From contig DATIYJ010000025.1 of assembly GCA_035517655.1 (NCBI GenBank), positions 1 through 37,225 on the forward strand: a stretch of 37,225 bases of DNA, in the 5' to 3' direction. The DNA comes from Nitrospiria bacterium. Its GTDB lineage: Bacteria > Nitrospirota > Nitrospiria > JACQBZ01. Positions 1 through 37,225 of this stretch are shown one piece after another. The notes beneath the pieces were generated by a model. The model had not been told where the DNA came from and made no database searches. It worked only from the letters and a program-made list of their open reading frames with translations. Numbering within the stretch: the stretch's first letter is position 1; each line of letters begins with the position of its first letter. The translations under genes were made by a program, and so were the position numbers.

Positions 1-53
1 GTCCGCAGAAATTGGCGGAGCGGGTCATCGAGATTCTTCAACGTTCTTCATAG
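1..53 (+). CDS. 3' end of an upstream gene (partial, unidentified)
   Basis: Reading from base 3, the frame gives a short C-terminal tail (PQKLAERVIEILQRSS) ending in TAG at 51-53, eleven bases before yajQ. The tail is amphipathic and looks like a helical protein end rather than random translation. Only 16 residues are visible, so no family can be named. The close spacing would place it in one unit with yajQ. It could still be a chance open frame. Confidence 0.4.
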   Translation, partial: PQKLAERVIEILQRSS

Positions 54-64
54 GGGGTATCGCC

Positions 65-556
65 ATGGCCAATCTTAATTCCTTTGATATCGTTTCCAAG
101 ACCGACATGCAGGAGGTCAAGAATGCGGTGGACCAGGCTTCCAAAGAGCTGTCCCAGCGCTTCGACTTTAAAGGAAGCAAAAGCCTCATCACGCTGGAGG
201 GCACCGACCTGGTCGTCGTATCGGATGACGAATACAAGTTAAAGAGCGTTCTGGATATTCTCCAGTCCAAGCTGGTCAAGCGCGGTGTTTCTCTCAAGGC
301 CCTGAGCTACGGGCCGGTCGACGCAGCGCTTGGCGGCACCGTCCGGCAGAAAATCGCGTTGCAGCAGGGGATCAATTCCGATAAAGCCAAAGAGATCGCC
401 AAGGCGATCCGGGACGCGAAGTTCAAGGCCCAGACCCAGATCCAGGGAGACCAGGTCCGCGTATTGAGCAAGGACAAAGACGAACTCCAAACCATCATCG
501 CCTTTTTGAAAGGTCAGGACTTCGGCCTGCCGTTGCAGTTCACCAATTACCGGTAG
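65..556 (+). CDS. yajQ: YajQ family nucleotide/cyclic-di-GMP-binding protein
   Basis: This 163-residue protein matches the full length and conserved sequence of the YajQ (UPF0234) family. The start SFDIVSK, the segment QRFDFKGS (residues about 31-38) and the ending PLQFTNYR are all typical. Family members fold as two ferredoxin-like domains; they bind nucleic acids or nucleotides, and some bind cyclic-di-GMP as effectors. The ATG follows a GGGGG ribosome site about seven bases upstream. The TAG stop lies in the first bases of a 28-bp palindrome (553-580). A c-di-GMP role would suit the PilZ-containing BcsA elsewhere in the window, but that link is inference. Family assignment is secure; the cellular role here is not. 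Confidence 0.93.
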   Translation: MANLNSFDIVSKTDMQEVKNAVDQASKELSQRFDFKGSKSLITLEGTDLVVVSDDEYKLKSVLDILQSKLVKRGVSLKALSYGPVDAALGGTVRQKIALQQGINSDKAKEIAKAIRDAKFKAQTQIQGDQVRVLSKDKDELQTIIAFLKGQDFGLPLQFTNYR

Positions 557-580
557 GGGCGCTTTGCGAGCCGCCCCTAC
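553..580. repeat. 28-bp palindromic repeat, copy 1
   Basis: The arms GTAGGGGC and GCCCCTAC are perfect complements enclosing a smaller GCT/AGC stem. Both strands start with GTAG, so the element contains the TAG stop of yajQ (554-556) and, on the other strand, the TAG stop of the convergent nuclease (577-579). A copy of the same length and core lies at 8811-8838. There is no T-run on either side, so it is not a classical terminator, though a hairpin between convergent genes may still act as one. Confidence 0.75.
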
Positions 581-1998
581 CCGGCCCTCGCCAGTTTCTC
601 AAACCCATCCTTGACGACGATCATCGCCTTGCAATCGTCTTCGTTATATTTCAGAACCTTTTCCAGGGCATGACCGGTCCCGCCCTCGACCGCCTGTTTG
701 TACCAGATCATCGCGCTCTTCATCGCGTCCACCTCCGAAGCGTCTTGAGACCAATGAAAACCAAAATACGGCGCGACCACCTTGATGCTGTAACCGGGCG
801 TGGGCAGGATATAGGACGCCTGAGCCGCTTTGCAGAGGTCTTCGAGATGAGGCTGAACCCGCGCGTTGAAGTCGTCGAGAAAACCGTGCCGTTCGCTCGC
901 CTTCCGGAGTTGGGTCTTTTCATAATGGTCCCAGTGGTACAGACGGTAACGGCGGGTTTCTTTCCGCAGATATTCAAAAAATTCGGCGAGAATCTTTTTT
1001 TCGTCTTCCGGTTTCTTGGCCAGATAGGCGAGGTACGGCGCCTCCCGGCCGCCGGCCCGCGCCGTCAGGCCGATCAGGTAGATGCAGTTCCAGGCCGGAT
1101 CGTCTTGAAACAGCTCTCCCGTGCCTTCAAGATCCAAAAACAGCTCAACCTCGGGAGGATCGTCCAGCGGTTCGTAGGGGCCGACCCGAATCACCCGTTT
1201 CGAAAGCTGGGACTTGGCCGAGTTCAGAATTTGCGGAATCTTCTTCGGGCCCAAACCCTTGATCGTTTTTAATGCGTTGGGATTCAGTTGCACGAGATCC
1301 CCGAGCGTGTGGACGCCCATCCGGTGAAACTTCTCGGCATGAACCGCTCCGACGTTCCAGGTCAACGTCACGTCTTGAAGATCGTGCGCCGCCTTGTTCT
1401 GCAGCCTCCTCCAGCGGGACGTCCGATTGTAAACCGGATAGGGCGGTCGCTCAGCGGCAACGATCTCCCGCGCGCGCCGAACGGCTTCCACGACCCGCGG
1501 TTCATCGTAGGGAATCGCGAACTCTTCATTCAACCGGGAGACCACCCGACTCTCATTTTCGATCCCGTAGCCCCTCCGGAGAAGGTACGCATAAACCAAC
1601 GCCTGAATTTCATGCGTCTCATCCGGTGTTCCGGCCAGTTTATATTCCTCAAGGATAGAACGGCCCTTTTCGACCTGAATAACATCGGGGCGGGCGCGGA
1701 GCCCCAAAGCGCCGGATTCAATCGCCCCGCCGTAGATCACGACATGGCCGTATTTCAACAGTTGACCCGTCTGCATCGCGGCGGCGCCGAAGGGCCGGTC
1801 GGTCAAATCAACGACCGGCCCATGTCGTTTTTTCAAAAGCTCCTTCTCGATCCGCAATCCCTGTTCTTTAAGAAAGAGGGCATACTCGTCCTCCGGGTCT
1901 TTGAGTCTCGGATCGCCGTGATGGTCATGCCACAAACCGAAAGGGTCCGAAAGGGCGAGCGCGACATCCGACGCGGAAAGCACAAAAGGATCGGCCAC
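577..1998 (-). CDS. TM0106-type RecB-like nuclease with RNase H-like domain
   Basis: This 473-residue protein has three recognisable parts. Residues about 95-150 carry RecB/PD-(D/E)XK-like signatures: RARPDVI, then an EYK motif, then a Q...Y motif. Residues about 225-265 form a helix-hairpin-helix (IKGLGPKKI) that would bind DNA. The C-terminal half has an RNase H-like exonuclease layout, with FLDLEGT near residue 287 and YNEDDC near the end. This order is that of the TM0106 family of putative RecB nucleases, whose biological role is not established. The start is GTG, preceded by a strong GAGGTG ribosome site six bases away. A good promoter lies at 2027-2055, so it need not depend on lpxC. 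Its stop lies inside the 553-580 palindrome. Confidence 0.85.
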   Translation of the reverse strand: MADPFVLSASDVALALSDPFGLWHDHHGDPRLKDPEDEYALFLKEQGLRIEKELLKKRHGPVVDLTDRPFGAAAMQTGQLLKYGHVVIYGGAIESGALGLRARPDVIQVEKGRSILEEYKLAGTPDETHEIQALVYAYLLRRGYGIENESRVVSRLNEEFAIPYDEPRVVEAVRRAREIVAAERPPYPVYNRTSRWRRLQNKAAHDLQDVTLTWNVGAVHAEKFHRMGVHTLGDLVQLNPNALKTIKGLGPKKIPQILNSAKSQLSKRVIRVGPYEPLDDPPEVELFLDLEGTGELFQDDPAWNCIYLIGLTARAGGREAPYLAYLAKKPEDEKKILAEFFEYLRKETRRYRLYHWDHYEKTQLRKASERHGFLDDFNARVQPHLEDLCKAAQASYILPTPGYSIKVVAPYFGFHWSQDASEVDAMKSAMIWYKQAVEGGTGHALEKVLKYNEDDCKAMIVVKDGFEKLARAG

Positions 1999-2026
1999 GA
2001 AATCACCTCTTTTAAAATGTCAGCGA

Positions 2027-2055
2027 ATTTTACAGGTTTGATCGAACAGGGTCAA
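2027..2055 (-). promoter_or_regulatory. Sigma-70-type promoter for the RecB-like nuclease
   Basis: On the minus strand TTGACC (2050-2055) and TAAAAT (2027-2032) are separated by exactly 17 bases, five of six matches each. Transcription would start near 2020, giving a leader of about 20 bases that retains the GAGGTG ribosome site. Confidence 0.65.
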
Positions 2056-2108
2056 CAGGCGCGGCGAATGCAGGGCCGATTCAGAAGAACAGGTCGGCGG
2101 TTCTGTGG

Positions 2109-2252
2109 TTAGTGGGAATTGTGGCCGATCAGAGATACAACCCAGAAGAAAAACACGAAAAGCAGGAAGGCAAGCGCCATGAAGATAAAACGGCCGATTT
2201 CGATTGCGCGGGGAAGGACGGCCGCTTTGACTCGGGTTCGAAACCGTTTCAT
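2109..2252 (-). CDS. Small single-pass membrane protein (47 aa)
   Basis: A 47-codon frame on the minus strand starts at ATG 2252 with a GAGG ribosome site seven bases upstream and ends at TAA 2109-2111. The product has a basic N-terminus (MKRFRTRVK), a linker, then one strongly hydrophobic segment of about 20 residues (from RFIFMAL to VVSLI), and ends GHNSH. The charge pattern predicts a cytoplasmic N-terminus. It starts 25 bases after the lpxC stop and is probably co-transcribed with it. I do not recognise the family. The ribosome site, the hydrophobic profile and the operon position argue that it is real. Confidence 0.62.
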   Translation of the reverse strand: MKRFRTRVKAAVLPRAIEIGRFIFMALAFLLFVFFFWVVSLIGHNSH

Positions 2253-2277
2253 CAGTCTACCTCACTAAACGGGCCGA

Positions 2278-3189
2278 CTAGACCTGGGCCGCGATGGGGA
2301 ACTCGGCCGGCGGCTGTATCCCGACTTCGGAGGAGCGGTCCGTGACCAGGGTCCAGGAATCGGTCGACGACAGAATCTCGGAGACCAATTTCGTGTTCAG
2401 CTGATGACCCGAACAGTAAGCGTCCACCTCTCCCAAAATAGGCGTGCCCAGCAACGATAGATCGCCGAGAATGTCAAGGATCTTGTGGCGGACGAACTCA
2501 TCGGCGTAGCGAAGCCCTTCTTTGTTTAAGACGCCGGCCGGTCCGACCACGACGGCGTTCTCGAGCGACCCGCCCCGGGCCAAGCCATGGTTGCGAAGCG
2601 CCTCCACTTCCTCCAGAAAACCGAAGGTCCGGGCGGGGGCGATCCACTCCACAAAATCCTCGGATATCGGTTCAAAAGAACAACTCTGATGAGCCAGGAG
2701 AGGATGGTCGAACCGAATCGTGCAGTTGACGCGAAACTTCCACGAAGGCCGGACCCGGATCCATTTTCCGCCGTCACGCACCTCGACCGGACGGGTCACC
2801 TTCAAAACCGGCTGCTGAACACCCTGTTCCTGAATGCCCGCCTTGAGTATGAGGTCGACGAAGGGTTTGGCGCTGCCGTCCATGATCGGCAGTTCAGCGG
2901 AGTCCAATTCAATGATGAGATTGGTAATCTGAAGTCCCGAGAGCGCGGCCAGCAGGTGTTCGACCGTCTGGACTTTGGTGCCGTTCTCGCCGATCGTGGT
3001 ACAGAGCAGCGTTCCGACGACCTTGGTCCCGTCGACTTTGACCGAGACGGGTCCTTTATTTGTGTTTCTCGTAAAAACGATCCCGGTGTTCACCGGAGCC
3101 GGCGCCAGCTTCATATTCACCGAACCCCCGGAATGAAGTCCGACGCCGGAGCAATGAATAATCTTTCGGATTGTTTTCTGAATGTACAT
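2278..3189 (-). CDS. lpxC: UDP-3-O-acyl-N-acetylglucosamine deacetylase
   Basis: LpxC catalyses the committed step of lipid A synthesis, removing acetate from UDP-3-O-acyl-GlcNAc with a zinc ion in the cytoplasm. The 303-residue product shows the expected zinc ligands: His78 (TVEHLLAAL), and His235 and Asp239 (HKILDILGDL). The catalytic His262 lies in GHQLNTK. I place the start at ATG 3189 because GGAG lies about seven bases upstream; a TTG four codons earlier would overlap that ribosome site. It is the first gene of a short minus-strand unit with the 47-residue membrane protein. Its presence implies a lipid A-bearing outer membrane. Identification is firm. Confidence 0.96.
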   Translation of the reverse strand: MYIQKTIRKIIHCSGVGLHSGGSVNMKLAPAPVNTGIVFTRNTNKGPVSVKVDGTKVVGTLLCTTIGENGTKVQTVEHLLAALSGLQITNLIIELDSAELPIMDGSAKPFVDLILKAGIQEQGVQQPVLKVTRPVEVRDGGKWIRVRPSWKFRVNCTIRFDHPLLAHQSCSFEPISEDFVEWIAPARTFGFLEEVEALRNHGLARGGSLENAVVVGPAGVLNKEGLRYADEFVRHKILDILGDLSLLGTPILGEVDAYCSGHQLNTKLVSEILSSTDSWTLVTDRSSEVGIQPPAEFPIAAQV

Positions 3190-3278
3190 CGACAACTCCA
3201 AATGCCGCCACGATTATGTGCAAGAGATATACCATCAATCAGTCCCATCGGAACATTAATTCAACTCGAATGTAAGTC

Positions 3279-3307
3279 ATTATATTGCTTAAATAATATT
3301 TTTAAGC
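3279..3307 (-). promoter_or_regulatory. Candidate lpxC promoter with overlapping inverted repeat
   Basis: The 240-base gap between lpxC and sdhA is AT-rich compared with its surroundings and holds no gene. On the minus strand a perfect TATAAT lies at 3279-3284, about 90 bases before the lpxC ATG. No good -35 accompanies it. Instead a 7-bp inverted repeat (GCTTAAA / TTTAAGC, 3287-3307) occupies the -35 region. This looks like an activator- or repressor-controlled promoter, which is inference. A second weak inverted repeat (TTGTTGT / ACAACAA) lies near 3350-3370 and lacks a T-run. Confidence 0.4.
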
Positions 3308-3429
3308 GCGCAACGCTATTTCCTTGTTCGAGCGAATTATCGATGCTTTTTGTTGTATAAAGACAACAAGACCGAATAGGCGTGTTGTGTTTTAGTAACA
3401 GCAAGAAGCCAACGAGAGCTTCGGTAATC

Positions 3430-5088
3430 TTAAGCCGTCGGGGGGAAGCGAGTGATCGTCACAGGCACATAGTCAAGCCGGGGACCCGAATCCGTGCGGT
3501 ACGCCAGAGTATGCTTCAGCCAAGCGGCATCGTTCCGGCCCGGGAATTCCTTCCGGAAGTGGGAGCCCCGGCTTTCCTCCCGTGCGATCGCGCTCACGAC
3601 GATCGTTTCGGCCAGATCGATCAGCGAGCCGAGTTCCAACGCGTTGGTCAGTTCCGTGTTGAAAATCCTTCCGCGGTCCTCCAGGTGGATGTTTTCACTC
3701 CGCTGCCGGAGCTCACGGATTTTCAGGAGGGCCTTTTCCATCCGCTCCCGGCTGCGAAAAATCCCCAAATGCTCCGTCATCGCGGCGCCCAGTTCTTCGC
3801 GCAGCGGTCCGATGCGCTCTCCGTCCTTCCGCTTTAGAAGCTGTTCGATTTTTTTTCGTTCCGTCTGAAGGGGCGCTTCGGAAAATCGGACCGTTGCGAC
3901 CGCACGGGCGTATTCGGACGCACGCTGTCCGGCTCTCCGTCCGAAGACGATCGTTTCCAATAACGAATTTCCACCCAGCCGGTTGGCCCCGTGGATGCTG
4001 ACGCAGGCGCATTCTCCGGCCGCGTAGAACCCGGCGACTTCGGTCTCGCACCAGGCGTTGGTCCGGATTCCCCCCATCGAATAATGGGCCCCCGGTCTCA
4101 CGGGGACCGGGGACTCGATCGGATCCACGCCCACAAAACTGATCGCCAGCTCCCGGATTTGCGGCAGGCGTTCCAGGATTTTTTTCTTTCCGAGATGACG
4201 GAGGTCCAGGAGGACGCACCCGTTCACCCCGCGTCCTTCCTCGACTTCCTGCTGCTCGCAGCGGCTGACGAAATCCCGCGTGGCCAGTTCCATCTTTTGC
4301 GGATCGTAGCGGGACATAAACCGCTCGCCCAGCGTATTGAGAAGATATCCCCCTTCTCCGCGGGCGCCCTCCGTGATCAGGATTCCGGTCTCCCGCAAGG
4401 TGGTCGGATGGAACTGGACGAATTCCATGTCCATGAGGGGCGCGCCGGCGCGGTAGGCCATGCTCATCCCGTCTCCGGTATTGATCACGGCGTTGGTGCT
4501 GGTGGAATAGACCCGGCCGTAGCCGCCGGTGGCGAAGATGACGGCCTTCGCCCCGATGGCCTGCAGCTCGCCGTGCAGCACGTCGATCGCGATCACCCCC
4601 CGGCAGACCCCGTCCTCCACAATCAGCGACAGGACATACCACTCTTCGTAAACGAACACGCCCTTCTTCAACAACTGCTCGTACATCACGTGCAGCAGCG
4701 AATGACCGGTGCGGTCGGCCGCGTAACAGGTGCGGGGATACCCCGCCCCGCCGAAGGGGCGCTGCGCGATCTCCCCCTGTTCATTCCGACTGAAGATCGC
4801 GCCCAACCGCTCCAGCTCCAGGATGTCCGCCGGTCCTTCCTGACACATCACCTCGATGGCGTCCTGATCCCCTAGAAAACCGCTTCCCTTCGCGGTATCG
4901 AAGGCGTGCGCTTCCCAGGAATCGTTCGGGCTCAGGGCCGCGTTGATCCCGCCCTGGGCCGCGACGGAATGGCTCCGGACCGGATGGACCTTGGAGACGA
5001 TCGCGACGTCCAAGCCGGGCGCCGCGGCCACGGCCGCGCGCATCCCGGCCAGTCCGGCGCCGACGATGAGGATGTCGTGCGTGCGCAT
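3430..5088 (-). CDS. sdhA: Succinate dehydrogenase/fumarate reductase flavoprotein subunit
   Basis: The 552-residue protein is a full-length SdhA/FrdA-type flavoprotein, interconverting succinate and fumarate. Residues 10-15 (GAGLAG) form the FAD-binding turn. His40, in [10 protein letters not shown], is the histidine that carries covalent FAD in this family. HPTTL and [11 protein letters not shown] are substrate-site signatures, and [10 protein letters not shown] follows. The C-terminal SRGSHFR...[14 protein letters not shown] block is the SdhA-type C-terminal domain, which argues against L-aspartate oxidase (NadB). The start has GGAGGG upstream, overlapping the end of yjbQ, so it is the last gene of the liv/gcv operon. 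No iron-sulfur or membrane-anchor subunit gene lies anywhere in the window, which is unusual. Whether it works oxidatively or as a fumarate reductase cannot be told from sequence. Confidence 0.88.
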
Positions 5089-5092
5089 CCGG

Positions 5093-5488
5093 TCATCCCT
5101 CCAACACTTTTACAAGGACCTGCCGGCTTCGGGGCCCGTCGAATTCGCAGAGGAAGATCGCCTGCCAGGTTCCAAGGGCGATGCGGCCGTCGCGGACGAT
5201 GAACTGTTTCTCGGATCCGATCAGGCTGGCCTTGATGTGGGCGTGGGAATTTCCATCGGGGTGGCGGTAGGCCCCCTTTTCGGGGACGAGCCGGTCGAGG
5301 ACCCGAAGGAGGTCCGAATGGAATCCCGGCTCGGCTTCGTTGATCAGCAGTCCGACCGTGGTGTGCGGCACATAAACGACGCAAATCCCGTCTTTCACGC
5401 CGCATCGGTCGACGGCCGCCTGGATCTCGGCCGTCACGTCGATGATCTCGGCGCTTTCACGGGTTTTGACAACCCGTTGCTCGATCAT
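5093..5488 (-). CDS. yjbQ: YjbQ family protein (UPF0047)
   Basis: This 131-residue protein matches the length and core of the YjbQ/UPF0047 family, including [14 protein letters not shown] (residues about 38-51) and the histidine-rich [13 protein letters not shown]. The conserved His and Glu residues form a probable metal site. Some members show weak thiamine-phosphate synthase activity and the family is often annotated that way, but the physiological reaction is unsettled. Its ATG overlaps the gcvPB stop by four bases (ATGA), and its stop lies five bases before sdhA, so it is translated as part of the operon. A role in glycine or one-carbon metabolism is only suggested by position. Confidence 0.88.
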
Positions 5489-6933
5489 GCCGGTCCCCAG
5501 CGAAGATTGAGTTCCTTCACCGCCCGGATTTCATCCAAGCGGGTGACCGTCCGGCTGTACGGCGCTTTCTTCACCAGCTCCGGATCCTCCTCGATTTCCT
5601 TGGCGATGCGCAACATGGCTTCGCAGAACCGGTCGAGGTTTTCCTTGGGCTCGGTTTCGGTCGGTTCGATCATCAAGGCCTCGTCCACGATCATCGGAAA
5701 GTTGACGGTCGGCGGGTAGATGCCGTAGTCGATCAGCCGTTTGGCGATGTCCCAGGCATGGACGTCCCGGTTGCGAAACTTCTTGGCCGAGGCCACGAAC
5801 TCATGCATGCAGAATCGGTTGTACGGAACCGGATAGACCTGCTCCAGACGTTTGCGGATGTAATTGGCGTTCAAGATCGCATTGGTGCTGACTTTTCGAA
5901 ACCCGATCGCGCCCATCCGCCGGATGTAGGTGTACGCCCGGACCAGGTTTCCGAAATTGCCGTAGAAGGTCTGAACTTTTCCGATGGACCGGGGCCGCCG
6001 GCTGTCCAGCACGTATCCTTTTTCGGTTTTCTCCACGACCGGCACGGGAAGAAACGGGGACAGAAACGATTTGACGCCCAGCGCGCCGGCGCCCGGACCG
6101 CCTCCGCCGTGAGGCGTCGTGAAAGTTTTGTGAAGGTTGGAATGGACGACATCAAACCCCATGTCGCCGGGCCGGCAGAGTCCGAGCAGCGCATTCAGAT
6201 TGGCGCCGTCCAGGTACAGCAAGGCCCCGACGCTGTGCAGCAGCTCGGCGATCTTGAGAATATCCCGCTCGAACAACCCGAGGGTGTTCGGGTTGGTCAA
6301 CATCAGCGCCGCGGTCTCCGGGTCCACCAGCCGTTTGAGATCGTCCAGGTCCACGAGACCGTCCGCGTTGGAATGAACCACCTGAACCTGATAGCCCGCG
6401 AGGGTCGCGGTGGCCGGATTCGTTCCATGGGCCGCATCCGGCACGATCACTTTCCGCCGAGGATCGCCGTTCGACCGATGGTAGGCCCGGATCATCAAGA
6501 TCCCGACCAGCTCCCCCTGCGCGCCCGCCGCCGGTTGAAGCGTGACGCGATCCATCCCGGTGATTTCGCGCAGGGCCGCCTCCAGTTGATACAGCAGCTG
6601 CAGCGCGCCCTGGGTCTGTCCGGCCGGCTGCATCGGATGCAGGGCGGAAAAACCGGCGTACCGGGCGACGTCTTCATTCACCTTGGGATTGTATTTCATC
6701 GTGCAGGATCCCAACGGATAGAACCCCTGGTCGATGCCGTAATTGTCGCGGGAAAGATTGGTGAAGTGTCGCACGACATCCACCTCGCTCAGCTCGGGCA
6801 GGAGGGGGGGGTCTTTTCGAAGATACTCCGCCGGCAGCAACTCGGCGATCGGCACCTCCGGCACGTCCAGGTCCGGAAGCGAGTATCCCTTCCGTCCGGG
6901 CACGCTCTTTTCAAAAATCAACGGTTCACCCAT
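5485..6933 (-). CDS. gcvPB: Glycine dehydrogenase (decarboxylating) subunit 2
   Basis: GcvPB is the PLP-bearing half of the split P-protein, which decarboxylates glycine and passes the aminomethyl group to lipoyl-GcvH. The 482-residue product begins [10 protein letters not shown]. It contains the PLP lysine in [16 protein letters not shown], a glycine-rich loop typical of P-proteins, and [11 protein letters not shown] near the N-terminus. I choose ATG 6933 because AGGAG lies eight bases upstream and the start overlaps the Nudix stop by one base (TAATG). A longer open frame extends upstream but only runs through the neighbouring gene. It pairs with gcvPA, with the Nudix gene inserted between the two halves. 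Confidence 0.96.
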
Positions 6934-7448
6934 TACGCTTCTCCTCGGACATGAAAATACGCCAACATCAGCGCGCAGATCGTCTTGGCGTCCTCGATTT
7001 CTCCTCGACGGATCATCGCGACGGCTTCCTCCAGCGGACGATTCACCACCTCGATCACCTCGTCGTGCTCGAGCGCTTGGCCCACCGGCGTCAGGTGCCG
7101 GGCCAGGAAAAAGTGGATCCTTTCGTCCGTAAATCCCGGCGTGGTCCAGACGGCGCCCAAGCGCACCCATTGCGACGCCTCTTGGCCGACCTCCTCGGCC
7201 AGTTCCCGGCGGGCGCAATCGAGCGGGGCTTCGCCCGGATCCAGCCGGCCGGCCGGAATCTCATGGATCATCCCGCCGGCGGCATGCCGATACTGGCGTA
7301 TCATCACGACCTGTCCGTCTTCCCGCAGCGGCACGATGGCCGATGCGCCGGGGTGGCGGAGGATCTCGAGTTGCACCGTTCGTCCGTTCGGCAGACGCGC
7401 CTCCTCCAGATTGAATTCCACCACGCGTCCTTTGTAGATCGTGGTCAA
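6933..7448 (-). CDS. Nudix hydrolase, ADP-ribose pyrophosphatase-like
   Basis: The Nudix box is complete: G-x5-E-x7-REL-AEEVG around residues 80-102 (GRLDPGE ... RRELAEEVG). The surrounding sequence ([31 protein letters not shown]) is that of NudF-type ADP-ribose pyrophosphatases, which split ADP-ribose to AMP and ribose-5-phosphate. I place the start at TTG 7448, which overlaps the gcvPA stop as TTGA and follows an AAGGGGA site. That gives 171 residues starting at TTIYKGR, a normal N-terminus for the family. Longer frames would extend into gcvPA. Its place between the two glycine decarboxylase halves is odd; a link to NAD turnover is speculative. Confidence 0.88.
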
Positions 7449-8788
7449 GCGATCATCCCCTTCAGGACCGTAACCATCTGATCCATCTCCTCCTTGGTCC
7501 GCTTCTCCGTCACACACAGGAGCCAGTGGTTTTTCAGCTTGCGGTTCAACTCGCCCAGATCCAGCCCTCCGATGATCTTGTGTCGAAACAAGCGCTTATT
7601 CAACCGGGCCAGCGGCACGGGTGTTTTCACGACAAATTCCTTGAAGAAGGGCCGTGGAAACGCCATCTCAAAGCCCTTGATTTCGCAAACACGGTGCTTC
7701 AAGTAATGGGCCTTCTGAAGACAGAGCCGGCCGATTTCCCGCAGCCCTTGCCGGCCCATGACCGAAAGATAGATGGTCGCGGACAACGCGGACAGGGCTT
7801 CATTGGTGCAGATATTGGAGGTCGCCCGTTCGCGTTTGATATGCTGCTCACGGGTCTGCAGCGTGAGGCAATAGCCCCGTCGTCCCTTGGTGTCCACCGT
7901 CGCACCCACCACGCGCCCCGGCATCTGGCGGACATAGTCCCTTCTTGTTGCGAAGAAGCCGAGGTAGGGCCCGCCGAAGTTAAGACCGCAACCCATTCCC
8001 TGGCCCTCTCCGACAACGATATCGGCGCCGGACTCGCCGGGCGATTTCAACAGACCGAGGCTGATCGGATCGGCCGACACGCCCAACAACACCCCGTGCC
8101 TATGGGCTTCCTGCGCCAGGCCTTCCACCGGTTCAAGACAACCTAAAACATTGGGCGTTTGCAACAGAACACAGGCGACGTCCTCCGCCAGCAGCTTTCC
8201 GACCGCGGCCAGATCGGTCGCCCCGTTCTCGTACGGAAGTTCGATGATCCTTGTTTTTGTGCCCGAGAGATACGTCTTCAGCGCGGCCCGATGGAAGGGG
8301 TGAACGGTGGCGGAGACGAGGATTTTATTCCGCCGGGTGACCCGCAGCGCCATCATGGCGGCTTCCGCCAGCGCGGACCCGCCGTCGTAGAGCGAGGCGT
8401 TCGCCACGTCCATGCCGGTCAACTCGCAGATCATGGTCTGAAACTCGTAGATCGTCTGGAGCAGCCCCTGGCTCATCTCGGCCTGATACGGCGTATACGC
8501 GGTATAAAACTCGGATCGAAAAGCCAGATGGTTGACGACCGACGGGATATAATGATCATACGCTCCGGCGCCCAGGAACGAGACGTGATGGAGAAGGTCG
8601 GCGTTTTTTTCGCTCAAGCGCAGCATCTCGGTCTTGAGCTCCGGCTCGGACAACGGCGGGGGGAGCTGAAGCCCCCGGGTCAAGCGGATCTCGGAGGGGA
8701 TGTCGCCCAATAGATCCTCGATGGTCTCGACCCCGATCGCGGTGAGCATCTGGTGTTGTTCTTCCTTGGTATTCGGAATGTATTCCAT
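7445..8788 (-). CDS. gcvPA: Glycine dehydrogenase (decarboxylating) subunit 1
   Basis: GcvPA is the non-catalytic N-terminal half of the split P-protein and forms a heterotetramer with GcvPB. The 447-residue length is standard. Characteristic segments are YTPYQAEMSQGLLQ, YEFQTMICELTGMDVANASLYDG and GEGQGMG...FGGPYLGFFA. The ATG has GGAGGG upstream in the leader. About 60 bases separate it from gcvT, and that gap holds a copy of the 28-bp palindrome. This is the only substantial gap inside the operon. It is too small for gcvH, which is absent from the window. Confidence 0.96.
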   Translation of the reverse strand: MEYIPNTKEEQHQMLTAIGVETIEDLLGDIPSEIRLTRGLQLPPPLSEPELKTEMLRLSEKNADLLHHVSFLGAGAYDHYIPSVVNHLAFRSEFYTAYTPYQAEMSQGLLQTIYEFQTMICELTGMDVANASLYDGGSALAEAAMMALRVTRRNKILVSATVHPFHRAALKTYLSGTKTRIIELPYENGATDLAAVGKLLAEDVACVLLQTPNVLGCLEPVEGLAQEAHRHGVLLGVSADPISLGLLKSPGESGADIVVGEGQGMGCGLNFGGPYLGFFATRRDYVRQMPGRVVGATVDTKGRRGYCLTLQTREQHIKRERATSNICTNEALSALSATIYLSVMGRQGLREIGRLCLQKAHYLKHRVCEIKGFEMAFPRPFFKEFVVKTPVPLARLNKRLFRHKIIGGLDLGELNRKLKNHWLLCVTEKRTKEEMDQMVTVLKGMIA

Positions 8789-8810
8789 GAAAAATTTCCC
8801 TCCGATTTCC

Positions 8811-8838
8811 GTGGGGGCGATTCGTGAGCCGTCCCCAC
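8811..8838. repeat. 28-bp palindromic repeat, copy 2 (gcvT-gcvPA gap)
   Basis: The arms GTGGGG and CCCCAC, with core GCGATTCGTGAGCC, have the same length and layout as the element at 553-580 and differ from it at about six positions, including compensating changes in the arms (A/T to G/C pairs). On the plus strand it is followed by a T-rich tract, but no plus-strand gene is nearby. In the operon transcript (minus strand) it forms a hairpin between gcvT and gcvPA, where it could affect mRNA stability or relative expression. Confidence 0.7.
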
Positions 8839-8847
8839 GTTTCTTTT

Positions 8848-9951
8848 TTATAAGACGGACGTTCCGCGCTTTTTGTAAAAGGGTCTTTCGACCACGCGGG
8901 CGGGAACGACGTTGCCGCGGATATCGATCCGGATTTCACCGGCCGGCACGGCCAAGGGGGCTTGGACGTATCCCATGCCGATTCCCCTATTCAAGGAGGG
9001 CGAGTGGTTGCCGCTGGTCACGACGCCGACCTCCCGGCCGTCGGACAAGATCGTATGGCCGTGCCGAGGCACGCCGCGCTGCAGCAATTCAAAACCGACC
9101 AGCCTTCGGGATACCCCGTCCTTTTTCTGGCGCACCATCGTGGCGCGGCCGATAAAATCGTCCTTGGCGAAATCCACCGCGAACTCCAAGGAGGCCTCGA
9201 TCGGCGTCGTCGTTTCGTCCATGTCGTTGCCGTACAACGGATAGCCCATCTCAAGCCGGAGGGTGTCCCGGCACCCCAGGCCGCAGGGCTTCAGTCCGTA
9301 CCGCGCGCCTTCCCGGAGCAACGCCTCCCAGACCTCCCGCGCGCCGTCGACCGGAAGGTACAGCTCGTATCCCAACTCGCCGGTGTACCCGCTGCGCGAC
9401 AAGCGCATCGGAACGCCGGCCACCTTGGTCTCGAGACAGTGACGGAGCTTGAGCCGATCCAGGTCGGCCGCCGTCAGCGGTCTCATCAGGTCCCGCGATC
9501 GCGGTCCCTGCACCGCGACCTGGGCCGACTCGGCGCTCCGGTCCGTCACGTCCACGCCCGAAAAATCCGCGGCCTGCCGGCCCATCCATCGATTGATCTT
9601 TTCGGCGTTCGAGGCGTTCGCGCAGACGAAGTACCGCCGCTCGTCGAAACGATAGATCATGATATCGTCCAGAATGCCGCCCTGCTCGTTGCAGGCCAGG
9701 GCATACTGCATCGCGCCGACGGCCAGTTTCTTGACCGGGCTGGTCGCCACGCGGTCCAGCAGCGCCGCGGCGTCGGGGCCCGTCACTTCGATCCGACCCA
9801 TGTGGCTCACATCGAACAGGCCCGCGGCCGACCGCGTCGCGCGGTGCTCCTCCAGCACGCCGGTGTAGGACAGCGGCATCTCCCATCCCGCGAAGGGAAT
9901 GATCTTGGCCCCGAGCTTTTTGTGCTCCTCGTATAACGGGGTGCGCTTCAT
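8848..9951 (-). CDS. gcvT: Aminomethyltransferase (glycine cleavage T-protein)
   Basis: GcvT releases ammonia from the aminomethyl-lipoyl arm of GcvH and transfers the one-carbon unit to tetrahydrofolate. The 367-residue protein shows the conserved N-terminus (LYEEHKKLGAKIIPFAGWEMP), the SHMGRIEVTGPDA segment, DDIMIYR with the aspartate expected for folate chemistry, SRSGYTGELGYE, and the C-terminal ASLEFAVDFAKDDFIG. The ATG overlaps the livF stop by four bases (ATGA), coupling its translation to the branched-chain transporter ATPase. Length and motifs are standard. Confidence 0.96.
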   Translation of the reverse strand: MKRTPLYEEHKKLGAKIIPFAGWEMPLSYTGVLEEHRATRSAAGLFDVSHMGRIEVTGPDAAALLDRVATSPVKKLAVGAMQYALACNEQGGILDDIMIYRFDERRYFVCANASNAEKINRWMGRQAADFSGVDVTDRSAESAQVAVQGPRSRDLMRPLTAADLDRLKLRHCLETKVAGVPMRLSRSGYTGELGYELYLPVDGAREVWEALLREGARYGLKPCGLGCRDTLRLEMGYPLYGNDMDETTTPIEASLEFAVDFAKDDFIGRATMVRQKKDGVSRRLVGFELLQRGVPRHGHTILSDGREVGVVTSGNHSPSLNRGIGMGYVQAPLAVPAGEIRIDIRGNVVPARVVERPFYKKRGTSVL

Positions 9952-10667
9952 CTTTCTCCCAAGTACGCCTCCCGCACGCGCGGATTTTCCAGCAGCGAGC
10001 GGGCCTCGTCGGCCATGACGATCCGGCCGGTTTCCATCACATAGCCCCGGTGGGCCAGACTCAAGGCCGCGCGCGCGTTCTGTTCCACCAGAAGGATCGT
10101 CTTTCCCTGCCGATTGATTCCCCGGATGATGTCAAAGATGCGGCTCACCACGATCGGGGCCAACCCCAAGGAAGGTTCGTCCAATAAAAGCAGCCGCGGC
10201 CGGGCCATCAGGGCCCGCCCGATCGCCAGCATCTGCTGCTCGCCGCCGCTCAAGGTTCCGCCCAACTGGCTCCGTCGCTCCTTGAGGATTGCAAACTGCT
10301 CGAAGACCCCGGCCAGATCGTCCTCCCGCTCTCGACGATCCCGCCGGAGAAAAGCGCCCATTTCAAGATTTTCCAGAACGGTCAGTCGGGGAAAGATTCT
10401 CCGTCCCTCCGGAACCTGGGAAATCCCGCGGCCGACGATTTCATGCGCGGGAAGCCCGGCGATATTGCGGTCAAGAAACTCGATCCGACCGCGGTGAGGC
10501 GTCAGGGCCCCGGAAATCGTCATCAGGGTGGTGGACTTGCCGGCCCCGTTCGCGCCGATCAGGGCCACGATCTCGCCTTCCTTCACTTCCAGTGAAATCC
10601 CCTGGATCGCCTCAATGGGGCCGTAACGGGTGTGGACATCCTCCAGTTTCAACACGGAGGCGGTCAC
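9948..10667 (-). CDS. livF: Branched-chain amino acid ABC transporter ATPase LivF
   Basis: This 239-residue ABC ATPase is one of the two nucleotide-binding subunits of the high-affinity branched-chain amino acid importer. The Walker A motif GANGAGKST lies near residue 38, the signature LSGGEQQ near 139 and Walker B LLLLDEPSLGLAP near 158. The sequence following Walker B and the short length are typical of LivF rather than LivG. It overlaps livG upstream and gcvT downstream by four bases each. The membrane and binding-protein genes are 2-8 kb away in other units. Substrate range is inferred from the family. Confidence 0.95.
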   Translation of the reverse strand: MTASVLKLEDVHTRYGPIEAIQGISLEVKEGEIVALIGANGAGKSTTLMTISGALTPHRGRIEFLDRNIAGLPAHEIVGRGISQVPEGRRIFPRLTVLENLEMGAFLRRDRREREDDLAGVFEQFAILKERRSQLGGTLSGGEQQMLAIGRALMARPRLLLLDEPSLGLAPIVVSRIFDIIRGINRQGKTILLVEQNARAALSLAHRGYVMETGRIVMADEARSLLENPRVREAYLGER

Positions 10668-11422
10668 ATGGTCCCCAAATAGGCCTCAATCACTTTCGGG
10701 TTTCGCTGGATTTCGTCCGGAGACCCTTCCGCAATCTTTTCGCCGTGGTCCAGCACAACGACCCGGTCCGAAATTCCCATCACCACTTTCATGTCGTGCT
10801 CGATCATCAGAATCGTGATCCCCTGCTCGCGAATCCGGCGGATCAACTGCGCCAGATCCCCGGTTTCACGGGGGTTCATCCCGGCCGCGGGCTCGTCCAG
10901 AAGAAGCAAGACCGGCTCGCTGGCCAGCGCCCGGGCGATTTCGAGCCGCCGCTGCTCGCCGTAAGACAGATTTCGCGCCCACGCATCCGCTCGTGCCGCC
11001 AGGCCAACGAATTCTAACAGTCTCAAGGCCCCGGATGCAAGCGCTCTTTCCTCGTCGAGAACCCATCGCCTTCGCAGCAAGGCGCCGATCACGCCGGCGC
11101 GGCTTCGGGTATGGGCGCCGACCATGACATTTTCAAGCGCCGTCATCTCGGCGAACAGGCGAATGCTCTGAAATGTCCGGGCCATTCCATGGCGCGTGAT
11201 CTGATGCGGAGCCCGTCCGGCCACGGAGCGACCTTTAAACGTAACCGTTCCCCGGGTGGGCGCATAGACCCCCGTCACGCAGTTGAAGAAGGTCGTCTTG
11301 CCGGCCCCGTTCGGACCGATCAGGGCCACGATCCGGCCTTCTTCCACGGCGACTTCAACGCGCTCGAGCGCGGTCAATCCCCCGAATACCTTGCTCAGGT
11401 TCCGCGTCTCAAGCAGCGGCAT
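10664..11422 (-). CDS. livG: Branched-chain amino acid ABC transporter ATPase LivG
   Basis: This is the second ATPase of the importer, 252 residues. Walker A is GPNGAGKTT near residue 37. The LivG-type insertion between Walker A and the signature is present (residues about 75-140). The signature is LSYGEQRRLE and Walker B is LLLLDEPAAGMNP, followed by IEHDMKVVM, which is diagnostic of LivG. GGAG precedes the ATG. It is the first gene of the eight-gene minus-strand operon ending with sdhA. I found no convincing promoter in the 65 bases between it and the divergent gene at 11488. Confidence 0.95.
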   Translation of the reverse strand: MPLLETRNLSKVFGGLTALERVEVAVEEGRIVALIGPNGAGKTTFFNCVTGVYAPTRGTVTFKGRSVAGRAPHQITRHGMARTFQSIRLFAEMTALENVMVGAHTRSRAGVIGALLRRRWVLDEERALASGALRLLEFVGLAARADAWARNLSYGEQRRLEIARALASEPVLLLLDEPAAGMNPRETGDLAQLIRRIREQGITILMIEHDMKVVMGISDRVVVLDHGEKIAEGSPDEIQRNPKVIEAYLGTM

Positions 11423-11487
11423 CGTCGACTCCGAGAAAACGCCCCTCTTGAAGTTTCCGCTGATCTGCGCTATGGTGAGGCAGCGAC

Positions 11488-11988
11488 ATGGTTATGTCAT
11501 CGCATAAAAAAGCGTTGATCGTTCTGTTATCGGCGTCCCTTTTTCTTGCCGGATGCTTTAGTTGGATGATCACCCGGCCGACGGTGTCGATCCAGGAAGT
11601 TCATGTCACCGGCCTGAGCCTGACCGGCGCCACCCTGACCGTTCTGGTCGAACTTGAAAATCCGAACGGGTTCGGCGTCACGGTAACAACCTTCACCTAC
11701 TCGGTCGCTCTGAACGACCGGCCGTTCGCACAAGGGGCGGCGGCCGGACCCATCTCAATCAAGCGACGGAGCATCACCCCCGTTTCAGTGCCTCTTCAGA
11801 CCACCTTTAAAGACCTCGAAAAGGGCCTCAAATCACTGACCGGCTCCGATACCGTGGAGTACCGTATTGAGGGATCGCTTGCGGTGCAATCCTTTCTGGG
11901 CCGACTGGAATTTCCCTACCGCCGCACGGGAACGATCGACCTCAGGCACCCCCGTTCCTTGAACTCTTCGAAGGGGGACGCTTCGTAA
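11488..11988 (+). CDS. LEA type 2 (WHy-domain) lipoprotein
   Basis: The 166-residue product has a lipoprotein signal peptide ending in LAGC, with the lipidated cysteine at residue 23. The mature part (VSIQEVHVTGLSLTGATLTVLVELENPNGFGVTVTTFTYSVALND) is a single LEA2/WHy domain, a beta-sandwich linked to desiccation and stress proteins in plants and common as bacterial lipoproteins of unknown function. A second in-frame ATG two codons later is equally plausible as start; GTGAGG lies upstream of both. It sits on the plus strand between livGF and livHM, splitting the transporter genes. Biological role unknown. Confidence 0.85.
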   Translation: MVMSSHKKALIVLLSASLFLAGCFSWMITRPTVSIQEVHVTGLSLTGATLTVLVELENPNGFGVTVTTFTYSVALNDRPFAQGAAAGPISIKRRSITPVSVPLQTTFKDLEKGLKSLTGSDTVEYRIEGSLAVQSFLGRLEFPYRRTGTIDLRHPRSLNSSKGDAS

Positions 11989-12005
11989 CGGCTCCGTCGC
12001 TCCCT

Positions 12006-13235
12006 CTAGACCCGGGGACGCCGGCCGTCGGGGCCGAGGCGAAGCCGCCGAGGCTCCTCCTCCGATCGAAGTTCGACTTTCCGGCGGGGATTGCCGATCA
12101 ATCCCTGCGGACGGAACACCATCATCAGGACCAGTCCCGCGCCGAAAATCAGCATGCGGTAGCTCGCGAACTCGCGAAGGACTTCCGGCAGGATAACCAC
12201 GATCAAGGCCCCGAGGATCACGCCGGGGACGCTTCCCATCCCGCCCAGCACGACCATCGACAGGACGATGACCGACTCGAAGAACGTGAAACTCTCCGGC
12301 GATACGAACGCGAATTTAGCGGCAAAAAAGACCCCGGCGACGCCGGCCCAGGCCGCCCCCAGCGCGAAGGCCAGGATTTTCAACCGGGTCGTATCCACGC
12401 CCATCGCCTGGGCGGCCACCTCGTCCTCCCGGATGGCGATCCACGCCCGACCGATCCGGGACCGGTTGAGCCGATCAACCGCCGCAATCGTCAGCAACAC
12501 AATGGCCAGGATCAGGTAATAGAAATGGACCGGCCGGCTGAAAACAAACCACCCGAGAGCCGGGCGCCCCACGTTGAGAATACCGTTGGGGCCGTTCGTC
12601 ACGCGGTCCCAGTTGTTTAAAACGAGATGAACGATCTGGACGAAACCCAAGGTCACGATCGCGAGGTAATCTCCGCGCAGCCGCAGCGTGACGACGCCCA
12701 GCACGACGCCGAACACCGCCGAGGCCAACCCGCCGAGGGGAAGCGCGAACCAGAAGGAAATTCCCAGCCGGGTCGACAACAACGCATAGCTGTAGGCGCC
12801 GATGGCATAAAAGGCGATGTAGCCCAGGTCCAGCAGGCCGGCCATGCCCACGACGATGTTCAACCCCAGCGCCAGAACGACATAGATTCCGGCCGACGTC
12901 AGGACATCGATAAAATAGTTATCCAGTCCCATCGGCAGGATCAGAACGGCGCCGACGGTTAAACCGATCAAGAGCCGCTGTCGCCGTTCCGACAGCTTCC
13001 ACCGGCCCAACGATTGAAGCAAGCGGCCGGTTTCTCCCAGCAGCGTCCCGATCTGGGGCCAACGCTCGACCGATCTTGAAACCCGGACGGCCGTCTGCCA
13101 GAACAGCCCGCCCAAAAATATGCCCCCGGCCAGGACCAGGGCCCGCCCGACCCCGACAAACGGCAAAACCAGAAGTCCGATCCAGATCGCAATCCCGACC
13201 CATGACAAAGTTTTCAACCGCAACGCCCTCAACAT
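12006..13235 (-). CDS. livM: Branched-chain amino acid ABC transporter permease LivM
   Basis: The 409-residue integral membrane protein carries the LivM core from about residue 95 onward: AGIYVVLALGLNIVVGMAGLLDLGYIAFYAIGAYSYALL, then the EDEVAAQAMGVD cytoplasmic loop that contacts the ATPase, and VVLGGMGSVPGVILGA. About 90 extra N-terminal residues contain one or two hydrophobic segments, which is common in long LivM proteins. It follows livH by 19 bases. Its stop lies 17 bases from the convergent LEA2 gene, with no clear terminator between them. Confidence 0.95.
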   Translation of the reverse strand: MLRALRLKTLSWVGIAIWIGLLVLPFVGVGRALVLAGGIFLGGLFWQTAVRVSRSVERWPQIGTLLGETGRLLQSLGRWKLSERRQRLLIGLTVGAVLILPMGLDNYFIDVLTSAGIYVVLALGLNIVVGMAGLLDLGYIAFYAIGAYSYALLSTRLGISFWFALPLGGLASAVFGVVLGVVTLRLRGDYLAIVTLGFVQIVHLVLNNWDRVTNGPNGILNVGRPALGWFVFSRPVHFYYLILAIVLLTIAAVDRLNRSRIGRAWIAIREDEVAAQAMGVDTTRLKILAFALGAAWAGVAGVFFAAKFAFVSPESFTFFESVIVLSMVVLGGMGSVPGVILGALIVVILPEVLREFASYRMLIFGAGLVLMMVFRPQGLIGNPRRKVELRSEEEPRRLRLGPDGRRPRV

Positions 13236-13254
13236 CGCCCGATCGGCCGACCGA

Positions 13255-14157
13255 TCACACCTTCTCCGAACTCTTTTCCCCCAGTAACCCGCTGGGCCGG
13301 AGGATGAGCACGCCCATCAGGATCAGGAAGGCGAAGACATCTTTATATTCGCTCGAGATGTAGCTGGCTCCGAGGCTCTCCACAAGGCCCAATATGAATC
13401 CGCCCAACATCGCCCCCGGAATGTTTCCGATTCCGCCCAGGACGGCGGCCGTAAAGGCCTTGATGCCCGCCGCGTACCCGATGAAAAAATTCACCAGCCC
13501 GTAATACATCGCCACCATCATGCCGGCGGCCGCGGCCAAAATCGATCCGATCACGAACGTGACGGCGATCACCCGGTCGATATCGATGCCGACCAGTCCG
13601 GCCATTCGTTTATCCTGGGCCGTGGCGCGCATCGCTTTTCCCAACCGGGTCTTTTTGATGTAAAGGTGAAGCCCGACCATCAGAACGACGGAGGTCACGA
13701 TGATAAAAATCTGAAGAGGGCTGATCGGAGCACCCAGAAGGGTGATCGGTTCCGGACTGAGGATGTGCGGAAAAACCTTGTCCGCCGATCCTTGGGCGAG
13801 CATGACATAATTTTGTAGAAAGATGGACATCCCGATGGCCGAGATCAGAGGAGAAAGACGGTGGGCATGACGAAGCGGGCGATAGGCCACCCGCTCGAGC
13901 GTCAGACCGTACGCGGCGCAGTAGAGCGCGGAGGCGACAAACGCAAGAACCAGGGAAAGCACGAGATGCGCTTGAGTGAAACCGACCGCAGTCAAGAAGG
14001 TCAGAAAGATGATGCCCAGATAGGCGCCGATCATGTAGATCTCGCCGTGCGCGAAATTGATCAGCTCCAGAATGCCGTAGACCATGGTGTAACCCAGCGC
14101 GATCAGGGCGTAGACCGCACCCAAAGCCAGGCCGTTGATGATTTGCTGGAAGAGCAT
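13255..14157 (-). CDS. livH: Branched-chain amino acid ABC transporter permease LivH
   Basis: This 300-residue permease starts LFQQIINGLALGAVYALIALGYTMVYGILELINFAHGE, the classic LivH N-terminus. It contains the RATAQDKRMAGLVGID ATPase-contact loop and the AAVLGGIGNIPGAMLGG segment. It pairs with LivM as the transmembrane channel. GAGGG lies about 12 bases before the ATG. A divergent promoter region of about 265 bases lies upstream, with a good promoter for this gene at 14189-14217. Confidence 0.95.
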   Translation of the reverse strand: MLFQQIINGLALGAVYALIALGYTMVYGILELINFAHGEIYMIGAYLGIIFLTFLTAVGFTQAHLVLSLVLAFVASALYCAAYGLTLERVAYRPLRHAHRLSPLISAIGMSIFLQNYVMLAQGSADKVFPHILSPEPITLLGAPISPLQIFIIVTSVVLMVGLHLYIKKTRLGKAMRATAQDKRMAGLVGIDIDRVIAVTFVIGSILAAAAGMMVAMYYGLVNFFIGYAAGIKAFTAAVLGGIGNIPGAMLGGFILGLVESLGASYISSEYKDVFAFLILMGVLILRPSGLLGEKSSEKV

Positions 14158-14188
14158 GTACTTCTATTCCCTCGCAAAATTTGGGGTA

Positions 14189-14217
14189 TATCTAACATGA
14201 CGGGGTGCGGATGTCAA
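14189..14217 (-). promoter_or_regulatory. Promoter for livHM
   Basis: On the minus strand a perfect TTGACA (14212-14217) is followed 17 bases later by TAGATA (14189-14194). The -10 is weak (three of six), which suits a regulated promoter. The predicted transcript starts about 25 bases before the livH ATG. Confidence 0.55.
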
Positions 14218-14233
14218 TCCGTCGACAATTCCG

Positions 14234-14261
14234 ATGTACGGTTCTGTCCACCGTCGTACAT
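14234..14261. promoter_or_regulatory. Inverted repeat upstream of livH, possible operator
   Basis: ATGTACG and CGTACAT form perfect 7-bp arms 14 bases apart, about 17 bases upstream of the livH -35 element and between divergent promoters. The spacing and position are those of a dimeric regulator site. The regulator is unknown, and no regulator gene lies nearby. The rest of the 14158-14423 gap holds nothing else I can identify. Confidence 0.35.
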
Positions 14262-14336
14262 TTCCGTCCCGCGAACTATTTTTTCCTCCGTCATGAAATA
14301 AGCCGTTTATCAATCCATTACACTTCTCGCGGGCGC

Positions 14337-14364
14337 TTGACACCCCCGGGTCTTCTGTTATCTT
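14337..14364 (+). promoter_or_regulatory. Promoter for the membrane protein/vWA lipoprotein pair
   Basis: TTGACA (14337-14342, perfect) is followed after 16 bases by TATCTT (14359-14364, four of six). The transcript would begin about 50 bases before the ATG at 14424, retaining the strong AAAGGAGG ribosome site. Confidence 0.6.
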
Positions 14365-14423
14365 GAGAGAGCTATCCGACGCTTTATTCTTTTACTCAAC
14401 ATATCGTCAAAGGAGGGATCCCG

Positions 14424-15647
14424 ATGTTTGATCAGCTCCCTGAACATTGGAAGGAAATGATCGAAGCTCTGGCGACGCCGATCGCTTGGATACCGGCCAT
14501 GCAGCAGGCCCTCTTGGATTTCTTCCTGGACTCCTCGTCCGTTTGGATCGCGGCCGGAAAGTATATTCTCATGGTCTTTCCGGCGCTGCTCATGGTGAGC
14601 GCCGTCTGGTGCACGCAGCTTTCGATTTACACGCTCCCGTTCCGTTCGGGACGCGTCAAGTTCATTACGATGATTCTCCTCGCATGGTGGGACGCGGCCC
14701 GGGCGGTCTGGCTGTATTGGGTGGGGTTGTTCCGCGTCGTCACGGTCGCGATCGGCTGGCTCTTCACGCTGGTGCGCCTCGCGGTTCGCTTGATCACCGA
14801 CGCCTTCAAACAGATCCTGTTCCTCCCGTTCGCGATGACCGGGAAGATGACGAAAAGCTACTTTCAACCCGGCGTGCCGTGGATCGCCTTCCTGATGCTG
14901 ATCGGCTGGTGCTTGCTGGAAGCGTTGATCTTCACCTACACACTGTATCCGACCGTCTCGGAGGTCTTGGCTGATCTGGCGGGAAGCGACGCGCCCGCGT
15001 TCACCGGGCCCGTCCTGTTCCTGTTCCTGTTCCTGCTGATCATGGGCAGCTTCGCCTGTCTTCAGGTCCTGTTCGACATCTTCAAAAGGAAGGAGTACAA
15101 ATTCCTGGTTCAGATGATCGTGGTCGAGCTCTTCGTGATGTTTTTTGAAGTCATGTTCCTCTATCGCGAACTGGTGGATGCGATCACGCCCTGGATCGCC
15201 CAACAGACCGGCGAGGAATTCCGCATGGGAATCGTTTCGACCCTCGCCCTCGCCGCCTTCGGATGGGTCGGCGTCCGCGGAATGACCTGGTTCCTCTTCG
15301 GCCAGTTCGGCACGCCGCCCCTGCTGGCCTTCATTTCCCGAAAACCCATGGCCATTCCGGAAGGGGTCGCGGCGGCCGCGGTTGCCGCCGAGGCACCGGC
15401 CTGGTGGCGCGCTCCGGTCGAGGATTTCAAGCGCGAGATCGGCTGGCTGCATGAGAAAAGCCAGGAGATGCTGGAATATCTCTCGCTGCCGGCCCTTCAC
15501 GTGCTGGCCGCGGCTTTGAACTTCGCGATGATTCTGGTGGCCTCGTACCCGGTTTTCAGCATCCCCTTTAAAAACTTAAAAGCGATCATGGAGCCTCAGG
15601 CGATCCTGGCTCAACTGCAACTTCAATCGAAGAAGGTGAACCCATGA
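14424..15647 (+). CDS. Polytopic membrane protein of unknown family
   Basis: The 407-residue product has an unusually strong AAAGGAGG ribosome site. It contains about seven hydrophobic segments, near residues 42-65, 80-112, 153-175, 195-222, 233-255, 268-292 and 360-382. The N-terminus (FDQLPEHWKEMIEAL) is soluble and amphipathic. An Ala-rich, Trp-containing linker precedes a charged helix (FKREIGWLHEKSQEM, about 333-347) before the last segment. I see no known transporter or enzyme motif. Its stop overlaps the start of the vWA lipoprotein (ATGA), so the two are almost certainly translated together and probably work together in the envelope. The function is not recognisable. Confidence 0.85.
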   Translation: MFDQLPEHWKEMIEALATPIAWIPAMQQALLDFFLDSSSVWIAAGKYILMVFPALLMVSAVWCTQLSIYTLPFRSGRVKFITMILLAWWDAARAVWLYWVGLFRVVTVAIGWLFTLVRLAVRLITDAFKQILFLPFAMTGKMTKSYFQPGVPWIAFLMLIGWCLLEALIFTYTLYPTVSEVLADLAGSDAPAFTGPVLFLFLFLLIMGSFACLQVLFDIFKRKEYKFLVQMIVVELFVMFFEVMFLYRELVDAITPWIAQQTGEEFRMGIVSTLALAAFGWVGVRGMTWFLFGQFGTPPLLAFISRKPMAIPEGVAAAAVAAEAPAWWRAPVEDFKREIGWLHEKSQEMLEYLSLPALHVLAAALNFAMILVASYPVFSIPFKNLKAIMEPQAILAQLQLQSKKVNP

Positions 15648-16420
15648 AGCGCCCGAATCGGACCGCCTGGATCGCGGGGTTCGCCGCCCTGACGGTGTCG
15701 CTGGCCCTCGCGGCCTGCGATCTCAAACCGGCCAACGGCAAGACGCATACGACCCTGTTCATCGGGATCGATGCCAGCGGGTCGTTCCGCGGCTCGGGTT
15801 ACTACGACGACGCCCTGTCGTTCCTGGCCCACTACATCTACGGGCATCTCAACGAGCTGGACGGTCTGGAAAAACCGCGGGAGCTGTTCGTGGGATCGAT
15901 CGGCGGAAGGGCCATGAATGAACCGAAGGCTTTCCACCCGATCCAGGACTTTGAGGGGAAGGACATCGCCCAGATCGAGGGCGACCTCCGGGGATGGTTT
16001 CCTCCAACCGACACCCTGACCGACTTCAACGCCTTTATCCAGCAGGTGGCGCGGATCTCAAAGGAGCGGAACCTGATTCTCGCCCCGATCACCGTCATGA
16101 TCGTCAGCGACGGAATCCCGGACCTCGGGGCCGCGGCAAAGACCGATCCCATCGATTTATATAAAACGATCGATCTCTCGCCGATCGAATACCTCTCCAA
16201 GAACGTCACGCTTCGGCTCGCTTACGCCAGTCCCAAGGTGGGCGATCACTGGCGCAAATACGTCCCGCGCCAGCGGGTCCGTCTCTGGACGGTCGAGGGC
16301 GAGGTCATGAAAGGGTGGAGCGCCCAGGTCCAGCCGGACGCGGATCCCGCCAAGCAAGAGCGTCTTTGGCAGTGGGTGAAGGACAACATGGATTTCCGGG
16401 TGCGCGCCCGGACGATTTGA
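15644..16420 (+). CDS. vWA (MIDAS)-like lipoprotein of unknown function
   Basis: The 258-residue product has a lipoprotein signal ending LAAC, with Cys25 as the lipidation site. A von Willebrand A-like fold follows: TTLFIGIDASGSF contains the MIDAS motif DxSxS (Asp43, Ser45, Ser47), a threonine-bearing loop (TDTLTDF) sits in the middle, and VMIVSDGIPD supplies the second aspartate. Such domains bind a partner protein through a metal ion. The C-terminal part (WRKYVPRQRVRLWTVEGEVMKGW) resembles no family I can name. It is translationally coupled to the membrane protein upstream. Together they look like a membrane scaffold plus a metal-dependent adhesion or signalling subunit, which is inference. 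Confidence 0.83.
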   Translation: MKRPNRTAWIAGFAALTVSLALAACDLKPANGKTHTTLFIGIDASGSFRGSGYYDDALSFLAHYIYGHLNELDGLEKPRELFVGSIGGRAMNEPKAFHPIQDFEGKDIAQIEGDLRGWFPPTDTLTDFNAFIQQVARISKERNLILAPITVMIVSDGIPDLGAAAKTDPIDLYKTIDLSPIEYLSKNVTLRLAYASPKVGDHWRKYVPRQRVRLWTVEGEVMKGWSAQVQPDADPAKQERLWQWVKDNMDFRVRARTI

Positions 16421-16436
16421 CGAGTTCGGGATCGGA

Positions 16437-17015
16437 TCAATTCAGGCGCGGATCGGGGGGCATGTCCGCATAAACCGCCCATTCTTGGCCCAAGGTCTGT
16501 ATCATGCGGGGCCAGACGCGAAGGGGGTCTTCCTGGAAAATGATGTTCGAATCGCCGGGCAAGAGTCTCCAGGCCCCGGACCGGAGTTCCGTCTCAAGCT
16601 GGCCGGGCGCCCAACCGGCATAACCCAGGTAAAATCGAATCCGCGAATCGGATTCCAAGACGCGATTCTGCGTCTGCAGCAGGTGCAGATCGCCGGTCAG
16701 ATGAACGTCCTGCGATACCGGACGCGCCGTCGGGATCGGTTCCCCCTGGTACAAAATCATCAGCGCGTCGGTCTGGACCGGACCTCCGACATACAACGGA
16801 TCTTCCCGACCATACAGTTTCACGGCCTCCGGATAAACCGTGGAAAGCGGAACCGTCGTCGGACGATTGATGACCAGACCCATGGCTCCCTCGGAACTGT
16901 GGTCGCAGAGCCAGACAACCGTCTGGCGGAAATTGGGATCCAGCAGCGCGGGCATCGCGACCAGCATCATCCCCCTTTTGAGAACGGCATCCTCCTTTTT
17001 GTCCGTTTTATCCAT
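16437..17015 (-). CDS. yqgE: YqgE/AlgH family protein
   Basis: This 192-residue protein fits the YqgE/AlgH (UPF0301) family in length and sequence: LKRGMMLVAMPALLDPNFRQTVVWLCDHSSEGAMGLVINRPT near the N-terminus, YVGGPVQTDALMILY in the middle and FYLGYAGWAPGQLETEL toward the end. The biochemical role is unknown; AlgH was first tied to alginate regulation. I choose ATG 17015 because it gives the normal family length. The longer open frame upstream runs antisense-like through the end of livK. It lies 37 bases downstream of livK on the same strand and is probably co-transcribed. Confidence 0.92.
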   Translation of the reverse strand: MDKTDKKEDAVLKRGMMLVAMPALLDPNFRQTVVWLCDHSSEGAMGLVINRPTTVPLSTVYPEAVKLYGREDPLYVGGPVQTDALMILYQGEPIPTARPVSQDVHLTGDLHLLQTQNRVLESDSRIRFYLGYAGWAPGQLETELRSGAWRLLPGDSNIIFQEDPLRVWPRMIQTLGQEWAVYADMPPDPRLN

Positions 17016-17052
17016 GAATCGCCCCAAGCGGTCCGACCCGGCCGGACTCCCG

Positions 17053-18219
17053 TCACGCCCCGGCGGGCTTCCAGAACTCTTCAAACCCTCCGTTCTTCGT
17101 AATCCACACGACGTATTGAGTCGTGAGCAGATCCCCTTTTGAATCGAACTGGAGTCGCCCGGTGATGCCGTCGTAACGACCGGCATGAATCGCCTGGGCG
17201 ACCCGGAGCCCGTCCGTCGTCCCGGCCGACTGAACGGCCCGCAATAAGATCTGGGCCGCATCATAGGCGTAAAAGGAATACGGTCCGGGTTCGCCGTACC
17301 GAGCCCGGTATTTCTTGAGCACGTCCTGCGCGGCCGGCCGTTTGGCGGTGTCCGGGCTGAAGGTCAGGTAGGTCCCATCGGCCGACGGGCCGGCGATCTG
17401 GATGAAGACGGGATCGATCACCCCGTCACCGCTGACCATCGGCGCGTTCAGACCCACTTCCTTGGCTTGTTTGACCAGCAATCCTCCCTCGGGATAAATC
17501 CCTCCGAAGAAATAAACGTCCGGTTTTTTGGAGGCCACGGTCGTCAGGACACCGCGGAAGTCCTTGTCCCCCTGCGTAATCCCGCTGTAGTAAACGACCT
17601 GGATCCGGCCCCCGTTCAGCGCCTCCAGCGACTTCTTAAATTCATCCGCCAGGCCCTGTCCGTAAGTGGTCTTGTCATGCAACACCGCGACCCGCCCGGC
17701 CTTTAACTGGGTGGCGACAAACTCGGCCGCCACTTTCCCCTGCTGATCATCGCGCCCGCAGACGCGGAAGACATTGGCATAGCCCCGATCGGTCACCTGG
17801 GGATTGGTCGAGGCCGGCGTGATCATCGGAATGTTCGCCCGGTGGTAGACTTCCGACGCCGGAATGGATGCGCTGGAATTCCAATGGCCCACCACACCCA
17901 CCACGCCGGAATCCACGAATTTGTTCGCAATCGCCACGGCCTGCTTAGGGTCGTGCTGATCATCCCCCACCAGGAGTTCGATTTTCTTCCCGAGCACCCC
18001 GTCCTTCTCGTTCCATTCCGTCACGGCCAACTCGACGCCGTTCTTAAGATCGTTGCCTTGCTTACTCTGATCGCCCGTCATCGGTCCGGCCACGGCGATG
18101 CGAATCGTAGCGACCGACGAACGATCGCAGGCGGCCGCGCCGACGGAGGCGAAAATTAAACCCGCCGCCAGCCACCGCTTGAGCCGTGGAGAAGCCGTTT
18201 GTTCCTTCACTCGCGTCAT
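17053..18219 (-). CDS. livK: Branched-chain amino acid ABC transporter substrate-binding protein
   Basis: The 388-residue protein is a type I periplasmic binding protein (LivK/LivJ family). The signal peptide ends GAAAC, with Cys31 as probable lipid anchor, so it is likely a tethered lipoprotein. Family signatures are IRIAVAGPMTGDQSKQG, NKFVDSGVVGVVGHWNSSASIPASEVYH, the PMITPASTNPQVTD hinge region and FRVCGRDDQQG. It would capture leucine, isoleucine, valine or related amino acids for LivHMGF. It has its own promoter (18266-18294), separate from livHM and livGF. Confidence 0.94.
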   Translation of the reverse strand: MTRVKEQTASPRLKRWLAAGLIFASVGAAACDRSSVATIRIAVAGPMTGDQSKQGNDLKNGVELAVTEWNEKDGVLGKKIELLVGDDQHDPKQAVAIANKFVDSGVVGVVGHWNSSASIPASEVYHRANIPMITPASTNPQVTDRGYANVFRVCGRDDQQGKVAAEFVATQLKAGRVAVLHDKTTYGQGLADEFKKSLEALNGGRIQVVYYSGITQGDKDFRGVLTTVASKKPDVYFFGGIYPEGGLLVKQAKEVGLNAPMVSGDGVIDPVFIQIAGPSADGTYLTFSPDTAKRPAAQDVLKKYRARYGEPGPYSFYAYDAAQILLRAVQSAGTTDGLRVAQAIHAGRYDGITGRLQFDSKGDLLTTQYVVWITKNGGFEEFWKPAGA

Positions 18220-18265
18220 CGAATAGGTTTTAAGACCGACCTCGATCGTTGCATGTTACGTCTTG

Positions 18266-18294
18266 TTTCTATCAAGAAAGAGGCGGCTTGTCAA
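18266..18294 (-). promoter_or_regulatory. Promoter for livK-yqgE
   Basis: Minus-strand TTGACA (18289-18294, perfect) and TAGAAA (18266-18271, four of six) are 17 bases apart. Transcription would start about 40 bases before the livK ATG. Confidence 0.6.
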
Positions 18295-18352
18295 CCCTGA
18301 GCGGTCGACGGATGAGCGGGCCGGATGGCCCTCGGCGGTTCAAAACGCGACG

Positions 18353-18381
18353 TTGCACGGCTCCCGGCATTATGTTATACA
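18353..18381 (+). promoter_or_regulatory. Candidate promoter for the GT-C/LmeA fusion gene
   Basis: TTGCAC (18353-18358) and TATACA (18376-18381) are 17 bases apart. It lies downstream of the longest possible start at 18325, which supports the later TTG start at 18424. The -35 is weak. Confidence 0.45.
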
Positions 18382-18423
18382 AAAGAGAGAGCACGCGCAC
18401 CGCACTCGGCCGACAGGAGATTC

Positions 18424-20553
18424 TTGCAAACGGTGGAATCACGAACGTCCCTTAGAATCTCCCTTCTGTTCGGCTGGTGGTTGTTTTTAGGTCTAATCAA
18501 TTTCTGCTGGCTGAAGCAGGACACCGTCCCTCCCTACCATGATCCGATGAATCATCTCACCGCCAGCCTGCGCTACTATCACGTCCTGGAGGAGAAGGGT
18601 CTTTCGACAACCGGTCTTGCGGCTCTGTTGAACGTGGATAATTATTACCCGCCCCTGGCTCCGCTGACCGCATCGGTGTTCTATTTCATTTTGCCTTCCG
18701 ATCCGGATACGGCCACATGGATATTGAATCAGGTTTTTCTCGGTCTTCTGCTCTTGTCCGTGTATCGGCTGGGCGGGCGACTGTACTCGCCTCAAACCGG
18801 TCTGCTGGCCGCCGTCGCGGTGACGTCTTTTCCGATCGTCACGGCGCAGTCCCGGCTGTTCATGCTGGATATCCCGATCACGGCCATGACGGCCTGTGCG
18901 GTGTACGGACTGCTGCGGACCGAGGGCTTTGAACGCCCCGGCGCATCCATCCTTTTCGGACTGATCTCCGGGCTTGCAACCCTGACGAAATGGACTTATC
19001 TTTTTTTTATTCTCCTCCCCCTGATTTATGAGACCGCGCAAGCCCTCGTGTCGGAAGACCGTTTCAAAAGGGGGAGGAACGTTCTGGCCGCGTTCGCGGC
19101 GTGGGGTCTGATCGCCCTTCCGTGGTTCGTCGAGCACCTTTCGAACATCCTCTTCCTGTCGTCGAAATTCGGGTACGATGTGGCGGCACAAAAAGGAGAT
19201 CCGGCGATTGGGACGGCTCAGTCCTTTTTCTATTATGTCCGGGTGCTTCCGAGAGACGTCCACTTCCTGTGGCTCTTCCTTTTTGCGGCGGGCATCGTAT
19301 TTTACCTACGCGACGAGCTCAAAAAAAACCCGGTCCTCTTTCTCTGGATCATCGGCGGCTATGCCGTACTCACCCTGATCCGGAATAAAGACATCCGATA
19401 CAGTATGCCGTTTCTGCCGGCGGTGGCCCTGGTCGCAACAGGCTGGCTTAAAAATTTCCGCTGGAAGCCCTGGTTGATGGGAACGGCGCTGATCGGTCTC
19501 GGACTCTATACGGTCATTCATACTTTTCTCGCGTCCCCTCCTCGACAGGAGGCCTGGGCGTTAAAAGACGCCTTTGAGTTTATCCAGACGCAAAAGACCT
19601 ACCATCCCAGGCCCCGGGTCCGCGTGATCCCGGATCTGGCGGAGTTTCAGAGACATGGCTTCGAGTATTACGCGGAAGCGGCACGGTATCCGCTGGACGT
19701 CACGACGTGGGTCCGATTTCCCACTTTCACCGATTTCGTGGTCACAAAAACCGGGAACCAGGGATTCGCCCACGATCCGGTGGAGGTGATGAAAACAATT
19801 CAACAGGACCCGGAGGCCTTCGAGGCGGTCTTCAAGAAAAAATGGGAACGGCCTCTTCCGGACGGAAGCGTCGCCCGAATCTATGTTCGAGACATCAGCC
19901 CGGCCTCCGGGATCACTCCGGAGGCGTTTATACAGCGATTCAAGACAGCCTTGATGAATTATATCAACCGCTATGTGAAGGATCCCCAGGGCTGGACAAT
20001 CCGCGTGGAGCCGTTTTCGGATCAGGATACACTGGAGGGGCGATTCCGAAAAGTGAGTTTCACGATGAAATCGGGGCGGGTCGATTCAAGACCGGATGGC
20101 CGGCATTCGATGACGGTTCGGGACCTCGGACTGGACCTCTCGGATCTGACCGTCAATCCCTATAAATTACTCCGGGACGGGGAATTTGAAATCATCAGTC
20201 TGATGGACGCGACACCCCGCTTCCGGATCACGCAAACCGATCTGAATGAATATCTGGCCGGCCTGAAAGGAGCGCTTCACCCCGCCGTGGAATTCCGGGA
20301 AGGGACCTTGCGCATTCACACGGACGCACAAGGATGGATTCCGCGTCTGGATCTGGATCTTCAACCGAATTTAGTGAACGATGAGAATATCGGTTTTACG
20401 TTTTTGGGGTTTCATGCGGGAGGTCTGCGGCTTCCCTCGTTCATCCCGCGGGTGCTTGCGGCAAAGTTCAATCCCGTATTAAAACCCATGCCTTGCCGCA
20501 TTCACCTGCGAACTTTACGGATCGAACACGGCGACCTCGTCCTCAACGGGTGA
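18424..20553 (+). CDS. GT39-like membrane glycosyltransferase fused to an LmeA-like (DUF2993) domain
   Basis: The first 430 or so residues form a GT-C glycosyltransferase of the PMT/ArnT type, which uses polyprenyl-phosphate sugars. An early luminal loop has an acidic residue in YHDPMNH; many membrane spans follow, with MLDIPITAMTACAVYGLL and LATLTKWTYLFF typical of the family. A soluble linker leads to a C-terminal domain of about 180 residues (VRDLGLDLSDLTVNPYKLLRDGEFEI, FRITQTDLNEYLAGLK) resembling DUF2993/LmeA lipid-binding proteins. I place the start at TTG 18424 because AGGAG lies six bases upstream and a candidate promoter falls inside the longer frame; GTG 18433 is an alternative. The joining of a lipid-linked sugar transferase to a lipid-binding domain in one chain is unusual. 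Confidence 0.8.
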   Translation: MQTVESRTSLRISLLFGWWLFLGLINFCWLKQDTVPPYHDPMNHLTASLRYYHVLEEKGLSTTGLAALLNVDNYYPPLAPLTASVFYFILPSDPDTATWILNQVFLGLLLLSVYRLGGRLYSPQTGLLAAVAVTSFPIVTAQSRLFMLDIPITAMTACAVYGLLRTEGFERPGASILFGLISGLATLTKWTYLFFILLPLIYETAQALVSEDRFKRGRNVLAAFAAWGLIALPWFVEHLSNILFLSSKFGYDVAAQKGDPAIGTAQSFFYYVRVLPRDVHFLWLFLFAAGIVFYLRDELKKNPVLFLWIIGGYAVLTLIRNKDIRYSMPFLPAVALVATGWLKNFRWKPWLMGTALIGLGLYTVIHTFLASPPRQEAWALKDAFEFIQTQKTYHPRPRVRVIPDLAEFQRHGFEYYAEAARYPLDVTTWVRFPTFTDFVVTKTGNQGFAHDPVEVMKTIQQDPEAFEAVFKKKWERPLPDGSVARIYVRDISPASGITPEAFIQRFKTALMNYINRYVKDPQGWTIRVEPFSDQDTLEGRFRKVSFTMKSGRVDSRPDGRHSMTVRDLGLDLSDLTVNPYKLLRDGEFEIISLMDATPRFRITQTDLNEYLAGLKGALHPAVEFREGTLRIHTDAQGWIPRLDLDLQPNLVNDENIGFTFLGFHAGGLRLPSFIPRVLAAKFNPVLKPMPCRIHLRTLRIEHGDLVLNG

Positions 20554-20573
20554 GGCCCGCCTCCGTCTTATTC

Positions 20574-20650
20574 TGGCGCGCCCGGCAGGATTCGAACCTG
20601 CGACCCTCTGCTTAGAAGGCAGATGCTCTATCCACCTGAGCTACGGGCGC
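20574..20650 (-). tRNA. tRNA-Arg (anticodon TCT)
   Basis: The acceptor arms GCGCCCG and CGGGCGC pair perfectly. The T arm contains GTTCGAATCC, the anticodon loop reads CTTCTAA (anticodon TCT) and the D arm begins AGCTCAGGTGG. The discriminator base is G and CCA is encoded. It follows tRNA-Pro by about 107 bases on the same strand. Confidence 0.97.
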
Positions 20651-20688
20651 GAACGTAAATCATTGGCGATCTACAATTCACCCTTTAC

Positions 20689-20757
20689 TAAAATTTTCCG
20701 CAGCGACCGTAAATCGCAAATGGCAAATAGGGAAAATTTCCCCTGCGGAAAATTTTA
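20689..20757. repeat. 15-bp perfect inverted repeat between two tRNA genes
   Basis: TAAAATTTTCCGCAG (20689-20703) is repeated in perfect inversion at 20743-20757, enclosing 39 bases. The inner part contains a second palindrome, GGGAAA-A-TTTCCC (20730-20742), directly next to the right arm. The outer end abuts the discriminator base of tRNA-Pro exactly. In the transcript the arms would make a long hairpin right at the tRNA 3' end. It resembles a small non-autonomous palindromic element or a processing structure. The remaining spacer (20651-20688) holds nothing else recognisable. Confidence 0.75.
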
Positions 20758-20831
20758 TCGGGGTGCCCGGATTTGAACCGGGGACCCCCTGCGCCCAAGG
20801 CAGGTGCGCTACCAGGCTGCGCTACACCCCG
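20758..20831 (-). tRNA. tRNA-Pro (anticodon TGG)
   Basis: Acceptor arms CGGGGTG and CACCCCG pair fully. The T arm contains GGTTCAAATCC, and the anticodon stem-loop CCTGC-CTTGGGC-GCAGG gives anticodon TGG. The discriminator is A and no CCA is encoded, unlike the two other tRNAs in the window, so it needs CCA-adding enzyme. Its first ten bases overlap the end of rdgB, whose TAG stop (20822-20824) lies inside the tRNA. Confidence 0.97.
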
Positions 20832-21421
20832 ACAATTTTTTCCAAATGCTCCCTGATTTTTTGAACGGCCCGGGCCCGGTGGCTGATGCGGTTTTTCTCC
20901 TCGCTCGTGAGCTCCGCGTAAGTCCTGCCCATCTCCGGAAGATCGAACACGGCATCGTACCCGAAACCCGCGGTTCCCCGCTCCTGCTCGGCAATCCGAC
21001 CTCGAAGAAGGCCTTCCGCCATATGCGTCTCGCCCGACGGCCCGACCAGCGCCAGGACGGTTCGAAACGTGGCCGTACGCTTCTCGGCCGGCACCGCTTC
21101 CATCAGGCGGAGGAGTTTGCGGCGATTGTCGGCGAACGTGACGCCTTCACCGGCGAAGCGCGCGGAATAGAGCCCCGGTTGGCCGTTCAACGCATCCACC
21201 TCCAGGCCGGTATCGTCTCCGAGGGCCCACTTCCCCGTGAACCGGGCGATCGTCCGCGCCTTGTGGACCGCGTTTTCCTGATAGGTCGCGCCCTCTTCCT
21301 TCAACTCCGGGGCGTTGGGATAATCCGAGAGCGGGATCAGTCGAACCGGCGCCCCCTTCAGAATCGCCGAGATTTCCTCGAACTTGTGGCGGTTGTTCGT
21401 GGCGACAACGATCTCTTTCAC
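20822..21421 (-). CDS. rdgB: XTP/dITP pyrophosphatase (RdgB/HAM1)
   Basis: RdgB hydrolyses non-canonical purine triphosphates (ITP, XTP) to monophosphates, keeping them out of DNA and RNA. The product of 199 residues has the family start ([14 protein letters not shown]), [27 protein letters not shown] with the metal and substrate residues, [21 protein letters not shown] and the C-terminal [11 protein letters not shown] choose GTG 21421, which overlaps the rph stop as GTGA; a GTG three codons earlier is possible. The longer frame upstream is rph read in another phase. The TAG stop lies inside tRNA-Pro, so ribosomes reading rdgB end within the tRNA sequence. Confidence 0.94.
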
Positions 21422-22167
21422 GGTCCGCACAACGGGAGCCCCTTCAGCAGTTTCGTCTGCCGGGCGACGAGTTGCTGGATGCCTTTCTTGCCCAGAACCA
21501 TCAACGCATCCATTTCGGACCGGGTGAAGGGCTCCTGTTCGGCCGTTCCCTGAACCTCGACGAATTTCTCGCTTCCGGTCATGACCACGTTCATGTCCAC
21601 TTCGGCCGCGGAGTCCTCGGCGTAGCACAGATCCAGGAGAGGCCGGCCGCGGACCCGGCCCACGCTGACGGCCGCCAGGTAATCCCGGATCGGAAAACGA
21701 TCGATGCGTCCCTGTTTTTGAGCATGAAGAAGGGCGTCGGCCAGCGCGACGAAGGCGCCGGTAATCGACGCGGTCCGGGTCCCGCCGTCCGCCTGGATCA
21801 CGTCGCAATCGATCCAGAGGGTCCGCTCGCCCAGTCGATCGAGATCCGTGACGGCGCGGAGGGAACGGCCGATCAACCGCTGAATCTCATGGGTCCGGCC
21901 GCCGATGCGGCCCCGCACCGATTCGCGCGCAATGCGCTCGTGCGACGAACGGGGCAGCATGCCGTACTCGGCCGAGATCCAGCCTTTGTTTTTTCCCCGG
22001 AGAAACGGGGGCACGGATTCTTCGACGGTGACCGCGCAGATCACCTTGGTGTCGCCCATCTCGATCAATACCGATCCTTCGACGTTTTTCAGATAGGATC
22101 GCGTGATCTTGACGGGTCTCAATTCATCCCATCGCCGGCCGTCCGGCCGGGGTTGCGGCTCGGGCAT
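21418..22167 (-). CDS. rph: Ribonuclease PH
   Basis: RNase PH trims tRNA 3' ends by phosphorolysis. The 249-residue protein shows the typical start ([38 protein letters not shown]), [14 protein letters not shown], and the conserved [24 protein letters not shown] segment with the phosphate-site arginine, followed by [26 protein letters not shown]. It is first in a unit with rdgB and two tRNAs, and has a promoter at 22199-22228. It could act on the very tRNAs encoded downstream. Confidence 0.96.
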
Positions 22168-22198
22168 AGTAGTCCCTTCGTTCTGAAAAAGCGGTGAG

Positions 22199-22228
22199 AT
22201 TATAGCCCAACCCGTCGAGAAATAGCAA
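22199..22228 (-). promoter_or_regulatory. Promoter for rph-rdgB-tRNA-Pro-tRNA-Arg
   Basis: A perfect TATAAT (22199-22204, minus strand) lies 18 bases after TTGCTA (22223-22228, four of six). Transcription would begin about 25 bases before the rph start. I see no second convincing promoter inside rdgB ahead of tRNA-Pro. Confidence 0.6.
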
Positions 22229-22265
22229 TCGGCCTTCAGGGTCGGAACCGAGCGGTACTTGGAGA

Positions 22266-22709
22266 TCAGGCCTTGATCAGGGTAAGTTTCAGGTGGGCCT
22301 TGACATCATGATAAACTTGGACCGGGAGGGTAAAACTTCCGACTTCCTTCAATGGACTCTCGAGTTGGATTTTTCGCTTGTCGATCTCGATGCCTTCTTT
22401 GGACAATGCTTCCGCGATGTCTTTATTCGTCACGGAGCCGAATAGTTTCCCTTCCTCGCCCACCTGCACGGGGATCGTGATCGGCGTACCGTTGATCTTC
22501 TCGGCCAGGGTTTCAAACTCCTTTTTCATTTTTCGGGCCTTATCGGAGATCAAGCGTTTCTCGTGTTCCATAACCTTGACGTTCTTTGTTGTGGCCTCGA
22601 CCGCCTTTTTCTTGGGAATCAAAAAATTTCGGGCGTATCCGTCCGAGACACTGACCAGATCGCCCATGCGGCCCAACGCATCGACGTCTTCCCTCAAAAT
22701 TACTTTCAT
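22266..22709 (-). CDS. rplI: Ribosomal protein bL9
   Basis: The 147-residue protein is full-length bL9. The N-terminal domain ([39 protein letters not shown]) binds 23S rRNA, a long lysine-rich helix (about residues 42-75) follows, and the C-terminal domain starts near [16 protein letters not shown]. An AGGAG site precedes the ATG. It stands apart from rpsF and rpsR, with which it is often grouped, and has its own very good promoter. Confidence 0.97.
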
Positions 22710-22746
22710 CGTCTGCTCCTATTCTGTCAACCGATCAAAGGAGGTC

Positions 22747-22775
22747 AGTATAGTCAAAACGGGGCGGACTGTCAA
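22747..22775 (-). promoter_or_regulatory. Strong promoter for rplI
   Basis: TTGACA (22770-22775) and TATACT (22747-22752) on the minus strand are exactly 17 bases apart, eleven of twelve consensus matches. The leader of about 30 bases carries the AGGAG site. Confidence 0.75.
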
Positions 22776-22801
22776 CTGGCTGAACTCCGCTCTGATCAAC
22801 C

Positions 22802-23569
22802 CTACTTATGTTTTAAGTCCCAGTCGTAATACCATGTCAGGTAATACTGAACCTTGTTGGACCGCTCACCGGTTCCCGGAAACCGCTCCCAGACATAGTC
22901 CATTCCCAGATGGAGCGGCGATCGTCTGAACTCCAGCCCCGTCGCTTCGCTGTACGCGTTATAAAACTCCTTGTTGTCGCTCCGAAACCGATACCGGAAC
23001 TCGGCGAAGGTGTTGAAGGTCACCGCCCCCGGCAGCTTGACCCAGTCGATCCCCTGGTTCACGTAACCCATCGCCCCCGTTCCCACCAGACTGTTCACAT
23101 CGTGGCTCAACTCACCCCACGTCGAGCCCGGAACACCCAAAAGCTTTCGCGACGTTCGATCAAGGTCCCAATCGTAATACCAGATGAGATAGTATTGGAG
23201 ATTATTGGACTGCTCGCCCTCCGCCGGAAACCGTTCCCAGGCATAGTCCATCCCCAGGTGGAAAGGCCCTCGTTTAAATTCCAGCCCCGTCGCGCCGGTG
23301 TAGGCGTTATAAAATTCCTTGTTCTCGCTCCGAAACCGGTACCGGAACTCGGCGAAGGTGTTGAAGGTGATCGCCCCCGGCAGCTTGACCCAGTCGATCC
23401 CCTGGTTCACGTAGCCCATCGCGCCCGACCCCACCAGACTGTCCACGTCGTGGCTCACCTCGCCCCAGGTCGAGCCGGGCAGGCCCAGATAATCCAGCGC
23501 CCACACCGGTGGACTGAACATGAGACCGACCCCAAAGACCGCTCCCCAAAGGGACAGCCACCGCCTCAT
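22802..23569 (-). CDS. Secreted protein with two tandem copies of a ~116-residue unit
   Basis: The 255-residue product has a cleavable signal peptide (hydrophobic core VFGVGLMFSP, likely cut after PVWA). The rest consists of two near-identical units, each starting LG[LV]PGSTWGE and ending YYDWDL. Each contains about four amphipathic strands rich in Tyr, Phe and Arg (FNTFAEFRYRFR, HLGMDYAWERF, QYYLIWYYDWDL). Together that could make an eight-strand barrel in the outer membrane; this is inference. It starts three bases after the bcsG stop, so it belongs to the bcsA-bcsG unit. It is far too short for BcsC. I do not recognise the family. Confidence 0.8.
   Translation of the reverse strand: MRRWLSLWGAVFGVGLMFSPPVWALDYLGLPGSTWGEVSHDVDSLVGSGAMGYVNQGIDWVKLPGAITFNTFAEFRYRFRSENKEFYNAYTGATGLEFKRGPFHLGMDYAWERFPAEGEQSNNLQYYLIWYYDWDLDRTSRKLLGVPGSTWGELSHDVNSLVGTGAMGYVNQGIDWVKLPGAVTFNTFAEFRYRFRSDNKEFYNAYSEATGLEFRRSPLHLGMDYVWERFPGTGERSNKVQYYLTWYYDWDLKHK
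22806..23487. repeat. Tandem 348-bp in-frame duplication
   Basis: The two halves of the gene align without gaps at an offset of 348 bp (116 codons). For example, CCTGGTTCACGTA occurs at 23053 and 23401. Long runs are identical, and many differences fall at third positions, indicating a recent or homogenised duplication. Confidence 0.85.
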
Positions 23570-23572
23570 GAT

Positions 23573-25114
23573 TTAAAACCCTCCTGCCGGCGGGGCGACA
23601 CTGGACGGAAGCGCGATCCATTTCTTCTCTTTGCCGTAAAGGAAGTAGTCCGCGCCTTTTTTGATGATCCGGATTCCCTGGTTTTCAGCCATAAACTCGG
23701 TCTCGGGAAGACGGGAGACTCGATCGTCGGCTTCAAGCCCGCCCGGCTCGAAGGGATTCCGTTCCACGAAGGAGGCCAACAGATACGAAAGCGCAAGATA
23801 GCTGGTCGGCTTCGAGACGACCCGCTGAGTGGACTCCGCATGACCGGGCGGGATCCCGATGAGTTTGATTCCGACCGGCACCCGCGTGATTTGCTTGAAA
23901 GGAATATCCCGCAGGCCGGCGACCTGGAGCGCGTTTCCCCGGAGCGCCATCCCGTGTTCCGGGACAAAAACGATCACCGCCCTGCGACCGGACGACGCCA
24001 CGAGATCAAAAAACCGCGCGAAATCCGCCAATAATCTTTGCACGGCCTCTCTGTAGTGAACGACGCGATCGTGTTTCCACCACTCTTTCTCGCCGACCCA
24101 ATGGGACCCGTCATGCAGACTGATCGTGTTGTAGTAAACGGCCGCGGCCGGCGATGCGGACCGTTGTCGGAGGGTCCACCATTTTTCAAGCACGGCGTAG
24201 TCGTTGTAGATGGGCGATTCATCGAAATCGTAGGCCTGAATCGGGATGTCCGAAGGCTTGATCGGAATGTCCAGATGCCCCAGGTCTTTGACCTGCTCCG
24301 CAAAATGCCCATAGACACCGTCATGATTCAGGATAAAGTAGGTTTCAAATCCTTGCTGACGAAGCGCATCAAACAGATAACAGTCGCCCGGCGCCTCGCG
24401 ATAGAGGGCGTCATGGCTGGGCTGACCGCAGTCGGCCCTCAGAAGACGGATGGCGGAGGGGTTGCTGTACGACGTGACCGAATTAAAATCGGTGAAAAGG
24501 TAATCCAATGTTTTAAAAAACGGATCGGCCTCGAGGCCGATTTCCTTCAAATCATCCCAGGACAGCGAACAGACATGCAAAAGAATGATGTCGAAATCCG
24601 GAGCGGTCGTTTTCGATTTTTCAAAATGAACGAGCCGGGATGCTTCCGTCCGATGGAAGGTCCGGGCCATTTCTTCGACGCCTCCCGGATGTTGTCCAAA
24701 CTCGCGAAGCGGAACAATCAGGAGTAAAAGCAGGACGACCGGTGTCAATCGAATGCGGTTGCGCACCCAAAAACCCAGCGCCAGGATCGATGCCAACGCC
24801 GCCACTTCCCACGGATTGACGAACTCCAAAAGAAATCGATAGACGTATTCCTTGGAAGGCATCCCTCCTTGTTCTACAAAGGTCAACGTGCTCCAGAGCG
24901 ACGGGAGCCACGAATCGTGCCATAGAAGCAAGAGGCCCAAAACCCCGCTGAAGAAATATTTGATTCCGGTGAGCCATCGGTACGATTTCAGTTGCGCCGG
25001 CACGGGGATGACCAGGAAGATCATGAAAAGAAGGTTCAGCATAAAATCGAGGCGAAGATAACCCCGAAAATACAAGTACAATTTGGCCAAGAAATAAAAA
25101 CTCCACGCTCCCAT
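23573..25114 (-). CDS. bcsG: Cellulose phosphoethanolamine transferase BcsG
   Basis: BcsG transfers phosphoethanolamine from phosphatidylethanolamine to cellulose at the periplasmic face of the inner membrane. The 513-residue protein has about four or five N-terminal membrane segments (to residue about 138), then an alkaline-phosphatase-like domain. Cys182 lies in VCSLSWDD and Ser217 in SVTSYSNPSAIRLL. Their 35-residue spacing equals that of Cys243 and the nucleophile Ser278 in E. coli BcsG. LRADCGQ and ILNHDGVYGHF match the family, and Glu386-His387 in VPEHG supply zinc ligands. It follows bcsA by 24 bases. The catalytic residues look intact, so the polymer is probably modified. Confidence 0.9.
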   Translation of the reverse strand: MGAWSFYFLAKLYLYFRGYLRLDFMLNLLFMIFLVIPVPAQLKSYRWLTGIKYFFSGVLGLLLLWHDSWLPSLWSTLTFVEQGGMPSKEYVYRFLLEFVNPWEVAALASILALGFWVRNRIRLTPVVLLLLLIVPLREFGQHPGGVEEMARTFHRTEASRLVHFEKSKTTAPDFDIILLHVCSLSWDDLKEIGLEADPFFKTLDYLFTDFNSVTSYSNPSAIRLLRADCGQPSHDALYREAPGDCYLFDALRQQGFETYFILNHDGVYGHFAEQVKDLGHLDIPIKPSDIPIQAYDFDESPIYNDYAVLEKWWTLRQRSASPAAAVYYNTISLHDGSHWVGEKEWWKHDRVVHYREAVQRLLADFARFFDLVASSGRRAVIVFVPEHGMALRGNALQVAGLRDIPFKQITRVPVGIKLIGIPPGHAESTQRVVSKPTSYLALSYLLASFVERNPFEPGGLEADDRVSRLPETEFMAENQGIRIIKKGADYFLYGKEKKWIALPSSVAPPAGGF

Positions 25115-25138
25115 ACGATAACGTCGGCCTCCTAGACC

Positions 25139-27676
25139 TCACGCCAGAGATGATAGTTCGAGATCCTTGCGTTCAAGAAACCGGATACCATAGATCGTTC
25201 CTTTCCCTTTGACTTCGGTGCGGCGGACGATTTCTCCCCGGATGCTGAAAACCACCCGATCCTCGTGATACAGCAGGACCGTCACATCTTTCGTGACGGA
25301 TTCGTCCGTCATCAGGCGCACCAAGATACCGGTGTTGCTGATGTCCTCCGTGGTCCCCTTGAAGACGCGATCTCCCGTCACCAGTTCGCACACGAGGCGC
25401 TTCCTGACCCGGAAGGAAAGCCGCCGAAGAACCTTTTCCTTGATAAAAGCTCGGACCGATGAGGTCAGCAGGTAGGCAAACGACACCATCGTGGCGGAGG
25501 TCGCCTGGTGGGCCCCGAACCAGCCGGTCGGTGAACTGTACATTTGACGGATCAGGCTCTGGTGCTGCGACTCGTTGACGTTGAGAAACCGGATCCCTAC
25601 GCCGGAACCGCCCGCCGGCGATGAATCGTTCCGGATCACCTCCCCCTTGATCTCCGTGACCTCGCCGAAGTCGCTGACCAAGCGCACCTGAACCACCGGG
25701 GGTAAAAGCATGGGACGATCCGAAATCATGGAAAAACCGGCTTCGCTTAAATCGGCCGTTTTTCCGACAAGGGTTCGGCCGCTGAACGTCAATTCACAAT
25801 CGATCCGTCGGGACAGGCGGGGCGCCGATCGTTTCTGGGGACGCTCGCGCGCCACGACGACCGCCGCCGCAAGGATGACCAGATTATAAACCGTCCAGAA
25901 GACGCTTAACAAGGTCGCATCGAAATTGCCGCGGCGATTCCATAACTGATATCCTCCCACTCCAAGTCCGACCAACAGAACGGCCGAGAGCAGGATATGG
26001 GGCATCACATACGACCAAGCCAACTGCGCTTTCTCAAACCGAACGCCCTTGGGGGTTACATGGAACTTGCTTTTTTTCGGCGTAAACACGGTTTCCAGAG
26101 AAGTCCAGGTGATGAAGAAACACATCACGGTTTCATAGACGTCCGACCAAAAGGGATTGCGAAAGCCCTTGCTGACGATATTAAAGGCCATGAATGATGT
26201 AATATAGTAAGGTAGGAAATAATTCAGAAGGATAGGAAAAGGGGCCATCAGCGGAGCGTAACTCAGAAGAAGGTAGGAAAGCGGCGCGATCAGATAAATC
26301 AGGCGCGACCAGCCGTGAAAGAAATAAAAGATCGAACCGAAGTAATTGATCCGCTGCATCAGGGTCAGCCCGGGCTTCCAGAGCGGGTTGTCCATCAGGA
26401 AGACCTGAACGCCCCCCCGAGTCCAGCGCTGCCTCTGTTTTAGATAACTCTCATAACTCTCGGGCGCCAGTCCCGCCGCAAGGATCTTGTTGAGATAGAC
26501 GGACCGGTAGCCTTTTGAGTGGAGGACCATGCTGGTGTGGAGATCTTCCGTCAAGGTCACGACCTGAAATCCTCCGATGGTCTGGAGCGCCGAACGACGG
26601 AATATCCCCCCGCTTCCGGCAAAAAAGCTCGAGTTGAAACCGTCCCGGCCCGGCTGGATGACATAGAAAAAAAGGTCCTGCTCGTTGACAATCGCCTGTT
26701 CCAGTCGAAGATTCCGTTGAAACGTATCCGGATTATAAAAGTAATGCGGAGTCTGCACGAATGCGACCTTGGGATCCGCGAAGAACCCGACCGTCTCTCG
26801 GAGAAAGGTCCGGACCGGGACATGATCGCAATCCAACACCATCACAAACTCGCCGGACGACCGGGTCAAGGCATGATTGAGGTTCCCGGCCTTCGCATGC
26901 TCGTGGTTCGGACGACTGATGTAGTCGCAGCCTAAGCGCTCCGCGAGGCGCCGAACTTCGTCCCGGTGCCCGTCGTCAAGGACATAAACCTTTTTACGGC
27001 CGGACGGGTAGTCGATGGCCATGCATCCGACAAGGGTTCGGTACAGGATATCCAACGATTCATTGTAAAACGTGACAAAGACATCCACCGCCGGCAGCGC
27101 CGTTTCGGCCGGCGGGCTCGCGGAACGGGAGGTAGGCTTGGCCACCTGACTATAAAAAAACATCACGGAGAGGAAACCGTAGATCTCGGCCAGATAGAGG
27201 GTCAGACTGATTCCGGTGCTGAGGGAATCTTCCGTATTGAACGTGTAGACTGCCCGCCAATAGAGATAACGCAATCCCAGGAAAATACTGAGCCCGGCGA
27301 CGGCCCATTTGGCTTGAAACAGGCGAACCCCCTTTCTTGTCATAAAAATCGCAAGCGCGATCAACAGAATGGAGAGAGCGTAGTCCTCCCAGGAGCCCAC
27401 AAAAGGGGTTGAATTGAGCTCCATCGGCTCGGTCGTCTGCTTCATGTCAGGGAACCGCTCGCCGCCCTCTCCCGTCAAAGCGCCGACAGGCGTTGAATCA
27501 CCGGGCAAGGCAGCAGATCGCAACTCTGCAGTCGGATTGAGAGACGACGCCGGGCCTGTTCCGTCCGAACCGACAGACGCTTTTGAAAGGTTGGATTTTC
27601 CGAAGAGTACAAAAACAAAGAGGAGTAAAAAGAGACCTATTTTTAAGAATGCCGCTCTGGTCTTCAACGCCCGCAT
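25139..27676 (-). CDS. bcsA: Cellulose synthase catalytic subunit with two PilZ domains
   Basis: This 845-residue GT2 synthase polymerises glucose from UDP-glucose and extrudes the chain through its own membrane channel. The catalytic residues are in place: DDG at 234-236, DCD at 282-284, TED at 376-378 and QRQRW at 414-418. The gating motif FHVTPKG lies at 538-544. The C-terminus carries two PilZ domains: RLSRR (620-624) with DLSEAG (642-647), and RVRKR (756-760) with DISNTG (778-783). Both keep the c-di-GMP-binding RxxxR and DxSxxG motifs. Canonical BcsA has one. The ATG lacks a clear ribosome site, and TGATATACT, a possible extended -10, lies just upstream. bcsG follows; bcsB and bcsC are missing here. 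A different beta-glucan product is possible. Confidence 0.9.
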   Translation of the reverse strand: MRALKTRAAFLKIGLFLLLFVFVLFGKSNLSKASVGSDGTGPASSLNPTAELRSAALPGDSTPVGALTGEGGERFPDMKQTTEPMELNSTPFVGSWEDYALSILLIALAIFMTRKGVRLFQAKWAVAGLSIFLGLRYLYWRAVYTFNTEDSLSTGISLTLYLAEIYGFLSVMFFYSQVAKPTSRSASPPAETALPAVDVFVTFYNESLDILYRTLVGCMAIDYPSGRKKVYVLDDGHRDEVRRLAERLGCDYISRPNHEHAKAGNLNHALTRSSGEFVMVLDCDHVPVRTFLRETVGFFADPKVAFVQTPHYFYNPDTFQRNLRLEQAIVNEQDLFFYVIQPGRDGFNSSFFAGSGGIFRRSALQTIGGFQVVTLTEDLHTSMVLHSKGYRSVYLNKILAAGLAPESYESYLKQRQRWTRGGVQVFLMDNPLWKPGLTLMQRINYFGSIFYFFHGWSRLIYLIAPLSYLLLSYAPLMAPFPILLNYFLPYYITSFMAFNIVSKGFRNPFWSDVYETVMCFFITWTSLETVFTPKKSKFHVTPKGVRFEKAQLAWSYVMPHILLSAVLLVGLGVGGYQLWNRRGNFDATLLSVFWTVYNLVILAAAVVVARERPQKRSAPRLSRRIDCELTFSGRTLVGKTADLSEAGFSMISDRPMLLPPVVQVRLVSDFGEVTEIKGEVIRNDSSPAGGSGVGIRFLNVNESQHQSLIRQMYSSPTGWFGAHQATSATMVSFAYLLTSSVRAFIKEKVLRRLSFRVRKRLVCELVTGDRVFKGTTEDISNTGILVRLMTDESVTKDVTVLLYHEDRVVFSIRGEIVRRTEVKGKGTIYGIRFLERKDLELSSLA

Positions 27677-27736
27677 TGTGTTTCAAGTATATCACAAGTA
27701 CGCGTTTTGACATCTTATTCAACAGAATACTGTCGA

Positions 27737-27765
27737 TTGACACCCCTTGTCCACTCTGTTAGGAT
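27737..27765 (+). promoter_or_regulatory. Promoter for tRNA-Leu
   Basis: TTGACA (27737-27742) and TAGGAT (27760-27765) are 17 bases apart. The transcript would begin about 45 bases before the tRNA. The remaining gap between bcsA and the tRNA holds no gene. Confidence 0.6.
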
Positions 27766-27815
27766 ACGGGATCTAATTGGGGGTGTTGGGCTTATACCCG
27801 GGTTCTTTTCTGCAT

Positions 27816-27901
27816 GCCGAAGTGGTGGAACGGTAGACACGCTACGTTCAGGGCGTAGTGGGGGTGACCCCGTGGGGGTTCAAATCCCCCCTTCGGCACC
27901 A
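27816..27901 (+). tRNA. tRNA-Leu (anticodon CAG)
   Basis: The acceptor arms GCCGAAG and CTTCGGC pair fully. The anticodon stem-loop CTACG-TTCAGGG-CGTAG gives anticodon CAG. A long variable arm (GGGGGTGACCCCGT region) marks a class II tRNA. CCA is encoded at 27899-27901. The T arm has GGTTCAAATCC. Confidence 0.97.
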
Positions 27902-27906
27902 TAAAG

Positions 27907-28959
27907 TCACCCTTTCGGCCGGATGGTCAATGCGGTCCAATGGGCGCCGCCATCCATCGTCTTAAAAAGACCGCCCTGAGTGCCCGCATACAGGATATTC
28001 GGATCCTTCGGGTGCATGACCAGCGAGCGTACGTTGCGATTGACAAGCCCGTTGTCAAGGCTCATCCAATGTTCTCCTCCATCGGTTGATTTATAAATCC
28101 CCTCCTCCGTCCCGGCCAACAGAGTGGCGCTGGAAGCGGGCTGGATGAGAACCGTGGCCGTAAATCGTTCCCCAATTCCTTCCTGAATCTTCACCCAGCT
28201 TGCCGCACCGTCCGTCGTCTTGAAGACGCCTCGAGTGGTCCCCGCATAGAGCGTCGTCGTTTTCACGGGATCCATCGCCAGCGAATTGATCCCCAACGAA
28301 AGCGCGGTTCCCGGTCCGGGCTTAATAAGGCCGTTGTTGGATTCGCGCCAAGTCATTCCTCCATTCATACTTTTGTAAACACCGCCGCTCGTCCCCGCGT
28401 ATAAAACGTTCGTGTTGGCCGGGTCCTGGGCGACCGAGACGATGTAAACGCTGTCCATCCCCTTGTTGGGCACGTCGTCCCACATCATGCCTCCGTTGAC
28501 GGTCTTAAAAAGCCCGACCGTCGTCGCGGCCAAGATGACGTCGGAATTCTGAGGGTAAAAAATAAAGGCATTGACCACCGTAACATGTTCTTTGAGCCCC
28601 GCGTTGATAATGGACCATCGATTTCCACCGTCAACGCTCCGATAAACGGCGTCCCCGAGGGTACCCGCGTAAATCATCGAGGGATTGGACGGATTGATGG
28701 CCAACGACAAAATACGGGCGTTGCCGAGGCCCGTTGTGACCGGAACCCAGGTGGCCCCGTCATCGCGGGTTTTATAAACGGAATCATTCGTGGCAATAAA
28801 TACGATGGCGGGGTTTTCGGGATTGATGACGATGGCCGTGACCATGTTGCTTTTCCCGGTACATCCCGGCAGCATTCCTCCCGTAAAAAATACGACCAGG
28901 AGGAAGCGGAACAGATCCTTTGCAGCCTCCAAAGGACCCCTTGGGTAAAGACATGTCAT
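27907..28959 (-). CDS. BNR/Ycf48-like seven-bladed propeller lipoprotein
   Basis: The product of about 350 residues has a hydrophobic leader ending LPGC, a plausible lipoprotein site, followed by seven repeats of about 43 residues. Each repeat has the form P..P..[IL]YAGT..G[VL][YF]K[ST].[DN]GG..W, the BNR/sortilin-type blade, with Asp-box-like SxDGGxxW turns. Seven blades make a closed propeller. Such proteins bind partners or polysaccharides, and some are assembly factors; the role here is unknown. I choose ATG 28959 rather than a GTG five codons earlier. A good promoter lies at 29007-29036. The stop lies only five bases from the convergent tRNA-Leu. Confidence 0.85.
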   Translation of the reverse strand: MTCLYPRGPLEAAKDLFRFLLVVFFTGGMLPGCTGKSNMVTAIVINPENPAIVFIATNDSVYKTRDDGATWVPVTTGLGNARILSLAINPSNPSMIYAGTLGDAVYRSVDGGNRWSIINAGLKEHVTVVNAFIFYPQNSDVILAATTVGLFKTVNGGMMWDDVPNKGMDSVYIVSVAQDPANTNVLYAGTSGGVYKSMNGGMTWRESNNGLIKPGPGTALSLGINSLAMDPVKTTTLYAGTTRGVFKTTDGAASWVKIQEGIGERFTATVLIQPASSATLLAGTEEGIYKSTDGGEHWMSLDNGLVNRNVRSLVMHPKDPNILYAGTQGGLFKTMDGGAHWTALTIRPKG

Positions 28960-29006
28960 TGAACAAAACCCCACAACTCATGACGCGCAGACCGCAAATG
29001 AGAGTC

Positions 29007-29036
29007 ACTATAGTGGATTTGCTAGAGGCGAGTCAA
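29007..29036 (-). promoter_or_regulatory. Promoter for the BNR propeller lipoprotein
   Basis: Minus-strand TTGACT (29031-29036) and TATAGT (29007-29012) are 18 bases apart, five of six matches each. The start point would be about 40 bases before the ATG. A TTGACT at 29058 on the plus strand may be part of a divergent promoter for the LysM gene, but its -10 is unclear. Confidence 0.6.
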
Positions 29037-29170
29037 GGAAGCCCGAAGGCTTTACCCTTGACTTTTCCGGACAATCTGGTAACCTAATCAATGCGGATTC
29101 ATCAAAACAGCGGGTCGGCACTTTAATCCACATGATCAATCCGGATCCATCCAAAGGAGCGGCTTACCAC

Positions 29171-30508
29171 ATGATGAATTTTGGTCGACGGTCGGTCTGT
29201 GCCTTGACCTTGATTGGGATGTTCGTCTGGGTAACGCCGTGGATGAACCCGGTTAGCTGGGGACAAGAAACCCCTTCTGCCGCTTCAAAAGAGTCCACTT
29301 CAGCCGATCAAGGGTCCATAGAAACGCCCGCGGCTACCGAAGAGGCGCCCGCAGCTACCGAAGAGGCGCCCGCAGCTACCGAAGAGACGCCTGCGGCTAC
29401 CGAAGAGACGCCCGCGGCTACCGAAGAAAACCCGGCAATCGTAAAAGAGGCCCTTCCCCCAAAATCCGGAACCGTGACCGTTCCTGAAACATCAACCGGT
29501 CCTAAAAAATATACCGTGAAGCAAGGAGACACGCTCTGGGGCATTTCGAATGCCTACTTACAAGACTCCTTCCTCTGGCCGAAGCTTTGGAATAACAACC
29601 AATACATTATGAACCCGGACCTGATCTATCCCGGGAACGTTTTAGATTTACCGGGTGGCGAAGCGGCACACGCGGCGCACCTTGAGGCCCGCGTTGAAAC
29701 TGCCCGGCCCGCGAACGTCCCCCCTCCGAAGGTAGTCGAAGAGGCGGCGCCTCCCCCGGAATCCGAAAAGCGGGTCGAGATCACGCCCCCGGAAGCACCC
29801 GTCCCCGCCGCTCGGCCTCTGGCGACGGACCTCCTTGCGGCCAGCGGGTATATCTTGACCGGCCAAACCGCCTCGGCCATTGTGGTCGGCGCCCGAGATA
29901 ACCGCGAGTTGATCGGGCAAGATGAGACGGCGTATCTGCTCCCCAAGGAAGGATCTCAGCCGCATGTCGGCGATCGGTTCACTGTATACCGCGTGGTTCG
30001 AAAGGTATATCATCCCAAAACGGGGAAATATCTGGGCGACCTTATCCGGATCCTCGGCCAAGCGGAAATTATCGGAGCAGACCCCAAAGAAAAAACCGTA
30101 ACATCCAAAGTGATCACGTCCTACGACTCGATTCAGACCGGTGATTCGCTGATGCCCGCACCGGTCCAGGAAGAATCCGCCGATCAAACCGGTTCCATCC
30201 CGAGCGGCCCACATGACGGCTTCATCGTCGATGTGAAGGAAAATCGGGTTTCGCAGGCCCAGGCCGATGTCGTCTACATCGATCAAGGGCGGAGCCAAGG
30301 GGTTCACGCCGGAGACCGCTTCGAGATCGTGCGCGATGGCGACAAGACGTCTTATTTCTCTCCCGGAAATGGCGTCCGGCTTCCTCGACGCACGGTCGGC
30401 GAACTCCAGGTCATTTCGGTTCAGGACGCAACCGCCACCGCGCAAGTTGTCCAGAGCACGGAGGTCATCTACAAAGGCGACCATTTTGAAACGCCTCCCT
30501 CTCCTTAA
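29171..30508 (+). CDS. LysM-domain envelope protein with Ala/Thr/Glu repeat linker
   Basis: The product of about 445 residues has an N-terminal signal or anchor segment (GRRSVCALTLIGMFVWVTP), then a low-complexity linker with five 7-residue repeats of the type PAATEE[AT]. One LysM domain follows (KKYTVKQGDTLWGISNAYLQDSFLWPKLWNNN...IYPGNVLDLPG), expected to bind peptidoglycan. A Pro-rich stretch leads to a C-terminal region of about 240 residues with conserved-looking SYDSIQTGDSLMP and YIDQGRSQGVHAGDRFEI segments, seen in LysM proteins of Gram-negative bacteria. I choose ATG 29171 because AAAGGAG lies upstream, whereas the earlier ATG 29132 has no ribosome site. Likely periplasmic; exact role unknown. 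Confidence 0.85.
   Translation: MMNFGRRSVCALTLIGMFVWVTPWMNPVSWGQETPSAASKESTSADQGSIETPAATEEAPAATEEAPAATEETPAATEETPAATEENPAIVKEALPPKSGTVTVPETSTGPKKYTVKQGDTLWGISNAYLQDSFLWPKLWNNNQYIMNPDLIYPGNVLDLPGGEAAHAAHLEARVETARPANVPPPKVVEEAAPPPESEKRVEITPPEAPVPAARPLATDLLAASGYILTGQTASAIVVGARDNRELIGQDETAYLLPKEGSQPHVGDRFTVYRVVRKVYHPKTGKYLGDLIRILGQAEIIGADPKEKTVTSKVITSYDSIQTGDSLMPAPVQEESADQTGSIPSGPHDGFIVDVKENRVSQAQADVVYIDQGRSQGVHAGDRFEIVRDGDKTSYFSPGNGVRLPRRTVGELQVISVQDATATAQVVQSTEVIYKGDHFETPPSP
29324..29428 (+). repeat. Five 21-bp tandem repeats inside the LysM gene
   Basis: Five head-to-tail 21-bp units of the form (A/G)CGCC(C/T)GC(A/G)GCTACCGAAGA encode the seven-residue repeat. Copies differ mainly at third positions. 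Unit number may vary between strains through slippage. The linker would space the LysM domain from the N-terminal anchor. Confidence 0.85.
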
Positions 30509-30540
30509 TTCCTCCCAAAACCGGCCCATAAACATTGCTG

Positions 30541-30570
30541 TTGACTAATTTAAAGCCCTTGTGGTAAATT
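30541..30570 (+). promoter_or_regulatory. Candidate promoter for ilvBHC-psd-pssA
   Basis: TTGACT (30541-30546) and TAAATT (30565-30570) are 18 bases apart. A second possible -10, TATAGT, lies at 30587-30592. The leader to ilvB (about 70-90 bases) shows no T-box motif and no Ile/Leu/Val-rich leader peptide; nothing else is seen in this gap. Confidence 0.5.
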
Positions 30571-30664
30571 AATTATCTCATTTTCTTATAGTTTACGATG
30601 GCATACAGAGCATCGAATTAACACAATCCGGTGAGCAAACGACCGTCACCGAGGAGAGATCGGC

Positions 30665-32449
30665 ATGAAACTGAACGGCGCTCAAATCTTTGTCGAGTCA
30701 TTAAAGAAAGAAGGGGTGAAGGTTATTTTTGGTTTGCCCGGCGGCGTGGTTCTAAAGATTTTTGATGTGTTGTATGATTACAAAGACCCCGCCGTCATTC
30801 TGACTCGACACGAACAGGGTGCCATGCACATGGCCGAAGGCTATGCAAAGGCCACCGGAAAACCGGGCGTGGTGCTTGTGACCTCCGGACCGGGGATGAC
30901 GAATACCGTCACCGGGCTCGCGGACGCCTACATGGACTCCGTTCCCCTCGTGGTGTTTACGGGACAGGTCTCGACCAGTCTCATCGGCAATGACGCCTTT
31001 CAAGAGGCCGACAACGTCGGGATCAGCCGTCCCTGCACCAAGTACAACTACCTGGTCAAGGACGTGAACGATCTCGCCCAGACGATTAAAGAGGCCTTCT
31101 ACATAGCAACCACGGGGCGCCCCGGTCCGGTTTTGGTGGATATTCCCAAAGACGTCTCGATGAATCAGACCGAATTCAACTACCCGGAAAAAGTATATAT
31201 CCGCGGCTACAATCCAACGTACGAGGGGCACAAATGGCAGATCAAGCAGGCGGCCGAGGCCATTTTAAAAGCGAAGCGGCCCGTCCTTTATGTCGGGGGC
31301 GGTACGGTCTTCTCTAACGCTTTTGAAGAACTGCGGGAGTTCGCCGACCTGACGCAGATCCCTGTCGACATGACGCTGATGGCGCTGGGCAGTTTCCCGG
31401 GAACGCATCCCCTGTCCCTGGGAATGCTCGGAATGCACGGCAGCTATACCTCCAACATGACCATCCATCATTCGGATCTGATTATCGCCGTCGGATCCCG
31501 CTTCGACGACCGGGTGACGGGCAAGGTGTCTGAATTTGCGCCGCACGCGAAGATTATCCATATCGATATCGATCCGACCTCGATCCAGAAAATCATGAAC
31601 GTGGACATTCCGATCGTCGGCGACGTGAAATGCGTGCTGAAGGAACTCAACCAGCATCTCCGGACCTCCGTGGACGGCCGGCGCAGGGAAGAACTCAAAC
31701 CCTGGTGGAACCAGATCGAAGAGTGGAAAAAGAAGCACCCCTTGACCTATCAACAAAGTCCGGACCAGAAGATCAAACCTCCCTACCTGATCGACCGGCT
31801 GTATGAGTTGACCAAGGGTCAAAACCCCGTCGTGGCCACGGACGTCGGCCAACATCAGATGTGGGCGGCCCAGTTTTTCAAACTGGACCAACCCCGGACC
31901 TGGCTCACCTCGGGCGGTTTGGGCACGATGGGTTTCGGATTTCCGGCCGCCCTCGGAGCGCAACAGGCTTTTCCCGGCCGGCTGGTCCTCAGCATCGTCG
32001 GCGACGGAAGTTTTCAGATGAACCTCCAGGAGCTGGCCACGGCCATGGACTACCGTCTGCCCGTCAAAGTGGTGATCGTCAACAACGGTTATCACGGCAT
32101 GGTTCGTCAATGGCAAGACCTGTTTTACAACAGCCGTTACTCCGCCAGCGACCTGGGTCATCATCCGGATTACGTGAAACTGGCGGATGCGTATGGCGCC
32201 GTCGGCCTTCGTGCGACGAAACCGCAGGAAGTGGACGGGGTCATCAAGGAGGCCTTGAAGATCGACCGGCCGGTTCTCATCGATTTTCAGGTGGACCCTT
32301 ACGAAAATTGTTATCCCATGATTCCCGCCGGAGGGGCGAACAACGAAATGATCCTGGAAGATCCGCCGGAGCTTCAGAAAAAGGGGAAAGACCGGGGTGA
32401 GATGAAAGAGGCCGGCAACGGAGAAAAAGAAGGGGTCCTGACGGCTTAA
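30665..32449 (+). CDS. ilvB: Acetolactate synthase large subunit
   Basis: IlvB makes 2-acetolactate or 2-aceto-2-hydroxybutyrate, the first common step in valine, leucine and isoleucine synthesis, using thiamine diphosphate, Mg and FAD. The 594-residue protein starts LNGAQIFVESLKKEGVKVIFGLPGG. It carries the catalytic Glu50 in RHEQGAMHMAEGYA, and the ThDP/Mg motif GDGSFQMNLQELAT...VNN lies near residue 445. About 20 charged residues extend the C-terminus (KKGKDRGEMKEAGNGEKEG), probably disordered. GAGGAG precedes the ATG. It heads the operon with ilvH and ilvC. Confidence 0.97.
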   Translation: MKLNGAQIFVESLKKEGVKVIFGLPGGVVLKIFDVLYDYKDPAVILTRHEQGAMHMAEGYAKATGKPGVVLVTSGPGMTNTVTGLADAYMDSVPLVVFTGQVSTSLIGNDAFQEADNVGISRPCTKYNYLVKDVNDLAQTIKEAFYIATTGRPGPVLVDIPKDVSMNQTEFNYPEKVYIRGYNPTYEGHKWQIKQAAEAILKAKRPVLYVGGGTVFSNAFEELREFADLTQIPVDMTLMALGSFPGTHPLSLGMLGMHGSYTSNMTIHHSDLIIAVGSRFDDRVTGKVSEFAPHAKIIHIDIDPTSIQKIMNVDIPIVGDVKCVLKELNQHLRTSVDGRRREELKPWWNQIEEWKKKHPLTYQQSPDQKIKPPYLIDRLYELTKGQNPVVATDVGQHQMWAAQFFKLDQPRTWLTSGGLGTMGFGFPAALGAQQAFPGRLVLSIVGDGSFQMNLQELATAMDYRLPVKVVIVNNGYHGMVRQWQDLFYNSRYSASDLGHHPDYVKLADAYGAVGLRATKPQEVDGVIKEALKIDRPVLIDFQVDPYENCYPMIPAGGANNEMILEDPPELQKKGKDRGEMKEAGNGEKEGVLTA

Positions 32450-32474
32450 GCCGTCGTCCGAAAGCAGCCCGCGC

Positions 32475-33002
32475 ATGGAGCATATCATCTCAGTCATGGT
32501 CGAAAACAAGTTCGGGGTTCTTTCCCGGGTGGCCGGTTTATTCAGCGGACGGGGCTTTAATATCGACAGCCTGTCCGTGGGGCCCACGATCGATCCGACC
32601 GTCTCCATGATGACCCTGGTCACTCACGGAGACGACCGCATCGTAGAGCAAATCATCAAACAACTGAACAAACTCATTGACGTGATCAAGGTGGTCGACT
32701 TGACGGAAGGGGCCTTCGTGGCCCGCGAAACCGTCCTGATCAAGATCAACGCCAAAGGGGAAGACCGCGCCGAGGCCTTGCGGATTACGGATATCTTCCG
32801 GGCGCGCGTCATTGATTCCACGCCGACCACCTACACCGTCGAAGTCACGGGCGACACCAATAAAATCGAAGCGATCATCAATCTGTTGAAGCCTCTGGGC
32901 ATCAAGGATCTGGTCCGAACCGGACGGATCGCGATCGCGCGCGAAGAAATCAAAACCGCCGTCCAGGATAAAAACCAGGACAAAAAGCGGTTTGGCACTT
33001 GA
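32475..33002 (+). CDS. ilvH: Acetolactate synthase small (regulatory) subunit
   Basis: The 175-residue regulatory subunit stimulates IlvB and confers valine feedback inhibition. An N-terminal ACT domain (HIISVMVENKFGVLSRVAGLFSGRGFNIDSLSVGPT) is followed by the C-terminal domain with LIKINAKGEDRAEALRITDIFRARVID. This is the usual length for IlvH/IlvN of this type. It lies 25 bases after ilvB; the ribosome site is weak, suggesting coupling. Confidence 0.96.
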   Translation: MEHIISVMVENKFGVLSRVAGLFSGRGFNIDSLSVGPTIDPTVSMMTLVTHGDDRIVEQIIKQLNKLIDVIKVVDLTEGAFVARETVLIKINAKGEDRAEALRITDIFRARVIDSTPTTYTVEVTGDTNKIEAIINLLKPLGIKDLVRTGRIAIAREEIKTAVQDKNQDKKRFGT

Positions 33003-33009
33003 GCCCTAA

Positions 33010-34053
<1,044 letters not shown>

Positions 34054-34076
34054 GGCGGAGGGTTTCTCACCGCACC

Positions 34077-34721
34077 GTGGCCCAAGACCCGTCACCGGTA
34101 GCTCGTGAACGCTTGCCCTTCCTGATCGGCGCGACCGTACTGACCGTGGCCGTGGCGTTTCTCAAGGTCGTCTGGCTGACCGTCCCGATCGCCGTCCTGG
34201 CCCTCCTGGTTTTCTGGTTCTTCAGAGACCCCAAGCGCGTCATTCCCGCCGGAGAAAGGTTGATTGTTTCCCCCGCGGATGGTAGAATTATCGAGATCGG
34301 GGAAGCCGAAGAGGAACGGTTTCTCAAGGACCGGGCGATCAAGGTCGGCATCTTCCTCAACCTGTTCGACGTTCACGTGAATCGAATCCCCTGCGAGGGC
34401 CGGATTCGATCCATCCAGTACCAGCACGGAACTTTCCTGGCGGCAAACAAGGACTTGGCCTCGACCCAGAACGAACAGAACGCCCTGCTGCTTGAAACCG
34501 CTTCGGGGGCGAAGCTGGTGTTCGTTCAGGTCGCGGGGCTGGTGGCGCGACGGATCGTTTGCTGGGTGAAAGAGGGCGACGCGGTGGAACGCGGCGTCCG
34601 CTTCGGGATGATCCGCTTCGGTTCCCGGACGGATCTGTTCCTGCCCCTCGGAACGGAGCTCAAGGTGCGCTTGGGGCAAAAAGTCAAAGGCGGTTCAAGC
34701 ATCATTGGAGTGTTGAAATGA
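34077..34721 (+). CDS. psd: Phosphatidylserine decarboxylase proenzyme
   Basis: Psd converts phosphatidylserine to phosphatidylethanolamine. The 214-residue protein is of the short (type II, archaeal-like) class. N-terminal membrane segments (LPFLIGATVLTVAVAFLKVVWL, VPIAVLALLVFWFF) lead into FFRDPKRVIP, VSPADGRI and FLNLFDVHVNRIP. The self-cleavage site GGSS lies nine residues from the C-terminus; cutting before the serine creates the pyruvoyl group. The start is GTG with a distant GGAGG. Its stop overlaps pssA by four bases (ATGA). Confidence 0.94.
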   Translation: MAQDPSPVARERLPFLIGATVLTVAVAFLKVVWLTVPIAVLALLVFWFFRDPKRVIPAGERLIVSPADGRIIEIGEAEEERFLKDRAIKVGIFLNLFDVHVNRIPCEGRIRSIQYQHGTFLAANKDLASTQNEQNALLLETASGAKLVFVQVAGLVARRIVCWVKEGDAVERGVRFGMIRFGSRTDLFLPLGTELKVRLGQKVKGGSSIIGVLK

Positions 34722-35497
34722 AGAATTATCGACGCGGTATTTATTTGATTCCGAATTTGTTGACGACGGGAAACCTCTTCAGCGGTTTTTATTCCCTCAT
34801 TGCGGTATTCAACGCCGACTACCTGCGGGCCGCCCTGGCCATCCTGGTGGCGATGGCCTTCGACGTGCTGGACGGAAAATCGGCCCGGCTGACGAAGACG
34901 ACGAGCCGCTTCGGCGTCGAATACGACTCGCTGGCCGACATCGTCTCCTTCGGCGTGGCCCCGGGTTTGTTGATCTATTCCTGGGCCCTGAGCAGCTACG
35001 GACGCGTGGGCTGGGTCGCGGCCTTCCTTTTCGTGGCCTGCGGGACGCTGCGGCTCGCGCGCTTCAACGTCCAGGTCGGAACGGTCGAAAGCAAGCATTT
35101 CGTCGGGCTCCCGATCCCGGCCGCGGCGGGGGTGATCGCCTCGCTGGTGGTGCTGGACCATCATATCCTGCGGATGGGAAGCGAGATCAAGCCGCTCCTG
35201 ATCCTTGGGCTGATTTATACGCTGGCCTTTCTGATGGTCAGCACGTTTCGCTACCGGAGCTTCAAGGATTTTCACCTGCGGGGCCGCAAACCCTTTCACA
35301 TGCTGGTCTCGGCCGTCTTGGTCCTGATCATTCTCGCGGCCGAACCCCAGGTCCTGTTGTTCGTCCTGTTTGCGGGATACGCGCTCGCCGGGGTGATCGA
35401 GCGGCCGCTCACCGCGATGATCCGAAAAATGCTGAAACATCCCGCGCCGGCCCGTCATTCTTCGTCCGTGCCGCCGACGGGGCCGAACGTCCCTTGA
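34718..35497 (+). CDS. pssA: CDP-diacylglycerol-serine O-phosphatidyltransferase
   Basis: PssA makes phosphatidylserine, the substrate of Psd. The 259-residue membrane protein has the CDP-alcohol phosphotransferase signature DG-x2-AR-x8-G-x3-D-x3-D (DGKSAR ... G ... D ... D, residues about 50-72). Around eight hydrophobic segments match type II PssA. I choose ATG 34718, which overlaps the psd stop. The longer upstream frame is psd in another phase. The leuA promoter -35 begins inside its last codons. Confidence 0.95.
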   Translation: MKNYRRGIYLIPNLLTTGNLFSGFYSLIAVFNADYLRAALAILVAMAFDVLDGKSARLTKTTSRFGVEYDSLADIVSFGVAPGLLIYSWALSSYGRVGWVAAFLFVACGTLRLARFNVQVGTVESKHFVGLPIPAAAGVIASLVVLDHHILRMGSEIKPLLILGLIYTLAFLMVSTFRYRSFKDFHLRGRKPFHMLVSAVLVLIILAAEPQVLLFVLFAGYALAGVIERPLTAMIRKMLKHPAPARHSSSVPPTGPNVP

Positions 35498-35523
35498 CAG
35501 ATTCAAGGGCTTCCTGCCATAAT
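35494..35523 (+). promoter_or_regulatory. Promoter for the leuA T-box leader
   Basis: A perfect TTGACA (35494-35499), which contains the pssA stop TGA, is followed after 18 bases by CATAAT (35518-35523, five of six). Transcription would begin near 35530, just ahead of the T-box structure. Confidence 0.75.
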
Positions 35524-35529
35524 GAAGAC

Positions 35530-35752
35530 GTTTAAAGGCTGTGATGAGGAGTAGTAGGTCCGTTTAAGGGACCGAACTCGCCTCGGAGCCGCGCCGGTGA
35601 ATGAAAAGTAATCGGCGTCGTCCCGCCCGCGTGAAGGGCCAATGAAGGGTTCTCGCAGCCGGGAACCAAATCAGGGTGGTACCACGAAGGAAGAGCCTTC
35701 GTCCCTGCATCGCGCCGAATCGATCCGGTGCGGCAGAGACGAGGGCTTTTTT
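35530..35752 (+). promoter_or_regulatory. T-box riboswitch (leucine, CUC specifier), very short Stem I
   Basis: The T-box core AGGGTGGTACCACG (35673-35686) is unmistakable; its TGG would pair with the NCCA end of uncharged tRNA. Stem I can be built from GGCT/AGCC (35537-40 with 35587-90), a kink-turn-like GTGATGA/GGA, then GAGG/CCTC (35546-49 with 35581-84). Next comes an AGTA/GAA loop-E specifier bulge and a 5-bp GGTCC/GGACC stem closed by a 7-base loop. The specifier is CTC (35577-35579), a leucine codon. The usual long distal half of Stem I is missing. Stem II (CGCCGGT/ATCGGCG, 35592-35617) carries its own GAA/AGTA motif. Stem III is GGTTC/GAACC. The antiterminator (35673-35706) competes with a strong terminator. 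Uncharged tRNA-Leu should allow leuA transcription. Confidence 0.92.
35695..35752 (+). terminator. T-box-controlled intrinsic terminator
   Basis: GCCTTCGTC (35695-35703) pairs with GACGAGGGC (35738-35746), extended by inner CTGC/GCAG and CGCGCCG/CGGTGCG stems, and is followed by six T (35747-35752). The 5' strand overlaps the antiterminator, as expected for a transcriptional T-box. Confidence 0.9.
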
Positions 35753-35836
35753 ATTTATGGCTGAAGGGCCTAAACCCAAACACCCTTAGTAATAGCAGGT
35801 ATCATTTCAACGAGCAAAGCGAGCGAGAGGGGGAGG

Positions 35837-35877
35837 CTCCGGTGGCTTCGCCACCGGAGGGGGCGACGTGAGCCCCT
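35837..35877. repeat. Two adjacent hairpins in the leuA leader
   Basis: CTCCGGTGG and CCACCGGAG (35837-35859) form a perfect 9-bp stem around CTTCG. It is followed at once by GGGGCGACGTGAGCCCC (35861-35876 region), whose core GGGGCGA..CGTGAGCC resembles the 28-bp palindrome at 553 and 8811. A purine-rich run of GAGCGAG units precedes them. They lie between the T-box terminator and the leuA ribosome site. The rest of 35753-35894 holds no gene. Confidence 0.6.
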
Positions 35878-35894
35878 AAAAATAGGAGTAAACC

Positions 35895-37225
35895 ATGACA
35901 CGCATGATTAAAATCTTCGACACCACGCTGCGCGACGGCGAGCAGTCGCCCGGCGCGAGCATGAACGTGGAAGAAAAGGTGATGATCGCGAAGCAGCTGG
36001 CCCGGCTTAACGTGGACATCATCGAGGCCGGCTTCGCCTTCAGCTCGCCCGGTGATTTCGAAGCCGTGAAGCGGATCGCCCACGAGGTGGAAGGGCCCGT
36101 GATCGCAAGCCTCGCCCGCGCCAAGCCGGAAGACGTGGACAGCGCCTGGGAAGCGCTCAAGGGCGCGCCCAAGGTGAGGATCCATACCTTCATCTCGACC
36201 TCCGACATCCATCTCAAACACCAGTTCCGCCTGACGCGCGAGCAGGCGCTCAAGCGCGCGGTCGAGATGGTCGAGCGGGCGCGCGGCTATGTCGAGGACG
36301 TCGAGTTCTCGCCGATGGACGCGACCCGTTCGGACGAAACCTACCTCTGCGAAGTCCTCGAAGCCGTCATCGCGGCCGGGGCCAAAACGGTCAACATCGC
36401 CGACACGGTCGGCTACTCCATCCCGCATGAGTTCGGATCCTTGATCCGGATGATTCGCGAACGCGTCCCGAACATCAAACAGGCCGTGATCTCGGTCCAT
36501 TGCCACAACGACCTCGGCCTGTCCACGGCCAATTCGCTCGCGGCCGTCTCGGAAGGGGCCGGACAGGTGGAGTGCACGATCAATGGGATCGGGGAGCGGG
36601 CCGGAAACGCCGCGCTGGAGGAAGTCGTGATGACACTGCGGACGCGCCGCCATCTCTTCGGGGCCGACACGCAAATCCGCACCGAGGAGATCACCAAGAC
36701 CAGCCGCCTGGTGAGCAAGATCACCGGCATGGCGGTCCAGCCGAACAAGGCGGTGGTGGGGGCCAACGCCTTTGCGCACGAATCGGGCATCCATCAGGAC
36801 GGGCTGCTCAAGGAGAAGATGACCTACGAGATCATGACGCCGGCCTCGGTCGGCCTCGGCCAGAGCCATCTCGTCCTGGGCAAGCATTCCGGCCGCCACG
36901 CGCTCAAACAACGTCTGGAAGAACTCGGCTACCGGCTGACCGAGGAGGAATTGAACGCGGCCTTCGAGCGGATGAAGCGTCTCGCGGACCAGAAGAAGGA
37001 AATTTTCGACGAAGACATCGAAACGATCGTGAACGAGGAACTGTCCAGGATCCCCGAAACCTACGTTCTCCGCAAGATCCACGTCGAGAGCGGGAGCGAG
37101 ACGACGCCCACCGCCACGGTCGAGCTGGCCGTGAACGGACAGACGGCCCGGAACGTCGCGAAAGGCGACGGCCCGGTGGACGCCGCCTATAAAACGATCG
37201 CGGCCATCACCCAGACGAAGAGCCG
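35895..37225 (+). CDS. leuA: 2-isopropylmalate synthase (3' end beyond window)
   Basis: LeuA condenses acetyl-CoA with 2-oxoisovalerate, the first committed step of leucine synthesis. The visible 443 residues start with [17 protein letters not shown], the HMGL-type catalytic motif with metal-binding aspartate. [17 protein letters not shown] supplies the metal histidines, and [15 protein letters not shown] and [15 protein letters not shown] follow. The C-terminal leucine-sensing domain begins near residue 400 and is cut by the window end, so feedback inhibition is likely. ATG 35895 has TAGGAG upstream. The frame stays open to the last base. Expression is governed by the T-box upstream. Confidence 0.96.

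Follow-up and report, generated by a model that had tools for sequence, protein, structure and literature searches.

Results

Gene order and a promoter-like site around the leader

The window (the whole 37,225 nt stretch of DNA that was analysed) carries a leucine T-box riboswitch at positions 35537–35752 of the forward strand, recognized by a match to the Rfam model RF00230 and followed after 142 nt by the putative regulated gene, leuA (35895–37223, forward strand), which by homology and gene context encodes 2-isopropylmalate synthase and which runs off the window. Upstream of the T-box, the open reading frames at 30665–35497 are ilvB-, ilvN-, ilvC-, psd- and pssA-like; these names, and that of leuA, were taken from homology and gene order, and we presume them to be correct. 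Full-length copies of leuA within the window's family (f1) are 90–95% identical. A motif scan, read together with the leaders of the family, places a candidate sigma70-type promoter at 35494–35523 on the forward strand (TTGACA, 18 bp, CATAAT), one such site being found against 0.2 expected. TG precedes CATAAT, which makes the –10 an extended one, and the –35 shares bases with the stop codon of the pssA-like frame. TTGACA stands at a similar distance before the T-box in all six family leaders and CATAAT in five of them, TATCAT taking its place in L025.

The 142 nt interval from the terminator to the leuA start (35753–35894) contains a GC-rich hairpin (35837–35859), of which no second copy was found within the window; its core is absent from the other genomes' loci that were compared, save two that are the window's own stretch, and a repeat search over 35740–35900 found nothing. 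The interval differs much between family members, leuA starting 142 nt behind the terminator hairpin in the window and about 25 nt behind it in L023. L025 and L028 have other, unrelated extra sequence between terminator and leuA, and a GGGGACAGATTT-type inverted sequence occurs in the interval of L025.

Identification of the leader as a T-box and its cognate tRNA

The covariance-model check proposed in the initial annotation was carried out with cmscan, which returned RF00230 at 35532–35709 (forward strand; 85.8 bits, E = 1.1e-18); the genome contains no further T-box match at E <= 1. The alignment spans the model end to end (positions 1–219), with a gap at the distal part of Stem I. The Rfam gathering score, 93 bits, is higher than the scores of all six family matches, so that annotation at that threshold would pass over these leaders. 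The T-box sequence with the UGGN bulge is present in the antiterminator (AGGGUGGUACC, from the sequence and the antiterminator fold), and GGGUGGUACCACG is kept in all six family genomes. The T-box core, the antiterminator/terminator pair and the T-run before leuA, all of which had initially been read from the letters of the window, are borne out by the RF00230 match, by the alternative folds and by a run of six U residues. Moreover, the genome encodes a tRNA-Leu(GAG) ending in A-CCA (L344, contig 6 of G000), which is complementary to the CUC specifier and, by its ACCA end, to UGGU; leucine tRNAs with the anticodons UAA, UAG, CAA and CAG are encoded as well. For Geobacter metallireducens, PMC2700814 gives a prediction that the leuA T-box likewise reads tRNA-Leu(GAG).

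Stem I carries a short cap above the specifier loop

Stem I (35537–35590, 54 nt), as delimited by the family model, the fold and the alignment, comprises a basal helix (GGCU/AGCC), a kink-turn region, a second helix (GAGG/CCUC), the specifier loop and a cap. The 5' side of the specifier loop is AGUAGUA (35550–35556; loop E or S-turn), which lies opposite GAA-CUC-G and is invariant in all six family leaders, as is the leucine specifier codon CUC (35577–35579), to which the tRNA-Leu(GAG) of the genome corresponds. In place of the distal arm, the arm-length comparison described below identifies a cap hairpin, GGUCC-GUUUAAG-GGACC (35557–35573), with 5 bp and a 7 nt loop in the window and 4–5 bp across the family. 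Neither an AGAGA nor a GGUGC elbow-binding motif occurs in the 17 nt arm of the window. The family model and the alignment of leaders therefore uphold the original description of a 54 nt Stem I with kink-turn, CUC specifier loop and cap and without the distal arm. Two expectations attached to that description were likewise confirmed, in that CUC and the Stem I AGTA/GAA are kept in all six family leaders and none of the six contains sequence for a long Stem I; indeed, a hidden long Stem I is ruled out by the mere 12–22 nt between AGUA and GAA in each of them. An assembly error as the cause of the short arm is ruled out by its occurrence in six separate genomes from three genera.

Stem I folds better than its shuffles (z = –3.47; 0 of 200 as good). 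In the minimum-energy fold GAGU pairs with ACUC, which buries the specifier, and GAGG/CCUC is not formed; the open specifier loop is thus a prediction of the family model, contrary to the energy fold. RNAalifold on the six family leaders gave a mixed structure, in which the foot of Stem I is joined to the T-box region and the specifier is paired with its opposite strand; we take this as a by-product of high similarity among the leaders and of motifs that lie outside the scoring of energy rules.

Stem II, Stem III and the alternative helices

Stem II (35592–35617, forward strand; family model and alignment) contains a GAA (35599–35601)/AGUA (35607–35610) S-turn. This motif, already pointed out in the initial annotation, stands in the window and is kept in the family as GAA and GTA in six of six leaders, the full AGTA being present in three of the six only. 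One pair of the stem is changed on both sides (C-G, U-G, U-A) and one is broken in L020. There follow a Stem IIA/B pseudoknot with an F-box-like GCGUGA (35619–35639), all six pairs of which are kept in all six genomes, and a Stem III hairpin (35648–35667; family model), which has AUGAAG and AA on its flanks and is short in the window; its conservation in the family is poor (7 of 63 columns invariant).

The antiterminator (A1/A2, 35673–35706; family model, fold and alignment) exposes the T-box bulge UGGUACC (35677–35683), and its fold without tRNA has a predicted energy of –15.0 kcal/mol (z = –2.49; 5 of 200 shuffles as good). The intrinsic terminator (35695–35752; fold and alignment) re-pairs the 3' side of the antiterminator and ends in U6 at 35747–35752, with a predicted energy of –40.5 kcal/mol (z = –7.34; 0 of 200 shuffles as good); all 13 pairs of its helix are kept in the six family genomes. 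Over these genomes 99% of the pair cells are kept for all named antiterminator-state helices and 100% for the terminator, and each of the six leaders has a strong hairpin followed by T5–T6 (TTCTTT in L025). A simple terminator scan found none here, against 0.8 in shuffles, because the stem is interrupted by an interior mismatch and a bulge and the scan is limited to uninterrupted stems with loops of 3–8.

The distance from the T-box to the U-run has a median of 76 nt (71–81) in the family versus 60 nt (51–87) in 70 leaders of the class and phylum, and the median terminator energy is –34.2 versus –24.1 kcal/mol in the same 70; two long-arm leaders of family f5 have distances of 69 and 72 nt, similar to those of the window's family. 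Being stronger than most, the family's terminators would make antitermination harder; any tie between terminator length and the missing arm is speculative.

Conservation within the family

Outside the cap loop, 43 of 46 Stem I columns (one of the 46 lying just past the stem) are invariant over the six family genomes, compared with 1 of 14 columns in the cap loop and 50 of 132 fourfold sites of leuA (38%, over 290 codons). Judged from these alignments, Stem I is conserved in the window's family beyond the leuA fourfold sites. Covariation among the six leaders was no better than in shuffles (261 of 500 as high) because the leaders are too alike, and for that reason family covariation alone does not prove the cap; for the terminator 500 of 500 shuffles were as high, and there the shuffles cannot differ.

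The short arm is confined to one family among the leaders compared

T-box matches (E <= 0.01) were obtained in 171 of the 269 genomes of the window's class, the families represented among the matches listed being f1, f2 and f5. Within the window's family six of seven genomes, in three genera, have a T-box; family f2 appears, from named loci in the LeuA tree, to hold Nitrospira. A sample of the phylum gave a match in 125 of 395 genomes, and the class of a Geobacter genome in 234 of 244, with spans of about 212–332 nt among the approximately 150 matches listed for the latter. Long-Stem-I leuA T-boxes are common both in the window's class and in Geobacter relatives, and leuA T-boxes of Geobacter and Pelobacter figure in an earlier report (Wels 2008, PMC2494555). 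The attribution of the window to a Gram-negative lineage is sustained, and the delta-proteobacterial comparison made at the outset is corrected to a class that appears to hold Nitrospira.

Up to 30 loci were taken from each of the large searches (class, Geobacter's class and phylum sample), each listed to about 150 matches at most, and arm length was compared in 140 leaders, defined as those of the retrieved loci in which both the specifier string GAACTC[AG]CC and a 5' element could be recognised, irrespective of the downstream gene (L241 counted twice; L160, L170, L171, L272, L284 and L286 left out for want of the 5' element). The arm above the specifier loop is 12–22 nt long in six of these (L001, L020, L023, L025, L027 and L028), which are exactly the six leaders of the window's family. 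It is at least 52 nt long in the other 134, all of which show an AGAG-type pattern and 129 of which show a GGUGC-type loop pattern; the five rows without the latter (L002, L241 twice, L247 and L249) have GGUGA or GGUGG forms. L027 has an AGAG pattern in the loop of its 12 nt arm and is still without a distal arm. Over the 140 leaders the first four pairs above the specifier loop, each represented by several pair types, are formed in 523 of 560 cells, against 216 of 560 when the pairing is slid by one as a control. Since the base pairs above the specifier loop are common to the 140 leaders, the cap is the base of an ordinary arm, the rest of which appears to have been removed. Among a further 30 loci, nine were read by eye (L261, L262, L264, L269, L271, L277, L278, L284 and L286), and all but L271 retain the distal arm or remnants of it.

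In a LeuA tree built by a quick method from 68 rows (unrooted; L301 left out, there being no leuA on its contig) the window's family, including G004, forms one branch with an SH-aLRT of 100. Its neighbours are f2, f5 and further lineages; long-arm leaders occur in some of these, and others are labelled 'noTbox', a label that denotes no pattern match beside leuA, several such genomes having T-boxes elsewhere. Because long arms are present in every other lineage with a readable leader, Geobacter relatives included, the direction of change would be one of loss, and the simplest and likeliest reading of this unrooted tree is that the arm was lost once, in the ancestor of the window's family.

Other natural variants in the phylum

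In G004, a member of the window's family, no T-box separates leuA from the gene upstream, which it follows directly (L140, about 1500, reverse strand); the absence could be real or an assembly fault. In G019 (f5) only the antiterminator/terminator is left before leuA (L144, about 1275–1480), Stems I–III being gone. Two leaders of family f18, L301 (1088–1271, forward strand) and L302 (1092–1274, reverse strand), have a CUC specifier and a full Stem I with the distal motifs kept, and no Stem II or IIA/B, for which they have 2 nt against 40 model positions. In L302 leuA was located behind the T-box by tblastn, and the contig of L301 is too short to show whether leuA follows; in L292, L295 and L296, from the same family, the Stem II region is longer. 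We also observed that several f2 leaders have a lower arm of Stem I that is about 60–130 nt longer, and that a repeat-like insertion of some 100 nt or more lies in this lower arm in L026, L029, L030, L146, L147 and L150; the distal motifs are kept throughout.

Discussion

Drawing on the sequence of the leader, its structure potential and conservation, the cognate tRNA gene, the promoter-like site and the clade-wise short arm, we consider it probable that the window leader is a T-box that senses tRNA-Leu(GAG) and regulates leuA through transcription attenuation, and that its distal arm was lost in the ancestor of its family. In particular, we suggest that when leucine is short the anticodon of uncharged tRNA-Leu(GAG) would pair with CUC in the short Stem I, that Stem II and the pseudoknot, bent over by the kink-turn, would clamp the codon–anticodon duplex from the side, and that the free ACCA end would pair with UGGU in the T-box bulge, the antiterminator being held and RNA polymerase reading into leuA. 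Where the tRNA is charged, or there is none, the antiterminator would give up its 3' half to the strong terminator. That Stem II may have taken over the gripping of the tRNA is argued by analogy with ileS T-boxes; in the actinobacterial T-boxes without an elbow motif, Stem II is described as essential and as clamping the codon–anticodon duplex from the side (PMC7583486).

Several observations count against the attenuation reading. Transcriptional T-boxes are reported generally to require the elbow motif, mutation of which impairs them, a need that is tied to the speed of tRNA capture (PMC7583486, section 6.2); furthermore, G004 is without a T-box, some neighbouring branches of the LeuA tree have no pattern match before leuA, the family's terminators are stronger than most, the energy folds pair the specifier, and the terminator scan and the covariation analysis gave null results. 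The reported importance of the elbow motif in transcriptional T-boxes (PMC7583486), the wholly T-box-less locus of G004 in the same family and the antiterminator/terminator retained by itself in G019 would suit a T-box in decay, in which loss of the arm crippled the binding of tRNA and the leader, now mainly a constitutive partial terminator, is disappearing. We regard such decay as unlikely, since all six genomes, drawn from three genera, have kept the specifier, the Stem I AGUA/GAA, the T-box bulge and the terminator, even as they diverged in the cap loop, where 1 of 14 columns is invariant, and at fourfold sites, of which 50 of 132 are.

It is formally conceivable that another part, such as an enlarged Stem III or a protein, came to contact the tRNA elbow in place of the arm, given that several members of the family (L028 and L023) have a long Stem III and that the sequence and fold analyses used here do not see tertiary contacts; however, the window's own Stem III is short, its conservation in the family is poor (7 of 63 columns invariant), and the six family leaders were not seen to share any new conserved element, so that we hold a replacement of this kind to be quite improbable. 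Mainly translational control, as in other T-boxes without the elbow motif and with the U-run hairpin secondary, would agree with the failure of the simple scan to flag the hairpin, but is very hard to reconcile with the strong hairpin and T5–T6 in all six family leaders, with a distance to the leuA start that, as given above, differs between the window and L023, and with a ribosome-binding site that in the window lies, by position alone, outside the alternative helices.

If the leader is the transcriptional attenuator that we favour, then the leuA leaders of the phylum might be regarded as a natural deletion set, with both grips, with Stem II alone or with the elbow grip alone, in which either grip suffices within the polymerase's time. 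We advance this tentatively, judging it a little less probable than its contrary; if true, it would run against a need for the elbow motif in T-boxes that act on transcription. The greater distance between T-box and U-run in the family may give a slower capture of tRNA more time, a weak idea because the two long-arm f5 leaders share this length (69 and 72 nt) and the range over the 70 leaders is 51–87 nt. In any case, an arm-less leader with a terminator is a natural test of which parts of the switch are needed, and the short-arm clade and its long-arm relatives, with the same gene and terminator logic, provide matched pairs for testing the elbow requirement.

Of the four T-box classes that are distinguished, classes I and II are generally transcriptional with a long Stem I, and classes III and IV are mostly translational and without the elbow motif (PMC10482949). 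By this published scheme the window leader would combine a class IV-like tRNA-binding part with a class I-type terminator. The long Stem I with a distal elbow-binding motif (IDTM) of class I is replaced by a 17 nt arm, and the class I terminator alternative to the antiterminator is present in the predicted folds. The specifier lies below a 5 bp cap and not in the apical loop of 5–6 nt that marks class III; as in the intermediate Stem I arrangement of class IV described in PMC10482949, the family-model structure has no IDTM, a specifier in a side bulge between helices, and a Stem II. Class IV is 'mostly' translational, whereas the window sequence has a terminator with a U-run and a start codon far behind. 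This points to a freer pairing of tRNA-binding architectures with expression platforms than the division into four classes implies. We found no published description of a transcriptional leuA T-box without the distal arm; older T-box surveys and the TBDB data may note such leaders. The proposal that a terminator-bearing leucine T-box of this kind before leuA, here conserved across a family, is little described is accordingly supported.

The actinobacterial 'ultrashort' ileS T-boxes to which the leader had first been likened belong to class III and have an apical specifier (PMC10482949), so that this likeness fails, and assignment of the window leader to the ultrashort type is ruled out by a specifier placed between two helices. 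Actinobacterial ileS T-boxes are described in PMC1262725 as acting on translation. Two of them were set beside the window leader by their description in PMC10482949. That of Nocardia farcinica (class III) is likewise without the elbow motif, and its Stem II is presumably essential, as in the window; unlike the window leader, with its 4–5 bp cap above the specifier and its terminator, it has an apical-loop specifier. That of Actinomyces odontolyticus (class IV) belongs to a mostly translational class, to isoleucine and ileS and to another phylum, in contrast to the terminator, leucine and leuA of the window. Class II (glyQS) T-boxes are transcriptional, like the window leader, and show the opposite economy, a long Stem I without Stem II; this Stem II-less architecture is described in PMC10482949 as glycine-specific, and L301 and L302 have it with a leucine specifier. 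Finally, the class I leuA T-boxes of Geobacter and Nitrospira share with the window leader the gene, the CUC specifier, Stem II, Stem IIA/B, Stem III, the antiterminator/terminator and a homologous base of Stem I, and differ from it in the AGAGA/GGUGC distal arm, which they have and which the window's family is without.
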